NCBI GenBank assembly: GCA_945957605.1
Contig: CAMFLR010000025.1
Location: 1-64,000 of the forward strand
Reading direction: 5' to 3'
DNA: 64,000 nt
From: an uncultured Isosphaeraceae bacterium
Lineage (GTDB): Bacteria; Planctomycetota; Planctomycetia; Isosphaerales; Isosphaeraceae
Of this stretch, positions 1 through 64,000 are shown in pieces. A model generated the notes under the pieces. That model was not told the origin of the DNA. It worked only from the letters and a program-made list of their open reading frames with translations, and searched no databases. The translations under genes were made by a program, and so were the position numbers. Positions within the stretch are counted from its first letter, which is position 1. The number at the start of each line of letters is the position of its first letter.

Positions 1-941
1 TTGCCTTGTTGATCGTGTCAGTGATGGTGGTGCTTGCGATGTTGTTGTAGTTTGCCGCACCGGCGAAGCTCCACGAGTCGCTGGAGAATGTGCCAGCGTT
101 TGTGTGAGTGGTATTGAGCGTGACGCTACCAACCGTGGCACCGGTTTCGCTGTTGACACCAGTGATCGAAGTGACCGTGGCGCTGTGTGCGGCGCCATCA
201 TAGGTCACTGTGTAAGGCGTGACGACGACAGTAGCGTTTGCCTTGTTGATCGTGTCAGTGATGGTGGTGCTTGCGATGTTGTTGTAGTTTGCTGCACCGG
301 TGAAACTCCACGAGTCGCTAGAGTATGTACTAGCGTTCGTATGGTTGGAGCTGAGGCTGACGCTGCCGACTGTAGCACCAGTCTCACCGTGCACACCAGT
401 TATGGACGTCACGGTCGCATTGTGCGCGGTGCCGTCATAGGTCACCGTGTAAGGTGTGACGACGACAGTAGCGTTTGCCTTGTTGATCGTGTCGGTGATT
501 GTGGTGCTTGCGATATTGTTGTAGTTGGCAGCACCGGTGAGGCTCCACGAGTCGGTCGCATAAACGCCAGCGTTCGTGTGATTGGAGCTGAGGCTGACGC
601 TGCCGACGGTGGCGCCCGTCTCGCCATTGACGCCGGTGATGGACGTCACGGTCGCATTGTGCGCGGTGCCGTCATAGGTCACCGTGTAAGGTGTGACGAC
701 GACGGTAGCGTTTGCCTTGTTGATCGTGTCGGTGATGTTGGTCGTAGCAATGCTGTTGTAATTGGACGTACCGGCGAAACTCCAACTATCTGTGAATGTG
801 CCAGCGTTCGTGTGCAAACTGTTGAGCGTGACAGTACCGACGGTGGCGCCCGTCTGGCCGTTCACGCCGGTAATCGAGGTGACGGTGGCAGTGTGCTGGA
901 CTCCGTCATAGGTGACAGTGTAGGGCGTAACGACCACGGTC
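1..941 (-). repeat. Tandem 237-bp coding repeats (MBG/YDG units)
   Basis: The same junction (antisense of INKANATV) recurs at 231, 468 and 705, exactly 237 bp apart, and again at 939, 234 bp later because one codon is missing in the last unit. A further partial unit runs off the left edge. Units 231-467 and 468-704 are nearly identical at DNA level, which suggests recent duplication or homogenisation inside the surface-protein gene. Confidence 0.9.
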
Positions 942-2020
942 GCGTTCGCCTTGTTCACCGTCAGAGTCGTTGTGCCGTCGGGACTGATGGCGGAATGGTT
1001 AGCGTCGCCGCCGTAATGGAAAGTCACCGTGTACGGGGACCCAGAAACAGGCAGCGCGCTTGTGTTGAAACTCGATGAGAAGGTTCCGTTGGGGTTAATC
1101 GTCGCCTGTTGCGTAACCCCATTCACCGTAATCCCGACCGTACCAGTGGCTCCGGTAGTAATGTTGCCGGAGATCGTGTCGGTCGCAGTGCCATAGGTAA
1201 TCGTTGGGGCGCTGAGGTTGCTAAAGGAGGCTGTTGTTCCCGATACCGTGAATGTGAAGTAGAGAACGTCCGTATCACTCGGACTAGCATCGCCCGTGGC
1301 GACGAGCTGGCCTTCGTATGTCGTTCCCGAAGTCAATCCCATCGTGTTAATCGTGAGGACAGGCGTTGCAAGGCCACCCGAGAACGCTCCGCCGCTAGGG
1401 CTGAGCGACACCGCTGAATTAGGAACCTGGACGGCTCCCGAGGGAGGTGTAAACGATACCAAACTGAGGGTATAGTTCTGCGAACTGGTGCTGCCGTTTG
1501 CGATTTGGACAGTTTTACTGATCGATCCTCCGTAGGTCGCACTTCCCAGGTTGTCTGCGCTGGTCAATGAGCTCGAAGTGTATTCGTGACCACCTTCAGT
1601 GAGCTTAAAACTTCCGTCAGCGAATTGCTCAGAGGCCGTGAGCCCCGACGACTCTCCAACCGCATCAAGCTCGAGCCTGCTGTTCAGGAGATCGCTCGTG
1701 CAGAACCAAGAGGTATTGAAAGCACCTTGGTCGTCAGCAGTGACAGTCCAAACCGAAGGGGCACCAGCGGGACTGCCGTCATTGGTCAGATTGATCACTT
1801 TCAAGTCAACGACTTCGTTGGCTTGAAAGCCGCTTCCGTTAATCAGTGCGGTTTGGCCAGGGAGATAATCCAGTGCGTCGGTAACCACGCTTGCAGCAAG
1901 AAGTGTACGAGCCTCGAACTGCTCGACCAGGAAAAGGCTGCGGCGGCGCGAGCGGTTGCTCGCGGCTCGACGCGTGCGACCAGAGCGACCAGTCCGATAA
2001 TCACCCAATCCAAAAATCAT
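1..2020 (-). CDS. Giant surface protein with LEPR-XLL-like N-terminus and MBG/YDG repeats (3' end outside window)
   Basis: The minus strand is open from an ATG at 2020 to the window edge (673 codons), so the C-terminus is missing. AGGAG at 2029-2033 lies 8 nt before the ATG. The N-terminus is Arg/Ser rich and carries FLVEQFEARTLLA, close to the planctomycete LEPR-XLL motif of exported giant proteins. Next come beta-sandwich regions, including an Ig-like segment (PYTVTFHYGGDANHSA). Four near-identical units of about 79 residues follow, with PYTVTYDGTAH, HTNAG, DSWSF and INKANATV in each, as in MBG/YDG repeats of bacterial adhesins. Inferred role: extracellular adhesin or cell-wall matrix protein. 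The protein probably continues well beyond the window. The 324-aa plus-strand frame across the repeats is an antisense artefact. Confidence 0.85.
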   Translation of the reverse strand, partial: MIFGLGDYRTGRSGRTRRAASNRSRRRSLFLVEQFEARTLLAASVVTDALDYLPGQTALINGSGFQANEVVDLKVINLTNDGSPAGAPSVWTVTADDQGAFNTSWFCTSDLLNSRLELDAVGESSGLTASEQFADGSFKLTEGGHEYTSSSLTSADNLGSATYGGSISKTVQIANGSTSSQNYTLSLVSFTPPSGAVQVPNSAVSLSPSGGAFSGGLATPVLTINTMGLTSGTTYEGQLVATGDASPSDTDVLYFTFTVSGTTASFSNLSAPTITYGTATDTISGNITTGATGTVGITVNGVTQQATINPNGTFSSSFNTSALPVSGSPYTVTFHYGGDANHSAISPDGTTTLTVNKANATVVVTPYTVTYDGVQHTATVTSITGVNGQTGATVGTVTLNSLHTNAGTFTDSWSFAGTSNYNSIATTNITDTINKANATVVVTPYTVTYDGTAHNATVTSITGVNGETGATVGSVSLSSNHTNAGVYATDSWSLTGAANYNNIASTTITDTINKANATVVVTPYTVTYDGTAHNATVTSITGVHGETGATVGSVSLSSNHTNASTYSSDSWSFTGAANYNNIASTTITDTINKANATVVVTPYTVTYDGAAHSATVTSITGVNSETGATVGSVTLNTTHTNAGTFSSDSWSFAGAANYNNIASTTITDTINKA

Positions 2021-2033
2021 GATGACAGCTCCT

Positions 2034-3442
2034 AGGATAACCGGCAAAGGGGGGTAAGAATTCGGGCACTCCGCGTCCTTACGATCGCGCGACTGGCGAT
2101 CAAGATGATGTCGGACGCGGCTATTTCGGAAGCGAGCCGGTCAAGGCTCAGGCCGTGTTCTATGCTTGGAAGAAACGGATCCGTCTCAGTCTCAGCTACG
2201 AGAGCGGCTATCCTTCGCTCCGCCCCGGCGGACATAGTCGTTCGCCGGAATGACAACGTCATCGTTCGCGTTCTGCATACGTTGCAGAACGTGTTTAACC
2301 TGGCAACAAAGAGGGACTTTCGCTGCGATGCTACTGCGGAATCCCTGCTCTCGCACGTCGAGCGGGAACTTGAGACCGTGCCGGCCGGCTACGAAGATAT
2401 GGCTTCGCGGCAACCAAGCCGTTCAGTCTGTGATGGGTAGCGACATAGCTACGGAATGATGATTGATCTTGCTTCGACGCAACCATCGATTCACGTGGAG
2501 TGGATTAAATGCGAAGCGATCAATAGTGTCAAACACCATAAAACAGAACTTATGAAGCCCTTTTATTGACGAAAACCCTTAATTTGCAGGCAAAAAACGA
2601 GTCGCAGTTTGGAGAATGCCTAATTGCGCTTCAAGCGTGAATCATGAAGAATAAAGCGGGGTATGAGCAGTATATTCGAATCAATACATCTCGAAAACCA
2701 GTATTATTCCTTCAAATCGTCAGAAATCGCGTGTAGGCACAAGCGGGCTTTTAAGACACTTCTCTACAGATTTCAGTACTGTAAATGTAAGTCCATGCGA
2801 ACGGGTGAACGTTAATGAAGGCCAGTCATTGCAGCGTCCTTGTTCGCGGAGTCATCCTAACCAGGCAAGGGACTGTTCCAAAATACAACTTGGGATCAAG
2901 CGAAGATAAAGTCTTTTGATCTTGTATGCTTCCTTGCCTCCTGCTCGCTTCCTTGTTTTTCGTCCGAATTGCCGCATTTGCATTGGTGCTACCTAGGTAT
3001 ATGCAACCAAATCTAATCGTTCAGGCCGTGATATCTCGAATTTGTTTGTCGACTCCGCGACACACATTTGTTTGAGCTCATTTGCGCCAGTTACCCTCAA
3101 TGACAGGAGACTAGCGAGCATATTCACAGAAGCAGGGTCGATTGATTCTTTGTTATTCTTAGTGTTTTTGTAATCTGGCGTTGCCAAATTCATTGATGCC
3201 AAGTTTTGCGATCGATCGTTTAGGTAAACGATCGAGACTCGATCACCGGCGAGCCGAAAATGAACTGAATCATGCTTTCATGCAATTGTCGATTGCAGAC
3301 TAAAGCAACGCGACGCTTCAGAAATCATGTAGTAATTAGGTTCGCATGCGAGTTGCGAAAATGCTATCTCGGATGTCACTGTTGTGGATTTGACTTCGTG
3401 TCGCTTGGTATGTGTGTTGACCACACGCTGCCCGAAACGGCG
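2034..3442. other. Intergenic region, 1.4 kb, no convincing gene
   Basis: 2041-2450 is GC-rich with short competing frames on both strands, none with a good start and ribosome site. 2460-3442 is clearly more AT-rich than its surroundings and full of stops. It holds a short minus-strand frame at 2993-3193 (66 aa from ATG, no Shine-Dalgarno) and a 24-bp palindrome at 3212-3235. The promoter of the surface-protein gene should lie in the 2034-2450 part, but I cannot place it. Confidence 0.6.
3212..3235. promoter_or_regulatory. Perfect 24-bp palindrome, operator-like
   Basis: CGATCGTTTA-GG-TAAACGATCG with one further paired base each side gives 11-bp perfect arms around a 2-bp centre. It lies outside any convincing gene, 208 bp past the end of the hybrid kinase gene and just upstream of the doubtful minus-strand frame 2993-3193. 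The short centre fits a dimeric repressor site better than a terminator, and no T-run follows. Confidence 0.35.
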
Positions 3443-5359
3443 TCACGACGATCTGCGGTTTTCGAGGAAGGTTGGGTCGGAGAGGTATTCTTGCAACTTA
3501 TCGAGATTCACCGGCTTGACGAAATGATCGTCGAATCCCGCCCCTCGAGATCGCGCCAAATCTTCTTGCTGACCATATCCCGTCAGGGCGATGAGCATGG
3601 GGCGGGGTGTTAGAGGTTCGTTTCGGAGCCGCTCCGCAACCTGGTATCCGCTCATTCCGGGCAAGCCGATATCGAGCAAGATCAGGTCGAACGGCGAGGC
3701 TAAAGCCGCTGCGATGGCGGCCGGGCCGTTGTGAGCCACGTCGCATTCGTGTCCCCAGAGCTTCAGGACAACGGCCAAGCTCCAGGCAGCATCCTGGCTG
3801 TCGTCGACGACGAGAACGCGGAGTACGTGTTGCGGCGCTGCTTCGGGTGACGGCACGTCTTCTTGGAAGGGAGCTGCGGACTGGTCGGTTTTGATTGGCA
3901 ATCGAATCGTGAACTCGCTGCCGAGGCCTGGACCCGGACTATCCGCACTCACGCTGCCTTCATGTAACTGCACGAGCCGGCGGACGAGTGTCAATCCTAG
4001 CCCGAGCCCTCCCTGGGAACGATCGAGCGATCGATCTTCCTGGGCGAAGAGATCGAACACATGGGGGAGCATCTCGGCGCTCAGGCCGATGCCGTTATCA
4101 CGCACGCGAATGACAGCCGTGTCACCTTCGCGCGAGGCGATCAGTGCGAGTTTTCCGCCGTGATCGGTATACTTTGCTGCGTTGTTCAGGAGATTCGCCA
4201 CGACCTGTGCGAGTCGCGTCGGGTCGCCTTCGAGCCAGACGGGCGAAGCAGGATAAGACGTTGTCAGCGCGTGACCGCTGGCTTCGATCACGGGGCGTGA
4301 GGTTTCGACGGCTTGCTGAAGGACGGCCGTCAGATCGACGGCGACCTTTTTGAGCTGAATGTTCCCGCGAGTGAATCGCGAAACGTCGAGCAGGTCGTCG
4401 AGAAGGCGGGTCATGTGCTCGACTTGCCGCCTCGCAACGTCGACGGCCTCGACGGTCGTCGCCCGAACACTTTGATCGAGACGAATTGCGGCCAATGCAT
4501 TGGCGATCGGCGCGAGTGGGTTGCGTAGCTCGTGGGCCAGCATCGCCAGCAATTCGTCTTTCCGGCGGTCGGCAACAGCCAGTTCTTCCGCACGACGTCT
4601 CAGTTCGTCTTCGAGACGGCGACGATCGGTCATGTCGGATGCGATGCAGAGCCCACCTTTCACAACGCCGCTCGCGTCGCGAATGGGGTCGACGGTCAGC
4701 CGAAGCCATCGATCGCCGACAGTAAATTCATCGGCCTGGCCCTGACCGCTGCGGAGCATCTTCTGGAAAGGAGAAGCTTCGTCGGTCGCAGGAAGCGAGA
4801 GCAGGTTGTGGAGCGTTTGGCCGGAGATCTCATTCCACGATTTCGCGAGGATTGCTTCCATCGCGGAATTCGCCTGCAAGGCGCGGCCGGTTCGATCTAA
4901 AAGAATAACGCCGTCGCTAATCGTGTCGAACGTAACCTGCCATTGCCGCGACGAAATGAGTGCAGCTTCCTCGGCTTTGCGAGCGCGAAGGAGAGCGCGA
5001 ACGGTTGCCACCAGTTCAAGCGGCTCGAGAACGTCGGTCAAATAACCGTCGGCACCACCTTCGAGCCCGTGAATGCGGTCTTCAATATCAACAAATGTTG
5101 TGGATATGTGAAGAACAGGAATTGTTGCCGTTGCGGGGTCTTCCTTGATTCGCCGGCAAACTTCGAAGCCGCTGATATCGGGGAGCTTTACGTCGAGAAT
5201 GAGCAAGGCAGGTCGATCTGCGGCCATGCGGAACGCATCGGCGCCGGTTTTCCCTTCGCGGATCGCGAAGCCTGCCATGCGGAGGATCTTGGCGATCGAA
5301 TGTCGCTTTGCGTCGTCATCGTCGACAATCAGTACGGTTTCTTGCGGCTGGGTGTCCAT
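3443..5359 (-). CDS. Hybrid sensor kinase REC-PAS-HisKA-HATPase-REC
   Basis: A 638-aa soluble hybrid kinase. The N-terminal receiver (about 8-122) has the acidic cluster VDDDD and phospho-acceptor D56 (LILDVKLP). A PAS-like region (about 130-245) is followed by a HisKA domain with the H-box AMLAHELRNPLAP, a HATPase domain with DNGIGL and GGLGLGL, and a C-terminal receiver (LLDIGLPG, FVKP). No membrane segment is visible, so it should act in the cytosol. ATG at 5359 is chosen because it lies one base after the upstream stop and is preceded by AGGTG; a longer frame would overlap the upstream gene by 50 bases. It is the last gene of the stressosome operon. With receivers at both ends it is likely a phosphorelay hub fed by that operon. 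Confidence 0.88.
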   Translation of the reverse strand: MDTQPQETVLIVDDDDAKRHSIAKILRMAGFAIREGKTGADAFRMAADRPALLILDVKLPDISGFEVCRRIKEDPATATIPVLHISTTFVDIEDRIHGLEGGADGYLTDVLEPLELVATVRALLRARKAEEAALISSRQWQVTFDTISDGVILLDRTGRALQANSAMEAILAKSWNEISGQTLHNLLSLPATDEASPFQKMLRSGQGQADEFTVGDRWLRLTVDPIRDASGVVKGGLCIASDMTDRRRLEDELRRRAEELAVADRRKDELLAMLAHELRNPLAPIANALAAIRLDQSVRATTVEAVDVARRQVEHMTRLLDDLLDVSRFTRGNIQLKKVAVDLTAVLQQAVETSRPVIEASGHALTTSYPASPVWLEGDPTRLAQVVANLLNNAAKYTDHGGKLALIASREGDTAVIRVRDNGIGLSAEMLPHVFDLFAQEDRSLDRSQGGLGLGLTLVRRLVQLHEGSVSADSPGPGLGSEFTIRLPIKTDQSAAPFQEDVPSPEAAPQHVLRVLVVDDSQDAAWSLAVVLKLWGHECDVAHNGPAAIAAALASPFDLILLDIGLPGMSGYQVAERLRNEPLTPRPMLIALTGYGQQEDLARSRGAGFDDHFVKPVNLDKLQEYLSDPTFLENRRSS

Positions 5360-5360
5360 T

Positions 5361-7517
5361 TCACGGCACCTCGCCTGGAAGATATTGATACAAGCCAGCG
5401 CGGGCCAGGGCATCTCGAATTGTCGCGAACGCCATCTCCGCGGATTCCGTCGACTTTGAGAGAATCGCGGCGGTGCGAGGGGCGAGCCGACTGCGATCAG
5501 CCTCTTCGAGATCGGCCGATGTATTGAAGATCACCGGCACGTCCTTGGTCTTATCGTCTGACTTCAACTGATCAAGCACCTCGAATCCCGTCATGTCTTC
5601 CATGATGAGGTCGAGGAAAATCACGTCGGGCCTTTCTTCTTTCGCTTTGCGAAGCCCTTCTGTGCCATTTGTCGCCTCAATGATCGCAAATTTCCCCTGC
5701 GCCCATAAGAGGCCCCTCAGCGCGTAGCGATCGGCTTCCTTGTCGTCGATGATCAAAATCGTCTTCAGCGGTCGCGACGCTTCAATCGCTTGCAGCCGGT
5801 CCATCAGCCACTGCTGCTCGATCGGCTTGCGGCAGAAGTCGGCCGCTCCCAGCGAGAGTGCTCGTTCATGTCCGTCGACCACGGTCAGCACGAACACAGG
5901 AATATCTTTCGTCGCCGCCTCACGCTTCAGGTCGGCCAGCAACGTCCAGCCGCTTTCTGCATCCAGAAGGATATCGAGCAGAATCGCGACTGGACGGACT
6001 CGCTTCAGGAGACGGTGCGCTTCTGCGGGAGATCGCGCCGAGATGACCTGGAAACCGGAGCCCTCCAGGAATTTCTCGTATAGGAAGAGTTCGACCGGAT
6101 CATCCTCGACGACCAGAACCGGGGACCGATATGGCTCGTATGAGAAGCGTGGCTCGGGAGTCGAACTCACCTCGTCGGCCGCGACGTAAGACCGGGGAAT
6201 GGCGACGAAGAACGTCGAGCCGACGCCGAGTTCGCTCTGAAGCGAGACCGTGCCGCCCAGAAGCTCTGCGAGTTTTCGTGAAAGGGGGAGACCGAGACCA
6301 GTTCCCTTCACGCGCGTTTGAACGGGGCCATCGATCTGGCTGAATTCCTCGAACACGCGATCTTGATCTGCGGGAGCGATCCCAATTCCCGTGTCGCTCA
6401 CTGTGAAGACAACCGTGTCGGCAGGCCCAATCCTGGCCGAGATTTTGATCTCGCCGCGCTCGGTGAATTTCGCCGCGTTTGAAAGGAAGTTCCGCAGAAT
6501 CTGCGCGAGCTTGGTTTCGTCGGTATACATCGGTGGTATGCCGACCGGATCTTCGACGACCAACGCCACCGATCCCTCTGCCAGTAGCGGGCGAATCGTT
6601 CCGCGCAAGCTCTCGAACAGTGCGGCGACCGTGAATTTTTCAGGCCTGATCAAAGCCTTGCCCGCTTCGACCTTCGCCAGATCCAGGAGGTCGTTAACGA
6701 GCGTCGATAGCCCTTCGGCCGCTTTGCGAATGAAGCCAATTTCCTTTTCTTGTTCTGCGGTCAATTCACCGCTGCTGCCGTTGAGCAGAAAGCTCGACAT
6801 GCTGAGAATCGTGTTCAACGGCGAGCGGAATTCATGACTCATGTTCGACAGAAATCGCGACTTGAGGTCAGAAATTCGGCGCAAGTCTTTGGCGGTTTCA
6901 TCCAGCTCGGAGTACAGCGCGACGACTCCTCGATTCGTCTCCTGAAGTTCCACCGAATGGAACTCGGCGATCTCGGCCTGTCGATCGCGCAGCTCTTGCA
7001 GCAAGCGCAGGAGTTCCTGGTTTTGAATCTGCAATTCTTCAACAAGGCCCTGGGGCGTGTGCTGCGCGAGTTCGCTCGAAATCTTTGCCACGTCGCGCGC
7101 CAGGAAGGGAACTTTACGCCCGGGCAGGCGCTTGACCATCGTGATCGTCGAGCCGCCCTCGGACGATTCGATGTCGAACTGGTCCATGAGCCGTTTGGCG
7201 CCGATGATGCCGATTCCAAGCCCTGTCGACGAGTCGTAGCGGCCGCGAAGAATGGCTTCGAGATCCTTGATTCCGGGACCTCGCTCGCGAATCCGAATCG
7301 TGAGACCGGGCCCTTTTGTCTGGTTGATCAAGAACTCGACTCTGCCGCCGCCGGCGTACTGGAAAGCGTTCCTTGCAATTTCTGAAACGGCGGTTGCGAT
7401 ACGCGTTTGATCGAGCGGGGCAAACGCCATGAGACTCGCAATTTGCCGGGCGCGCTGCCTTGCGAAGACCACGTCGGCTTCCTGGCGGATTTCAAGAGTC
7501 AAAAGTGAGAGGCTCAT
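5361..7517 (-). CDS. Histidine kinase with N-terminal RsbT-like ATPase and two receivers
   Basis: A 718-aa protein. Residues 1-135 form a GHKL ATPase of the RsbT/RsbW type (E46-N50 N-box, RERGPGI, GLGIGIIGAKRL), closely resembling the separate RsbT in the same operon. A coiled-coil stretch (about 155-215) leads to a classical HisKA domain with H228 in SNMSHEFRSPL, a HATPase domain (DTGIGI, GTGLGL) and two receivers (about 470-585 with LLDILLD, 590-705 with FLDLIMED). The start overlaps the upstream phosphatase stop (ATGA, 7514-7517), so translation is coupled. Inference: the N-terminal domain lets the kinase be captured or released by STAS proteins of the stressosome, turning stress signals into phosphotransfer. 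No transmembrane segment is seen. Confidence 0.88.
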   Translation of the reverse strand: MSLSLLTLEIRQEADVVFARQRARQIASLMAFAPLDQTRIATAVSEIARNAFQYAGGGRVEFLINQTKGPGLTIRIRERGPGIKDLEAILRGRYDSSTGLGIGIIGAKRLMDQFDIESSEGGSTITMVKRLPGRKVPFLARDVAKISSELAQHTPQGLVEELQIQNQELLRLLQELRDRQAEIAEFHSVELQETNRGVVALYSELDETAKDLRRISDLKSRFLSNMSHEFRSPLNTILSMSSFLLNGSSGELTAEQEKEIGFIRKAAEGLSTLVNDLLDLAKVEAGKALIRPEKFTVAALFESLRGTIRPLLAEGSVALVVEDPVGIPPMYTDETKLAQILRNFLSNAAKFTERGEIKISARIGPADTVVFTVSDTGIGIAPADQDRVFEEFSQIDGPVQTRVKGTGLGLPLSRKLAELLGGTVSLQSELGVGSTFFVAIPRSYVAADEVSSTPEPRFSYEPYRSPVLVVEDDPVELFLYEKFLEGSGFQVISARSPAEAHRLLKRVRPVAILLDILLDAESGWTLLADLKREAATKDIPVFVLTVVDGHERALSLGAADFCRKPIEQQWLMDRLQAIEASRPLKTILIIDDKEADRYALRGLLWAQGKFAIIEATNGTEGLRKAKEERPDVIFLDLIMEDMTGFEVLDQLKSDDKTKDVPVIFNTSADLEEADRSRLAPRTAAILSKSTESAEMAFATIRDALARAGLYQYLPGEVP

Positions 7518-8542
7518 GGGTGTCTCGCACTTTCTTCTCGAACCACGACAACCGTAGCATCGTCGCGAATTCGCCGGAAATCACGATAGAGCGTGCCGGC
7601 GACGAGTGCTGGGTGTCGCGCAACCAATCCAGGATAGCGACTCAGTTGCCACTGCGTACCGAGGCCGTCGGAATGCATGATGAGAACCGAGCCGGGGAGC
7701 CAGGGATAAGCGAATTCTTGAATCTTCCGGATGGTGTGACCGACGGTTCCGTTGTGAGAAACCATGCTTTGGCTCCGACCGTCGCCCAGACCGATGATTG
7801 AGCCGGAGATGTTGCCGACACCCGCGAATCGGATCTCGCCTCGGCTCCGATCGATTTCCGCGACGGCGAGGGCGGCTCCTCGGGTGCTTCTCAGAGCGCT
7901 GTGGGTTCTTTGAATGATTTCGGTGGGCGACGATCCGGCATGCTGCTGGAACACTTCGATCGCTGCGCGGGCGGCCTCGGCGGCTTGAAGTCCGTGCCCA
8001 AGGCCGTCCACCACGAAGACCTGAGCCTGGTTGGCGGTTTCCTCGATCGCCCACGAGTCGCCGCAAACCTCTTCACCCGCCAGGGCGATATTCACGGCTC
8101 CTATCTCAAGCCACGACTTCTTTGCGAGCGCGTTCGCGTCGAAGCGAGCCAAGCAAGCAGTTCCAGTGCCCACCAGAGAATGAATGTCAAAGAATGAGGA
8201 CATTCGAGACATCGCGCCCAGTCCGTGGCCTTGCGATCCGGCCGTCGAGAACCCGTCGGTCATACATCTGGCGACGTCCACCATTCCGGGACCGCGGTCG
8301 AGCGCCAGGATGTCGAGCCCGGTAGCGTCGCCCGACTTCAGACCCTGGACGACGATTTCTCCGTTCTTGGCGTATTTGGAGAGATTCGACGCAGCCTCCG
8401 TTACGATGATCGCGACTTTTCCCGCTGTGGTTTCGTCGAAACCCAGGCTTTCAGCCAGGGATGTTGCCCTGCGACGGGCCTCGCCGACCATCGTCGCATC
8501 TTCGATCGCGAGAACGACCGGGCGGCCTACGGTGGTAATCAT
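7514..8542 (-). CDS. ATP-binding SpoIIE-type phosphatase, RsbX-like
   Basis: A 342-aa protein with two parts. Residues 1-135 are a GHKL ATPase of the anti-sigma/RsbT type (EAASNLSKYA, DRGPGM, GHGLGAM). Residues about 150-340 are a PPM/SpoIIE phosphatase like RsbX, with metal-binding GDSW (161-164), VDGLGHG (D179) and HSDGLG. RsbX in Bacillus removes phosphates from RsbS and RsbR and resets the stressosome; the same role is inferred here. ATG at 8542 overlaps the RsbT stop as ATGA (8539-8542); a GTG two codons upstream is possible but less likely. The fused ATPase is an extra compared with Bacillus RsbX and might itself phosphorylate a STAS partner. Confidence 0.88.
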   Translation of the reverse strand: MITTVGRPVVLAIEDATMVGEARRRATSLAESLGFDETTAGKVAIIVTEAASNLSKYAKNGEIVVQGLKSGDATGLDILALDRGPGMVDVARCMTDGFSTAGSQGHGLGAMSRMSSFFDIHSLVGTGTACLARFDANALAKKSWLEIGAVNIALAGEEVCGDSWAIEETANQAQVFVVDGLGHGLQAAEAARAAIEVFQQHAGSSPTEIIQRTHSALRSTRGAALAVAEIDRSRGEIRFAGVGNISGSIIGLGDGRSQSMVSHNGTVGHTIRKIQEFAYPWLPGSVLIMHSDGLGTQWQLSRYPGLVARHPALVAGTLYRDFRRIRDDATVVVVREESARHP

Positions 8543-8943
8543 TTCCACCTCGTGATCGTCACGCGCGTCCCCTCGCCGACGCGCGAAACGATCTCGAATT
8601 CGTTCACCAGCCGCTTCGACCCGCTCAGCCCCATTCCCATACCCCGCCCAGTGGTGTAACCATCGGTCAGGGCCTTTTCGAGGTCGGGGATGCCGGGACC
8701 CTGATCTTCAAACGTCAATCGCAGGCCGTTTCGTGGTCCTTGCTTCACGAGCTCCAACCGAACGGTGCCACCGCCGCCGTAGTCGAGCGTGTTGCGTGCT
8801 AACTCGCTGGCGGCGGTGATCATTTTCGTCTGGTCGACGAGACTGAAGCCGAGGTCGGTCGCCCACTTTCGCACGGCCTGACGCACCAACACCACGTGAT
8901 CCGACAGGCGGATCTCCATGGAGTCATTCTTGGTCACGTCCAT
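8539..8943 (-). CDS. rsbT: Stressosome switch kinase RsbT
   Basis: A 134-aa GHKL serine kinase, about the size of Bacillus RsbT (133 aa). Visible motifs are the N-box E47-L-A-R-N51, the G1 box EDQGPGI (80-85) and the G2 box GRGMGMGLSGSKRL. RsbT is held by RsbS/RsbR in the stressosome; on stress it phosphorylates them, is released and activates a partner. The start at 8943 has a strong GGAGG 6 nt upstream (8950-8954) and lies inside the end of rsbS, a 20-nt overlap. A second ATG at 8919 would give a protein 8 residues shorter. No RsbU/sigma-B genes follow; kinases with RsbT-like domains do. Confidence 0.92.
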   Translation of the reverse strand: MDVTKNDSMEIRLSDHVVLVRQAVRKWATDLGFSLVDQTKMITAASELARNTLDYGGGGTVRLELVKQGPRNGLRLTFEDQGPGIPDLEKALTDGYTTGRGMGMGLSGSKRLVNEFEIVSRVGEGTRVTITRWK

Positions 8944-9319
8944 CGCCGTCCTCCAGCAGTCGTCCGCGCGTCGCTGCGCGAAGGAGTGCCATTCCCTTCT
9001 CGACATTCAGTGCCGTTCGGACCCCCGTCAGCGAGAGACCGAGCTCGACCAACGTGATCGCAACCGCGGGACGCATGCCAACGACGACGGTTTCCGCGTC
9101 GAGTACGTGGGACATCGCGGCGATATTGCCGATCATTCGGCCGACGAACGAGTCGACGATATCCAAACAAGAAATGTCGATAAGAACACCGTGCGAGCCG
9201 TTTGCGGCGATCATGCTGGTCAGGTCGTCTTGCAGGGTCGTCACGACACGGTCGTGCATATCAACCTGGATGGTCACGATCAGATAGTCGCCCATCCTGA
9301 GGATCGGAATGCGTTCCAC
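8924..9319 (-). CDS. rsbS: Stressosome STAS scaffold RsbS
   Basis: A 131-aa single STAS-domain protein matching RsbS in size and motif. The phosphorylation motif DIVDSF is present, with S57 at the place of Bacillus RsbS Ser59. The GVRTALNVEKG tail is also typical of STAS antagonists. It starts with GTG at 9319, with AAAGGAG upstream, only 5 bases after the rsbR stop. RsbS builds the core of the stressosome with RsbR and sequesters RsbT until phosphorylated. Confidence 0.92.
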   Translation of the reverse strand: MERIPILRMGDYLIVTIQVDMHDRVVTTLQDDLTSMIAANGSHGVLIDISCLDIVDSFVGRMIGNIAAMSHVLDAETVVVGMRPAVAITLVELGLSLTGVRTALNVEKGMALLRAATRGRLLEDGDGRDQE

Positions 9320-9324
9320 CGGGA

Positions 9325-10200
9325 CTAGGCTCCTTTCGACGCCGTCTGAACTCGCTTCACAGCACGACCGGTCCGCTCGAGTGCGACAACCAGTGCATCG
9401 GCAAGCGTCGCTTTCGTCGTCACATCGCCGAGATCGACCCCGAGGTGAACGATCGTCTGTGCGATTTGAGGCCGGATACCGCTAATGATGCATTCCGCCC
9501 CCATCAACCGCGCGGCGGTGACCGTCTTGAGCAGGTGCTGAGCCGTCAGAGTGTCGACCGTGGGAACACCCGTGATGTCGATGATCGCGATGCCCGACCC
9601 TGTATCGACGATGCGCTGGAGCAGCGATTCCATGACGACCTGAGTTCGCGTGCTATCGAGCGTGCCGATCATCGGCAGGGCCAGAATGCCGTCCCAGATT
9701 TTGACGACGGGCGTCGACAGTTCGAGCATTTCTTGCTGCTGGCGGAGAATCACTTCCTCGCGCGCTTTTTGATGAACCTCGGTCGTGTAAAGCCCGAGCT
9801 TGTCGAGCAGCTCGGTGGCGAGCCAGGTTGTGTCGGCGAGGGCTTCTGCGTCCTTGCCGAATTCACGGCGAATCTGAACGAACAGCGGCCTCTTCATCGA
9901 GAAAACGAACGACGCGGTCTCAGACGGCGAGAACCCCTGCAACCCGCGAGAACGACTGATATTTCCCAGCATTTCTCGGACGTCGTTCCACTTCGGTCCA
10001 TCCAGATTCTCAACCTGCCCACCTTGAGCGGCGGTACGTAGCAGGCGGAGGAACTCTGCGCACTGATCGCGGAGTTCGGTGTCTTTCATCGCTCCACCGG
10101 CGCGGCGTAGAGCGGCGGATTGCTCCTTGATCCAATCGCTCAGAATCTCTGCCTCGTAATTTGTCAGGACCACTGACAGGCCCTTCACGTTGTCGCTCAT
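9325..10200 (-). CDS. rsbR: Stressosome sensor RsbR, RsbRD-type N-terminus
   Basis: A 291-aa protein. Residues 1-155 are helical and look like the RsbRD-type N-terminal sensor (GFSPSETASFVFSMKRPL), not the non-haem globin of RsbRA. Residues about 160-280 are the RsbR STAS domain (IIDITGVPTVDT, ISGIRPQIAQTIVHLGVDL). S183/T184 and T217 stand about where Bacillus RsbRA carries Thr171 and Thr205, the RsbT targets. The ATG at 10200 is preferred over a TTG two codons earlier; GGAG lies about 10 nt upstream. It is the first gene of a six-gene operon, so the promoter should lie in 10201-10650. The sensed signal cannot be told from sequence. Confidence 0.9.
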   Translation of the reverse strand: MSDNVKGLSVVLTNYEAEILSDWIKEQSAALRRAGGAMKDTELRDQCAEFLRLLRTAAQGGQVENLDGPKWNDVREMLGNISRSRGLQGFSPSETASFVFSMKRPLFVQIRREFGKDAEALADTTWLATELLDKLGLYTTEVHQKAREEVILRQQQEMLELSTPVVKIWDGILALPMIGTLDSTRTQVVMESLLQRIVDTGSGIAIIDITGVPTVDTLTAQHLLKTVTAARLMGAECIISGIRPQIAQTIVHLGVDLGDVTTKATLADALVVALERTGRAVKRVQTASKGA

Positions 10201-10651
10201 CGTCAACCTGCTCCAGGCAGAAATTCAACTGAGAGGGGATCGACAATCAACTTGTCGTCGTTGCGTCCGACCCGCTGCAACTTGGCCTCGATTATGGGCA
10301 TCTAAAACCCCTGATCGAAACCCCTCTTCGGCGAAAATCACCGATCTCGACGAAAACTCCCCGGTTCAAAAAAGATATTAAACAATTCGCGATCCTGCGA
10401 TCGTCGATTTGGCGAATACACGCGCCGAAGGTGTCGCTCAATTCTGCTCAAAAGGTACGTCGTGCGTGCGAACCTGACACAATGCGAGCAGTTCGATACG
10501 AACGCAGACGTTGGATAAGGAGGAGTTTAGAATGTGCGTGCTGCTTCGATGATTGTGTATGTCTTGTTTTGGTAACGAGTGGCCTATCAGTTCGCGTTGT
10601 GTTTGATCGATCCGGCTATCATGTACGCAACTCTTGTCCGAAAGGGATTCG
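10201..10651. other. Divergent intergenic region between stressosome operon and unknown gene
   Basis: This 451-bp gap must hold the promoter of the rsbR operon (leftward) and that of the gene at 10652 (rightward). I looked for sigma-54 type -24/-12 boxes and found none with correct spacing. No dyad or small gene stands out. Confidence 0.5.
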
Positions 10652-11128
10652 ATGGACGCAGTCATCGCATACGACATCGGATGCTTCCCTGAGCTGGCTG
10701 TTTCGGGGCCAATTGTGATGGCGGTCGATGAGCGCCTGATCTTTAGCTTCAACGCAACGCGGCTCGATCGCGATGGTCGAAAGATTGATGCTGGCCGAGC
10801 GATTGTCAAAGTGGCGTCGTGTCTGGCCTTTAAATTCGGCCATCCGAACGACGAGGCGCTTCCAGGGCACCCGTTATACGATCGAGGCTTCAAAGGGGTG
10901 GCTGTTTATGAGGTTTTGGAGTCGTCCTGGATTGCGGATCTGGCTCGGCAGAACCAGGTCAAATTCCCTAGGTCAGACCTGGCTGCATGGGGTATCCGGC
11001 ACTTTCTGTTTTCGTTTCACGAGAGTACCTTGGAAGTGCTGGGTAATGGGCTCGCCGTTTCGTTGAGCAGTGATTCGTTCGACGTCATCATCAAGAATAT
11101 GCAAACTTGGTTGCTGGATGGCACCTGA
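10652..11128 (+). CDS. Hypothetical protein, 158 aa
   Basis: Not recognised. The ATG at 10652 follows AAAGGG with 5-6 nt spacing; a longer frame from 10634 uses a non-ATG start. The protein has no signal peptide or membrane helix. It has alternating hydrophobic strands and a conserved-looking C-terminal half (RHFLFSFHESTLEVLG). Codon pattern and composition look like a real cytosolic protein. It is monocistronic between the stressosome promoter region and a secreted hydrolase. Confidence 0.65.
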   Translation: MDAVIAYDIGCFPELAVSGPIVMAVDERLIFSFNATRLDRDGRKIDAGRAIVKVASCLAFKFGHPNDEALPGHPLYDRGFKGVAVYEVLESSWIADLARQNQVKFPRSDLAAWGIRHFLFSFHESTLEVLGNGLAVSLSSDSFDVIIKNMQTWLLDGT

Positions 11129-11196
11129 ACCGAAAGCTCGTTGTGTTCTTTTGATGAGACGCTAGTCCGAGTATTTGCATGGGAAGGCACGCCGCG

Positions 11197-12420
11197 ATGA
11201 AAATAGAATCATTCTTTTCCCTCGCGCTAGTGACCACTTTGATTTCACCTCTCGCAGTATTCGCCGCCGATTCTCGGCCGGACCTCCATCAGTACAAGTC
11301 CTACGAATATACGGAAGCGAACAAAACCATCCGTCTGACCATTCCGGAAGGTTTGAGAGTGGTTCGTGGGATTCTCGTTGTCGGACCGCATAACGGCGGC
11401 GATTCGCGTGAAATGTATCGCGAGGTTTGGTATCGCGAGTTCATGCATCTGCACAGCTTTGCATTTCTGGGCGCACAATCATTTAGTTCTCACGCCGAGA
11501 ATTACTGGATCATGCGGCGGGGGCTCAAGCAGTTCGCGGTGGACGCGAAACATCCCGAACTCATCAACGCCCCTTACGTCACGACGGGATTCTCCGCCGG
11601 CGGCGGGTATGCGAGTCGGTTAGTTGTGGAAGACCCAGAGAAGGTGATTGCCGCTGTCATCGTTGGTTCGCGGTTGAATCTCACCAACGTCAAGTCGACG
11701 GCCGCACACTTCGGTACGCCGGTCTGCATTATCAACGGCGAACAGGAAGATCGGGGAATGGCGGTTGTCGTCGAACCGGTGCTGGCCGAAAATCGTCCCA
11801 AGGGAGCGTTGTGGGGATGGATGGCCGTTCCCGGCATAGGCCACGGGCGCGACGGCCAGGAAGTGCTTGCGATGCCGATGCTCGACGCCGCGGTGCGGAT
11901 GCGTTATCCAGTCGATGGCGACGTGCAGAAAGGGGCACTGAAGCTCAAGCCGATCGAACTCAACACAGGCTGGATTGCTGATAATGGGAGCTGGAGGAGC
12001 GGTCTTACAAAGATTGCGACCGCCGAGGAATTCCGGGGCGATCTAGCGCAATCGAGCTGGCTGCTCAACGAGGATATTGCGTTCATCTATCGCGCTTACG
12101 CGACCTACGATCGACCACTTAAGATTACGTCGCCGAGCCATACGAGCGCGTTACGCGAGGTGTGGGATGAGGGATCATCGGTCGAGATTGTCGTTGATGA
12201 TTCTGGTTTCACCAATTGGAAAACGCTGACTCTTTACGATGGCGCGAGTAAGTTGGCAGAACTCAACAGCGGGGCGGCCAGATTCACGGTCAAGGACTTG
12301 CGGGCTGGATACCACGCTTTCTCGGTGCTTGGAACAGGCGGTAATGGTGATATCCGGCCCTCGAACCCGGTGCTTGTTGTGGTGCGGAAAGAGGCCGCCG
12401 CTTCTTCGTCGAGGAAGTAA
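11197..12420 (+). CDS. Secreted alpha/beta-hydrolase family protein
   Basis: A 407-aa exported enzyme. The N-terminus MKIESFFSLALVTTLISPL ending at VFAAD is a clear signal peptide. The nucleophile elbow GFSAGGG, an acid-loop candidate (IINGEQEDRG) and a catalytic-His candidate in GIGHGRDG fit an alpha/beta-hydrolase of the esterase/dienelactone-hydrolase type. The C-terminal 130 residues look like an added beta-rich domain. GGAAGG precedes ATG 11197; an ATG at 11179 would put a charged hexapeptide before the signal peptide. Substrate unknown; its location suggests hydrolysis of an environmental ester or polymer. Confidence 0.75.
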   Translation: MKIESFFSLALVTTLISPLAVFAADSRPDLHQYKSYEYTEANKTIRLTIPEGLRVVRGILVVGPHNGGDSREMYREVWYREFMHLHSFAFLGAQSFSSHAENYWIMRRGLKQFAVDAKHPELINAPYVTTGFSAGGGYASRLVVEDPEKVIAAVIVGSRLNLTNVKSTAAHFGTPVCIINGEQEDRGMAVVVEPVLAENRPKGALWGWMAVPGIGHGRDGQEVLAMPMLDAAVRMRYPVDGDVQKGALKLKPIELNTGWIADNGSWRSGLTKIATAEEFRGDLAQSSWLLNEDIAFIYRAYATYDRPLKITSPSHTSALREVWDEGSSVEIVVDDSGFTNWKTLTLYDGASKLAELNSGAARFTVKDLRAGYHAFSVLGTGGNGDIRPSNPVLVVVRKEAAASSSRK

Positions 12421-12546
12421 AACGCAAGTTGCAAAAGAGTCTTCGAATCGCTCGGATTTTCGATGACAGATCCGCGAACCCGATCAAAGATTTAGTGTCG
12501 TGAATAAATCGAGCGAAGTTGTCGGGCTGCGCAATGGTGAATCGCG

Positions 12547-12948
12547 ATGTCGTGGTACTCCGATGACGATGTGCTTGCCGACATCGTGGCTCAAACGGCT
12601 GAGTTCCGCTTTCGAATTTGCTGGGCCGGTGCTCGACGACTTCTTGAAGGTCTGGGCATCGATCCGATGCATTGCCTGCTATTTTCGTGCGACCAGGGAG
12701 ACGATGTAAGCGGGACGTTGATGCTGCCCGACGGCGTTTTGATCAGTTTCGATATGAAGGAAGATTCACTGGCGCGCGAGTTGATTGCGATTAGCCGATG
12801 GGAATTCGTCGAGTGGAACGACCGAGAAATCGCGATGGCTCGCGAGATCGTCTCGGCTCTCGATGCTTCAGCATTCGACGAACGAGCACGAGCTCATTTT
12901 GAAGCGTACTGGATGGACCGCGACGAACCGCTGCCGCCGATCGCCTGA
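12547..12948 (+). CDS. Hypothetical protein, 133 aa, acidic
   Basis: Not recognised. A small acidic cytosolic protein, Trp and Asp/Glu rich, with a short helical C-terminus (ARAHFEAYWMDRDEPLPP). The Shine-Dalgarno before ATG 12547 is weak. It lies 34 bp upstream of the macrodomain gene on the same strand, so co-transcription is likely. Confidence 0.6.
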   Translation: MSWYSDDDVLADIVAQTAEFRFRICWAGARRLLEGLGIDPMHCLLFSCDQGDDVSGTLMLPDGVLISFDMKEDSLARELIAISRWEFVEWNDREIAMAREIVSALDASAFDERARAHFEAYWMDRDEPLPPIA

Positions 12949-12982
12949 CCTGTGAGAAACCTGCAGAGCCGCGGAGATATCG

Positions 12983-13459
12983 ATGTCGGACATCATTTAC
13001 ATTCGCGGCGATGCGACCTGCCCACAGGGCAAGGGAGTGAAACTCATCTGTCATATTTGCAACGATATGGGACGGTGGGGCAAGGGGTTTGTTCTGGCAC
13101 TTTCGCGACGATGGGCTCAGCCAGAGGAGGACTACCGAGCCTGGTACGCGGGACGAACGGGTGCGTCGTTTGGGCTCGGTGAGGTTCAGTATGTGCGGGT
13201 GGAGCGATATGTTTGGATCGCGAATATGGTCGCGCAGCGAGGAACCAAGACTGGCAGTTCCGGCCCGCCGATTCGTTATGAGGCATTGACCAGTTGCCTC
13301 CGCAAAGTTGCAGAGAAAGCCGGCGAATTAAAGGCCTCGGTGCATATGCCGCGAATCGGTTGCGGGCTGGCTGGCGGAGATTGGACTCGCGTCGAACCAC
13401 TGATCGAGCAACATCTGACAAAAAATGGACTCACTGTAACTGTTTACGATTTTGATTGA
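12983..13459 (+). CDS. Macrodomain protein (ADP-ribose binding/hydrolysing)
   Basis: A 158-aa single macrodomain. It starts with IIYIRGDATCPQGKGVK, the beginning typical of Poa1p/TARG1-like macrodomains. CNDMGRWGKGF stands where these proteins have their CN(D)xGxWGxGF ligand loop, and MPRIGCGLAGGDW is the characteristic second loop. Members bind ADP-ribose and many remove it from proteins, nucleic acids or ADP-ribose 1''-phosphate. GGAG lies 7 nt before ATG 12983. It sits between two small unknown proteins. No ADP-ribosyl transferase (DarT-like) gene is visible nearby. Confidence 0.88.
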   Translation: MSDIIYIRGDATCPQGKGVKLICHICNDMGRWGKGFVLALSRRWAQPEEDYRAWYAGRTGASFGLGEVQYVRVERYVWIANMVAQRGTKTGSSGPPIRYEALTSCLRKVAEKAGELKASVHMPRIGCGLAGGDWTRVEPLIEQHLTKNGLTVTVYDFD

Positions 13460-13478
13460 AAATCAAGGAGAATCGTTC

Positions 13479-13913
13479 ATGTCATTCTCTGAAAAGCTGG
13501 CGCGAGTTGTTGCCGACCAACTGGAACGTTTTGTCACATTGAACACGCACCAACTGGCGGGACATGTTGCCAATCTCGATTTTTGGATCGCCCAGGCACG
13601 GCATGTTGTTGAAGGGATCGACGGATATGAGCCACGATTCCGCCGGCTCAAAGCGGGCCAGGATCAGTACGTCGTTGAGCATCAGACCGAGACGTACCTT
13701 CTCGATGATGCCTACATCCGATGGAAAGCCGATTCGCCGCAGCGCGTTGCTCATTCATCTCTTCGCGACGCTCGCCGCGCAGTGACGGACGCAACCTATC
13801 GCTTCCTGGTGCGTTGCTGCAATGAGCAGTTGATTCCCGAAGAACAATTGCGTGACATCTGCAAGAGCTTGGATATCAGCGTCGAGTCGACGGATATTCG
13901 TCGCAAACATTAA
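13479..13913 (+). CDS. Hypothetical protein, 144 aa, helical
   Basis: Not recognised. AAGGAG lies 8 nt before ATG 13479, 19 bases after the macrodomain gene, so the two are probably co-translated or at least co-transcribed. The product is mostly alpha-helical and soluble (LERFVTLNTHQLAGHVANLDFWIAQ in its first third), with a conserved-looking RRAVTDATYRFLVRCC stretch. A functional link with the macrodomain protein is inferred only from position. Confidence 0.65.
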   Translation: MSFSEKLARVVADQLERFVTLNTHQLAGHVANLDFWIAQARHVVEGIDGYEPRFRRLKAGQDQYVVEHQTETYLLDDAYIRWKADSPQRVAHSSLRDARRAVTDATYRFLVRCCNEQLIPEEQLRDICKSLDISVESTDIRRKH

Positions 13914-13916
13914 GAA

Positions 13917-14660
13917 TCAGCGTGAGTCTTCTTTGGCAAAATCTCTTTCGCGCGAAAAGAGTTGGTGAAGCGAATAGATGTGAAACACGCTCATGAGCGG
14001 AACACCATATGCCGGAATGATCAAAACATAGTTGATGTAGAGCGGCGAACCGCCGTTTCTGGCAAGGTTTCGCATGAAGGGCGGGATGTAGGTCACACCC
14101 GTGATCAAAGCGACAATCAGGTCGAGAATTCCCAGCAAGTTCCAGAGGATCGCGGCTTTTCTCGCGTAAGAGTTGCCGGTTGCAAGTAAATAAATGACGG
14201 GCATCGCAAGCATCGCGACGAGGACGTCGCCATACCCAGCGGGACAGGCGAACTCAGGCGGAAGCAATTTCATGTCGAGCAATGCCAGAAACACTCCGCC
14301 GATCGCTCGCCCAGCCTGAATGCCGATGATCCATGTTGTGGGAGTGGAATCGATAATCTGCCGAAACGTCGGTGAAATCCACAGAGGCAGCGTGCCGGCG
14401 AAGATCCCGAATACGACGAAAGCGACAGTTGCTTTTGCTCCGAGCACGCCACCGGCCGGCGGGTTCATTTGCAAGAACAGGCGAACGATTAGCCACGCCG
14501 CTAGCAGCACGCCTGCACCCGTACGCCATTTGCGTTTGGTCTGCGGCGTGAGTGCCATTCGCGAGAGCGTGGCCGAAAGAATGAGCCACACGCAAACGCC
14601 GGTTTGAAGCATCGCAACGGTGATCAATATCACCGCGTTTGTCGGGAAATTTGCGGGCAT
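13917..14660 (-). CDS. Polytopic membrane protein, unknown
   Basis: A 247-aa integral membrane protein with about six or seven hydrophobic helices (for example 9-29, 48-63, 75-100 and 195-225). I do not recognise a family. Polar residues inside the membrane part (Gly, Pro, Tyr) suggest a small transporter or sensor. It is convergent with the gene ending at 13913, with a gap of only 3 bases. Confidence 0.7.
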   Translation of the reverse strand: MPANFPTNAVILITVAMLQTGVCVWLILSATLSRMALTPQTKRKWRTGAGVLLAAWLIVRLFLQMNPPAGGVLGAKATVAFVVFGIFAGTLPLWISPTFRQIIDSTPTTWIIGIQAGRAIGGVFLALLDMKLLPPEFACPAGYGDVLVAMLAMPVIYLLATGNSYARKAAILWNLLGILDLIVALITGVTYIPPFMRNLARNGGSPLYINYVLIIPAYGVPLMSVFHIYSLHQLFSRERDFAKEDSR

Positions 14661-14790
14661 TGGTTTCGATCAGGTTGTTCAAGGGTTGCGGCTCAAGAGG
14701 AAGCGAGGGCGACGCCGTCTGCTTTCTCTCCGCCGCGTATTCGCATCGAGAATGGAGTCGACAGATTCTTGCGCCAGTGGGACCAACAAA

Positions 14791-17700
14791 TCAAGCATCA
14801 GCTTCTGTTTTCGACATGAGCGGTGACATTAACTGAACAACCATATCAGGATCGACCGGCTTAACGAGGTGGTGATCGAACCCTGCCTCGTGGGTGCGTT
14901 TTCTGTCTTCCGGCTGGCCCCAGCCCGTTTGTGCAATGATGAGAATACGGTCGCCGCCGGGCTGGCTGCGAATCAGGCGGCAGGCATCGTAACCGTTGAT
15001 TTTTGGCAGGCCGATATCGAGCAACATGACGTCGGGTTGAAATCGCGCAGCCTCGGCGACAGCATCTTCGCCGTTGTAGGCTGTGCGAACTTCGTGACTC
15101 ATCATGCGGAGCACCATCGCCAGGGTGTCGGCCGAGTCGCGATTGTCGTCGACGATCAACACCCGCAGTTTGCCTCGATCTCCATTGGCAATTCGAGGCA
15201 CGGACGGCGGCGACGTAGCGAGTTGTGCGACGATGGGCAGGCGAATGATGAACTCCGAGCCTTTGCCTTCGCCCGCGCTTTGGGCCTCGACGACGCCTCC
15301 GTGCAGCTCGACCAATCGCTTGACGATCGTGAGTCCGATGCCGAGGCCGCCCTGAGATCGCTCGAGTGATTGATCGACTTGCGAGAACAGGTCGAAGATG
15401 TGATCGAGATGATTTGGCGCGATGCCGATACCACTGTCGCGTACTGCAATGACGGCCTCGTTACCTCGTCGTGTGCACGTCAACCAGATGTGGCCCCCGC
15501 GCTCGCTGTACTTCCCGGAGTTGTGCAGCAGGTTGAGCAGTGCCTGGCTAAGTCGCGTGAGATCTCCATTCACAACGATCGACTCGGCCGGCATGCTCAC
15601 GCTGAGTGTGTGCCCCATTTGATCGAGCAAGGGGCGTACTGTTTCAACCGCATTGTCGACGATTTCCTTGAGCGAAACGTCGCGCCGCCGTAGGTCGATT
15701 TTTCCCTGAGTGATCCGGCTGACATCCATCAAGTCGTCAACGAGGCGGGCGAGCTGCGTGACTTGTCGCTCCATCATGATCCGCATCTGTTCGACGGTAT
15801 GCTCGTCGCTACTTCGTCGCATCAACTCGAGGCCACTTCGCACGGCGGCAAGTGGATTGCGCAGCTCGTGCGCGAGTGTCGCGAGGAAGACATCCTTGCG
15901 ATGATCGGCCTCGCGAATCTGTTCCTCGGCCCGTTTGCGTTCGCTGATATCGTGAAAGTAGACTGACAGACCATCATCCGACGGATAGCAGTGGCACTCG
16001 ATCCATTTGTTGATCGGCGCGGGGTAGTAATCCTCGATGTGCACCGTCTGACCGGATTCCACTGCGTACTGGAAGCCGGGCTTGAACTTCGTCGTCTCTG
16101 CCTGAGGAAATGCCTTCCAGAGGTTTACGCCCAGCAATCGCTCCGGGCTGATGCCGAGGATGCGCGCTCCCTGATCGCTGATGTAGGAAACGGTCCAATC
16201 CTTGTCGAGTACGGTCAGGCCGTCGGTAATGCTTCCCAGCACGTTTTGCATGCGCAGGTGCGCTTGTAGTAGTTCATCTTCGGCCCGTTGCTGATCTTCG
16301 ATATCGGCGTTCGCGCCGATCCACTGAACGATCTTCCCTTCGCTGTCTTTGAGCGGAACAGCGCGACAGAGAAACCAGCGAAAGACGTCATCGCCCGCAC
16401 GCTTGAGGCGGAAGCGGACCTCGTACTTCTTGCCGGCTGATGAAGCCTCAGACCAGCGATCGAGCATGTTTTGGTAATCGTCGCGATGAATGGCGGCCCG
16501 CAGTTTTTCGGGGTCGGACGTGTCTTGAAGACTCAGCCCGGTGTATTCGGTCCAGGTTCGGCTGAGATAGACCGAGTTTCCTTCACCGTCGGTCGCCCAA
16601 ACAATTTGCGGCCCGTTTTCAGCAAAGCTGCGGAAACGTTCTTCGCTCTGGCGCAAACGCTCCTCTGCGCTTCGCAGCTCTGCTTCGGCCCGCTTGCGAT
16701 CGGTGATGTCGAGGCCGGTAGGAGCGAGAAAAATTACGCGGCCGGTTTCATCTTTGATCGGGAAGATCGTGATGTCGGCCATTCGGCTGCTGCCATCATT
16801 TCCGAAATACGGAAGCTCTCCGCGAAATGTTTGCCCGGCAGCGGCTTGTTCGATTGCCAGCCGTACTTCTTGGGTGAGAGCCGGGGAAGGGCTCCACCAT
16901 GGTCCCTCCCAGAATCGTGTGCCGGTGACTTCCTCCCGGGTCGCGCCCGATGCTTGCCAGAGTGCGCGGTTCGGCTCGATAATCGTCCCGTCGACTTCGA
17001 GAATTCCGGCGAAGAGCAGGCCTTGCTCGAAGAATGCGCGAAACTTTGCGTTTGCTGCGGCGGCGTCTTGCAGCAATTTGCGCTCACGTTCGTCGGCAAG
17101 GCGTTTTTCGGTGATGTCGCCGACGACACCGATCATGCGCATAACACGACCGCGTGAGTCGCGCTGAATTCGCGCTTTGGACCAGATCCAGCGAATCGTG
17201 CCGGTAACTTGTTGAATTCGCGCCTCGAACGCCCAGACGGAACCGTTCGCCATGGCCTCTCGATAGCGGGAATCGACCATCGCACGATCTTCGGCGACGA
17301 CGTGCGAAAGAAACGTGTCGTAGTTCCAGACAGGTTGAATCGTGTCGTAGCCAAAAATCTGGTCGTGTCGCAGGCTTCGCGTGGCGTTTTGCTCAGCGAA
17401 GCTAAAATCCCATTGCCCAAGTTCGGCGGCGTCGAGCGTGAGGTCGAGACGTTCGAGGCTCTCGCGGAGGTTTTCTTCGGTTCGCTTGGATTCGCTGACG
17501 TCGGTGTTTGTGCCAAACCAGCGAACGACGTTGCCCTGATCGTCTTTGAGCGGGACGATGAGCGTGAGGAATTGCCGGAAGGTGCCGTCGGCTCCTTTGA
17601 GCGGGAAGACCATGTCGAACGGTTCACCCGTTCGCAACGACTCTTGCCAACGCTTCTTTACGCGAGGCAGTTCGGCTGGGTCGTGGACTGATTGCCAGCC

Positions 17701-18894
17701 CCAGCCTTCCATCTGTTCGTATGTTGTTCCGGTATAATCATACCAGCGTTTGTTGTACCAGAAGAGACTACCGTCGGGTTGAGCCATCCAGCACAGTTGC
17801 GGAATGGATTCTGCCAGCGTGCGAAATTCGCGTTCGCGCTGTTCGAGTGCTCGCTCAGATTCACGCCTCGCCACCACTTCACGGAAGACGAGCACCGCGC
17901 CGCTGACGTTGCCCGCGGGGTCGCGAATGGGGGCGGCGCTGTCGTCGAGCGGCCATTCGGTGCCATCACGCGCGATCAGAATCGTGTGGTTTGCAAGTCC
18001 AACGATTTCGCCGAGTCTCAATGCGCGAAGCGCGGGGTTTTCGACTGGCTCGCGCGTCGCTTCGTTGATGATGTGGAATACTTCTTCGAGCGCGCGGCCT
18101 TTGGCCTCGTCGTGCGTCCAACCGGTGAGACGCTGGGCGATGTCGTTCATGAAGACGACGCGCGCGTCTACGTCGGTACTGATGACGCCGTCGCCGACGC
18201 TTGAAAGTGTGGCGTGTAGCAGTTCGCGCTGATCGTGAAGTGCGAGGGCGGCGGTGCGCTGGGCGTGAAGATGACGGGCAAGAAGCCAGCCGAACATCAA
18301 CGTGGCGACTAATCCTGCGATCGCCGTGATAACGCCGGAGGCAACGGCGAGGTGGTAAGTTTGGCTCGACTTCTCGCTGCGCTCGGCGAGGAGTTTTCGT
18401 TCCTCATCTTGGATCTGCTGAATCATCGCCTGAAGCTGATTCATTTGCCGGCGCGTTTGTCCCTGGGCGACGAGACTGCGCGCGGGCTCGAAGCCGCGCG
18501 TTTTTCTTACTTCGATCGAATCATTCCAGCCCTGCGCAACGTCGTCGACGATCTGCTCGAGCTCGGCGATGCGTTTCTGCTGGTTGGCATTATCGAGCGT
18601 GAGGTCGTGGGCGTGCGCTAACTGTCTTCGGCCGTTCGCGAGCGAAGTTGCGAATGGATCGACGACCGATTCATCACCCGTGAGAATGTAGGTCTTTTGA
18701 TTGACCTGTGCCTGGCGGAGCCAGCCGTGCGTCGCTTCCAGACTGTCGAGCACCTCGTACGTATGGCTGACCCAGAGCGCATCGTCACTAAGCTGTCGTA
18801 CGTTTCGAAACGTCACAACGGAATTGACGACGATCAGCATCACCAGGCCGGCGATGCCGAGGTAAACGCCCCGGCTGGACCTGCCATTGTCCAT
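14791..18894 (-). CDS. Membrane hybrid histidine kinase: CHASE3, multiple PAS, HisKA-HATPase-REC
   Basis: A 1367-aa protein. TM1 is at about 10-30. A periplasmic helical CHASE3-type domain follows (YILTGDESVVDPF, then long heptad-rich helices). TM2 is at about 187-208. Six or so PAS/PAC modules come next (repeated motifs such as WFGTNTDVSESKRTE, IGVVGDITEKR, TGLDITDRKRAE). Then HisKA with LAHELRNPLAAVRSG, HATPase (DSGIGI, GGLGIGL) and a receiver (LLDIGLPKING, LVKP). It should sense envelope and cytoplasmic cues and run an internal phosphorelay. No response regulator is adjacent, so the output partner is unknown. Confidence 0.9.
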   Translation of the reverse strand: MDNGRSSRGVYLGIAGLVMLIVVNSVVTFRNVRQLSDDALWVSHTYEVLDSLEATHGWLRQAQVNQKTYILTGDESVVDPFATSLANGRRQLAHAHDLTLDNANQQKRIAELEQIVDDVAQGWNDSIEVRKTRGFEPARSLVAQGQTRRQMNQLQAMIQQIQDEERKLLAERSEKSSQTYHLAVASGVITAIAGLVATLMFGWLLARHLHAQRTAALALHDQRELLHATLSSVGDGVISTDVDARVVFMNDIAQRLTGWTHDEAKGRALEEVFHIINEATREPVENPALRALRLGEIVGLANHTILIARDGTEWPLDDSAAPIRDPAGNVSGAVLVFREVVARRESERALEQREREFRTLAESIPQLCWMAQPDGSLFWYNKRWYDYTGTTYEQMEGWGWQSVHDPAELPRVKKRWQESLRTGEPFDMVFPLKGADGTFRQFLTLIVPLKDDQGNVVRWFGTNTDVSESKRTEENLRESLERLDLTLDAAELGQWDFSFAEQNATRSLRHDQIFGYDTIQPVWNYDTFLSHVVAEDRAMVDSRYREAMANGSVWAFEARIQQVTGTIRWIWSKARIQRDSRGRVMRMIGVVGDITEKRLADERERKLLQDAAAANAKFRAFFEQGLLFAGILEVDGTIIEPNRALWQASGATREEVTGTRFWEGPWWSPSPALTQEVRLAIEQAAAGQTFRGELPYFGNDGSSRMADITIFPIKDETGRVIFLAPTGLDITDRKRAEAELRSAEERLRQSEERFRSFAENGPQIVWATDGEGNSVYLSRTWTEYTGLSLQDTSDPEKLRAAIHRDDYQNMLDRWSEASSAGKKYEVRFRLKRAGDDVFRWFLCRAVPLKDSEGKIVQWIGANADIEDQQRAEDELLQAHLRMQNVLGSITDGLTVLDKDWTVSYISDQGARILGISPERLLGVNLWKAFPQAETTKFKPGFQYAVESGQTVHIEDYYPAPINKWIECHCYPSDDGLSVYFHDISERKRAEEQIREADHRKDVFLATLAHELRNPLAAVRSGLELMRRSSDEHTVEQMRIMMERQVTQLARLVDDLMDVSRITQGKIDLRRRDVSLKEIVDNAVETVRPLLDQMGHTLSVSMPAESIVVNGDLTRLSQALLNLLHNSGKYSERGGHIWLTCTRRGNEAVIAVRDSGIGIAPNHLDHIFDLFSQVDQSLERSQGGLGIGLTIVKRLVELHGGVVEAQSAGEGKGSEFIIRLPIVAQLATSPPSVPRIANGDRGKLRVLIVDDNRDSADTLAMVLRMMSHEVRTAYNGEDAVAEAARFQPDVMLLDIGLPKINGYDACRLIRSQPGGDRILIIAQTGWGQPEDRKRTHEAGFDHHLVKPVDPDMVVQLMSPLMSKTEADA

Positions 18895-19154
18895 GAAAAC
18901 GACCTCTCGCGACTACCGCCCACATTCAGCGTCGTGCCGGCGGAATGATTCGCTGCAACCGGGAGCCATATTCTCTGGATTCACATGCTAACCCGCACAG
19001 CCATCTCTGCCAATGAGAATAGGCGCGTTGAGCGCAGCGACAAGTGCTATCAGATCGAGAACTCGTACGATCGAAAAATGAGCGAACGCGAGTCAGCTTC
19101 GCGACGATCGTGTCGTCGCCTGAAACTGACCCGCGTTGCGCTTCGATCACGAGC

Positions 19155-20519
19155 TCAAAGGGCGAGCATGAACGTCACGAGGTCGGCCTTTTCTTCGGTC
19201 GAGAGCTTAAGTTCGAGCACGAGGTTGAAAAACTCCACCGTGTCTTCGAGGGTGATCAGCCGATCGTCATGAAGATACGGCGGCGAATCTTTGATACCAC
19301 GGAGCGGGAAGGTTTTGATCGGGCCATCGGCCGATGCAATCCGTCCGTTTACCGTGACTTCGTCGAAGAAACGCTCGACGCGCAGGTTGTGCATCTGGTT
19401 GTCGGTGTAGTAGGGCGGCGTGTGGCACGTGGCGCACTGCCCCTTGCCGAAGAAGACGGCCTGGCCACGAAGTTCGGCCTCGCTCGCTTTCTTGGGATCG
19501 AGCTTGCCGAAAACGTTGAGCTTGGGGGCAGGGGGGAAGTCGAGCAGTTCCTCGAATTCCGCCATGAAGTGAACCTGGCTGCCTCGTTCCAGGACGTTGG
19601 TTCCCTTGCGGGCTGCATCGGCGGGGATACCGTCGAAATACGCGCCGCGTTGTTCGAACTCGGTGAAGTCTTCCACCGTTTTGAGCGCACGTTGAGAACC
19701 AAAGAGGCGCTGCACGTTCAGGCCGCGCAAAGAAGTCGTTTCGATACGACGACGATGCTCGTTGGGACGGCTATCGCCGACCGTGTGCGTCGCGCCGCTG
19801 GTGTGGCCGTTGACGTGGCAATCGAAGCAAGAAATGCCAAGGCTGGCCGCGCGGGAACGGCGATCTTCCGTGGCGTTGAATTGCTGCTGCGGAAAAGGCG
19901 TAACGAGCAGCCGCAACCCTTCGAGTTGCTTGGGATTGAGAATGTCCTTGAACAGCGCGTAGTAGTTTGCCGTGGTGACGAGTTGGCCCTTGGAGACGTC
20001 CCCCAGGTCGAGCCGGGTCGTCAGATAGATCGGTGGCGGAAACTCGGCGAGCACGTGGTCGGGCAGGTCGAAATCGAGGTCGAACCGAGTGAGGTCGCGA
20101 TCGGTCTGGCGCCTGGTCTCGTCGATCACGAATTTCGGGAAGACCATACCGCCCGCTTCGTGATGCGGGTGGGGCAGTGGCAGAAATCCGCCTGGCCAGA
20201 GGCCTTGCTTCTTGACGTCTTCGGGCGACGTCGAGGCAAGTTGATCCCAAGTCGTGTTCGGCTTCAGCTTCACGCGAATGCCGGTTTGCACCGCTTTGCC
20301 ACGCGACATTTTCGCGTCGCTGCTCGGGCGATTCGACAGGTCGTATCGCTCGTCGAGCGTCGCCTTCTGTCGCGTAGCAAACTTTGGTTTCTCCGCTTCG
20401 AGCTGCTTGATGAGAGTTGCGAGATCGTCATCGGCAGCAATTGCGGAAGAGCCTGTGAGGCACGCCAGAACCCACGGAACCATCAAGAAAACACGACTTG
20501 CTCTGCTACAAACGCTCAT
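19155..20519 (-). CDS. Exported dihaem cytochrome c peroxidase / MauG family protein
   Basis: A 454-aa protein with a signal peptide (VFLMVPWVLACLTG ... AIAAD). It has two haem-binding CxxCH motifs, CFDCH and CATCH, and the closing segment IKTFPLRGIKDSPPYLHD, all typical of the bacterial dihaem peroxidase/MauG group, in the periplasm. GGAGGG lies 6 nt before ATG 20519; the 15-codon longer frame has no support. Members reduce peroxide or oxidise a protein substrate; which applies here is unknown. It is not part of an evident operon. Confidence 0.85.
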   Translation of the reverse strand: MSVCSRASRVFLMVPWVLACLTGSSAIAADDDLATLIKQLEAEKPKFATRQKATLDERYDLSNRPSSDAKMSRGKAVQTGIRVKLKPNTTWDQLASTSPEDVKKQGLWPGGFLPLPHPHHEAGGMVFPKFVIDETRRQTDRDLTRFDLDFDLPDHVLAEFPPPIYLTTRLDLGDVSKGQLVTTANYYALFKDILNPKQLEGLRLLVTPFPQQQFNATEDRRSRAASLGISCFDCHVNGHTSGATHTVGDSRPNEHRRRIETTSLRGLNVQRLFGSQRALKTVEDFTEFEQRGAYFDGIPADAARKGTNVLERGSQVHFMAEFEELLDFPPAPKLNVFGKLDPKKASEAELRGQAVFFGKGQCATCHTPPYYTDNQMHNLRVERFFDEVTVNGRIASADGPIKTFPLRGIKDSPPYLHDDRLITLEDTVEFFNLVLELKLSTEEKADLVTFMLAL

Positions 20520-21162
20520 CGAACGCCCTCCATTTGACTGGTGGCTGATATCGATACAACTCATCTACTTTCGCCCCCGGGGATTCACATTACGGCAAGC
20601 AGCCGCCTGGAACAACCGGCCGGCTCGGCTCGCCACGCTGGTTATTGACCGATGAGTGCAACCTGCGTACCGCGCGGCGTCGCATCAATGCTGGGCCAGC
20701 GGATCGCGCAGAATCAGACCATCCATGCTGAGTTGAGAAACGGCGTTCCTCAGATTGCAACCGCACGGTGCGAAGACTCTGACATCGCAGTCATTATGGG
20801 CGTTCACAACTGGACTGAAGCGGGCCGCTGGGATTTGTCGCCAGAAAATATCGCCAAATGGCACGTGACGTGCGTAACGTTTTTCCATTCGCAAAAGATG
20901 GTGGCACGCAGTTGAGAAGGAGTTTGGAACTCGGAAATCCATCGAGAAGACAAGCAATTCCTCTCTTCGATTCGGCTGCCTGGTCATACCGTTTACTTGC
21001 GGTAGTGACCAATTGACCCGAAAAGCTGTCGACCGATTTCCGGCCGGTTTTTACCGGGGATGACGTCGAGCCGGGCTTGTACAGGCGGTGGGCATTGGGT
21101 GTCCGCCGTTGAGACTTCGTGCGCGTTCAACACGGTTCAACCATTCCGAACGGGAGACTGTC
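20520..21162. other. Intergenic region with sigma-54-like motif, no clear gene
   Basis: Frames of 87 aa (plus, 20652-20915) and 100 aa (minus, 20685-20987) overlap each other and neither has a ribosome site or recognisable sequence. The region carries a sigma-54-like box at 20859-20874 and a GC-rich dyad near 21037-21060 (CCGGCCGG and CCGGGG). It separates the peroxidase gene from the DUF1328 gene. Confidence 0.5.
20859..20874 (+). promoter_or_regulatory. Sigma-54-type -24/-12 promoter candidate
   Basis: TGGCACG-TGAC-GTGCG matches the sigma-54 consensus TGGCACG-N4-TTGCW, with the -24 box perfect and the GG-to-GC spacing correct; two bases of the -12 box differ. The next plus-strand gene, the DUF1328 protein, starts 289 bp downstream, which is a long leader. 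This makes it the least certain of the seven motifs. Confidence 0.45.
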
Positions 21163-21336
21163 ATGATTCGCTGGGCGCTTACGTTTGCGGTTCTCGCGCT
21201 GATCGCCGGCTTGCTCGGCTTCACGGGCCTGGCGGGTGACTTCGCGATGATCGCCAAGGTCCTGCTATTCGTCTTCCTCGCATTGTTCGTGATCGCGCTC
21301 ATCGTGGGGCGGTCGGTCATTGATTCGAGAGTATAG
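21163..21336 (+). CDS. DUF1328 family small membrane protein (YtjA-like)
   Basis: A 57-aa protein with two membrane helices and the family hallmarks IRWALTFAVLALIAGLLGF and AKVLLFVFLALFVIALI. Length equals the usual DUF1328 size. GGGAG lies about 7 nt before ATG 21163; the 25-codon extension to 21088 is not membrane-like and is rejected. Homologues are often induced by envelope stress or in stationary phase; the biochemical role is unknown. Confidence 0.85.
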   Translation: MIRWALTFAVLALIAGLLGFTGLAGDFAMIAKVLLFVFLALFVIALIVGRSVIDSRV

Positions 21337-21549
21337 CTCGATTCGCAACTGAGAACTGAGTCGATGGGAGGCGATGGATGGGTTGCTCATGGCGATCTTC
21401 CGTCGCCTCCTTCGCGCAAAATAGCGGGATTTTGTCGAAGAAGATTCATTACGAGAAATCATCGAATTTGGATTTGATTGTCGGGCGCGATGGGCGCGTT
21501 GCCTGCGGTGGCGGCGGTGTGATTTCGGATGCAATCCGGGGATAGTTCG

Positions 21550-23394
21550 ATGGAAAAGCAGCGTACGAGGCGAACGGCGTCGCGAACGACCGATTTGCCG
21601 CTTCTGATTCTCGGCACAATCGCGTTCATGTACTTCACGGCCGAGGTGCTGAAGCCGCTCGCGATAGCGGTTTTGCTGAGTTTTGCGCTCACTCCGCTCA
21701 CACGGTTCTTCGAGCGCAGGGGATTGCCTCGGGTGGGTTCGGTTGTGCTCTCCGTCGTGCTCGTCCTCGGCGCGTTGGGAGGAGTCGGATACGTCGTCGG
21801 CAAGCAGCTTACATCGCTCGCGCTTCATTTGCCTGAATATCGCAAGGATATTACGTCAAAGGTGAATCGCGTTCTGAGTTCTAATGAAGAGAGCGTCGGA
21901 GGGAAGGTCAAGAAATTCGTGACTCAGGTCACGCGCGATATCGAGACGGCCGACGCGAACGAAGCGGCCGAAAACGCGACAATTCAGCGCGTGGAGTTGG
22001 TGTCGAGTCCCTCTTTTCTCGAACAAGTGCGTGGAGTTGTCGGTCCCTATCTCGAAGGGATTGGCATGGCGGGCCTCGTGTTTGTGCTCGTGTTGTTCAT
22101 GCTAATGGGGCGCGAGCAACTGCGCGATCGCATCGTTGGACTTTTCGGCAAGCGACATATCAGCCTCACGACGCGCACCATGGAAGAAATCGGCCAGCGC
22201 ATCAGCCGTTACCTCGGCAGCCTGGCACTTGTGAATTCGTGCGTGGGGCTTGTGATTGGCTGCGGGCTTGGCCTCATTGGTCTGCCGTACGCCGCACTCT
22301 GGGGATGCATGGCCGCTTTGCTTCGCTTCATTCCTTACGTCGGTCCAGCGATCGCCTTTTTCATACCGATGACGTTCTCGATCGCGCACTTCCCAGGGTG
22401 GCTGCAACCGGCTGAGGTTTTGCTGCTCTACGCCGTGCTCGAAGTTACGTTGGCCAGCTATCTGGAACCCATTGTTTACGGCAAGTCGACCGGCCTCTCT
22501 GCACTCGGCTTGCTCATCGCCGCGATGTTCTGGACCTGGATGTGGGGCACGACTGGGCTGCTGCTCTCCACGCCGCTTACCGTTTGCCTCGCGGTGATGG
22601 GCAAGTATCTCCCAAGCCTGCGATTCTTCGCGATTCTGCTTGATGAACAATCGGAGCTTGGTCCTGATGTTCGCCTCTATCAACGATTGATCGCGCTTGA
22701 TCGTGATGGCGCGGTTGAAGTTGTCGAAGGAGTGCTCAAGGATCGCTCGCATGTTCAGGTTTTCGACGAGGTTCTCGTTCCGACGCTCACCCGCGTCGAG
22801 ATCGATGCGGTTCGCGGCGAACTTGATGAGAACGAGCAGGAATATGTGCTGCAAATGGTGTCGGATGCGATCGACTGGGTGGGCGATGCCGAGGAATTCA
22901 GTCTCGAAACGGCGACGCATCCGGATGAGGCCACACACGACGAAATGCCGCTCGATGACGATCACGCACATTTGGTGATGGGAATCGGCGTGCAGGATGC
23001 GTCCGACACGCTCGTGCTTCGCATGCTTGGCCAGCTTCTCGAAAAATCGGGTGTGACACTCGAGCAGAGCGATCCGACCGTGCCTCCACTCAAGACTGCG
23101 GATGAAGTGGCGGAACTCGATCCCAAGCTGATCGTCCTTTCGCACTTGCCGCCCCAGGGGCTTTCGATGGCATGCTATCGCCTTCGACGGTTGCGTGCGC
23201 GTTTCCCCGCTATTCCGATTGTTGCCTGCCGCTGGGGGAGTGATTCTGAAGTCGCACAGGCTGAGTCGCAGCGGCTGATGGAGATGGGAGCGACGCATGT
23301 TGTGCGGACGATCGCCGAGGCACGCGAGCGAATCCTTCGTGTCGTTCTCGAACGAGCACCAAAAGCCGATAAGGCCGTGCCGTTGCCAGGCTAA
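21550..23394 (+). CDS. AI-2E family transporter with extra C-terminal Rossmann-like domain
   Basis: A 614-aa protein. Residues about 15-350 form the AI-2E/PerM (UPF0118) transporter: first hydrophobic pair, central coil, then the helices with GLPYAALWGCMAALLRFIPYVGP and the downstream SYLEPIVYGKSTGLSAL motif. The remaining 260 residues are unusual: a helical acidic stretch, then an alpha/beta segment (DPKLIVLSHLPPQGLS, FPAIPIVACRWGSDS, MGATHVVRT) resembling a B12-binding or receiver fold without the cobalamin His motif. GGGGA precedes ATG 21550. The family exports small molecules such as AI-2 or acts as Na+/H+ antiporter; the substrate here is unknown. Confidence 0.85.
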   Translation: MEKQRTRRTASRTTDLPLLILGTIAFMYFTAEVLKPLAIAVLLSFALTPLTRFFERRGLPRVGSVVLSVVLVLGALGGVGYVVGKQLTSLALHLPEYRKDITSKVNRVLSSNEESVGGKVKKFVTQVTRDIETADANEAAENATIQRVELVSSPSFLEQVRGVVGPYLEGIGMAGLVFVLVLFMLMGREQLRDRIVGLFGKRHISLTTRTMEEIGQRISRYLGSLALVNSCVGLVIGCGLGLIGLPYAALWGCMAALLRFIPYVGPAIAFFIPMTFSIAHFPGWLQPAEVLLLYAVLEVTLASYLEPIVYGKSTGLSALGLLIAAMFWTWMWGTTGLLLSTPLTVCLAVMGKYLPSLRFFAILLDEQSELGPDVRLYQRLIALDRDGAVEVVEGVLKDRSHVQVFDEVLVPTLTRVEIDAVRGELDENEQEYVLQMVSDAIDWVGDAEEFSLETATHPDEATHDEMPLDDDHAHLVMGIGVQDASDTLVLRMLGQLLEKSGVTLEQSDPTVPPLKTADEVAELDPKLIVLSHLPPQGLSMACYRLRRLRARFPAIPIVACRWGSDSEVAQAESQRLMEMGATHVVRTIAEARERILRVVLERAPKADKAVPLPG

Positions 23395-23447
23395 ATAGCG
23401 CTTCGTGGCAGACAAGACAACTTTTGTGATTCAGCGCGGAGAGAGTC

Positions 23448-23942
23448 ATGGCCACGTTATCGATCGAGCGGAGCACGGTGGCTTCTGAAATTCAGAACAT
23501 TCTCGCCCTGGAGGAAGCCCACGCTGCGTCGGCGACCTTACGGGGCGAGAGTCCGCCGCATCCGTCCCTCGCGGTTCTCTATCACGAAATCGCAGCCGAC
23601 GATCAACGCCACATCTCCGCGCTCGAACGCATTGCGATTCGCTACGGTGCAACGCCTGGAAGCCACCATTCGTCGGGCGTTGGGCGGGTTCTGGAGCGAA
23701 TCAAGACCAGCATCGTCGAACTGAGGACGAGTGCGGCGAATCTCATCGCTCAGGACCTTCTGGCGAAGTCGGAGGTCATCCACTGGCAAACGGTGTGGGC
23801 TGATCTCTTCGCCAGCATGAACGACGAAACAAGTGCCGGCGAGCTAGCTTTGATTCTGAAAGAAGAACAGGCACATCACGACGCGTTGCTCGAGGCATTC
23901 AAACGCGTCGTAAGAGAAGCTTGCGAGTCGGAATCGGAATGA
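23448..23942 (+). CDS. Ferritin-like four-helix protein
   Basis: A 164-aa helical protein. Paired Glu/His motifs spaced along four helices (LEEAHAAS, YHEIAADDQRHISALE, AKSEVIHWQ, LKEEQAHHDALLEAF) are typical of the ferritin-like/rubrerythrin fold that binds a di-iron centre. GGAGAGAG lies just before ATG 23448. No rubredoxin tail is present. The likely role is metal- or oxidative-stress protection, inferred from the fold only. It is convergent with the receiver gene, gap 16 bp. Confidence 0.65.
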   Translation: MATLSIERSTVASEIQNILALEEAHAASATLRGESPPHPSLAVLYHEIAADDQRHISALERIAIRYGATPGSHHSSGVGRVLERIKTSIVELRTSAANLIAQDLLAKSEVIHWQTVWADLFASMNDETSAGELALILKEEQAHHDALLEAFKRVVREACESESE

Positions 23943-23958
23943 TTCCGCTCGTTCGATT

Positions 23959-24333
23959 TCAGCTAGCGGAAAGCAGACTGAGCAGCCGGTCGGGGTCGAC
24001 CGGCTTGAGAAGATAGAGGTCAAACTGCTCGCGAGTTTCGGCTGAGTTGGAGTCACGCGGGTCGACTGCCGAGATGGCGATGAGAAAAGGTCGAGCCGGC
24101 GCAAGGCTCTTACGCAGGTCTCGGGCTAGGTCGCAGCCATTCATGTCGGGCAGACCGATGTCCAGCAATGCGACTTGTGGCCGGAAGTCGCGTGCAGTTA
24201 GCAGGGCAGATGCACCGCTATAAGCCATTGCGGTATCAAATCCGCACATGGTCAACATCATTGACATCGCACACGCGAGGTCGCGGTTGTCGTCCACAAT
24301 GAGAATTCGTTTCGCCACGGCTGAAACCCGCAT
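23959..24333 (-). CDS. Single-domain response regulator
   Basis: A 124-aa stand-alone receiver: ILIVDDNRDLA, phospho-acceptor in VALLDIGLPDMNG, ISAVDPRDS and LLKPVDP. There is no output domain, so it is a phosphorelay shuttle or a target of the nearby hybrid kinases. Start is chosen at ATG 24333; there is no good Shine-Dalgarno, and a GTG four codons before ILIVDD or the ATG ten codons upstream are alternatives. It lies 133 bp downstream of the multi-PAS kinase on the same strand. Confidence 0.85.
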   Translation of the reverse strand: MRVSAVAKRILIVDDNRDLACAMSMMLTMCGFDTAMAYSGASALLTARDFRPQVALLDIGLPDMNGCDLARDLRKSLAPARPFLIAISAVDPRDSNSAETREQFDLYLLKPVDPDRLLSLLSAS

Positions 24334-24466
24334 AAGAAATCGGATCAAGCAAACGGCGACCATAACCCAAGTTCGGCTAAGCTGATATGCCGATAATCGC
24401 CAATCTTGATCTCACCGAATGTTACTCCTAATTGGATCATATGCAGGTGGCTTGCCATGACTTCGG

Positions 24467-27400
24467 TCAGTTCAGCTCTTCCGTATTTTTGTGCGGTTTT
24501 CGTGGAGGCGCGGCCAGCAGCGGCAGCAAGGCCTCGATTTCAAACGGCTTGATCAGGTGGTGATCAAACCCCGCAGCAAGTGCTCGCTGGCGATCCTGAT
24601 ACTGGCCGTAGCCTGAGATTGCGATCAAGACCGTCGCTTCGAACGCGATTTCCTGCCGAAACGCCTCGGCGAGTTCGTAACCGTTCATGCCCGGCAATCC
24701 AATATCGGCCAGGACGAACGATGGCCGAAACTCGCGGGCGACGGAGAGTGCCTCCTGGCCGTCGAAGGCGAGCTTTACGTCGTGCCCGGAGTCGGCGATG
24801 AGCACTGCCATTCCCTTCGCCATGTCGACATTGTCGTCGACGACGAGAATTCGCTGGCCGCTCTTCTTGGGCGAGAGATCGGATTCGAGATGAGGCGTGT
24901 GCCCGTTCGGGTGCGACGGTTGCTCGACCTTGAGCGCAGGAAGTCGAATCGTGAATTCGCTTCCGAGACCTTGTCCCGGGCTTGCTGCGTGAATCGAGCC
25001 GCCATGTTGTTCGACAAGCATCTTGACGAGCGTGAGGCCGATGCCAAGGCCGCCTTGCGAGCGGTCGAGGCTGGTTTGCACCTGTGCGAACAGGCCGAAG
25101 ATTTGTGAGAGCATTTCAGGCGAGATGCCGATCCCGTTGTCGCGCACTCGGACGACGACGTGATCTCCTTCGAGCGCTCCGCTGAGTGTGATCTGGCCGG
25201 TTTCGTCGGTGTATTTCGCCGCATTCGTGAGAAGGTTGCCGACGATCTGTTCGAGCCGCACAGGATCGGCGGTGGTTGGCAGCGGATCGGTTGGAAGCTC
25301 GACGACAAGCTGATGCTCTTTCGCGTTCATCAGCGGTTGCGCAGACTCGGCCGCCCGGGTGAGAACCTGACGGACGTCGAGCGCCACTTTGCGAAGCTGA
25401 ATCTTGCCGGTTTGGATGCGCGAGAGGTCGAGCAGGTCTTCGATCAAACGCGTCAGGTGCTTGGCCTGGCGGTCTATGACGTCGCGGCTCCAGATGACGT
25501 CGGGGTTCGACGGCCCCTTGAGACGGAGGATCTGGATGGCTGTGCGAATCGCTGCGAGCGGGTTGCGCAGCTCGTGTGCCAGCATCGCGAGGAATTCGTC
25601 CTTGCGAGTGTCTGCTTCTTTCTGCGCAAGCTCCGCGCGCTTGCGTTCGGTCGTGTCGAGAATGAACGCTACGAAGTCGTGATTCGACTCCGAGAAGAAC
25701 GTGAAACCAACGAGTACCGGCACGCGCGATCCGTCTTTGCGGAGATACTCCTTTTCGTACGGCGTGCAGGAGCCGCGGAGTTTTGCTTCGGCGATGGCGT
25801 GTTGATCGGCCTCGGTCCAATTTTCGGGCGTGAGTGTGGTCCAGAGCGGATTTTCGCTCTCCATCTGCTCGCGTGTGTAGCCAATGATGCGCAGGAATTC
25901 GTTGTTCACGTAATCGAGACCGCCGTCGACATCGCCGAACACGATGCCGATGATGTCGGACGTCGCAAACTTGCGGAACTTCATCTCATTCTCGCGCAGG
26001 GCGATTTCGCTCTGCACGCGTTCGGTGATGTCGATCGTGTAGCCGACGATGCGCGTTGCGCGGCCGGTTTCGTCGTAAACGATTCGAGCGCGATCCCAGA
26101 CGTGGCGGTAACCGCCGTTGCGATGTTCGATGCGGTATTCGATTTCCTGCAGCGAACCTTGCACGGCGAGGATTTCGTTCAGGCGAGCCTGCGTTTTTTC
26201 ACGATCCTCGGGATGGATGAGATTGAGCCACCATGCGCGATTGGGCTCGGCTTCGTCGGGATGAAAACCTGCAAGCGCGAGCAACCCTTCGGACCATTCG
26301 ACGCGATCGGTCGTGGGATCCCAGTCGTAAATCACGCCGCTGACGGCGCGTCGCGCGAGTTCGAACCGTTCGCGGTTGACGCGGGCGCTTTCTTCGGCTT
26401 GCTTTAATTTGGTGATATCAATAAATGCAGATATTGCGCCATAGACTCGGCCGCTCGAGGTGCGCAAGGGAACCGCATTGCCATACACGTGCCGCTCGCG
26501 GCCATCGGGGAAGCGGAAGCAGAGTTCGGTGTTTTGGATATCGACGCCGTGTTTCGCGGCGAGCTGCATTGGCAATTGGTGCGCGGGGACGGGAATGCCG
26601 TCGCGAACTTCCTGAAAAGGACGTTCTTTTTCTGTCACGTCGGGCGCGGTTGCGGACACATTCGTGCGCTCGGGGAGGCCGAGGAGTTTGTACGACGCGG
26701 GATTGCCGATGATCTTGCGGCAATCGTTGGTCTTGGCGATCCAAATGGCTGCCGGCGTGGCGCGAAGCACGGTTTTCAGCTCGGCCGAACGCACACGTTC
26801 ACGTGCGGCGATTTCTTTGGCCGCTTTTTCGGAGCGAAGACGTTCAGTGATGTCGACGCCTGAAGCGATGATGTGCGTGACGTTGCGTTCGGCATCGAGC
26901 AGGGGTGCGAGCAGCAGGTCGATTGTGATGAAATGATCGGGCGCGACGCGAATCGAAACGTCGTAGCGCACCGATTGACCCTGCGCCGCGCACTCGAGCG
27001 CCTGGCGAAGCTGCTTTTGAACTTCAGGCGAGTAAGACCACCAGTATGTCTCTTCGATTGGCTTTTCGAGTACGTCCTCAGCCTTGAGTGCAGCGGAGTC
27101 GAGTAAAAGGCGGTTGGCTTCGACGAGAATACCATCGGGGGTTGTGACGCCGACGAACGCCACCAGGCGATCGATCACGTCGCGCAGGTGTTCGCGAGTC
27201 GTGCGAAGCGCCGCTTCTACCTGTTTGCCGGCATCGACATCGACCGTCACGCCCAAAACGGAATCAACCACACCCTTGCGCGAGAATTCGGGGACAAATC
27301 TGGTTTGGAAGCATTTTTTGCCGGCGGGCGTTTTGTAGTCGAACTCAAAAGTTAGCTCGCGGCCCTCGGCGAACACTTCGGCAAGGAGTGTTTCATAGAA

Positions 27401-28030
27401 GTCGCAAAGGCGATCGGGTTCGTCCGCCTCGCGCATCGTCTTTCCCAGGTAATGCTCGGGCTTCTGGCCCGACATGCGTTCCACGGCGTTATTGATGTAT
27501 GTATGACGCATCGACGAGTCGAAGCGGGCGATGACATCGGGCAAGTGTTCGACCAGGTTCTTGAATTCACGCTCGCGTCTGTCGAGCGATTCATGCTTGG
27601 TGCGAAGGCGCGTGAGCACCTCAAAACGTTCGATCGCGTGCTCGATTGCGCACGAAAGACCGTCGGTCGTCATCCAAGATTTGGCGATGTATTCCTGCGC
27701 ACCGCGGTGCAACGCCTCGGACGCCGCGCGACACTCGTTTCCCGAGTCGATGAACAGGACGATCGGCAGGCGAACCTCGCCTTCCTCGTCTTTAAGGCGT
27801 TCGATCACGTCGAGGCCGTTCGTGCTGGCAAGATGCAGGTCGACAATCACGCAATCGACGGGGCGTTGGCCATCAGGAACTGTGCAGAGGCGAATGCCTT
27901 CCTCGACGTTGGCAGCGAGGATGATTTCATAGCGGCGATGCGTGTCGTCATTTAAAAGCCGTTGCAAGAGCGCACGGTCGTCTGGATCGTCGTTGATGAT
28001 CACGACGCGCAACTCATCAATCGTCATCAT
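24467..28030 (-). CDS. Soluble hybrid histidine kinase: REC, five PAS, HisKA-HATPase-REC
   Basis: A 1187-aa protein with no membrane segment. The N-terminal receiver (VVIINDDPDDR, VIVDLHLAS) is followed by about five PAS/PAC modules (LEHLPDVIARFDSS; ASGVDITERLRS; SAFIDITKLKQAE; GYTIDITERVQSE; FILDTTERKRAE). Then HisKA (AMLAHELRNPLAAIRT), HATPase (DNGIGI, GGLGIGL) and a C-terminal receiver from about 1060 (VLADIGLPGMNG, LIKP). ATG 28030 follows CGGAGCAG. The N-terminal receiver suggests it is itself controlled by an upstream kinase. It is divergent from a sigma-54 promoter at 28154. Confidence 0.9.
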   Translation of the reverse strand: MMTIDELRVVIINDDPDDRALLQRLLNDDTHRRYEIILAANVEEGIRLCTVPDGQRPVDCVIVDLHLASTNGLDVIERLKDEEGEVRLPIVLFIDSGNECRAASEALHRGAQEYIAKSWMTTDGLSCAIEHAIERFEVLTRLRTKHESLDRREREFKNLVEHLPDVIARFDSSMRHTYINNAVERMSGQKPEHYLGKTMREADEPDRLCDFYETLLAEVFAEGRELTFEFDYKTPAGKKCFQTRFVPEFSRKGVVDSVLGVTVDVDAGKQVEAALRTTREHLRDVIDRLVAFVGVTTPDGILVEANRLLLDSAALKAEDVLEKPIEETYWWSYSPEVQKQLRQALECAAQGQSVRYDVSIRVAPDHFITIDLLLAPLLDAERNVTHIIASGVDITERLRSEKAAKEIAARERVRSAELKTVLRATPAAIWIAKTNDCRKIIGNPASYKLLGLPERTNVSATAPDVTEKERPFQEVRDGIPVPAHQLPMQLAAKHGVDIQNTELCFRFPDGRERHVYGNAVPLRTSSGRVYGAISAFIDITKLKQAEESARVNRERFELARRAVSGVIYDWDPTTDRVEWSEGLLALAGFHPDEAEPNRAWWLNLIHPEDREKTQARLNEILAVQGSLQEIEYRIEHRNGGYRHVWDRARIVYDETGRATRIVGYTIDITERVQSEIALRENEMKFRKFATSDIIGIVFGDVDGGLDYVNNEFLRIIGYTREQMESENPLWTTLTPENWTEADQHAIAEAKLRGSCTPYEKEYLRKDGSRVPVLVGFTFFSESNHDFVAFILDTTERKRAELAQKEADTRKDEFLAMLAHELRNPLAAIRTAIQILRLKGPSNPDVIWSRDVIDRQAKHLTRLIEDLLDLSRIQTGKIQLRKVALDVRQVLTRAAESAQPLMNAKEHQLVVELPTDPLPTTADPVRLEQIVGNLLTNAAKYTDETGQITLSGALEGDHVVVRVRDNGIGISPEMLSQIFGLFAQVQTSLDRSQGGLGIGLTLVKMLVEQHGGSIHAASPGQGLGSEFTIRLPALKVEQPSHPNGHTPHLESDLSPKKSGQRILVVDDNVDMAKGMAVLIADSGHDVKLAFDGQEALSVAREFRPSFVLADIGLPGMNGYELAEAFRQEIAFEATVLIAISGYGQYQDRQRALAAGFDHHLIKPFEIEALLPLLAAPPRKPHKNTEELN

Positions 28031-28153
28031 CTGCTCCGTGATGCATCCCGAAAGAGGCGTGCTGAAAGAAGATCCATGGTCGAGGTATGTCGATTCCTGG
28101 CGTAACGCGCGGTCGTGTGGTTCTCCGCCATTGCACGCAAATTATGTTCCATT

Positions 28154-28169
28154 TGGCACGTAAACTGCG
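28154..28169 (+). promoter_or_regulatory. Sigma-54 -24/-12 promoter
   Basis: TGGCACG-TAAA-CTGCG: the -24 box matches the sigma-54 consensus perfectly, GG and GC are correctly spaced, and the -12 box keeps TGC. It lies 59 bp upstream of ATG 28229 and would drive the operon 28229-31018, with transcription expected to begin near 28180. Confidence 0.75.
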
Positions 28170-28228
28170 TGACCTGTCGGCCGTGGGATTCTCATTGAGA
28201 TTTCGCGGTGGTTGGAGAGTACCAGATC

Positions 28229-28444
28229 ATGTCGACCTTCACCGAGAGGCCGTCGACTTCAGGGCTTTATATGCCTGGTAGTCCGGCCCGACAACTCATG
28301 TCTCAGGAATATGCGGCCTCGCGGTCGTTCCTGGAAAGTTCGATCGACAGCATCGAGGAATACGCTCGCAAGGAGCCCTGGGGCTTTGCGGCTTGGGCGT
28401 TTGGCATTGGATTCGTGATCGGCTGGAAGCTCAAGCCCTGGTGA
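28229..28444 (+). CDS. Small tail-anchored membrane protein, ElaB/YqjD-like
   Basis: A 71-aa protein: soluble helical part followed by a C-terminal Gly-rich membrane segment GFAAWAFGIGFVIGWKLKP, as in ElaB/YqjD (DUF883) proteins. Start ATG 28229 follows GGAGAG; the upstream TTG start is not needed. It is the first gene after the sigma-54 motif at 28154. In E. coli, YqjD and ElaB sit in the inner membrane, bind ribosomes and are stress-induced; only the layout is shared here. Confidence 0.65.
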   Translation: MSTFTERPSTSGLYMPGSPARQLMSQEYAASRSFLESSIDSIEEYARKEPWGFAAWAFGIGFVIGWKLKPW

Positions 28445-28469
28445 CAGTCATCCCCCTGGGATTTACCTC

Positions 28470-29372
28470 ATGATTGCGGCCGTCAAAAGCTGGAACGTAC
28501 CGCTGTTTGGCGGACTTGATGCACGAACGCTGGTCGAGCGAGTTTATCATCAACTCAAAAATCATGAGTTGATCATGCGTTCCTCGGCCATCACGTACTA
28601 TGCCCTGACGGCGTTTGTTCCTTTTCTGGCGGTCGTAATCACCTTTGCTGCGCATTTTTCGCCGAAACTCACTGGTGATGTGCAATCCCGAGACATTACC
28701 GGCACAACGACGGTCGAGGAATTCCGCCAAATGCTCGCGCGGTTTTTGCCGCCGGAGTCGTACGAGCTGGTGGCAGGCGAAATCGCGCGGCTTCAAGCAA
28801 ACCCACCGATTGGACTGCTGTCGGTAAGTCTGGCGGTAAGCATCTGGCTATCATCAGGGGCGTTTGGCGCGTTTGTCACCGCGGTTGACGCAATTCATGG
28901 TGTGAAGGAAACGCGGTCGTATTTGCGTCTCACTCTTACCGCGATTGTGATTACGCTTGTTGAAGCGTTCATTATTATCGGCACCTTGGTTGCGCTGATT
29001 GTTTGGCCGCGGATTCGGCATGAATTTGCCTGGATCGGCTTGCCCTCGTCCGCGGAAATTCTCGCGGAATGGTCGATTGTGATCCTGGGATTGCTGCTGA
29101 GTTACGCGATCATCACGCGCTTTGGGCCAAACCTGCATCGAGGTTGGAGGCCGATTTCGCCTGGCGCGGTGATGAGTACAGTTGCGTTCATGGCATCGGG
29201 ATTGCTATTGCGTGTCTATGTGTTGCGATTTGGCGGATATGGCCGAACTTACGGCTCACTTGCCGGGGCGATGCTTCTGGCCTTCTGGTTCTGGATTTCC
29301 GCAATCATTCTGCTGGTTTCGATCCAGATCGACAAGATTATCGACGACGCGAAGGAGAACCTGCAATCATGA
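28470..29372 (+). CDS. YihY/BrkB family membrane protein
   Basis: A 300-aa integral membrane protein of the YihY/virulence factor BrkB family. The family start (NHELIMRSSAITYYALTAFVPFLA) and the ending motif YGSLAGAMLLAFWFWISAIILL are clear. About six membrane helices. Function is poorly known (possibly transport or envelope integrity). It lies 25 bp after the small tail-anchored gene and overlaps the CBS gene by 4 bases (ATGA). Confidence 0.9.
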   Translation: MIAAVKSWNVPLFGGLDARTLVERVYHQLKNHELIMRSSAITYYALTAFVPFLAVVITFAAHFSPKLTGDVQSRDITGTTTVEEFRQMLARFLPPESYELVAGEIARLQANPPIGLLSVSLAVSIWLSSGAFGAFVTAVDAIHGVKETRSYLRLTLTAIVITLVEAFIIIGTLVALIVWPRIRHEFAWIGLPSSAEILAEWSIVILGLLLSYAIITRFGPNLHRGWRPISPGAVMSTVAFMASGLLLRVYVLRFGGYGRTYGSLAGAMLLAFWFWISAIILLVSIQIDKIIDDAKENLQS

Positions 29373-29839
29373 CGACCGACGTGGAATCCCTGAACCTGGA
29401 CAAGATCCCGAGCGAACGGCTCGCAGGCGACGTGATGGTGCCGTCGCCGCGAACTTGCTCAAAATTCAGCCGCGTCATCGAAGCGGTTTTGATTCTGAAG
29501 GAAGAAGATTGCGGCCTGGTTCCGATCGTCGAAGAAGGCAAACCGATCGGCGTGGTGACGGACCGAGACGTTGCACTCGCGCTCGGATCGGTGGTCAATC
29601 TTGTCGAGCAACCGATCTCCGACATCATGTCGACGAAGATCATTTCGGTGCCTATTTCGACTTCGCTCGAAGGGATCGTGCAGACCTTTGTCAACGAAGG
29701 CGTCAGGCGCGTGCTGGTCGTCGACGCGGAAGGTTTGCTCGTTGGCGTGATTGGCTGGAAGGACATCGTTGCCGATCTTCCTTATGAGACGATCGGTCGA
29801 ATTGTCACGGAAATTGTTGCGACTCCGGCTCAAAAATAA
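29369..29839 (+). CDS. CBS-domain pair protein
   Basis: A 156-aa cytosolic protein with two CBS motifs (CGLVPIVEEGKPIGVVTDRDVALAL and RRVLVVDAEGLLVGVIGWKDI). CBS pairs bind adenine nucleotides and regulate partner proteins. ATG 29369 overlaps the BrkB stop as ATGA, so the two are translationally coupled. Its likely partner is the BrkB-like membrane protein or another product of this operon. Confidence 0.9.
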   Translation: MTTDVESLNLDKIPSERLAGDVMVPSPRTCSKFSRVIEAVLILKEEDCGLVPIVEEGKPIGVVTDRDVALALGSVVNLVEQPISDIMSTKIISVPISTSLEGIVQTFVNEGVRRVLVVDAEGLLVGVIGWKDIVADLPYETIGRIVTEIVATPAQK

Positions 29840-29861
29840 GTAAAGGAAGGAGCGCCTATCC

Positions 29862-30326
29862 GTGGCGACCGTGATCAATCAAGCCGATGACATTCGACGC
29901 CAGATGGCCGATGTGCGTGCGCAACTTCATACCGAGATGCGTGGCGTTGTCGACGATGTGGCGGCCGTAACCGACTGGCAAGGGCATATCCATAAGCACC
30001 CCTGGCTGGCGATTGGCGCGGCGTTTGGCATCGGCTATTTGCTGGTTCCCAAGCGACACGCACCGCCGAGTGTCATCATCAAACCGGCTGAGGCGCAGAC
30101 GCTTGCCGCGGCGGTTAGCGAAGCTCCGCAAGCGAAGCGATCCAGTGTTTGGAAATGGGCTCTCGGAGCGGTGACCCCCATCGTGATTCGTGCCGCGCAA
30201 TCGTACGCGATTACCCAAGTCGAGAAGTTGCTGGCGGAAAATCCGCCGGGCCCGCATCCCGCCCCGGCTGGGCTGTCTCAAGCAAGCGGGCCGGGTGAAG
30301 CGAGATTCGCCAACAGACGCTTTTGA
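29862..30326 (+). CDS. ElaB/YqjD-like (DUF883-type) membrane protein
   Basis: A 154-aa protein starting with GTG at 29862, 9 nt after GGAAGGAG. The N-terminal amphipathic helix with many Asp/Arg residues (ADDIRRQMADVRAQL) and the motif HPWLAIGAAFGIGYLLVPKR match DUF883/ElaB proteins, where that segment is the membrane anchor. A second weakly hydrophobic part and a Pro/Ala-rich tail follow, longer than usual for the family. Fourth unit of the sigma-54-preceded operon. Confidence 0.75.
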   Translation: MATVINQADDIRRQMADVRAQLHTEMRGVVDDVAAVTDWQGHIHKHPWLAIGAAFGIGYLLVPKRHAPPSVIIKPAEAQTLAAAVSEAPQAKRSSVWKWALGAVTPIVIRAAQSYAITQVEKLLAENPPGPHPAPAGLSQASGPGEARFANRRF

Positions 30327-30359
30327 GGATCGGATCACTTCAAATCCGAAGGACATTTT

Positions 30360-30605
30360 ATGGCCGGCACGAATGAAGCTGGGTTAACGCGATCTTTATC
30401 CAATCCTCTCGCTGGCGGCGCTGCTGGACTGCTCTCATCGTTCTCGAAAGACAAGGCGATGAACTGGGCGTTCACAGCGGGAACGCAGGTGGCTTCTGCC
30501 AAGCACTGGGTTGAGACAGAAGGTATCAAGAATCGAACTTTCACCACCCTGGGCGTCGCCTTTGGGCTAGGAGTCTTTACGGGATGGCTCATCAAACGAC
30601 GATGA
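30360..30605 (+). CDS. Small membrane protein with C-terminal Gly-zipper anchor
   Basis: An 81-aa protein. Its last 20 residues (TLGVAFGLGVFTGWLIKRR) form the same kind of Gly-rich, positively ended anchor seen in its neighbours. The N-terminal part is soluble and not recognised (possibly YqjK- or YtxH-like). ATG 30360 is 33 bp after the preceding gene; its stop overlaps the next start (ATGA at 30602-30605). Confidence 0.65.
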   Translation: MAGTNEAGLTRSLSNPLAGGAAGLLSSFSKDKAMNWAFTAGTQVASAKHWVETEGIKNRTFTTLGVAFGLGVFTGWLIKRR

Positions 30606-31018
30606 ACCGGGGCGCAGAGCCGTCCCTGGGCGGGGCGATTTCCGAGCTCGGCGAGCTTGGAAATAACATCGTGGTGCTTGCAACATTGCAGGCAAAACTC
30701 GCGGCCGAAGATGCGCGTGACAGTGCGGGCCGCGCGATTCCTGCGATCATCGGCACAGCGATCGCCGTACCGCTTGCACTGGCGAGCGTTACCGTTGCCG
30801 TGTTTGGAATCGCCTACTGGATGGCCGAAGCGTGGAGCATGCCGATTGCTCGCGCGATGCTTATCGTCGCGCTGATTGGCATCGTGGTTTCCGCAGTTCT
30901 CGCGGTTTTGGCTGCTTATCGCTTCCGCGTTAGCTTGCTTGTTTTCAGGCGGTCACGCGAGGAACTTGAGCGAAACCTTGCCTGGCTTGGCACCGTCCTC
31001 CTGCACAGCGGACGCTAA
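30602..31018 (+). CDS. YqjE/holin-superfamily (Phage_holin_3_6) membrane protein
   Basis: A 138-aa protein. An N-terminal amphipathic helix (ELGNNIVVLATLQAKLAAED) precedes two long hydrophobic helices (about 52-75 and 85-108) and a basic C-terminus, the layout of the YqjE/Actinobacterial holin-X family. ATG 30602 overlaps the previous stop (ATGA); a start six codons earlier is possible. The order DUF883-like, small protein, YqjE-like recalls E. coli yqjD-yqjE-yqjK. It is the last gene before the terminator at 31096. Confidence 0.7.
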   Translation: MNRGAEPSLGGAISELGELGNNIVVLATLQAKLAAEDARDSAGRAIPAIIGTAIAVPLALASVTVAVFGIAYWMAEAWSMPIARAMLIVALIGIVVSAVLAVLAAYRFRVSLLVFRRSREELERNLAWLGTVLLHSGR

Positions 31019-31095
31019 AATTACATCGTAACAGTTGAGAATCTGGCTTCTCAACTGAGTTACGACCCAAAAATTCGGCAGAATAGTTCCCCAAG

Positions 31096-31129
31096 AGGCC
31101 ACGCATCGTGCGTGGTCTTTTGCTTTTTC
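31096..31129 (+). terminator. Rho-independent terminator
   Basis: Ten-base-pair stem (31096-31105 with 31109-31118, one G-T pair) around loop TCG, followed by TTTTGCTTTTT. It ends the operon 28229-31018. Confidence 0.8.
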
Positions 31130-31229
31130 TAAGCACGGTTAATAGGCCAAGTTAGTTATCGGCGCACGGTCAAAATCGGCTGCACCTAGAATTTGTTTGA
31201 TTATTGATAAAAGAAGGTTTCAACCTCTT

Positions 31230-31245
31230 GGCATGAGTTTCGCAA
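31230..31245 (+). promoter_or_regulatory. Sigma-54 -24/-12 promoter
   Basis: TGGCATG-AGTT-TCGCA: 14 of 16 positions agree with TGGCACG-N4-TTGCW, counting the free spacer, with GG and GC correctly placed. It lies 145 bp upstream of ATG 31391 in an AT-rich gap, just after the terminator of the previous operon. Confidence 0.7.
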
Positions 31246-31390
31246 GCTATTCAATCGCTTTTCACAAAGACCGTTTGTTCAAGGATGAAACAAATTGTCA
31301 CCCCTCGGCAGCAGCTTGAGATCACACCAGGATACGACGCACGTCGAGATCGTTGAATCTGCTATCAGAAATACTCGGAGGATTCCGTTG

Positions 31391-31666
31391 ATGATCAACA
31401 CCAATGCCAAGTTGGATCTGGGACAGGTCATGCGTGATACCGGCAGCGTGATGTACCCGCAAACCCGTGAGCGAAATGTCTGGAGCCGATTTGAGCTTCA
31501 TCGCAATGAGACGACGGTCGAAGAAGTTGTCGTCGATGAACGCTGCCATATGAGCTCGGCCGAAGTGATCGAAAGCCGGCTAATCGAACGCCTGGGAAAT
31601 TCTTCCCTGCCCATGAGCCACCTTCGCATTGGAAGCATCTGCAACCGCGGACGCGCCTCTGAGTGA
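31391..31666 (+). CDS. Hypothetical protein, 91 aa
   Basis: Not recognised. GGAGG lies 9 nt before ATG 31391. The protein is soluble and charged, with VVVDERCHMSSAEVIESRLIERLG in the middle. It stands alone between a sigma-54 motif and a strong terminator, so it is a monocistronic unit, which supports its being real despite its size. Confidence 0.6.
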   Translation: MINTNAKLDLGQVMRDTGSVMYPQTRERNVWSRFELHRNETTVEEVVVDERCHMSSAEVIESRLIERLGNSSLPMSHLRIGSICNRGRASE

Positions 31667-31697
31667 CCGATCGCTCTTCAGCAGTCAAGATTTCATC

Positions 31698-31736
31698 AAC
31701 CGGCGCAGCTCGTTTTGAGCTCCGCCGGTTCTTTTT
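31698..31736 (+). terminator. Rho-independent terminator
   Basis: Stem AACCGGCG/CGCCGGTT (31698-31705 and 31723-31730), extended by AGCTC/GAGCT after one mismatch, loop GTTTT, followed by CTTTTTT. It ends the 91-aa gene. Confidence 0.85.
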
Positions 31737-31770
31737 TGTCTTCGCGTAAACTTCATTGGTTGGGCTTCGA

Positions 31771-31806
31771 AAAAGAAAAACGGAGGGGATGATGATATCC
31801 CCTCCG
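31771..31806 (-). terminator. Rho-independent terminator of the CsbD unit
   Basis: On the minus strand, stem CGGAGGGGA/TCCCCTCCG (31781-31789 and 31798-31806) is followed by TTTTTCTTTT. It lies 25 bp beyond the CsbD stop. Confidence 0.85.
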
Positions 31807-31831
31807 TACGGTGTTTGATCAGACCCGGAAG

Positions 31832-32251
31832 TTAGCGAGAACGAAGCGCCAGGCCGACCAGGAGGCCGATGCCGAGACCGACGCCGAAGGCAGCCGCAAC
31901 CGACTTGGTCGGGTTGTGCTGAATGAGGTGCTCGGCTTGCTCGTAACCTTCGGAAACGTGCTGAGCGACGTCCTGATACCGGTCGCGAATCTGGCGGCCA
32001 GCATCGTGTGCAAACTGGCCAGCCGTTTCTGCGGCTTGTGAGAGGGCGCTCGCGCCCTTGCTCGTCAGTTGGCTGAGAAACTGTTCGATCGCTTCGCGGG
32101 TTTCGCCGGTTTTCTGCTGAATCTTGCCGACGACCTGATCGACGTTGCCGTTCTGCATCTGGAGATCGTCGTCGGAGAGGTTACCCCACTTCTCCTTCAC
32201 CTGGCCCCGGATGCGATTCCACGATCCCTGAAGCTGTTGAGCATTGACCAT
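31832..32251 (-). CDS. CsbD-like stress protein with C-terminal membrane anchor
   Basis: A 139-aa protein. Residues 1-50 are a CsbD domain (LQGSWNRIRGQVKEKWGNL, then NVDQVVGKIQQKTG). A long amphipathic helix follows, ending in a DUF883/ElaB-like anchor (NPTKSVAAAFGVGLGIG and LLVGLALRSR). This CsbD plus DUF883-like fusion is longer than usual CsbD proteins (60-70 aa). AAGGAG lies 8 nt before ATG 32251. CsbD in Bacillus belongs to the sigma-B stress regulon. The short 57-bp gap suggests co-transcription with the lipoprotein gene upstream. Confidence 0.88.
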   Translation of the reverse strand: MVNAQQLQGSWNRIRGQVKEKWGNLSDDDLQMQNGNVDQVVGKIQQKTGETREAIEQFLSQLTSKGASALSQAAETAGQFAHDAGRQIRDRYQDVAQHVSEGYEQAEHLIQHNPTKSVAAAFGVGLGIGLLVGLALRSR

Positions 32252-32308
32252 TGTGACGCTCCTTGGAAAAAGTTCGATAACGCCCGGGTCGATACACGAG
32301 CCGGTCGA

Positions 32309-32491
32309 TTAGGGTTTGGCGGGGACAGGAGGGTTCTTGCCGGTCGATTCGACCTTGGTTTCCGTGGTCACCTTGCTGGTGCCTTCAGGAGTCTTGATCG
32401 TCTCTTGCTTCGTCACCTTGGATTCTTCGCCGCAGCCAATTCCGATGAACGCCATGGCGACCGGGACGCAGAGGAATTTGAGGCTCTTCAT
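32309..32491 (-). CDS. Small putative lipoprotein, 60 aa
   Basis: MKSLKFLCVPVAMAFIGIG is a type II signal-like sequence ending before C20 (GIGC lipobox). The mature part is a 40-residue Lys/Thr/Glu-rich, probably unstructured tail with near-repeats (TKQETIKTPEG, TTETKVESTG). GAAGGGA precedes ATG 32491. It is first in the unit driven by the leftward sigma-54 motif at 32593. It resembles entericidin-like envelope-stress lipoproteins in layout, not in clear sequence. Confidence 0.7.
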   Translation of the reverse strand: MKSLKFLCVPVAMAFIGIGCGEESKVTKQETIKTPEGTSKVTTETKVESTGKNPPVPAKP

Positions 32492-32592
32492 CGTTCGATC
32501 CCTTCTGTCTGATATTTCCGCATGAGACCTGGCGGATTACCACGAGCCAACTCGCAGTGCCTGGTCATCGTTTCGTAACGTGCCGAAAGAAG

Positions 32593-32608
32593 AGCAACAC
32601 GTATGCCG
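32593..32608 (-). promoter_or_regulatory. Sigma-54 -24/-12 promoter (leftward)
   Basis: Read on the minus strand: CGGCATA-CGTG-TTGCT. The -12 box TTGCT is perfect and GGCA of the -24 box is kept at the right spacing. It lies 101 bp upstream of the lipoprotein start at 32491. Confidence 0.65.
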
Positions 32609-32648
32609 ACTTCGCTTGTTTTGTCGTGAATTGTGAGTGAATTGCCTG

Positions 32649-32664
32649 CGGCATTGATGTTGCT
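32649..32664 (+). promoter_or_regulatory. Sigma-54 -24/-12 promoter (rightward)
   Basis: CGGCATT-GATG-TTGCT on the plus strand, with a perfect -12 box and GGCA at -24, almost the same sequence as the leftward motif 40 bp away. It lies 78 bp upstream of ATG 32743. Confidence 0.65.
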
Positions 32665-32742
32665 CTTCTATCTCTATGGACGAGCGGCTTGATTTGCCGG
32701 GCTTTATACAGCCGCACGCAACACATTGTGGAGGTTTTACCC

Positions 32743-33123
32743 ATGAGTCGCAGGAACAACTCACGCGAGCGAAGCAACGGTACGTCCGCGAACTCGCGCA
32801 TCTCACACACTTCTCACGAGGAGCACGACATGCCTACTGAAACCGATCGCCCGCATATGCGCAATGAACTTGGCGGCACTCATCACGACCAGTTGCAATT
32901 GCCTTCCTACTCGGCGGTCTCCGCGGTGATCACGCGACATCCCGCGCTCTCGATGGCGGCAGGTTTCAGCGTTGGATTCGGGCTTGGCGTCCTGATCACT
33001 GCGGTCCTTTCCGGCGGTCACGAACGGAGCTGGATGGAACGCCACCACATTCCGGAACATCTGCATGATTTGACATCTCGCCTTCGCCACATTCCCGAGC
33101 AGATCTCGCGACGCATGTCTTGA
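32743..33123 (+). CDS. Tail-anchored membrane protein with Gly-zipper, ElaB/YqjD-like
   Basis: A 126-aa protein. A Ser/Arg/His-rich polar N-terminus precedes the membrane segment RHPALSMAAGFSVGFGLGV (residues about 65-90), which has the same A-G-F-x-x-G-F-G-L-G pattern as neighbouring DUF883-like proteins. An amphipathic His/Arg-rich tail follows (HHIPEHLHDLTSRLRHIPEQ). GGAGG lies 8 nt before ATG 32743; an internal ATG at 32830 would give a shorter form. Confidence 0.65.
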   Translation: MSRRNNSRERSNGTSANSRISHTSHEEHDMPTETDRPHMRNELGGTHHDQLQLPSYSAVSAVITRHPALSMAAGFSVGFGLGVLITAVLSGGHERSWMERHHIPEHLHDLTSRLRHIPEQISRRMS

Positions 33124-33157
33124 TCGAAGTTTTGATCTTTCTCACAACGCCGGGTGC

Positions 33158-33179
33158 CACTGGTGGTATCCCACCAGTG
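33158..33179. repeat. Palindromic REP-like element
   Basis: CACTGGTGG-TATC-CCACCAGTG, a perfect 9-bp stem with a 4-base loop, flanked by GGGTGC and TGCCC. It lies between convergent genes without a T-run. It resembles short palindromes dispersed in intergenic DNA of many planctomycete genomes; only this copy is in the window. Confidence 0.45.
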
Positions 33180-33211
33180 TGCCCTTCGCGCGCGAATTTG
33201 GGTTACCACTG

Positions 33212-33267
33212 AAACAGAATCGCCGCTCTAGCAAATCTTCATGCTAGAGCGGCGATTCTGTTTTGAT
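33212..33267. terminator. Bidirectional terminator, perfect 22-bp stem
   Basis: Arms 33212-33233 and 33242-33263 are exact reverse complements around the loop AATCTTCA, with T-rich ends on the plus side. It lies between convergent genes ending at 33123 and 33293 and can serve both. Confidence 0.85.
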
Positions 33268-33292
33268 TCGGAATTTATCGGAACATTCTCAC

Positions 33293-33817
33293 TCAAACTG
33301 CGCGATGATCACTCTCGACGATCTCGATGATCTCTCGAACCGCTTCGTGATTGACGGGCACGCATGTCGCGCACTCGCCAGCGCTTGCACCGCCGCCTTC
33401 ACCTTCAAGCCGGGAGATCGCGTCGCGGTCTTCATCATCAACGACGCGAGGAAGCTGCTCGAAGTCGCCGCGAATCGCCTTGAGCATGGTACGTTCGCGT
33501 TCGCGCTCGGCGACCGATCGCCAGCCGAGCTTCTCGAGAATCAGGCCCGAACCACTGCGCTTGACCAGCGAGTTCTCGATGAGAACAAGCCCCCCGACGG
33601 CGACCGGAATGAGCGCCCACGGGGTGACGGCATATCCCACTCCGACACCGGCAAGGATCACCGCCCCGAGTCCGAACTCGAGCACGCGGCTCCGACTCCA
33701 TTCCTTGTCGATCTCGTTAAGACGCTTGTCGATAGCTTCCCTTCCGTCGATCGCACATTCGACCAGCCGACCCTTTACCCCAGGGAGGCCGGTTGCTGGG
33801 GCAACGTTGAAAGTCAT
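33293..33817 (-). CDS. Membrane protein, DUF2892/YgaP-like transmembrane part
   Basis: A 174-aa protein with two adjacent hydrophobic helices (about 50-68 and 71-87; FGLGAVILAGVGVGYAV then PWALIPVAVGGLVLIENSL) after a charged N-terminus, and a soluble acidic C-terminal half (DDEDRDAISRLEGEGG). The two-helix unit resembles DUF2892. GAGGAG lies 7 nt before ATG 33817. It is preceded by one of the best sigma-54 motifs in the window, 33877-33892. Confidence 0.65.
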   Translation of the reverse strand: MTFNVAPATGLPGVKGRLVECAIDGREAIDKRLNEIDKEWSRSRVLEFGLGAVILAGVGVGYAVTPWALIPVAVGGLVLIENSLVKRSGSGLILEKLGWRSVAERERERTMLKAIRGDFEQLPRVVDDEDRDAISRLEGEGGGASAGECATCVPVNHEAVREIIEIVESDHRAV

Positions 33818-33876
33818 CACAAATCTCCTCATCGGGATCCATGGCCAAGAATGGTTGACCTACGATCGAGGAGAGT

Positions 33877-33892
33877 TGCAATCGCCGTGCCG
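33877..33892 (-). promoter_or_regulatory. Sigma-54 -24/-12 promoter (leftward), near-perfect
   Basis: Minus strand CGGCACG-GCGA-TTGCA differs from the consensus TGGCACG-N4-TTGCW only at the first base. Expected start near 33866, about 50 bp before the ATG at 33817. Confidence 0.8.
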
Positions 33893-33901
33893 AATTCAAA
33901 G

Positions 33902-33955
33902 AGAAACACCCAGCTTCCTCGTTCGCCTGGGGCGATGATTGAGGAAACTGGGTGT
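33902..33955 (-). terminator. Terminator hairpin of the sigma-54 activator gene
   Basis: Arms 33906-33920 and 33941-33955 pair over 15 bases with one mismatch, and an inner TCGCC/GGCGA pair shortens the loop. On the minus strand it is followed by TTTCTCTTT. It lies 28 bp past the stop of the activator gene and just upstream of the promoter at 33877, insulating the two. Confidence 0.7.
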
Positions 33956-33982
33956 GATAAAAGGCGTTACGTCGAGCAGTCG

Positions 33983-35452
33983 TCAGTCTTTCTTGAATGC
34001 CGACGTATCAATTTTGTACTGAGCGATCTTTGATGTGATGCTCCGGCGCGAAAGGCCGCTGATCCGCGCGCAGCGTCCCACGTGACCGCGGGTTCGCTTG
34101 AGTGCGCGTGTGATGTAACGCTTCTCGAAATTCGCGACGACCTCGCTTAGCTGCGCGGGAAGCGGACGCGTGATATCGATCGAGAACATCGATTTTTTGG
34201 GCGCGGGCTTCGAGAGGTCGGACGGAAGATTCGATGGCGCGATGACACCGTTCTTGGCGGTCACCACCGCCCGTTCCATGGCGTTTTCAAGCTCGCGGAC
34301 GTTGCCCGGCCAGGCGTGGCCGAGCACCAGTTCCATCGCTTCCGGAGTGAACTGGCAGGGGGGCTGGCCTGTGCGAGCGTACTTCTCGGCGAAATGCGTG
34401 GCGAGAAGGCGAATGTCTTCGGGACGTTCGCGGAGCGGCGGAAGATCGATTTTGAAGACGTTGAGTCGATAGTAGAGGTCTTCGCGGAATTTTCCTTCTT
34501 TAACCATCGCTGGAAGGTCGCGGTGGGTCGCGCCGATGACTCGCACGTTCACGCTGCGGCTTTCGTTGCCGCCGACGCGCTCGAACTGGCGTTCTTGCAG
34601 CACGCGAAGCAATTTCACCTGCATGACGGGCGGAATATCGCCAACTTCGTCGAGGAACAGCGTCCCGCCGTCGGCCATTTCGATTCGACCTTTGCGCTGA
34701 GCAGCAGCGCCGGTGAACGAACCTTTTTCATGACCGAAAAGTTCGCTCTCCATCAAGCTTTCGGGCAGCGCGGCGCAGTTGACGATCACGAGCGGACCGT
34801 TGCGCCGTGCGGAGGAAGCCTGGTGGATTGCGCGGGCGACCAGTTCTTTACCCGTTCCCGTTTCGCCGCCGATGAGCACCGTGGTGTTCGTATCGGCGAT
34901 GCAGGAGATCTGGTCGAAGATCTCGAGCATGCGGGGGTTTTTGCTGAGGATATTCTGAAATGAGCTCTGTTCGCGAAGCTGCGTACGCAATGCGATGAGC
35001 TCGTCTTGCAGCGTGCGCTCCCGCAAGGCGCGCTGGACGAGAAGGCTGACAGTTTCCGGGTCGATTGGCTTTGTCAGGAAGTCGTAGGCGCCATACTTCA
35101 TCGCCTCGACCGCATCGTTGATGCTGCCGTAGCCGGTCATCACGACGACCGTAACCGGAAGGTTTTTCGCCTGGATTTGCTGGAGCAATTCCATCCCGCC
35201 GAGGCCGGGCATGCGCAGGTCGGTCAGCACCACGCTATAGGGGCGCTTCGCCAGCATTTCGAGTGCGCGGTTGCCGTTCGTCGCCAGATCGGCCGGAATA
35301 CCCAGCGAGATTTCGAGCATCCGGCGCAGGGTTTCGCCGGCCTCCTGACTGTCATCAACGATCAGCAGGTGCTGATGAGACTCAGGTGCTTCCGCTTCAC
35401 CGCCGGGGCGCGCCTTTGCGTCGGGGAGAATCATATCCGAAGACACTGACAT
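33983..35452 (-). CDS. NtrC-type sigma-54-dependent response regulator
   Basis: A 489-aa protein. A receiver (28-140) has the DD pair at 33-34 and phospho-acceptor D78 (LTDLRMPG). The AAA+ domain (about 165-400) has Walker A GETGTGKE (196-203), the sigma-54 contact loop as GSFTGA (244-249, most members have GAFTGA), Walker B LFLDE and the arginine-finger region FREDLYYRLNVF. A Fis-type HTH (about 448-485; RALKRTRGHVGRCARISGLSRRSI) ends it. It binds upstream sites and drives open complexes by sigma-54 RNA polymerase after phosphorylation. No sensor kinase is adjacent. Sigma-54 motifs flank it on both sides, so its targets are probably these neighbouring genes. Confidence 0.95.
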   Translation of the reverse strand: MSVSSDMILPDAKARPGGEAEAPESHQHLLIVDDSQEAGETLRRMLEISLGIPADLATNGNRALEMLAKRPYSVVLTDLRMPGLGGMELLQQIQAKNLPVTVVVMTGYGSINDAVEAMKYGAYDFLTKPIDPETVSLLVQRALRERTLQDELIALRTQLREQSSFQNILSKNPRMLEIFDQISCIADTNTTVLIGGETGTGKELVARAIHQASSARRNGPLVIVNCAALPESLMESELFGHEKGSFTGAAAQRKGRIEMADGGTLFLDEVGDIPPVMQVKLLRVLQERQFERVGGNESRSVNVRVIGATHRDLPAMVKEGKFREDLYYRLNVFKIDLPPLRERPEDIRLLATHFAEKYARTGQPPCQFTPEAMELVLGHAWPGNVRELENAMERAVVTAKNGVIAPSNLPSDLSKPAPKKSMFSIDITRPLPAQLSEVVANFEKRYITRALKRTRGHVGRCARISGLSRRSITSKIAQYKIDTSAFKKD

Positions 35453-35852
35453 ATGATCTCCTGAAATTCAGGGTTAGTTGATCGGGGCAGTGGACCAAAG
35501 TTTCCAGGGTAACCCCGCTGTCTTCCCACTTCAAGCTCGATGATCCGCTACGCAGTTGAGTGCGCATCGTGACGTCATGACTGAATACGACTTTGGGCGA
35601 TTTGGCGATCCCCGATTGAGGAAGCCGGCTTCTCATCGACTGGCGGTCAGTCAAATTCTGGTTCTGGAGCGCGGCTTGCCGTCCGCGACCGTCTGAGGGC
35701 AATGAATCCTCTATGTTAACTCGGTTTACCTCGGTTGGTATCGCAATTGCTGCTTAGAAGCCACGGTCGTTGCCACTGTCGATCGCTGAGCGATCACACG
35801 ACGACCGGTCTGATTGCCGATTGCTCGGCGCAAGAGTTTGAAGAGGATGTCC
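35453..35852. other. Divergent intergenic region carrying sigma-54 motifs
   Basis: 400 bp between the activator gene (leftward) and the iron-permease-like gene (rightward). It holds the motif at 35736-35751 and a weaker one at 35665-35680 (TGGAGCG-CGGC-TTGCC). No leftward sigma-54 box was found, so the activator itself is probably read by another sigma factor. No small gene seen. Confidence 0.55.
35736..35751 (+). promoter_or_regulatory. Sigma-54 -24/-12 promoter
   Basis: TGGTATC-GCAA-TTGCT: perfect -12 box and TGG at -24 with correct spacing, weaker in the rest of the -24 box. It lies 102 bp upstream of ATG 35853. Confidence 0.6.
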
Positions 35853-36371
35853 ATGTCTGCTTCCACGACTACGCACGTGGCGGCGACTGCGCCGTGTTCG
35901 ATAGATGACAAACATCGCAGCCACGGCCACTCGCTTGCAGAGTTGATTACATACTGGACCGGCAGTCAGCAAGCGTTCTGGCTTGCGGCTGGATCGATCG
36001 TCATATGGCTGCTGCTCGGTCCATTCACCCGTTACTCGGATACGTGGCAACTGACGATCAATACGGGAACGTCAATCATCACGTTCTTGATGGTGTTCTT
36101 GATTCAGCGTACGCAGAATCGCGACACGAGGGCAATGCATCTCAAGCTCAACGAGCTGATTGCGGCGGCAGAGGGGGCGAGCAACCGCCTGATCAATGCG
36201 GAAGATCTTGATGATGAGACCATGTATAAACTCTATCACAGATTCCAGACGCTCGCCCACACCTTTTCCGAGCACGGCGAGATGTCGCGTGCTGGGTCGG
36301 TCGAGGAAGTTCCAACCGACGAGAATAATCCAGCCGGTGTTGAGCACCACGACGTAACGGTCGGATCCTGA
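35853..36371 (+). CDS. Low-affinity iron permease family protein
   Basis: A 172-aa membrane protein of the bacterial low-affinity iron permease (Fet4-like) family. After a polar N-terminus come two helices in the diagnostic block TYWTGSQQAFWLAAGSIV, DTWQLTINTGTSIITFL and IQRTQNRDTRAMHLKLNEL. An acidic C-terminal tail follows. AGAGG lies about 8 nt before ATG 35853; an ATG two codons upstream is possible. Despite the name, iron transport by these short bacterial members is not well shown. Confidence 0.85.
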   Translation: MSASTTTHVAATAPCSIDDKHRSHGHSLAELITYWTGSQQAFWLAAGSIVIWLLLGPFTRYSDTWQLTINTGTSIITFLMVFLIQRTQNRDTRAMHLKLNELIAAAEGASNRLINAEDLDDETMYKLYHRFQTLAHTFSEHGEMSRAGSVEEVPTDENNPAGVEHHDVTVGS

Positions 36372-36380
36372 TCAATACAA

Positions 36381-36427
36381 AAGAGTCCGGCGCGAGCATT
36401 TTGCACACGCCGGACTCTTCCATTTTT
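36381..36427. terminator. Terminator between convergent genes
   Basis: Perfect 12-bp stem AAGAGTCCGGCG/CGCCGGACTCTT (36381-36392 and 36408-36419), 15-base loop, then CCATTTTTCTC. It lies between stops at 36371 and 36443. Confidence 0.85.
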
Positions 36428-36442
36428 CTCTCGCCCTTTTGC

Positions 36443-37543
36443 TTATTGCACGTTCTGCACGACTCGCGGCTTACCGGCGGTCAGTGAGTCGATTGTTTCC
36501 TTCAGCTTCTTTTGCGCTTCGGCATTTTCGGGCAGAGCATCTTTGTGGAAAGCGGGCAGTAGCTTATCCCACACAACGCTCAACTCGGCCTGCATGTTCT
36601 TGGTGTCGGCGGTGATAGCGATCACTGCGTCTTGCTCGGGAAGCACGACGCAGAATTGACCGTTGGCACCGTCGCCACGAATCGCGCCGTGACGGCAACG
36701 CCAGAACTGGAAGCCGTAGCCCTGAGCCCAGTCGCTATTGGGATCGCTGCCGTTCGAGACCTGTTTGGACGTCGCGGCTTCAACCCAACGCGCAGGGATG
36801 AGTTGCTTGCCTTCCCACATCCCCTTCTGCAAGTAAAGCTGTCCGAACTTCGCAACGTCTTCCGTACGAATGAAGAGGCCGAAGCCGCCCAGGATAATTC
36901 CCTGCGGGCTCGTTCCCCAGCGCGGATCTTTGATGCCGAGCGGGTCGAAGAGGCGCGGCTTGAGATACTCGAGCACAGTCTGGCCGGTCACCTTCTGAAC
37001 GATCGCCGAAAGCATGTATGTTGCGGGCGTGTTGTATTTGAAGTGCGTGCCAGGCTTCCGCGGAACTGGATGCGCAAGGAAGGCTTTCACCCAGGACACG
37101 TCCTTTGTGAGTTTGACTTCAACCTCGTGACCCGTCGACATCGTGAGCAGGTCGCGCACCTTCATCGCCTTGAGGTTTTCCGAAGGCTCGGCGGGAGCGT
37201 CGTCTGGGAAGAACTTGAGCACGGGATCGTCGATGCTGAGCTTGCCGTCTTCAACCGCGAGTCCGACGGCCGTTGAGGTGAAACTTTTGCTCAACGAATT
37301 CATGATGTGGTGGGTTTCAGGCGTTTGCGGCTTCCACCACGATTCGGCGACGACCTTGCCGTGACGCACCAGCATGAAGCTGTGCATCGTGTTGACCTTT
37401 TGATCGGCCGACTCGATATAGGCGCGAATCACGTCGGACGAAACGCCTTGAGATTCGGGCGTTGCCCTCGGCAGCGATTGGGCGTTTGAAGATGACACTG
37501 CGCCGAGCAGCGCAATTCCAAGAAGCAAGTGCGTGCGTTTCAT
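36443..37543 (-). CDS. Exported serine hydrolase, class C beta-lactamase fold
   Basis: A 366-aa protein with a signal peptide (MKRTHLLLGIALLGAVSSS). Active-site motif SLSKS fits SxxK, with Y-N in KYNTPA as the second motif. The family signature GLFIRTEDVAKFGQLYLQKG and the closing GDGANGQFCVV block are present. The family includes beta-lactamases, esterases and D-amino-acid peptidases; this one lacks a feature pointing to antibiotic hydrolysis. Periplasmic. It is a single gene, convergent with the iron-permease-like gene. Confidence 0.88.
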   Translation of the reverse strand: MKRTHLLLGIALLGAVSSSNAQSLPRATPESQGVSSDVIRAYIESADQKVNTMHSFMLVRHGKVVAESWWKPQTPETHHIMNSLSKSFTSTAVGLAVEDGKLSIDDPVLKFFPDDAPAEPSENLKAMKVRDLLTMSTGHEVEVKLTKDVSWVKAFLAHPVPRKPGTHFKYNTPATYMLSAIVQKVTGQTVLEYLKPRLFDPLGIKDPRWGTSPQGIILGGFGLFIRTEDVAKFGQLYLQKGMWEGKQLIPARWVEAATSKQVSNGSDPNSDWAQGYGFQFWRCRHGAIRGDGANGQFCVVLPEQDAVIAITADTKNMQAELSVVWDKLLPAFHKDALPENAEAQKKLKETIDSLTAGKPRVVQNVQ

Positions 37544-37688
37544 GAATCCGCCTGGCTGTTGAAGGTCGTTTGAGAAACAAAGGGTGACGGCACGAGATTA
37601 AGCCGCGCGTCGGCCGCGAGCAAGCGGCGCGCGGCTCCTCGCTGCGCGGGGTTTGGCGCAGGCCTTTGTAGCAATTTGCCGCCCGAAT

Positions 37689-40058
37689 CTATTGCGCAGC
37701 TTGAGTACGATTCTTCCGCGCTTCGAGGAGCGTAAGGCACGCGGGAAGAAGCACGAGATTGCCGATCGTACTGCCCGCCGTCGCGATACCTACCATCGTG
37801 CCGAAATTCGCGAACGGTGAGAACTCGCTGAGGCGAAGAGCAAGAAATCCGATTGCCACGGCCGAACTCGAAAGAATGACTCCTGGGCCAGTAATCGAAT
37901 AGCTCGATTCCAGGCTCTGGGAGAACGGCAGAGTCTTTCGCGACTTGCGGAATTGCAGAAGGCAGTGAAACGTATCATCGACCGAGAGTCCGAGCGCGAC
38001 GCTGGCGACGAGCGCGGTGGCCATGTCGAGCTTGATGCCCATCCATCCCATGAGGCCAAGCACTAGGCCCACGGCGAGTAGCGTCGGCACCATCGCCAAT
38101 CCGGCAAGAACGAGGCTGCGAAGCGCGAGCGTGAGCATCAGCAGGATGCCCGCGACTGACCAGAAGAAGGTTTCCCACTGGGTGAGAATTACGCCTTCGG
38201 TGGTGCGAGTCATCAGATACGAGAGGCCAGTGAGATACGAGCCGGCACCAAAGTCGGCGCGAGCATCGGCGACGGCGCGGTTGAAGATGTAGTTCTTGGC
38301 TTCGGTGGGCTGCTGTTCGACGAGCCGAATCAAAGCGCGGGCGTTGTTTCGGTCGGGATCCTTGGTGCGGTTCCAGAACCCGGTCATCAACTCGGCCTGC
38401 GGCGATGCGGCGATCAGGTCGAGCTTGGTGTCGAGAATTCGTTTTGCGACATCCGGCGCCAGGCTCGCGAACCGGCGATCGGGATCGAGCACGGTCGCGA
38501 GCGAGAGCACGTAATCGGCGTGGGGACGTTTCGTGTCAGACTGCGTGAGCGAGCTTTCGAGGCGGCGAAGTTTTTCGAGCGAGTCGAGCGTCACATCCTT
38601 GCCGAACGGCACGATGAGCTGAACGACGCCGATGCCTCCGAGACGCGACTCAACCATGTTGTAGTCGCTGACGACACGGGCATCAGGCGTGAAGGCGTTG
38701 ATATAGTTCGACTCGTAGGTAAGTCGGCGAATGCCGAACGCGAGCGGGATGACGGTTGCAAGCATCGTCAACACGACAAGCTGCGGATGCCGCTCAACCC
38801 ACGCGGTGAGCCGCGTCATCCGACCCATCACACGAGACTCGGCCTCGAAGTTTTCGCGAAGGCCAAGCCGAAATGGGGGCACCATCGCAATCGGTGCGAG
38901 TGCCATTGTGAGAAGCGACGCGATGAGGGTGCAAACGCCGAGAATCGAGCCAAATTGTTGCACTGGGACGACCGAACTCGTCATCAGTGCGCCATAGCCG
39001 ATGGCGCCCGTGATTGCGGTCCACAGGATCGGCACCGAGACCGAGGCGAGCGTTGAGAACGCGGCCGAGCGTGCACTCGTCTGATGGCGGCGGTCGTCGC
39101 GAAAGTGCGTGGCGAGGTGGCTGGCGGCGGGCATCGTCAACACGATGATCTGAGCGACGAGCGGGCCACCAGAGAGCGAAAGCTTGAGGTTGAACGTCGC
39201 GAGTACCCATTCGGTCGCAAGCCAGACAATCCAGCCGGCGAGAATCGGAATCAGCGCCCACCAGAGGGAGCGCGTCGCAGTGAGCGTGACCAGGCCGATG
39301 AGCACCATTCCCACAGCGGCCAGACGGCGACCGTCCGCCTCGATCGCAATGAAACCATCGGCGAGCAAGACTGGCGGTCCGACGACTGCCGGTCGTGGAA
39401 GTTTGTGGCGCTCGGCAAAAGCATCGGCGATGGTGCGCAGTGAGAGAATGGTGGCTTTGACGTCGTGATCGCCTGTCTTCTTGAGTCGAGCGACAACGGC
39501 CGTCGTGGTACCGCGACCGTCGATCAGCGTGCCCTTGAACAGCGGGTGTTTTGTGATGCGCGTTTTCAGATCGTTGAGTGCGCTGCTGTCGCTCGAACGA
39601 ATTGCCGCGCCGACATTCAAGGGATTCGACGATCCGGCGAGCGTGCCGAGATTGTCTTTGATGGCGCGAATCGCCCGGTCGCGCAACAGGGCGGGGAGCT
39701 TGTCGAGGGTCAACAGCGCGTCGTCGATCTTCCAGAGCAGGGGCATTGCATCGAGCGATTCGACTCGTGCGACGCCATCAATCTTTCCAGGCGCAATCGC
39801 ATCGGCCAATTCGGCGACGCGGTCGATGCCGGCGGGAGTGAGGACATTGGGGTCGTCGTAGGCGATGAAGACGAAGTTGTCGTCACCGAACGCGGCCGAG
39901 GCGCGCTGGTAGACGGCCATCGCCGGATCGTCGTCTGCGAAGAACGACTTGATCGATTGCTCGTAGCTAACGCGCTTGCCCTGCGCGATGAGGGCGACGA
40001 GCAGCAGCAACACCACCGGCAGCGTGACGTAGCGCAGCCTGACCAACAAATTGAACAC
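37689..40058 (-). CDS. RND/MMPL-type exporter
   Basis: A 789-aa RND-superfamily protein built of two halves, each with one helix, a large periplasmic loop and about five helices. Typical sequences are the first loop start KSFFADDDPAMAVYQR, LVAQIIVLTMPAASHLATHF in the first membrane block, and VALGLSVDDTFHCLLQF in the second (proton-relay Asp pair region). Close relatives export lipids or hopanoid-like compounds (MMPL, HpnN). GTG 40058 is chosen because GGGGA lies 8 nt before it; a TTG at 40094 is the alternative. No adaptor gene is adjacent. Confidence 0.85.
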   Translation of the reverse strand: MFNLLVRLRYVTLPVVLLLLVALIAQGKRVSYEQSIKSFFADDDPAMAVYQRASAAFGDDNFVFIAYDDPNVLTPAGIDRVAELADAIAPGKIDGVARVESLDAMPLLWKIDDALLTLDKLPALLRDRAIRAIKDNLGTLAGSSNPLNVGAAIRSSDSSALNDLKTRITKHPLFKGTLIDGRGTTTAVVARLKKTGDHDVKATILSLRTIADAFAERHKLPRPAVVGPPVLLADGFIAIEADGRRLAAVGMVLIGLVTLTATRSLWWALIPILAGWIVWLATEWVLATFNLKLSLSGGPLVAQIIVLTMPAASHLATHFRDDRRHQTSARSAAFSTLASVSVPILWTAITGAIGYGALMTSSVVPVQQFGSILGVCTLIASLLTMALAPIAMVPPFRLGLRENFEAESRVMGRMTRLTAWVERHPQLVVLTMLATVIPLAFGIRRLTYESNYINAFTPDARVVSDYNMVESRLGGIGVVQLIVPFGKDVTLDSLEKLRRLESSLTQSDTKRPHADYVLSLATVLDPDRRFASLAPDVAKRILDTKLDLIAASPQAELMTGFWNRTKDPDRNNARALIRLVEQQPTEAKNYIFNRAVADARADFGAGSYLTGLSYLMTRTTEGVILTQWETFFWSVAGILLMLTLALRSLVLAGLAMVPTLLAVGLVLGLMGWMGIKLDMATALVASVALGLSVDDTFHCLLQFRKSRKTLPFSQSLESSYSITGPGVILSSSAVAIGFLALRLSEFSPFANFGTMVGIATAGSTIGNLVLLPACLTLLEARKNRTQAAQ

Positions 40059-40178
40059 GGTGCAGATCCCCGGTGGTGCTGCAACCGGCCTCAATCCGAG
40101 GCCGGCGACTCCATTCCGGGTTGGTTATACGGGCCGAATGCCGCCAATGTCGACCCCGATTGCCCAACTGACCAGGGA

Positions 40179-41651
40179 TTATTTGAGCAAATTGATCGTT
40201 ACGAGGTGGTAAACGCTGTAGCTCGCCACGATCGAGATCGAGAAGAATGCGATCCAGACGAGGATGTCGGTGATGAACAGCGGCCCGACGCGGCGGTCGG
40301 CATCGCGCAGCCTCAGGAAAATCGCTGCGCCGGTGATCAACGGGAGCATCAGCGATTGTGCATAGCCGCCGATCGCCACCAGCGTTTTGGGATCGGGGAA
40401 CGCGAAAAACAGGAAGATTGCGAGCAGCGGGTAAAACACGCAGAAGGCGCTGACAGTTCGTTCCCGACCACGGACATCATGAGTCCGCCAGAGACCGGCT
40501 AGGTTGAGGAAGTCGGCTGTGAGGCGGCTATTGCCGGCGGTCGCGACATAAAGCGTCTTGAACAGCACGGCCCAGGCGCCGACGAGGAAAACCTCGCGCG
40601 TCCAGGTGCCGAGCGGCTTAACGTACATTTGTGCCAGGGTTTCGATCATCCCCGACCCTTGGGGGATGAGCCCCTGCGGCTTGAGAACTGCCGCACCCAG
40701 GATGTAGAACGCAACCGTGGCGACCGTGAACACGATCATGCTGAACCAAGCGTCGAGCTGCATGATCCGCAGCCAGCCCCTCGCGCGTTTTGCCCAGCTA
40801 TCGCTTTCGTCGCGCGGGCCGACCGAGCGGGCGTATCCCTTCTCGATGCACCAGTAGGGATAGGCGAAGAGCTCGCTCGCACCCACGCCGGTAATGCCGA
40901 ATGTCGATGCAGCGAGAAACACGCCGGTCACCGGCATTGCGAACTCAAAGCCAGTTTTAAGCTCGTCCCACTTAACTGGGAAGTCGGTAAACGGTAGGCC
41001 AAGCACGCAGGCGACGGTGACGAACGTCACGAACGCGACGAGTGCCGTTGTGATCTTTTCAAGCCGCCGGTAGCCGCCCGAGAGTAGCAAGGCAATAGCG
41101 GCCAGGCCGGTGAGTGTGGCCCAGAAGTGTTCGGGATGTTTGGCGAGAAAGTCGCCGAAGCTTGGGTTAATCGAAGCTCCGAATTTGGCGACCGCCGCCG
41201 AGGCACCCGGAAACGCCATGTGCGCAGCCTGACCGACGAGCCCTTCCATCGCGCCGATTTGGGCCTGGGTCGTCAACATCATGAAGAGCCAGAGCCAGCT
41301 CAACCACGACGTTCCCAGCCGAGGGCCGGGCAAGGTATCGAGCGCGGCGAGGGTGGTTTTGCCGTGCGTGATCGCATAGCGGCCCAGCTCGACCTGCACG
41401 AACACCTTGATGACGCACGAGAGCAGAATGAGCCAGAGGAGGACGTAGCCTTCCTTCGCACCCAGGCCGGTCGTTGCGATCAATTCGCCGGTGCCGACGA
41501 TCGAACCGGCCAGAATAAGCCCAGGGCCAATCTTGGTGAGCGACTTGAGCAAGCTCGTCGGCGGGTTCTCGATCGCCTTGTCGTCGAGTGCGTAGTAGTC
41601 GATGACCTCGTGACGGTCGAGCGCATCGTCGGCGGTGGGTGCTTGGCTCAT
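40179..41651 (-). CDS. Nramp-related transporter lacking canonical metal motifs
   Basis: A 490-aa protein with about 11-12 membrane helices, Nramp-like around KIGPGLILAGSIVGTGELIA. The TM1 metal motif DPGN is replaced by GTGE-type residues, and the TM6 MPH motif is absent (FGITGVGASELFAYPYW). Ordinary Nramp proteins import Mn2+ or Fe2+ through these residues, so the substrate here may differ. The start ATG 41651 is followed by a 40-residue polar N-terminus. Confidence 0.8.
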   Translation of the reverse strand: MSQAPTADDALDRHEVIDYYALDDKAIENPPTSLLKSLTKIGPGLILAGSIVGTGELIATTGLGAKEGYVLLWLILLSCVIKVFVQVELGRYAITHGKTTLAALDTLPGPRLGTSWLSWLWLFMMLTTQAQIGAMEGLVGQAAHMAFPGASAAVAKFGASINPSFGDFLAKHPEHFWATLTGLAAIALLLSGGYRRLEKITTALVAFVTFVTVACVLGLPFTDFPVKWDELKTGFEFAMPVTGVFLAASTFGITGVGASELFAYPYWCIEKGYARSVGPRDESDSWAKRARGWLRIMQLDAWFSMIVFTVATVAFYILGAAVLKPQGLIPQGSGMIETLAQMYVKPLGTWTREVFLVGAWAVLFKTLYVATAGNSRLTADFLNLAGLWRTHDVRGRERTVSAFCVFYPLLAIFLFFAFPDPKTLVAIGGYAQSLMLPLITGAAIFLRLRDADRRVGPLFITDILVWIAFFSISIVASYSVYHLVTINLLK

Positions 41652-41748
41652 GGGGAAAGTTGCCTGGTTCGGCTTGCTGGTTGGCCGGTAGAAGATGCGA
41701 CGCCTCGACTTAAGAGGCCCGCCATCGTACGGTCAACCCGTCGCCGAT

Positions 41749-42984
41749 TCAACCAGCCGGCATGCGCGACCGCTCGGCACCAATGTGCGGCGCGGGGATG
41801 GGACTTGTGCGACCAGTGACCTCGTCGATCAACCCGAGCAGACGCGACCGAAACACGTTCGTGGAAAGTGCCTCGGCGCGTCGCCGGCCTTCGCTTGGAT
41901 CATTGGGACATCCATCGGCTTCCCAAGTCGAAATGACTGACATAAGTCCTTCAGTGGTTGGATCTTGGTACAGGCGTCCGACGCGGTCATCCACGTTTTC
42001 CGCGACTCCGCCTCGGCCCAATGCAATCACCGGGCAGCCGGTTGCGAGTGCTTCCATCGGCACGATGCCGAAGTCTTCCTCGCCGGGGAAGAGCAGGGCA
42101 CGGGCCTGGCGGTAGTGGTCGCGAATGACCTCGTCGCTTTGCCAGCCGAGGAAGCGCACTGTTGGGCCAGCATTCGCGGCTAGCTTCGCGCGTTCGGGAC
42201 CTTCGCCGATGACGTCGAGCGGTAGATTAAGTCGCGAACAGGCTTCGATCGCCTGCTCGATGCGTTTGTACGGAACCAGAGCTGAAACAATGAGATACGC
42301 GCCGGAACGAGGCGAATTGTCGGGCGTGTAAAACGTGGTTTCGACCGGCGGTTCGATGATCCGGCTGTCGCGTTCGTACGAGCGAGCGATTCGGTCGCGA
42401 ATCGTCTGGCTAATCGCGACAAAATGGGTAACCCCGGCTGCGGTGCGCTTGTCCCAATCACGCAAAGAATTGAGCAAGCCAGCTGCGAGGGCACGCTTGA
42501 GCGGTTTATTGCGCCACGACTGGAGGTAGGATTCGCGGCCGTCCCAGGCGTAGCGCATCGGGGTGAAGCAATAGGAGATGTGCGGTATCCCACGCGGGAC
42601 GCGAACCGCTTTGGCGACGCAGTGGCTGAGGCTTACGACGACGTCGACGTCGCCGACATTCCACATCCGCGCGGCGGCCGGCATGATGGGGAGCAGTTTA
42701 CGGTAATGCTTGTGGACGCCGTGGATGCGCTGAAGCGCGGACGTCCGGATATTCATGCGCTCGATGGTCGGGCTGAGCGCGCCTTTGCGATGGATGAGCG
42801 TGTGGAGGGTGGCGTCGGGAAACGCCTGACAGAGGACGTCGAGGCATTTTTCGCCACCGCGCATGCCGGTCAGCCAGTCGTGAACAAGAGCGACTCGCAG
42901 GCCCCCGTTGCGTCCCGACGCATGTACTCCGTTCTTACCGCGCAGCAAGCGAGGCGCGGCAACGCCGCGATGGCTGGCATCCAT
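41749..42984 (-). CDS. GT4-family glycosyltransferase
   Basis: A 411-aa GT-B enzyme. The N-domain begins at LRVALVHDWLTGMRGGEK; the C-domain has the GT4 donor-site region (YLIVSALVPYKRIEQAIEA, FLGWQSDEVIRDHYRQARA, FPGEEDFGIVPMEALATG with the E-x7-E pattern). It probably uses a nucleotide sugar to build an exopolysaccharide or glycolipid at the membrane. ATG 42984 follows GGAG; the 25-residue longer frame lacks support. A lone gene, not in a polysaccharide cluster. Confidence 0.88.
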   Translation of the reverse strand: MDASHRGVAAPRLLRGKNGVHASGRNGGLRVALVHDWLTGMRGGEKCLDVLCQAFPDATLHTLIHRKGALSPTIERMNIRTSALQRIHGVHKHYRKLLPIMPAAARMWNVGDVDVVVSLSHCVAKAVRVPRGIPHISYCFTPMRYAWDGRESYLQSWRNKPLKRALAAGLLNSLRDWDKRTAAGVTHFVAISQTIRDRIARSYERDSRIIEPPVETTFYTPDNSPRSGAYLIVSALVPYKRIEQAIEACSRLNLPLDVIGEGPERAKLAANAGPTVRFLGWQSDEVIRDHYRQARALLFPGEEDFGIVPMEALATGCPVIALGRGGVAENVDDRVGRLYQDPTTEGLMSVISTWEADGCPNDPSEGRRRAEALSTNVFRSRLLGLIDEVTGRTSPIPAPHIGAERSRMPAG

Positions 42985-43081
42985 GCCGGCGACTCCATCG
43001 TTAAAAACAGTCGGTCTGCTCAAGGGCCGCAAACTAATCAAGATTCGCGATTCAGGCAACCTCAGGCGGCCGGTTCATCGA

Positions 43082-43306
43082 CTATCGCGTGGGCTGTGCT
43101 GTCGGTGGAGCGGCACTCGATCCCTTGGCTCGCGCGGGAGCACCTTTCATGAATGAAGTGCAACCGCTGTTGCCGGAGACGCGCAGGCGGAAAGGTTGAA
43201 GCTCCTCCTCGATGCACAATCCCATGCTTTGATTTTGAATGGTGGCTTCGGGCTCGATTTGCCACCACTTACAGTCCTTGCATTCGCCCCAGCTTTCGTT
43301 CGACAT
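43082..43306 (-). CDS. Small cysteine-rich protein, 74 aa
   Basis: Four cysteines arranged as C-x2-C (GECKDCKWW), then GLC and SGC (RVSGNSGCTSF) could bind zinc or an iron-sulfur centre; the tail is Ala/Pro/Thr-rich. CGGAG lies 8 nt before ATG 43306. The Cys pattern and a good ribosome site make it a real gene. It lies 97 bp upstream of the glycosyltransferase on the same strand. Function unknown. Confidence 0.65.
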   Translation of the reverse strand: MSNESWGECKDCKWWQIEPEATIQNQSMGLCIEEELQPFRLRVSGNSGCTSFMKGAPARAKGSSAAPPTAQPTR

Positions 43307-43457
43307 GGCTCAGGCTCCGACTGTTTTGAGGTCGAGAACTCGTTTGATTCAACATCGAATTTTGATGCAAACGACACGCCACCTGCTTTTGGTGTCTGGT
43401 AGAATCGGCCATCAGACGTCTGGTCACTTTCGATACCGCGCCCTGAGGTCAATTGCC

Positions 43458-43946
43458 ATGGACGAAACCAGGTTCTGGTCGATGATCGAAATGGCGTGGA
43501 AATCGGCCGGCGGGAAGACCAAGTCGCGCCAAAGACTCGCGCAGGGATTGCTTTCTGAAGACAAGGCCGACGACCTTATGGATGCGCTTGAACTCGTCGT
43601 ACCGGCGCTTCAAACGGACCTTGAAACTTTGCCGGCCGATGAGCTGGCAGAGTTCGATCGGATTCTCGAACGCAAGCTGTTCGACATCGATCGCGCCGAG
43701 GTGCAACAGGCGACCGACGGCTCGGACGATGGTTTCCTCTACGCACGCGGCTTCATCGTGATTGCCGGCAAGGAGTACTACGACGCGGTCAACGCCGATC
43801 CCTCAATTGCTATGATGGACATGGAATGTGAGGATATGTGCTATATTTCCTGGCAAGTCTACCGCGATAAGTTTGGCGATCTTCCCGATACCGGTATTTC
43901 TCGAGAGACTTGTTCGAACAAAGCAGGTTGGCCGGACGAAAATTGA
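43458..43946 (+). CDS. DUF4240 domain protein
   Basis: A 162-aa soluble acidic protein. MDETRFWSMIEMAW at the start, DDGFLYARGFIVIAGKEYYDAV in the middle and the acidic ending match DUF4240, a family often found as immunity-like or stand-alone proteins of unknown function. GAGGT lies 9 nt before ATG 43458; the upstream in-frame extension is rejected. A single gene convergent with the zinc-ribbon gene. Confidence 0.8.
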   Translation: MDETRFWSMIEMAWKSAGGKTKSRQRLAQGLLSEDKADDLMDALELVVPALQTDLETLPADELAEFDRILERKLFDIDRAEVQQATDGSDDGFLYARGFIVIAGKEYYDAVNADPSIAMMDMECEDMCYISWQVYRDKFGDLPDTGISRETCSNKAGWPDEN

Positions 43947-43965
43947 GGCGGCGTGCCTGTGTCGT

Positions 43966-44334
43966 TTACGAAGAGGCGGCGTGCCAGTCGAAACCGCACC
44001 AGAGGCACTGGCGTGCTAGCGGCGTGCGAAGGACTCGTTCGCAACGCGGGCACCGATTTACAACAATATCGGTGCAATCTACGAGAACCCGCATGCAGAC
44101 CCGGCGACGATAAACCTCGTGCCCATCTGCAAGCGCAGTGTTGACCTCGGCCTCGTCTGTACGGCCCCAACTTGCATACAATGGATATTCGGGAGGAGCG
44201 TTCAACTTCGCGAGCTTTTCACGACCGATAATGGCATGTCTAACGCGACGTTCGAACGAAGTCATCCGACTCGTCAGGTAATTCCAGACGTATCTGGTGA
44301 GTTCTTGGTCGTCGTCGTACTCGATCGCGTTCAT
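43966..44334 (-). CDS. Zinc-ribbon protein, 122 aa
   Basis: A helical, Arg-rich N-terminal part is followed by a C-terminal zinc ribbon CPRCERVLRTPLARQCLWCG (two CxxC knuckles). The ATG at 44334 overlaps the stop of the upstream secreted-protein gene (ATGA 44331-44334), so it belongs to that operon. Family not recognised; nucleic-acid or protein binding is possible. Confidence 0.7.
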   Translation of the reverse strand: MNAIEYDDDQELTRYVWNYLTSRMTSFERRVRHAIIGREKLAKLNAPPEYPLYASWGRTDEAEVNTALADGHEVYRRRVCMRVLVDCTDIVVNRCPRCERVLRTPLARQCLWCGFDWHAASS

Positions 44335-45221
44335 TTTGCTTCAGGAAATTCTTTTGATAATTGTATGAGCGATCGGGTCACATCCTCTTCCGTGCCCACG
44401 GCGACGAACATTCGATACGAGTAATCGCCGGGTTTGACACCATTGGGATCACGCACGCGAAACACGCAATTCCACTTCGTCACGTGTTCGGGGACGAAGC
44501 AGAATCGCCCATAGCCTGGGGCGAGATCGGGAGAGAATATTCCCATCGCGTGCGAACCGTTCGTGGTCGAGAGAACGACGGGCGCGGGCTGTTCGCCCGG
44601 GCCGTCGGAGAGCGGCATGAGCTTTCCCGAAGCATGATCGAACGTCAGGAAGCGGCTGAACTCCTCGGGCATATAACCTGTTAATGCTTCAAATTGAGCA
44701 AAAGTGTGGCGTTCGTCGGCGGGCAGATTGAACGTCACATTGTATTCGATGATCTGAGAATTGTCTTTGTGACCAATATGAACGTGTTTTGTCAGTTTGT
44801 GTTTGGACAGGATTCGATCATTGTATGCGAGATGACCTTCGGACCGTTCACCCGGCTTGAGCCAGAAAGCCATCAGGTTGCTTGTGTGGAGGTCTGCGCC
44901 GCTTGCGGTCAGGCTGAGCAGTTTGCTGGAAGAGCGCGGGCCGGCGCCGTCGCGGCGAGAACCGGCTTCGGTGGGGTTAAAGGTTTCGGGAAAGAACTGG
45001 CCGTTGCAATCGAAGTTCGACGCCGATTGCAGTTGCCGGCCGTGATCGGTGCTATTGATGAATTCCTTGCCGTTCCAGGTCAGCGAGTGAATCGCGCCGG
45101 CGAGTCGCTCGGTCGTGGTGATGACGATTTCCGACGCACCCGCCTTCGCGCGAATAACCGAATTTCCCGATGGCGGTGCAGTCTGACCGATCAACAAGCC
45201 GGCGAGGATGAGCGAGACCAT
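44331..45221 (-). CDS. Exported protein, possible mutarotase-like beta-sandwich
   Basis: A 296-aa protein with a short N-terminal signal-like helix (MVSLILAGLLIGQTA). The rest is beta-rich; ERLAGAIHSLTWNGKEFINS, NGQFFPETFNPTEAG and the late DLAPGYGRF block recall galactose-mutarotase-like sandwiches, but I cannot assign a family. Probably periplasmic and carbohydrate related. 27 bp after the FAD oxidoreductase gene; overlaps the zinc-ribbon gene. Confidence 0.65.
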   Translation of the reverse strand: MVSLILAGLLIGQTAPPSGNSVIRAKAGASEIVITTTERLAGAIHSLTWNGKEFINSTDHGRQLQSASNFDCNGQFFPETFNPTEAGSRRDGAGPRSSSKLLSLTASGADLHTSNLMAFWLKPGERSEGHLAYNDRILSKHKLTKHVHIGHKDNSQIIEYNVTFNLPADERHTFAQFEALTGYMPEEFSRFLTFDHASGKLMPLSDGPGEQPAPVVLSTTNGSHAMGIFSPDLAPGYGRFCFVPEHVTKWNCVFRVRDPNGVKPGDYSYRMFVAVGTEEDVTRSLIQLSKEFPEAK

Positions 45222-45248
45222 TGATGTTCCGTCCCTGGGTTGAGTCGA

Positions 45249-46844
45249 TCAGTCGAGCCGGGCGTGGCGGGCGACGATCGCGCGTGCCGTACGCAGGCCG
45301 TCGACCGCGGCGCTGATGATTCCGCCGGCGTAGCCCGCTCCTTCGCCGCAAGGATACAAACCGACGATTGTGGGCGACTGGCGTGATTCGTCGTCGCGCG
45401 GAATGCGCACGGGAGACGAACCGCGCGACTCCGGGCCGGTGAGGGTGGCGTTGCGCAGGAAGAGGCCATGGAATTTGCGATCCATGATCGGTAGCGAGCG
45501 TTCGAGCGATTCTGTCACACCTGGCGGAAGGAGCATACCCAGGTCGGTCGGCATTGTGCCGCGCGGGTAGCTTGAAGGAAGCTTGCCGCGGCTACCGCGA
45601 CCGCCAAGGAAGTCGCGTGCCCATTGGATCGGGGCCTTATATGTACGTTCGCCGATGAGGTAGGCCAGGCGCTCGGATTTCTGCTGGAAGAACACGCCGG
45701 CAAGCGGGTGAGTGCTGCCAGTCTCGGCCGGATCGATCGTCATTACCAGGCCGCTGTTGGCGAAGGGCGAGTCGTGGCGACTCTCGCTCATGCCGTTCGT
45801 GCAGAAATAGCCGGGCTCGCTCACGCTAGGCATGACGAACCCGCCTGCGCACATGCAGAACGTGAAGACGTCGCGCCGGCCTGCGTGCGCGACGAGATTG
45901 TAATCGGCAGCGCCAAGCGCGGGGTGATCTGAGAAGGCGCCGTAGCGTGCCTTGTTCACTTGCTCCTGCGGTTGTTCGATTCGCACGCCAAGCTGAAATG
46001 CCTTCGCTTCGAGCGGTACACCGCGACGGAGCAACATTCCATAGGTGTCGCGTGCACTATGACCGACCGCGAGAACCGCAACGTCGCACGCCATGTAGCC
46101 AGACGTTGTGTAGACTCCGCGCAATCTGCCTTCGTCGATGTGAATATCTTCGACGCGACAGGAGAACTTCACCTCGCCACCGGCTTGTTCGAGCTTGCGC
46201 CGGAGCGTTCGCACAACGAGCGGCAATCGGTTCGAACCGAGGTGTGGACGCTGCTCGTAAAGGATTGATGGCTTGCCGTGGCAGTCGGCGAGAATTTCGA
46301 GCACGCGCTGGACGTCGGGGCCGGTGCCCCGGCTGGTGAGCTTGCCGTCGCTGAACGTGCCGGCGCCACCTTCGCCGAAGAGATAATTGCTCTCGGGATC
46401 GACCGGACCACCGGCGTCGAATGCGCGGACGTCGGCGACGCGATCTTTCACGTCGCGCCCGCGTTCGAGCACGATCGGGCGATAACCAGCGGTCGCGAGC
46501 AGATATCCCGCGAACAGCCCCGCGGGACCTGCGCCGATGACGATCGGCCGGTGTTCCAGAGGGTTGTTTCCGGGAAGCGGCCAATCGAAGCGATCGGCTT
46601 CGAATGGCTCGATGTCACGGCCGCTCACGCGCGTGACCAGATCGGATTCCTCTTCGGGAATCTCAACCTCGGCGGAATAGATGAAATGCAGGTCGTCATG
46701 CCGGCGGGCGTCGAGACTTTTTCGCAGGATGCGAACACGAGCGAGCACGTCGCGGCCGACACCGAGTCGTTCCGCGAGCTTGTCGGGCAGGGCGAGTTCG
46801 GGCTCGTCGAGCTCCAGCCGGACGTTCGAGATTTTGAGCGCCAT
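45249..46844 (-). CDS. FAD-dependent oxidoreductase, COG2509-like
   Basis: A 531-aa flavoprotein. The N-terminal 100 residues form a ferredoxin-like lead domain. The dinucleotide-binding motif is VIGAGPAGLFAGYLLA; ESNYLFGEGGAGTFSDGKLTSR and the terminal GLYPCGEGAGYAGGIISAAVDGL are characteristic of the uncharacterised FAD-dependent dehydrogenase group. No membrane or signal sequence. Substrate unknown. The ATG at 46844 has no clear Shine-Dalgarno. It lies 38 bp downstream of the FHA-SpoIIE phosphatase on the same strand. Confidence 0.88.
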   Translation of the reverse strand: MALKISNVRLELDEPELALPDKLAERLGVGRDVLARVRILRKSLDARRHDDLHFIYSAEVEIPEEESDLVTRVSGRDIEPFEADRFDWPLPGNNPLEHRPIVIGAGPAGLFAGYLLATAGYRPIVLERGRDVKDRVADVRAFDAGGPVDPESNYLFGEGGAGTFSDGKLTSRGTGPDVQRVLEILADCHGKPSILYEQRPHLGSNRLPLVVRTLRRKLEQAGGEVKFSCRVEDIHIDEGRLRGVYTTSGYMACDVAVLAVGHSARDTYGMLLRRGVPLEAKAFQLGVRIEQPQEQVNKARYGAFSDHPALGAADYNLVAHAGRRDVFTFCMCAGGFVMPSVSEPGYFCTNGMSESRHDSPFANSGLVMTIDPAETGSTHPLAGVFFQQKSERLAYLIGERTYKAPIQWARDFLGGRGSRGKLPSSYPRGTMPTDLGMLLPPGVTESLERSLPIMDRKFHGLFLRNATLTGPESRGSSPVRIPRDDESRQSPTIVGLYPCGEGAGYAGGIISAAVDGLRTARAIVARHARLD

Positions 46845-46882
46845 GAAAGGAAATACTTCGCGTTTCGATCAGATCGGGCCGG

Positions 46883-48583
46883 TTACTTGGGGACCGGTCC
46901 GAAGCAGAGAAGAGTGATATCGTCCGTCTGGCTGTGCCCCTTGGAGAACTCGCGGACGTCCTGAAGGATCGATTTGCCAACCGCTTCAGGTCCCCCGGCC
47001 GACGCCGCGACTCGCTTGAGCAGGCGGCGGTTCTCCTTGGTGTCGTACAGCTCCTCATTCATGTTTCGCGGGTCGGTTACGCCGTCGGAATACACCACAA
47101 CGACGTCGCCAGAGTGCAGGGTCACTTCCTTTTGAGCGTAGACCGTGTCGGGCATGATGCCGAGTGGGAAGCCCGAGATATCTTCGCCGAGTTCCTCGAC
47201 CGTACCGTCGGCTCGACGCAAGAGAATCGGCGGATGTCCGGCCGAGCAGTATTGCAAGACGTGGGTGTTCGTGTCGAGCAGCGAGAGGCTCAGGGTGATG
47301 AATTTCTCGTCGATTCCCGCTGCCCAGAGGGCGTTGTTCAGCTCAATAGCGGCAGCGTCGGGCGACTCCTTCGTCGTCATGTAGAAACGCGTATCGCCCG
47401 AGAATTTCGCCATCATCAGCGCGGCGGCGACACCCTTGCCCGAAACGTCGCCCACGGCCACGCCGACGCGTGCTCCGGGCAAAGTGACGAAGTCGTAATA
47501 ATCGCCGCCGACTTCGTAGGTCGGCAGGTAATACGCGAAGAATTCCCAGCCGGCGATCTTGGGGACCGATTGCGGCAGAAACCGCTTTTGAACTTGCTCG
47601 GCGATTTTCAGGTCGCGATCGAGCCGTTCGCGCTGGATCACGCTTTCGTGCAGCGTAGCGTTCTGCACCGCGATGGCTGCCTGGCTGGCGACCGCGGCGA
47701 GCACGTCGAGGTCATCCTGCATGAACTGCTTGCGGTCGGCGGTGTCGAGCTGAATGATGCCCAGTACCTGACCGTCGGGCGTGAGGAGCGGCACGCACAT
47801 GACCGAGCGAATTTTCAGGTCGGCGATCGATGCGCTCGTGGGCAGATTCTGGTCGTTGCCGGCATCCTGGCTGAGCACGGCACGCTTCTGGCCAATCACG
47901 TGATTGACGATCGATCGGCTGATGCTCATCGGCGCTTCGTCGGCAAACGTCGTTGCCTGGATGCCGAGCTTCTTGTTTGGACGATACTTAAATGCCTTGC
48001 GGATGAGCTTCTTGGTTTCTTGCTCAATCAGCACCAAGAATCCGCGTTCTGCCTGCGGGAACAGGAGCATCAGGCTATCGAGGATTTTGGGCGCGAGCGA
48101 GTCGATTTTCAGCTCGCTCGACAGGTTGCGGGCGATGTCGAGAATCGCCGCGAGCTTGATTTCGGGCTTGATCGTCGACGCCAGGGCACTCGATCGCGAA
48201 GCGTCGAGCGTGTGCAGCGGGCCGATGTCGTTACGCTCGTCGACCGGAATCTCGTCCGCCGCCGGCTTGACGGCCGACTCTTTGGGCGGACTCAGATAGA
48301 AGACATACTCAATCTCGCAAACCTTGATGCGGTCGTTCGGCTTTACGGGATAGAGTTTGTCTGGGTCGAGAACCTTGCCGTTCAGGTAGGTGAGGTTACG
48401 CGAATGGAGGTCGACGACAGAATAAACATCGCCGCTCCGGCGCAACTCGAAGTGGCGCCGGCTTACGCCTGGGGCGTCGAGAATGTAGGAGCAATCGGGA
48501 GCGCGGCCGATGATGGTTGAATCGTCCTTCAACTCCAGGAGTTGGCCGCTCGACTCTCCGGTAACCTTCTTGAGAACCGCCAT
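46883..48583 (-). CDS. FHA-GAF-SpoIIE (PP2C-type) phosphatase
   Basis: A 566-aa signalling protein. FHA domain (about 1-105) with IIGR, SRRHF and NGKVL, which binds phosphothreonine. GAF domain (about 165-320; SVMCVPLLTPDGQVLGIIQLD). SpoIIE/RsbU phosphatase (about 345-565) with metal sites GGDYYDF, VGDVSGKG and YSDGVTDPRN and the final DDITLL. AAGGAG lies 9 nt before ATG 48583; the 47-codon longer frame runs into the upstream kinase region. The gene lies 94 bp after the Ser/Thr kinase, so the FHA domain likely docks on kinase-phosphorylated targets or the kinase itself. Confidence 0.93.
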   Translation of the reverse strand: MAVLKKVTGESSGQLLELKDDSTIIGRAPDCSYILDAPGVSRRHFELRRSGDVYSVVDLHSRNLTYLNGKVLDPDKLYPVKPNDRIKVCEIEYVFYLSPPKESAVKPAADEIPVDERNDIGPLHTLDASRSSALASTIKPEIKLAAILDIARNLSSELKIDSLAPKILDSLMLLFPQAERGFLVLIEQETKKLIRKAFKYRPNKKLGIQATTFADEAPMSISRSIVNHVIGQKRAVLSQDAGNDQNLPTSASIADLKIRSVMCVPLLTPDGQVLGIIQLDTADRKQFMQDDLDVLAAVASQAAIAVQNATLHESVIQRERLDRDLKIAEQVQKRFLPQSVPKIAGWEFFAYYLPTYEVGGDYYDFVTLPGARVGVAVGDVSGKGVAAALMMAKFSGDTRFYMTTKESPDAAAIELNNALWAAGIDEKFITLSLSLLDTNTHVLQYCSAGHPPILLRRADGTVEELGEDISGFPLGIMPDTVYAQKEVTLHSGDVVVVYSDGVTDPRNMNEELYDTKENRRLLKRVAASAGGPEAVGKSILQDVREFSKGHSQTDDITLLCFGPVPK

Positions 48584-48677
48584 GCGAGCCAACTCCTTCA
48601 CCAGGTCGAACCGCCAGTGGCTTGGCGGCGGACACCGAAACTGCAAGCTTGTAGATGGGCGAGTCGAACGAGAACGA

Positions 48678-50435
48678 TCAGGGCAAGGGGATGCGAGCGA
48701 ACGTGTCCGCGAACATGATCTCAATCGTCTTGTTGATGAGACGATTCTGACACTGACGCAGCTTGGTCAGGTTCGTGGCCGTTGCCGACCCAGAATTATG
48801 CCGCGCCATTCGCTCCGCTTCGAGTGTAATCTCAAGCGATAGCTCGGCGACAGCCGGATCGGTCAGTGTGTCGGTAAAGTTAAACGTGAAGAGGTTGATC
48901 GCCCCCTCGACGTCTCCTTCAAGCGCCCCTAATGCGGCGGTAACGATCTCACCCAGCCGTTTTTCATGCGGCCGATCCAGCCGTTCCAACTCGACGCCGA
49001 ACGACCTGAGACGCATCGTGTCTCGTTCGCGAAACAACGTACGTGCGATTTGCGTGTGCGCACGCGCGATCCAGTCCTTCGCCTGCGGGAAGTTGCCCGC
49101 AACCGCGACCCAGGCCGCCAGTCGATTCGATGAGTCGCTACGAATTTGTGCGTAGCGATACTGCGCATCTGCTGTCGTTTGCTTGGGAATCTCCGACCAG
49201 TTCGGCGCGAGCCAGAGCACGCTCGGCGCCTGGCCTGACCTTGCATTCGCCGCGAGCAAATCCGGCGCACGTAGGAACCAGCCCGTCGCGCCTCCCGCCA
49301 GTAATCCCACGACGAGCAACAATGCGATCAACCCTGTGTACGAACGCGTCGTGACGACAGGATTCGGGTTCGAGCCCGAGTTGCCGACCTGAGTCGTCGC
49401 GAGCCGCGGCTGGAGACTCGGCAGCGGATTCGGCGAATTGAATGCCGCAGCCATGTCGAGCGACGAAATTCCCGTTGAAGCCGTGGTAACCGGCGCCTCG
49501 GACGTTGCCGAGTTGATCACAACCGCCTCGCGAATCTTCGCCAGGTCGCGAAGCATTTCGTTCGCCGACTGGTACCGCGACGACGGCTCTTTCTCGATGA
49601 GGCGCATCACGAGTTTGCAGAGCGAAATCGGCAGGTCGGGCCGGTGAACCGAAAGATCGACGGGCGTATCCTTAACGTGCTTGAGCGCAAGCGCAATCGG
49701 CGACTCGGCGTGAAACGGCGGCCTTCCTGCAAACATATGATAAAAGGTAACGCCCAGCGAGTAGAGATCGCTGCGATGGTCGAGCGCGTGACCTTGCGCC
49801 TGTTCCGGGCTCATGTAGAGCGGAGTGCCCATCGTCACACCGGGCTGGGTCACGCTCGGCTTCTCGCGATCCATGTCGCGGCATAGCCCGAAGTCAGCCA
49901 CTTTCACGTGGCCCTTTTTCGTGAGCAGCAAGTTTTCGGGCTTGATGTCGCGATGGACGAGCCCCATCTCACCGGCTGCGCGAATGGCGCTACCAGCCTG
50001 TCGCATGATCGACAGTGCCAGCATGAGGTCGGGCGTTCCTTTGCGTAGGAGAAAATCCTTCAGGTTCGTGCCCTGAACGTACTCCATTGCGATGAAACGA
50101 ATGCCGTCGATCGAACCGAGGCTATAAATGTGAACAATGTTGGGGTCATTAAGCTTGGCTGCGGCCCAGGCTTCTGACTCGAAACGTGCGAGATAGGTGG
50201 CGTTGGTCAGAAGGTCTGGCCGGAGAACCTTGAAGGCGATCTCGCGGTTCAGGCTGATTTGCCGCGCGAGATAAACCTCGCCCATCCCGCCGCGTCCCAG
50301 CAGCCGGTCGATGTAAAAGTCGCCGAGCGTGACCTTGGTCAGGTCGCGTGCGGGAGTGGTGGCCGACTTGGTATCCCAGTACGGAGTATCCGCGGGGGCC
50401 TGGTCGGGTTGCGGCTCGGTCGACCGTTGCGACAT
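48678..50435 (-). CDS. Transmembrane Ser/Thr protein kinase
   Basis: A 585-aa eukaryotic-like kinase. Catalytic domain about 40-300: LLGRGGMGEVYLA, K69, HRDIKPEN with D163, DFG (D181), GTPLYMSPEQ. A Pro/Thr/Ser-rich linker, one membrane helix at about 367-387 (GLIALLLVVGLLAGGATGW) and a 195-residue extracytoplasmic helical domain without PASTA repeats follow. ATG 50435 is followed by a polar N-terminus; longer frames lack support. First gene of an operon with the FHA-SpoIIE phosphatase; a PP2C gene lies 2.4 kb away. Confidence 0.93.
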   Translation of the reverse strand: MSQRSTEPQPDQAPADTPYWDTKSATTPARDLTKVTLGDFYIDRLLGRGGMGEVYLARQISLNREIAFKVLRPDLLTNATYLARFESEAWAAAKLNDPNIVHIYSLGSIDGIRFIAMEYVQGTNLKDFLLRKGTPDLMLALSIMRQAGSAIRAAGEMGLVHRDIKPENLLLTKKGHVKVADFGLCRDMDREKPSVTQPGVTMGTPLYMSPEQAQGHALDHRSDLYSLGVTFYHMFAGRPPFHAESPIALALKHVKDTPVDLSVHRPDLPISLCKLVMRLIEKEPSSRYQSANEMLRDLAKIREAVVINSATSEAPVTTASTGISSLDMAAAFNSPNPLPSLQPRLATTQVGNSGSNPNPVVTTRSYTGLIALLLVVGLLAGGATGWFLRAPDLLAANARSGQAPSVLWLAPNWSEIPKQTTADAQYRYAQIRSDSSNRLAAWVAVAGNFPQAKDWIARAHTQIARTLFRERDTMRLRSFGVELERLDRPHEKRLGEIVTAALGALEGDVEGAINLFTFNFTDTLTDPAVAELSLEITLEAERMARHNSGSATATNLTKLRQCQNRLINKTIEIMFADTFARIPLP

Positions 50436-50740
50436 GGACAGCCTTCGCGAAGGAGGCGACTTCGCGCTTGCACAGCCGCGTGCAGGCGCATGGTCCCGTT
50501 CGTGTAAGTGTACAGTCATTCGGGGGTGCGGAGCAAACGTCTGAACCGCGAGGGTGACAAGACGCTCGGCCACACTCCAGGTTGTACGTTCTTACGATCG
50601 CGCTGGTGACTTCGTTCGGTCGGAGAGGCGAGGGCTCGATTCCCGGTGGAGAGAGTGCTAGATTAGGAGACAGAGCGCTCTCGCCGCCGGCGAGCGCATC
50701 GTTCGTTGATACGACTATCCGTTGCTCGGGGACACTTCCC
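50436..50740. other. Divergent promoter region between kinase and secreted protein genes
   Basis: 305 bp without a supported gene; the frames that cross it are extensions of the neighbours. It must hold the promoters of the kinase operon and of the gene at 50741. No sigma-54 motif seen. Confidence 0.5.
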
Positions 50741-51547
50741 ATGGCGATTCGCGTACGACGTCGAGCGTGGCTCTCGGTGTTCGGTGCTCTAGGCGCGGCC
50801 GCGGCGGTTCTCCTGACGGCGTGGCCTGCCGACTCGCAGATTGTCGACGACGGCGGCGCACCGAGTTTCCTATTCGCCGATGGCGCCTGGGCGAACCGCG
50901 TTCTGGGCGGTCTGAACAAGCCGCAAGTCGAGCCACAAGGTGTTTGGGGTGAAGTCATTTACGCCAACGCCCGATGGGTAGTGATCCAGAACTCACAGGG
51001 CCAGCAGTTCCCTATCTCGTTCGACTCAGTTCGCCAGTTCGTTGTCCGCTGGCCAACCCAGTTGGACAACGTTGCCCCTGATGCGTTCCTGGAGATCACA
51101 GGCGTCGACATCGGCTCGAATCAGGTGCGGACGAATCATATCGACGTGTTCGAAGGCACGGCTCGCACACTTGTTACGCCGACGATGCAGCGACTCTTCG
51201 GCGCCAATCGCGTGATCACACCGCTCGACGTCGAACAGATGCAACTTTACGGCGGTGTCTTCCCGCTCGTGGGTAATGAAGCCGGCATTCCTCCGCGGAT
51301 TCACACCGTGGGCAACATCATCGGTATCGATCCGCTTCGCGTCGGCGTCGAAGGGAACAACTTCATCGCCGTCCTGCCATCGCCCGAAGGGTTGGACATG
51401 ACTCAGGTTACGATGGGATCGCCAGGATTCGTCCGCAAGGGCGATCTGGCGTATTACATCCCTGAAGCGGCCATGCCTAAATCCGTCACGGTGAGCCGGT
51501 TCATTCTTTACAAGAACATGCCGTACCGGGCCTTTACAAACAACTGA
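50741..51547 (+). CDS. Exported protein, 268 aa, unknown
   Basis: An N-terminal signal (RRRAWLSVFGALGAAAAVL ending near ADSQIV) is followed by a beta-rich soluble protein. An OB- or SH3-like region (WGEVIYANARWVVIQNSQG) suggests a small barrel. Not recognised. GGGGA lies about 8 nt before ATG 50741; the 53-codon upstream extension is rejected. Its stop abuts the stop of the convergent PLP enzyme gene with no base between. Confidence 0.7.
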   Translation: MAIRVRRRAWLSVFGALGAAAAVLLTAWPADSQIVDDGGAPSFLFADGAWANRVLGGLNKPQVEPQGVWGEVIYANARWVVIQNSQGQQFPISFDSVRQFVVRWPTQLDNVAPDAFLEITGVDIGSNQVRTNHIDVFEGTARTLVTPTMQRLFGANRVITPLDVEQMQLYGGVFPLVGNEAGIPPRIHTVGNIIGIDPLRVGVEGNNFIAVLPSPEGLDMTQVTMGSPGFVRKGDLAYYIPEAAMPKSVTVSRFILYKNMPYRAFTNN

Positions 51548-52729
51548 TCAGACCTTGCCGAGCGCGGCGTCGAGGTCGCGCCACAGGTCTTGAGCATCTT
51601 CGAGCCCGACCGAGAGCCGAATCAGGCCGGGCGTAATCCCTTGCGCCGCCCATTGTTCGGGCGTTTGAAACCGGTGGCTCGTCGTCGTGGGATGGCTGAG
51701 TGTCGTCGAAACGTCCCCCAGGCTTGGCGCATAGGGGATGTGTTCGAGCGAGCGGATGAACCGATCGGCTTGCTCACGCCCGCCGACGTCAAAACTTATC
51801 ATCGCTCCAGCCCCCTGGGTGAGTTGCCGTTCCGTCACCACGCGATCGGGATGAGTTGGCAGTCCGGGATAATTGACGCGAACAACGCGTGGGTGACTCG
51901 CCAGTCGAGTGGCAATCGTCTGCGCGGTCTTGTTTGTCCGTTCGACGCGAAGCGCGAGAGTTGAAAGACCGCGCAGCGCGAGCCAGCTATCGAAGGGATT
52001 GCCCGTAAGCCCAAATGTCGAAGCAACTTGCGTGATGCGGTCGATTTGAGCTTTGGGACCTAGCAGCACACCAAGCGTGACGTCGGAATGACCGCCGATG
52101 AGCTTGGTTGCCGAGTGAACGACGAAATCGGCCCCGAGATCGAGCGGACGGCAGAGCAGGGGTGCAAACGTGTGGTCGACGGCGAATAGTGCACCGGAGG
52201 CGTGTGCGATTTCGGCGACCCCGCGGATGTCAGCAACGCGTACGAGAGGATTCGAGATCGTCTCGACGAACGCGAGTTTTGTGCGCGGTTGCAGGGCCGA
52301 ACGGAGCGAATCGGCGCGAGTCGCATCGAACGTCGAATAGCTCACGCCAAATCGCGCAAGTTCTTTGCCGACAAGGCCAACCGTCCGGCCGTACAAACCT
52401 TCCGAAAGGGCGATGTGGTCGCCACTTGAGACGCAGCTCAGCAAAAGCGCGGCCTCAGCCGCCATCCCCGATGCGCAAACGAGCGCGGCTTCGGCACCTT
52501 CAAGCTCCGCTAACTTTGCGGCGAGCTGCGATGCATTGGGATGTGCGTCGCGAGCGTAGATGAATCCGCGCTCTTCGCCGTTGTAGATTGCGTCAACCTG
52601 GGCGAGGTCGGCGACGTGGTAAACCGAACTCAGAGTGATTGGCGGCGAAACGGGACGGGTGGCCGAAGGGCGTTCGGGGGCGGGGCGAGCGCATATTGTT
52701 GCGTCGTCGGCACGCTCTGTGTCGGCCAT
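51548..52729 (-). CDS. Cys/Met metabolism PLP-dependent enzyme (cystathionine gamma-synthase/lyase type)
   Basis: A 393-aa enzyme of PLP fold type I. PLP lysine K209 in HSATKLIGGHSD; other family marks are ALVCASGMAAEAALLL, VDHTFAPLLCRPLDLGADFVV and the ending GLIRLSVGLEDAQDLW. The family covers cystathionine gamma-synthase, beta/gamma-lyases and methionine gamma-lyase; which reaction applies cannot be told. Length normal. 61 bp downstream of the PP2C gene on the same strand, so possibly co-transcribed. Confidence 0.92.
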   Translation of the reverse strand: MADTERADDATICARPAPERPSATRPVSPPITLSSVYHVADLAQVDAIYNGEERGFIYARDAHPNASQLAAKLAELEGAEAALVCASGMAAEAALLLSCVSSGDHIALSEGLYGRTVGLVGKELARFGVSYSTFDATRADSLRSALQPRTKLAFVETISNPLVRVADIRGVAEIAHASGALFAVDHTFAPLLCRPLDLGADFVVHSATKLIGGHSDVTLGVLLGPKAQIDRITQVASTFGLTGNPFDSWLALRGLSTLALRVERTNKTAQTIATRLASHPRVVRVNYPGLPTHPDRVVTERQLTQGAGAMISFDVGGREQADRFIRSLEHIPYAPSLGDVSTTLSHPTTTSHRFQTPEQWAAQGITPGLIRLSVGLEDAQDLWRDLDAALGKV

Positions 52730-52790
52730 CGGCGGGTCTCGGGTTCAAGAGGGAGAAAGACCGGGAAAGGACCGATCTCGCGTTGGGCAA

Positions 52791-53945
52791 TCAGGATACG
52801 TTGGCTGCGCCGCCGGTTTTCTTGTGAATTCGGCCTGCCTGGCTGAGCATCGCCATCGCTTCGCCGATCGCTCGCAGGCTCGATCGCAACTTGCCCGCAG
52901 CACGATCGTCGTCGGCCTGGCGGCGGTAGGCGGCGAGCATCGTCCAGTCGACCGGCCACATCCGTTCGATGGCGTGCGCCTGGATTTTTCGCACGTGCTC
53001 GTTCAGGCCGTCGACGAGGATGTCGGAAATCGCACAAACCGCAGTGCGGTAGACGTGTTCTTCAACCGGGGCAGCTTCAACCTTCTTGCGTCGGATCATT
53101 CCGGCGAGCGATTGAAGCAGGCCTGCTTTCTGGGGTTTGGCCGGCTCTTCCTGACGCGGCAAGTCTTGCGCGGTATCGGGTTCGACCCACGGGCCGATCC
53201 GAGTGATCACGACCGTGATGTTGTCCTGCCCACCGCGCAAGTTGGCCAGGGCCACGAGATAGCGGCATGCGTCCTTGGGCGAGAAGTTGCCGGCGAACAT
53301 GCCGAGTTCGGCGTCTTCGATATGTCCGGAAAGACCGTCGGAGCACAACAGGAACACGTCGCCCTGTTCGACCGGCAACGGGCCCTCGATGTCGACCTCG
53401 ACATTCGGGTCGGGGCCGAGGCTTCGGGTGATCACATTGCGAGGGACGGCCTTGGCGGCGTCTTCGTGCGAGATGTGATTGCGCCGGACAAGTTCCCAGG
53501 CGAGACTGTGATCGAATGAAAGCTGATCGATGCGATGCTGCCGCATCCTGTAGACCCGCGAATCGCCGACGTGGGCAATCAGGGCACCTTCGGGCAACAG
53601 CAGCAGGGTTGAGCAGGTCGTTCCCATGCCGGCAAATTCGCGATTCGCCGAAGCACGTGTATGAATGAGTGCGCCGACTTCTTTATATGCCTTGGTGATC
53701 GCCTCGGGCGCGGTCACCGTTTTCATCTTGTTGTAATTATGCGGGATATTATCGCATGCGAGCTTGCTTGCAAGCTCACCGACAGCGTGAGCGCCCATCC
53801 CGTCGGCCACCATGTAAACGTGGCCGCGAAGTTTCCACGGTTCGGAGCGCGACGCGCGCACGATGGTGTGACTGTCCTGATTATTCGCTCGCCGCATGCC
53901 CGTGTCGGTCAAAGCGGCGTCTTCTATGATGTCGTCCCAGTTCAC
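52791..53945 (-). CDS. PP2C-family Ser/Thr phosphatase with C-terminal extension
   Basis: A 384-aa protein. The catalytic domain (about 8-250) shows D24 in NNQDS, D48 in VADGMGAH, GDSRVY, CSDGLSGH and GGQDNITVV, all metal-site motifs of PP2C/Stp phosphatases. About 130 further residues (Lys/Ala-rich, helical) are not part of the usual fold. It starts with GTG 53945 after CGAAGG. Likely antagonist of Ser/Thr kinases such as the one at 48678. Confidence 0.92.
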   Translation of the reverse strand: MNWDDIIEDAALTDTGMRRANNQDSHTIVRASRSEPWKLRGHVYMVADGMGAHAVGELASKLACDNIPHNYNKMKTVTAPEAITKAYKEVGALIHTRASANREFAGMGTTCSTLLLLPEGALIAHVGDSRVYRMRQHRIDQLSFDHSLAWELVRRNHISHEDAAKAVPRNVITRSLGPDPNVEVDIEGPLPVEQGDVFLLCSDGLSGHIEDAELGMFAGNFSPKDACRYLVALANLRGGQDNITVVITRIGPWVEPDTAQDLPRQEEPAKPQKAGLLQSLAGMIRRKKVEAAPVEEHVYRTAVCAISDILVDGLNEHVRKIQAHAIERMWPVDWTMLAAYRRQADDDRAAGKLRSSLRAIGEAMAMLSQAGRIHKKTGGAANVS

Positions 53946-54379
53946 AAATCCGACCTTCGCTCAAGCAGGACGGCCCGCGTGGCCCCGGTTCAAATAGGAC
54001 TCGTAGTGCGTGGCGACTCGCTCTCAGTCTATCCCATCTTGCAGCGGCGGTCACCCTAGCCCCGGACAGGGTTTGTGATGATCGACAAAACTGCCAGATT
54101 CAAGAACTCCGGGTCAAGAAACGTACATCGTTTCGCATGCGAATTCCAGGCTAGTCGCCGCCGGGCCAACGCCCAGCCGCGTTGCTAGCACGCACGCGGG
54201 GGGGATTTGAGGCATTGTATCGCTCCAGTAGCGATCGCAAAGAGAAAACTCGCGACAACTCAAACTTTCATCATTGCGCGAATCGAGCGATCTCGTGAGC
54301 GTAGCTACTGTCTGATACATCGGGTATCTTGACCTTGTGACGTATCGACCGGAATTGAGACAAGAAATCGCCGCCCTTC
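53946..54379. other. Divergent intergenic region, nothing recognised
   Basis: 434 bp between the PP2C gene and the M16 peptidase gene. The short frame at 54114-54320 (minus) has no ribosome site. No strong dyad, sigma-54 box or small gene seen; it should hold both promoters. Confidence 0.5.
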
Positions 54380-57043
54380 ATGAACTCACCTTTTGAAATC
54401 CAGTCGCTTTCCTTTACGAAAACGACACTTCCGAACGGACTCGATGTCATCGCAAGACGCCAGGGTGATCTCCCGATCGTCGCGATGAATCTTTGGTACC
54501 ACGTCGGTTCCAAGAACGAGACACGTACCCAGCGCGGTTTCGCACACCTCTTCGAGCACTTGATGTTCGAAGGGTCGGCGCATTACCCCGGCGATTTCTT
54601 CAAGCCGCTCCAAAGGTTAGGGGCGTCGATCAACGGCTCAACCTCGTCCGATCGCACGAATTACTTCGTCGACCTTCCCGTCGCCCACCTGGAGCTCGCT
54701 CTGGCGATGGAGTCGGACCGGATGGGGCATTTTCTCCCCGCGCTCAGCGATGAGAAAATTCGCATCCAGAAAGACGTCGTCAAAAACGAGTATCGCCAAA
54801 ATTATGCCAATCGTCCGTACGGCCAGGCCTGGCGACTGATCGCCGAGGCGATGTACCCGCCCGAACATCCTTATAGCTGGCTGACAATCGGTGCGATGGA
54901 AGACGTCGAAGCGGCGACACGCGGCGACGTTGAAGCCTTCTTCCAAAGGTTTTACGTTCCCAGCAACGCCAGTCTCGCGATTGTGGGGGATATCGACGAA
55001 AGCGAAGCAACCGACCTCGCGGCTCGATATTTCAGCGATCTTCCCGGCGGAATGGCCGCAATTCCCCCGTGGACTCCTCGCGAATACGCCACTCGGCGCA
55101 CAACCGAGATTCGCTACTTCGATCGCGTGGAACTCGATCGGCTCTACCTCGCCTGGCATTCGGTCAATATGTTTGGCGAGGACGACGCCGCGCTCGCGCT
55201 ACTTGCCGACATTCTCACCCGCGGCCGTTCGAGCCGGCTCTACCAGCGGCTGGTGGTGCAAGAGGGGCTGGCGCAAGACGTTTCGTCGTACCAAAGCGGT
55301 CGCGAACTTGCAGGAACATTCGCCGTCACGATCACCCTCCGGCCCGGCCGCTCGTGGGAAGTCGCACGCGACCGCGTCTTGTCGGAAATCGCTGCCATTG
55401 CGCACGAAGGCGTCACGGCCGAGGAACTAACCCGCGTTCAAAACGGCCGGGTTGCCGGTTTTGTCTACGCGCTCGATAACGTCGGCGGATTTGGCGGCGT
55501 GGCCGACCGGCTCAACGCCTACAATGTCTATCTCGGCGATCCTGCACGAATCACGACCGACGTCCGCCGCTACCAGGACGTGCGGCCGGCTGATCTTCGC
55601 ACGGTCGCCGAACGCTATCTCGTCGAGAAGACTGCCGTTCGGCTCGTCGTCCAGCGCAAGCCAAACGTGACGACTTCTGTCGATCGCAGCGTTCCACCCG
55701 ATCCAGGAACGAGCGTGGCCTTCCGCGCACCGGTCCCGCAAATTACCAAATTGCGTTGCGGGGCAGAGTTGTGGATCATCCCGCGCCGGGAATTGCCAAT
55801 CGTCGCAATGTCCTGCGCTTTGCGAGCCGGCGCCGGCATGCATGGTCCCGAAAGTGGTGGACTCGCAAGCCTGACGGCCGATTTGCTCGACGAGGGAACG
55901 AAGTCGCGCGATGCGAATGCGATCGGCGACCTGGCCGCCAATTTGGGGACGCACCTGACTTCGAGCGCAGGGTGGGACGGCTCATATGTTGGGATGCAGT
56001 GCCTGACGCCGCATCTCGAAAAGAGCTTCGACCTCGCTCTGGATATCCTGCAAAACCCCACGTTCCCAGTTGAGCATTTCGACCGGATCAAGGGGCAAAC
56101 GCTCGCTGCGCTCAAGGCCGATCGCGAGAACGCGGCGTCGCGCGCTCACCGCGCTTTCCTTTCCGTACTTTATCCTGAGAGCCATCCTTATCACATCGCA
56201 TCCGACGGCACCGAAGCGACCGTCGGCGGACTCAGTCGCGACGATCTCGCGCGGTATCACCGAGTGTATTACCGGCCAGATCGGGCGGCGATTGTCGTTT
56301 CGGGTGATGTCGACCCAGATCGTATCGCACAACGACTCGACGATTGGCTCGGCGGTTGGGAGCGCAACGGCAATACTGCGCTGCAGCCACCGGCGAATGT
56401 TTCGCGATTGACGGCGCCTCGGGTGATTCTTGTCGATCGTCCAGGGGCGGAGCAGGCTGTAGTGCGGGTGGGAAATATCGGCACATATCGGCTCGACCCA
56501 GATTACAATGATTTGATCGTGTTCAACCAGATTCTCGGCGGTCAGTTCAACTCGCGGCTCAATGCGAAACTCCGCGAAGAGAAGGGATTCACGTACGGCG
56601 TTCGTTCCGGTTTCGATTTCCGCAGAGGTCCAGGACCGTTCACGGTGAGCGCCTCGATCCAGTCCGATAAGGTTGCTGAGGCGCTTGGTGATATTCGCAA
56701 TGAAATCTCCTCGATGTTCGGCGATCGTCCGCCGACTCCGACCGAACTGCAAAACGCCCGACGTGCCTTGATCGAAGGGCAGGCGAAGCATTTTGAGACT
56801 CCCGCGGTCCTCGCTTCGCGCTACGCTACGTTATTCCTTTATGGCTTGCCGCTCGACTACTACAGCGGGCTTGCCGACCGCCTGAACGCGGTTGATATCG
56901 ACTCGATGCTCGCCGCCGCGCGACGGCAGATCAATCCCAACGGGTTCGTCGCTGTGATCGTCGCCGACGCGGACCTTGTTACGAAGGATCTCGAGCAACT
57001 TGGCTGGGGCGCGGTTGAAGTCTGGAGCCAGGCAAGTCATTGA
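54380..57043 (+). CDS. M16-family zinc peptidase, two-domain
   Basis: An 887-aa protein with two M16 (pitrilysin/insulinase-like) halves in one chain. The first half has the inverted zinc motif HLFEH (H56, E59, H60) and the later KNEYRQNYANRPYGQ region with the third ligand. The second half, from about 450, lacks HxxEH and ends with the R/Y-type support motif region, as in inactive partner halves. No signal peptide is evident, so a cytosolic or non-classically located enzyme is likely. The Shine-Dalgarno is weak before ATG 54380. Confidence 0.92.
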   Translation: MNSPFEIQSLSFTKTTLPNGLDVIARRQGDLPIVAMNLWYHVGSKNETRTQRGFAHLFEHLMFEGSAHYPGDFFKPLQRLGASINGSTSSDRTNYFVDLPVAHLELALAMESDRMGHFLPALSDEKIRIQKDVVKNEYRQNYANRPYGQAWRLIAEAMYPPEHPYSWLTIGAMEDVEAATRGDVEAFFQRFYVPSNASLAIVGDIDESEATDLAARYFSDLPGGMAAIPPWTPREYATRRTTEIRYFDRVELDRLYLAWHSVNMFGEDDAALALLADILTRGRSSRLYQRLVVQEGLAQDVSSYQSGRELAGTFAVTITLRPGRSWEVARDRVLSEIAAIAHEGVTAEELTRVQNGRVAGFVYALDNVGGFGGVADRLNAYNVYLGDPARITTDVRRYQDVRPADLRTVAERYLVEKTAVRLVVQRKPNVTTSVDRSVPPDPGTSVAFRAPVPQITKLRCGAELWIIPRRELPIVAMSCALRAGAGMHGPESGGLASLTADLLDEGTKSRDANAIGDLAANLGTHLTSSAGWDGSYVGMQCLTPHLEKSFDLALDILQNPTFPVEHFDRIKGQTLAALKADRENAASRAHRAFLSVLYPESHPYHIASDGTEATVGGLSRDDLARYHRVYYRPDRAAIVVSGDVDPDRIAQRLDDWLGGWERNGNTALQPPANVSRLTAPRVILVDRPGAEQAVVRVGNIGTYRLDPDYNDLIVFNQILGGQFNSRLNAKLREEKGFTYGVRSGFDFRRGPGPFTVSASIQSDKVAEALGDIRNEISSMFGDRPPTPTELQNARRALIEGQAKHFETPAVLASRYATLFLYGLPLDYYSGLADRLNAVDIDSMLAAARRQINPNGFVAVIVADADLVTKDLEQLGWGAVEVWSQASH

Positions 57044-57159
57044 CGAATCCGATAGACTCACACAGGTGAATAAGCCGCGACGGCACGACGTCTAACTGAC
57101 ACCCCTCTCCGCGTCAGTCGCGATCGGTCCCATTGCCCATCTTTCCAGGGACGTCCACG

Positions 57160-58830
57160 ATGGCTCGACATCGGCCCGGGGCCGGGTTCGCACGCTGGCT
57201 GCGGCTTCAGCGCATCCTGATCGTGCGCCGAACGGTTCGACGCCTGCACGACTGGCACCAGTGGCTCCCATCGTGGGGCACAAGCGTGCTCGTCCACGCC
57301 ATCGCCCTGCTCATTCTCGCCCTTATCTATTTCTCCACAGGCTCCGGGCCGCGCGAGTCGCAGTTCAACGGCGAGTTCACGCCTGGACCGGTGCTTGGTG
57401 AGGGACTGATTTCGAGCGTCCCCGCGGAAGTCGCCGGCGATCCGTTTAATACGAACCAAACCAAAGAGTTCCCCTCGTTGAGCTTCGACACAGTGGCGAA
57501 GGGAACGAAGATCATCAACCAGCCCGCGCTCCCGGCCGACGTGAAGTTCACCCACACCATTACACCTCCCCGCGTGGCAGCAATGCCTGGTGTGAAGTTG
57601 TCGGACACAGTGGGGTCACGACTCCATTTCGAGGATTTGAGCGCACCTTTCGCCGGGCGTGACGAAGCGACGCGTGCCAAGCTCGTGAGGCGTGAAGGAG
57701 GTTCGGCCGAGTCGGAAAAAGCGGTGCAAGCCGGTCTCGACTGGATTGCGCGACACCAGCGTCCCGACGGCGCGTGGTCGCTCGATTATCATGGCCAGTG
57801 TGTCGACGATGGCTGCCCATTTGAAACGACGATGGCCTCTGACACCGCCGCAACGGGCCTTGGATTGCTGCCCCTTCTCGGTGCCGGGCATATTCACACG
57901 AAGGAATGCCGATACCAGGATAACGTCCGCCGCGGGCTGGCGTTCTTGATGAAGAATCAGAGCCCTGAAGGCGAGCTTTTTCTGGGAGGAAGCGGAAACA
58001 CGAAGTTTTACTCACACGCGATCGCCGCGATGGCGCTTTGTGAAGCGTACGGCATTTCCAACGATCCCCGGCTCAAGATTCCCGCTCAACGTGCACTCAA
58101 TTTCATCGCCAAGAATCAAAATCTCGACGACGGCGGCTGGCGTTATTTTCCTGGGCAATCGGGTGATACGTCGGTCTTTGGCTGGCAGATGTTTGCCTTA
58201 CGAAGCGGTAAGCTTGCGGGTCTTGAAGTGTCCAAGCGAACGATTGCTGGCTGTCGCAAATATCTCGACCGCGCTGCAACCGATAAAGGCCGCACTGCAT
58301 ACAGTTACCTGATTGGCGGTCCGGCCGATCCGGTGATGACGGCCGAGGCATTGTTGTGTCGTCAATACCTGGGCTGGCCGAATGATTATGGTCCGCTGCT
58401 CAAGGGAGCGAAGTCGGTCTATGATCATTTGCTCGCTTCAGAACAGCGTGATATCTATTATTGGTACTATGCCACGCAGATGTTGCACAACCTTCAAGGC
58501 AAGGAATGGGTTTCCTGGAATAAACGCATTCGTGATGGTCTGGTTGGAATGCAGGTGACGGGCGTCGGTTGTGCAAAAGGAAGTTGGGATCCGCAATCTC
58601 CGCAACGTGACCGCCGCAGTACCGCGGGACGGTTGTACGTCACCTCGCTGTCGATTTTGACGCTCGAAGTTTATTATCGCTGGTTACCGTTGTACAAGCC
58701 GGTTGATCGCAGTGAAGACGGTAACGAGAAGCCGCCGCTTGATGATGAGAAGTCGCAACTCGCGAAGCAAGCGGTGCTTGAACCGGCGGCGAAGCCGGCT
58801 CAGGCGACAGCAAAGAAGAAGGCGAAGTAA
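57160..58830 (+). CDS. Membrane-anchored squalene-cyclase-like repeat protein
   Basis: A 556-aa protein. A basic N-terminus and one membrane helix (WGTSVLVHAIALLILALIYF at about 45-64) precede a Pro-rich linker. From about 190 comes a toroid of prenyltransferase/squalene-oxidase repeats (QAGLDWIARHQRPDGAWSL, RGLAFLMKNQSPEGELF, RALNFIAKNQNLDDGGWRYF). No DXDD cyclase motif is visible. Planctomycetes have many such proteins, of unknown function. The C-terminus is Lys/Ala rich. AGGGA lies about 9 nt before ATG 57160. Confidence 0.88.
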   Translation: MARHRPGAGFARWLRLQRILIVRRTVRRLHDWHQWLPSWGTSVLVHAIALLILALIYFSTGSGPRESQFNGEFTPGPVLGEGLISSVPAEVAGDPFNTNQTKEFPSLSFDTVAKGTKIINQPALPADVKFTHTITPPRVAAMPGVKLSDTVGSRLHFEDLSAPFAGRDEATRAKLVRREGGSAESEKAVQAGLDWIARHQRPDGAWSLDYHGQCVDDGCPFETTMASDTAATGLGLLPLLGAGHIHTKECRYQDNVRRGLAFLMKNQSPEGELFLGGSGNTKFYSHAIAAMALCEAYGISNDPRLKIPAQRALNFIAKNQNLDDGGWRYFPGQSGDTSVFGWQMFALRSGKLAGLEVSKRTIAGCRKYLDRAATDKGRTAYSYLIGGPADPVMTAEALLCRQYLGWPNDYGPLLKGAKSVYDHLLASEQRDIYYWYYATQMLHNLQGKEWVSWNKRIRDGLVGMQVTGVGCAKGSWDPQSPQRDRRSTAGRLYVTSLSILTLEVYYRWLPLYKPVDRSEDGNEKPPLDDEKSQLAKQAVLEPAAKPAQATAKKKAK

Positions 58831-58924
58831 TTCATTTCGTGCAATTGTCTAACAACCGTAGAATGTACCCTACGACAATTGGTTTGGTTGGTTTGAAGAA
58901 TGAACTGCGCCGGAGGTAAAACCG

Positions 58925-60094
58925 GTGTCGAACCCAGGTTCGGTTCCACCCATCAGGCCTCGATTTCCGTCGGCGCGTTCCGAATTGCGGGATGATTCGC
59001 TGACTCTGAAGATGCGAGTCTTTGATTTGGGCCCGGCACTCTTTTTTCTGCTCTTTTCGTCGGTATGGACGGTAGCTTGTATTACGATACTCGTTATAGC
59101 CATTTCTCAATTCAAGGCGATTTTGTTCCTATTTGGCGTTCCCTTTTGGGCCGCGTGGTTTTTGTTCGTTGGTATCAATGTAAACAATTTCTTCGGTTAC
59201 TACCTTATTGTGCTTGATCCCGCAGGCCTGTTTTACGAATGGCATGTGCTGATTTCGCTTGGAAAGCGCAAAGTGCCGTTGGCGGAACTTCGCTACTTTC
59301 ATGTGAAGACATTTGCTGTTGATTCTGACAGCGGCGCAACGATCGGGATCGAAGCCGTTACGCTGGGACGCAATGTGAGATTTGGCACTTACCTGTCCAC
59401 CCTCGAACGCGAATGGCTGGCGTTTCAACTTGACGAACACAGGCAAGAATTGCAGCGACAAGCGAAAACTGCTGATTTCGACAATGGTGATTTGAAAGAC
59501 TGTCGCGCCTGCGCGATGCCGAAAGACTGCGCGTGGGACATAAGTGAGGGACTTGCCGAATTGGCGCTGAAACAACGTGGTCATCTCAATTCAAAGGTGG
59601 TTTTGGAACTACTATTCATCAACGGATTTTGGAATGGCGTCGTAAGTGTGATTCTCGCGGGGTTACTTGGTTTCATGCCCGTTGACTCAATGCCCACCGG
59701 GCTGGCGTGGTGGGGGATGTTTTTGTTCTTGATTCCGTTCGAGTCGATCGGCTTTGCCCTGCTCTCCGCGTTGCTCATTGCACTCATGGAACCGTTTCGA
59801 GTCACGCGCTGGATCGTCAGGCGCGATGGCGTCGAGCGGGTGACGACCCGTCTCGGCCTCCCGCTGGGCCGACACCGAATGTATCCGTGCGAAGGGATTG
59901 ACACTGTGGCGATCCGCGATGATCTCGGCTCATCGAAGGGCTGGAAAGACAAATCGAAAGAGGCGACTGGCGAACAATATGGCGTGATATTTACAGACTC
60001 GGATCAAACGGAGATTTGCTCGGTTACGTGCCTCACGCTCGGCGAGGCACGCTGGATGAAGGGACGCATCCAAGAATTCGGATTTGCGCGTTAA
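58925..60094 (+). CDS. Polytopic membrane protein, 389 aa, unknown
   Basis: GTG start at 58925, 8 nt after GGAGG. Two hydrophobic helix pairs (about 36-85 and 235-290) alternate with soluble segments that look beta-rich and similar to each other (bPH-like), so an internal duplication is possible. A Cys-rich spot CRACAMPKDCAW lies between. Not recognised. Confidence 0.7.
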   Translation: MSNPGSVPPIRPRFPSARSELRDDSLTLKMRVFDLGPALFFLLFSSVWTVACITILVIAISQFKAILFLFGVPFWAAWFLFVGINVNNFFGYYLIVLDPAGLFYEWHVLISLGKRKVPLAELRYFHVKTFAVDSDSGATIGIEAVTLGRNVRFGTYLSTLEREWLAFQLDEHRQELQRQAKTADFDNGDLKDCRACAMPKDCAWDISEGLAELALKQRGHLNSKVVLELLFINGFWNGVVSVILAGLLGFMPVDSMPTGLAWWGMFLFLIPFESIGFALLSALLIALMEPFRVTRWIVRRDGVERVTTRLGLPLGRHRMYPCEGIDTVAIRDDLGSSKGWKDKSKEATGEQYGVIFTDSDQTEICSVTCLTLGEARWMKGRIQEFGFAR

Positions 60095-60108
60095 ACGAAA
60101 GGCGCAAA

Positions 60109-63100
60109 TCAAACGCGCGTCTCAACCGACTCCGGATGTTTCAGTCGAATCGGAGCCTGGCCGCTGGGATCGGCACCCGGGTCGGCGAAGAGCCTCACCG
60201 GTTTGCGACCGAGATCGACGAGCGGCTTGATCGAGAATGTCGCGCCGTCTTTGCAGGCTGGGAATCGCTCGATGATCTGGCCGTCGTCGGGGGCGAGCGG
60301 CATTGTTCGCGGATGCGAGACAAGCGCCAGCGGCGGTACTGTTGCGCCGGGCGGGTCGGTGGCGATCGTGATGGCCCAGGGACGCCCTGGAAATGTGGGA
60401 CGTCGCAGCGTGTAACTCACCGTGATTTCAGGATTCGGACCTGGCACGATCGTTCGCGCGGTGGATTCCAGACCGGGCGAGGTGATCTTCACTCCATCAA
60501 CGCTCGCCACGCTGAAGACCGCAAGGTGCCACGGCCCCGGCTGCGATTCGACCGGCAAATTGAGCGTGTAATAGCCTTGGTGGCTGTACTGTCCTTCGGA
60601 AACAGTCGCGGCGATGGCGTCGGGATCGTCGGCACGAATCGGCGCTGATCCGGCGCGAGCAACAACGATTGTCTCCGTCGCGCGAGGCGTCCAGCGCCAG
60701 CGAAGATGAACCTTCCCCGCGCTTCCCACACGCACAGCCCGAAGATCGGTCGGATCGGGAACACTCGAAAAACCGGCGGCTGTGCCAATGGTCGCAGTTC
60801 CATTCAAGAAGACGAAGGGCGTGTAATGGCAGAGCCCAATGGCGGGCGGTTCGGGATCGGTCGTCGCGTCGGAACGCATCGAATCAAGCCAGATCCCTTC
60901 GATCTTGTTGACCTCGGTTGCGGTGAGTCGCGCACCCGCGGGATGGGGCAGGGGATGAGTCGTCCGCAGAATCTTCACCGACCCGCGCGGCACTGCGGGC
61001 CAGTGGATCGTAACGCGGCCGTCGATTTCGGGGACGATCGACAGCGGACCAGCAGGCGCGGCGGGAGGAGCAGGTGTCGCCGCGATTTCGATGCCCGGTG
61101 AAAGAATCGTCTTACCGTCGCTCGACGTGAAAATAGCGTGGATTCGGTAGCGATAGATCCGCTTGTCGTCGAGGCCGCGATCGACGGCGTGGTCGGATAG
61201 GCTGTCGATGGTCGTTTCGGGAACGCCGGGCATTCCCAAGCGGGCGACCTTTGCTCCCTTCGCGCCGCGAGGCAGCGTCCAACTCAGCGTGATCTCGCCG
61301 CTCGACCCATCGGCGCGCAAATCGTCGACTTCGAGCACAACCGCCTGCGGTGCAACGGTTGCGCCGGTCTGTGAAACAACACCGTTGCGCACGCTGAAGA
61401 TTGCATATCCGACGGATTGACCCGTCGGCACATTTGTGTCGGTGAATTCGGTCAAATCAAGGTCTTTGATGGCCGTGCCATCCTTGACCTGATCAGGTGT
61501 GCCGCCGACTTTGCGGACGACCCGAAAAGTGCACGGCCCGATCCCATCGGCCGAAGGCGGCGACCAACGCACGCTCACGCCATTTGTGCCGACGGTTGCA
61601 GTGGCGTTTGTCGGTGGATCGGGCGGACAGCGTTTGAGACCTTCGCGCGCGTCCTGCAAATCGACGGCAACTTCGAGTGCTCTGCGATAAAATGAGCGAG
61701 CTGCCCGGGGATCGCGCGACTCAGCGTTGCGGCCCTGCGCGATCAGATCCTGAGCTTCGCGAAGCGCACCCAGTAAGTCGCCCTGGGCAGCGCGAATTCC
61801 TTGCGACGTAGGATCTACTAGCGACGCCCACGTCAGCAGCGCCTGGCGCGCCGCGAGCAAATGCTTGCGGCTACGAGCCAGCTCGAATTCTCCTTTCGCC
61901 GCCTCAACCTCTGCGAGCCGTTCCTTCACTTTCTCGACGGCCTTACGCGCACCAACGTGCCGGGGCGCATATTCCTGAACGCGGCCGAGATGTTCGAGCG
62001 CTGCATCGTAATCGCGAACTTTGTGCGCGTGCTGAGCCGCCTCGAAATGCTTCACCAGCGACTCAAGATTGCAGACCTCAAACCCGCACGAGCACCGCGA
62101 TTCATCGGCCCAATGCGCCCTGCGACACGTTGGGCATTCCCACCGCAAGGTTGCCCGGCAATGCCGGCAAACGGCGGCATCAAGCTGCTTGGCGACGCGC
62201 GAAAACTCCGTCAACCCAGTGCATGAGCGACAGCGAATGTAACGCGGAGGTGCCTCGTCGAGGCTGAATGACGCCAGCCCGCCGCCATCGCGCGAAATTC
62301 CGGCGGTGCGGCAGGCGAGCGTCAAAATTCGTTCCGCGCGATCGGGAATAATTCCATAAGCCGCCGCTTCGTCGAGCAGCACATGCCGCGAGCCTGGGTC
62401 GAGATTCGAGACCCCTTCGAGCGCGAAGGCGATGATCTCGCGGTAACTGTCTTCTGCCTCTCGGATCAAAGTTTTTTCGTACTTGGATCGCCCCTCGGGT
62501 TGAGCCAGGTGCGACTGAGCATACGAAATCACCTCGAGCCAGGCTGTTTTCTCGGCCGTCACCTGGCTTTTGCGCATCCAGCGCTGGCGTTCGTCATCGG
62601 CGCGGCGGGCGACTTCCGAAATCGCTGCATCGCGGCCAAGTCCGAGCGCGTCGAAGAGATCGCGCTTACCGACGAGTTCGAGCGCCGCTCGTATTTGCCG
62701 GCGCGTCACTGGATCGAGGCTTTCATCAGGCGGTTCAGGAGCGTCGACGGCTTGCGGCGCCTCGGCTTTGGGCGGGTAGGGCTCGGTGAGCTTGGTAAGG
62801 TCGTCGCCTGTGAGTCCGAGTTTGGTCGCACGATCGCGCAACAAATCGCGATCGCTTACCGTCAGGCCACCTTTGGCCGCCCTAAGGCGTACGAGCCGCT
62901 GAAGCTCATTGAGCTTTGATTCGCGTGCGGCAGCCGCATCGGCGGCGAGTTCGGCGTCGTAAGCAGCACGCGTGGCGGGATCGCCGAGCAGGCGGCGGCG
63001 GATCTCGGGAACTTGGTCGAGATACGACTGATATGTGTGTTTGTACTTAGGATTGCGCGTGCCCGACGACCATTGATGACGGCAGCGTTCGAGCGCTGCT

Positions 63101-63162
63101 TCGATGGCAGCACGATCGGCACGGCTCGTCACGCCCAGGAGCGCGTAATAGTCGGAAACCAT
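60109..63162 (-). CDS. J-like / zinc-ribbon / FN3 multidomain protein
   Basis: A 1017-aa soluble protein. Residues 4-72 have the helix pattern of a DnaJ J-domain (DYYALLGVTSRADRAAIEAA ... LLGDPATRAAYDAEL) but no HPD tripeptide. A second J-like region is seen near 165-230 (DLFDALGLGRDAAISE). Zinc ribbons around 308-370 contain CRSC, CRHC, CPTC and CSCGFEVC. A helical TPR-like part (about 370-500) follows, then several FN3-like beta domains to the end (SPPSADGIGPCTFRVVRK; ITLSWTLPRGAKGAKV). It probably acts as a scaffold or chaperone adaptor; without HPD it should not stimulate Hsp70. It lies 101 bp after a GAF-like gene on the same strand. Confidence 0.8.
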   Translation of the reverse strand: MVSDYYALLGVTSRADRAAIEAALERCRHQWSSGTRNPKYKHTYQSYLDQVPEIRRRLLGDPATRAAYDAELAADAAAARESKLNELQRLVRLRAAKGGLTVSDRDLLRDRATKLGLTGDDLTKLTEPYPPKAEAPQAVDAPEPPDESLDPVTRRQIRAALELVGKRDLFDALGLGRDAAISEVARRADDERQRWMRKSQVTAEKTAWLEVISYAQSHLAQPEGRSKYEKTLIREAEDSYREIIAFALEGVSNLDPGSRHVLLDEAAAYGIIPDRAERILTLACRTAGISRDGGGLASFSLDEAPPRYIRCRSCTGLTEFSRVAKQLDAAVCRHCRATLRWECPTCRRAHWADESRCSCGFEVCNLESLVKHFEAAQHAHKVRDYDAALEHLGRVQEYAPRHVGARKAVEKVKERLAEVEAAKGEFELARSRKHLLAARQALLTWASLVDPTSQGIRAAQGDLLGALREAQDLIAQGRNAESRDPRAARSFYRRALEVAVDLQDAREGLKRCPPDPPTNATATVGTNGVSVRWSPPSADGIGPCTFRVVRKVGGTPDQVKDGTAIKDLDLTEFTDTNVPTGQSVGYAIFSVRNGVVSQTGATVAPQAVVLEVDDLRADGSSGEITLSWTLPRGAKGAKVARLGMPGVPETTIDSLSDHAVDRGLDDKRIYRYRIHAIFTSSDGKTILSPGIEIAATPAPPAAPAGPLSIVPEIDGRVTIHWPAVPRGSVKILRTTHPLPHPAGARLTATEVNKIEGIWLDSMRSDATTDPEPPAIGLCHYTPFVFLNGTATIGTAAGFSSVPDPTDLRAVRVGSAGKVHLRWRWTPRATETIVVARAGSAPIRADDPDAIAATVSEGQYSHQGYYTLNLPVESQPGPWHLAVFSVASVDGVKITSPGLESTARTIVPGPNPEITVSYTLRRPTFPGRPWAITIATDPPGATVPPLALVSHPRTMPLAPDDGQIIERFPACKDGATFSIKPLVDLGRKPVRLFADPGADPSGQAPIRLKHPESVETRV

Positions 63163-63263
63163 CGGGCCGTCCGTCTTTCAAGCACAAGGTGGCATCGCTC
63201 GGTTCGATACCATTATAAGCGGACGGCTGTTGCGGAAAAGGAGTTGAGGCAAATCGAAATGTT

Positions 63264-63728
63264 TCAGAGTTCGTCGAGCCACGTCGCTTTTTCCGCCATC
63301 GTGCGAATCGCCTCTCCAAGAATCGTGGCTGACGGCTCCAAACTTCCAAGCGCGATGGCAATAGCGGCTACGGTGCGGCCGTCGCGATCGATTGGCACGG
63401 CAACCGATCGCGGCGTCTTGAATTCGCCGAGCCAGTAGGCCGACCCAATCTGGCCCGGCACGTCGGAGGAGAACATTTCGGTGACCTGACCGGTCGTCAC
63501 GGCCCCGACGATTCCCAGTGGCGTGTTGTCGATTGGCACCTCACGCGTTGCGAGGGCGAATCGCTCGGAGGCCTCGCGAGGCAGGTCGAGTGCGGCATCG
63601 AAGGAGATTTGCCGGAGCAGATTCGCCTGCGCGTCGACCACCCATACCCCGGCCGCCCGGCCATGAAGGTCGACTCTCAGGCGTCTCAGCCAGTTGGCGA
63701 CGTTTGCCGGGCCGGTGGGGTACGTCAT
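63264..63728 (-). CDS. GAF-like small protein, 154 aa
   Basis: An alpha/beta protein with two strand-rich segments (GVWVVDAQANLLRQISFD and RSVAVPIDRDGRTVAAIAIA) as in GAF or roadblock-like folds; no attached output domain. ATG 63728 lies 8 bp after the FKBP gene stop, and the J-like gene follows, so the three may form an operon. Function unknown. Confidence 0.6.
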   Translation of the reverse strand: MTYPTGPANVANWLRRLRVDLHGRAAGVWVVDAQANLLRQISFDAALDLPREASERFALATREVPIDNTPLGIVGAVTTGQVTEMFSSDVPGQIGSAYWLGEFKTPRSVAVPIDRDGRTVAAIAIALGSLEPSATILGEAIRTMAEKATWLDEL

Positions 63729-63736
63729 GGTTGAAA

Positions 63737-64000
63737 TTAGCCAACCTTGATGAGTTCAACGACGAACTTGAGCGTTGCGTTTGGCGGAATGACGCCGCCC
63801 GCGCCCGCTGCACCGTAAGCTTCTTCGGGGGGAATCGTCAACTCGCGCTTGCCGCCTTCCTTCATGCCAAGAACGCCAACTTCCCAGCCGGTGATCACCC
63901 TGCGCTGGCCGAGCGTGAAGCCGAACGGCGTGCCGCGGTCGTGCGAGCTGTCGAATTTCTTACCGTCCATCAAGGTGCCGGTGTAATGCACGCTCACGCG
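63737..64000 (-). CDS. FKBP-type peptidyl-prolyl isomerase (start outside window)
   Basis: Eighty-seven C-terminal residues of an FKBP domain: [48 protein letters not shown] and the final [15 protein letters not shown]. The frame is open through the right edge, so the true start lies beyond 64000; the internal GTG at 63997 is not the start. It catalyses proline isomerisation in protein folding. Confidence 0.93.

Follow-up and report, generated by a model that had tools for sequence, protein, structure and literature searches.

The window, which is the whole 64,000-nucleotide stretch of Isosphaeraceae DNA analysed here, carries on its reverse strand an open reading frame (ORF) at 60109..63162 that encodes a protein of 1,017 aa with FNIII and J-like parts, referred to below as the scaffold. 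The ORF, strand and coordinates of the original prediction were confirmed, and the gene is conserved across Isosphaeraceae: a family-wide search recovered it in 37 of 45 genomes, with loci in the named genera Singulisphaera, Tautonia, Paludisphaera and Aquisphaera, and the aligned full-length orthologues share 36-52% identity. An earlier search of relatives had found orthologues in 31 of 59, one of the 31 being a weak FN3 match alone. Scanning contigs with a single scaffold protein as the query found no relative, and an alignment-based scan returned 23 scaffold loci, all of them, judging from the titles, from one family. The gene is present as a single copy in the window's genome; a second match there (C1:37687, E 0.015) was a zinc-ribbon resemblance only and was rejected as a scaffold paralogue. 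PADLOC and NCBIfam gave no match for the scaffold, and none of seven proteins matched the known defence families of PADLOC. No N-terminal signal was found, and the chain begins with its first J fold. The full-length structural model had a pLDDT of 82.6 and a pTM of 0.34; given this pTM, the relative placement of the domains is not fixed, and the model renders the zinc ribbon poorly.

The first J fold, J1, occupies aa 1-72 (62947..63162; all scaffold features lie on the reverse strand), and the second, J2, occupies aa 166-237 (62452..62667). Pfam DnaJ matched the window protein weakly (E 0.067) and matched 23 of 25 aligned family members, with a best value of 2.5e-9. A profile built from aa 1-296 retrieved solved J domains, including 2ej7 (E 1.6e-5) and DnaJ from its complex with DnaK (5nro, E 5.6e-4); the profile matches for J2 were weak (E 0.042 and 0.38). 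Structure prediction for aa 1-296 (pLDDT 85.5, pTM 0.53) gave a model in which VIA-align placed J domains at aa 1-78, with a best Z of 10.1 to 6rzy and a Z of 8.0 to 5nro_B, and at approximately aa 165-237, with a best Z of 8.4-8.5 to 2och and 2ctr. Foldseek ranked J domains at the top with a probability near 1 and with E-values that were not significant (best 0.21). Because a VIA-align Z below about 13 is not strong by itself for helical folds, and because no Foldseek E-value was significant, the assignment of J2 rests on its fold plus its arrangement. The structure prediction and fold search proposed at the outset thus placed a J fold in the predicted model twice, in agreement with the predicted J-like N-terminus and second J-like stretch.

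Both J folds lack HPD at the expected site, as alignment, profile alignment and a motif check all showed; the original prediction had noted this for J1, and J2 proved to be likewise. At the J1 site, the window protein has WSSGTRNPK (aa 31-39, 63046..63072), and the profile alignments set the HPDRN of DnaJ opposite S-G-T-RN of the scaffold. The J2 site is occupied by WMRKSQVTAEKTAWLE (aa 195-210, 62533..62580), as seen in the family alignment and the motif check. The motifs conserved in the family are WSxG[TA]RNPK at the J1 site and QVTAEKTAW at the J2 site. In 5 of 25 family proteins, an HPD triplet turns up elsewhere in the chain, seemingly by chance. HPD is regarded as indispensable if J proteins are to drive HSP70, and, given its absence, we refer to the scaffold as a J-like protein and do not class it as a canonical J-domain protein.

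The remainder of the chain agrees with the zinc ribbons, TPR-like helices and several FN3-like domains that had been predicted. A double zinc ribbon spans aa 308-361 (62080..62241), where model confidence is low; its eight cysteines (C311, C314, C332, C335, C343, C346, C357 and C359) form a double-ribbon pattern and are conserved in 24 of 25 family members, and Pfam DZR matches homologues, the window protein itself being without a match. The exception is the orthologue at L056:9402-12428 (genome G020), in which all zinc-ribbon cysteines are gone, while the two J motifs are kept, as is the HSP70 pair described below. TPR-like helices follow at aa 363-511 (61630..62076), with a model pLDDT of about 90, Pfam TPR matches in 5 of 25 members and TPR chains among the profile matches. 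The FN3 array extends over aa 515-910 (60433..61620, borders approximate) and was recognized by Foldseek (3t1w, E 4.3e-13), by profile matches to titin and neogenin and, weakly, by Pfam fn3 (E 0.0015); a viral fold library returned FN3 and phage tail proteins. A beta-rich stretch in the predicted model closes the chain (aa 911-1017, 60112..60432). FN3 domains in a protein without a signal sequence had been called unusual, which holds in general, but the main text of PMC7159879 describes this feature for GAP1-N2 systems.

Upstream of the scaffold and on the same strand lie a GAF-like gene (63264..63728) and an FKBP gene (63737..64000) that continues beyond the window edge. The FKBP assignment comes from Pfam (FKBP_C, 1e-34); the GAF-like assignment derives from Pfam GAF matches in 4 of 8 relatives, as no Pfam GAF match was obtained for the window copy. 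These genes had been taken to suggest a folding or conflict-related complex with the scaffold, a reading that their shared strand and tight spacing in the window encourage. However, when the neighbourhoods of 30 loci were compared (28 with at least 1 kb of upstream sequence), a GAF-like gene was found upstream in only 8 and an FKBP gene in 6, whereas a membrane cytochrome c gene, an unlikely partner, was found in 16; furthermore, neither FKBP nor GAF was recognized beside the distant homologues described below, by eye and by Pfam on chosen genes. The two genes are therefore weakly conserved neighbours that do not explain the scaffold, the GAF-like gene is placed outside the core system, and a complex of the scaffold with the FKBP and GAF-like proteins is highly improbable. 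The notion of a folding or conflict-related complex itself came close to the outcome, but the evidence for it comes from HSP70 operons and co-inheritance, not from GAF and FKBP. Elsewhere in the window, on the forward strand, a long ORF at 54380-57043 looks by eye like an M16-type zinc peptidase in duplicate, with an HxxEH-like motif, and 57133-58830 encodes a protein with a membrane anchor and repeats of the squalene-hopene-cyclase type (Pfam PF13243, 5.5e-9). No HSP70, GTPase or GAP1 gene is linked to the scaffold in the window's genome. Since its neighbourhood, examined in the surroundings of the window, contains no double-GTPase or GAP1, we regard the scaffold as a dispersed homologue that stands outside neighbourhoods of this type.

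We also searched more widely for scaffold homologues. A phylum scan gave matches of any kind in 81 of 392 genomes, mostly to single domains, most of the weak ones covering FN3, TPR or one J stretch. In a class scan that used the L143 protein as its query, 45 of 397 genomes gave matches. Together, these scans yielded homologues encoded beside HSP70 genes in three other lineages. At L143, the gene order by Pfam is GrpE, HSP70, HSP70+VWA, FNIII/J, DO-GTPase2, GAP1-N2 and DO-GTPase2; at L181, it is HSP70, HSP70+VWA, a J/DZR/TPR protein and GAP1-N2; and at L183, it is GrpE, HSP70 and FNIII/J (family HMM E 2.1e-48), with no HSP70-vWA in the stretch examined. The scaffold family is homologous to the L143 FNIII/J protein over its full length (hhalign E 5.5e-39 over 936 columns; BLASTP E 1e-29). 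In an alignment of four J-like homologues, HPD was missing from the J1 and J2 sites of every one. The view that a protein without HPD does not act on HSP70 is doubtful, because genes for dedicated HSP70s lie next to those of HPD-less homologues.

Several further loci were recorded during these searches. Near the L143 double-GTPase operon, L180:5551-7974 (G430) encodes a second J/zinc-ribbon/TPR paralogue with a transmembrane-like stretch and no FN3. At another locus, L144:990-4124 (G143) encodes an FN3-rich homologue of 1,044 aa beside a kinase-like gene, in which no J part was seen. The nine GAP1-N2 loci examined first, G000 included, were rejected as the home of the scaffold, as no scaffold homologue was present in any of them. 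G000 also carries a second, core double-GTPase of 774 aa (C18; L194:8943-12642), and the adjacent ORF is GAP1-N2-like by eye, with no Pfam match. DO-GTPase2 matches occurred in all 37 family genomes searched for them, including genomes without the HSP70 genes considered next.

In the window's genome, the candidate partners are encoded on contigs other than that of the scaffold. An operon on C4 encodes an HSP70 (577 aa as predicted; the short HSP70, whose C-terminal region is divergent) and an HSP70-vWA of about 685 aa, together with one vWA protein and two FHA proteins, while a large GAP1 lies on C21 and a zinc-ribbon GTPase on C8. With Pfam, GAP1-M scored 35.7 bits, above its cut-off, and GAP1-N2 (17.6 bits) and DO-GTPase2 (26.3 bits) scored below theirs. 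The FHA and vWA proteins of the operon are membrane-spanning by reading of their sequences, a hint that the system may act near the membrane. In G027, GAP1, the GTPase, GrpE, HSP70 and HSP70-vWA all fall inside approximately 30 kb, and the scaffold is about 2.2 Mb away. A plasmid search with HSP70-vWA gave DnaK as the annotated matches among those listed, and 2 of 254 records covered 80% of the query.

Across the 45 family genomes, the scaffold was found in 37, the short HSP70 in 36, HSP70-vWA (scored from matches better than 1e-140 that did not resemble DnaK) in 35, the large GAP1 in 17 and the zinc-ribbon GTPase in 16, the last count omitting four weaker matches (G012, G013, G005 and G453). 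The scaffold and HSP70-vWA are co-inherited: 35 genomes have both, none has HSP70-vWA alone, two (G012 and G013) have the scaffold alone and eight have neither (Fisher 2e-7). The same table reads 25/0/2/5 for the 32 genomes that are at least 90% complete (p 1e-4) and 16/0/2/3 by genus (p 0.0075), statistics that account for ancestry no further than genus, the genomes of one family not being independent. The short HSP70 accompanies HSP70-vWA in all 35 genomes and occurs additionally in G011 (81% complete), where it sits at a contig end, so that the absence of HSP70-vWA from this genome may be an assembly gap. Thus, 35 genomes have the trio, seven have none of the three genes, two have the scaffold only, and G011 is an assembly edge case. 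By contrast, the large GAP1 is missing from 18 of the 35 trio-bearing genomes; GAP1 and its GTPase are therefore not obligatory partners.

It might be argued that the scaffold is a lineage-specific structural protein without any link to HSP70, and that its co-occurrence with the HSP70 genes reflects shared ancestry and genome reduction. The co-occurrence data all come from one family, several scaffold-less genomes are small or incomplete, GAP1 and the GTPase are not constant, and the co-absence of the trio rests on about three to five lineages. However, G007 and G014 lack all three genes, whereas the other genomes of their genera (g7 and g14) keep all three, and homologues in three other lineages are encoded beside HSP70 genes. 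We consider a structural protein of this kind very unlikely, and a partnership between the scaffold and the HSP70 pair to be well supported by the genomic evidence.

The fate of the two substitute motifs was followed in 36 of the 37 scaffold genomes; G527 was left out, its contig being without the N-terminus. Both motifs are intact in 34 of 34 genomes with HSP70-vWA, counting as intact the TVW for TAW of G002, which fails the strict pattern, and are destroyed in both genomes without it. J1 has disappeared completely from G012; G013 has other sequence in place of both motifs, and its scaffold gene is broken into two frames. A tree of the C-terminal part of the scaffold groups G012 with G013 as sisters (97/100); because they are sister lineages, we count their motif loss as one background event with two outcomes. 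G020 represents the opposite case, having lost the zinc-ribbon cysteines and retained the J motifs and HSP70s.

The receptor side was compared with DnaK, whose R167 is the arginine contacted by the HPD aspartate, as described in PMC7289447. At this position, the short private HSP70 lacks arginine in 20 of 20 sequences (alanine in 16, serine in 2, tyrosine in 1 and aspartate in 1), and HSP70-vWA keeps it in 14 of 17. The LLLD linker is absent from all private HSP70s aligned, while both DnaK references have the arginine and the linker. As HSP70-vWA mostly keeps the arginine, the loss of HPD is matched by a receptor loss only for the short HSP70; a changed J contact is thus plausible in the case of the short HSP70, and the picture is less clear with HSP70-vWA.

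These observations bear on what the J folds might do. Pam16/Magmas has a J fold without HPD and is tied to an HSP70 motor, and the J folds of the scaffold could similarly be inactive modules that form pairs, either between themselves or with a separate J protein, and whose role would be limited to holding or restraining the HSP70s, with the motifs serving as folding or dimer contacts. Such HPD-less J-like proteins are known, and the scaffold has two J folds within one chain. Nevertheless, motif conservation tracks the presence of the HSP70 pair, and the loss of the HPD-reading arginine from the short HSP70 suggests an altered contact rather than none, and we therefore judge such inactive modules unlikely. 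It is conceivable instead, though we hold it only tentatively, that the J folds use an alternative J-HSP70 code, addressing the two private HSP70s through WSxG[TA]RNPK and QVTAEKTAW; the short HSP70 would have dropped the HPD-reading arginine and the linker, the pairing would be insulated from DnaK/DnaJ, and a former conflict module would have been split and domesticated.

Overall, we propose that the scaffold is probably the FNIII/J part of a dedicated HSP70 machine that is related to the HSP70 branch of GAP1-N2 double-GTPase systems and is dispersed in Isosphaeraceae. Such a machine would be split, with the scaffold at one locus, the short HSP70 and HSP70-vWA elsewhere, and GAP1 and the zinc-ribbon GTPase in under half of the genomes. 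The scaffold would gather the private HSP70s by its J folds, J1 and J2 docking on them via WSxG[TA]RNPK and QVTAEKTAW in place of HPD. The TPR and FN3 parts may hold a client, or the GTPase and GAP1 proteins, and present the client to the HSP70s; GrpE would reset the HSP70 cycle, which GrpE and the vWA domain would complete, and GAP1 and the GTPase, where present, could gate the machine. The architecture, the predicted J folds, the loss of HPD, the homology to operon-encoded components, the co-inheritance and the joint motif loss are observed; physical contact, ATPase control, the client and the physiological role are inferred. A domesticated role appears more likely than that of an active mobile conflict system, because the trio is vertical in most of the family and occurs without the large GAP1 in about half of its genomes.

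HPD-less J folds are tied here to dedicated HSP70s by genomics, and their replacement motifs decay once the partners are lost, which suggests an unconventional mode of cooperation between J proteins and HSP70s and makes rewired J-HSP70 pairing open to test in a natural example. Moreover, a conflict-type double-GTPase/HSP70 module appears to survive, in a family with cultured members, as three scattered genes inherited vertically. The type of component has already been described: the main text of Kaur et al. 2020 (PMC7159879) sets out an 'HSP70 theme' of GAP1-N2 neighbourhoods, predominantly actinobacterial and firmicute, in which HSP70 and GrpE are accompanied by an FNIII component fused to DnaJ or TPR. 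That main text makes no mention of HPD, Isosphaera or Singulisphaera. No published Isosphaeraceae or HPD-less version was found among the open-access papers searched, nor any account of the dispersed planctomycete arrangement, of a pair of substitute motifs or of the decay of such motifs where the partners are lost.

The scaffold resembles the GAP1-N2 FNIII component in that FNIII repeats are fused to J and TPR parts, neither has a signal sequence, and scaffold homologues occur in operons with GTPase, GAP1-N2, HSP70 and GrpE. It differs in being unlinked to its partners and vertically conserved in one family, in having lost HPD with conserved substitutes, and in having an HSP70 partner fused to vWA. 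With canonical DnaJ, the scaffold shares the J fold, an aligned N-terminus and RN after the HPD site, but its HPD is replaced (D to T or A), it has two J folds and no G/F region was seen in it. Finally, it shares with Pam16/Magmas an HPD-less J fold and a tie to HSP70s, in its case by genomics, although the scaffold is a multidomain bacterial protein.
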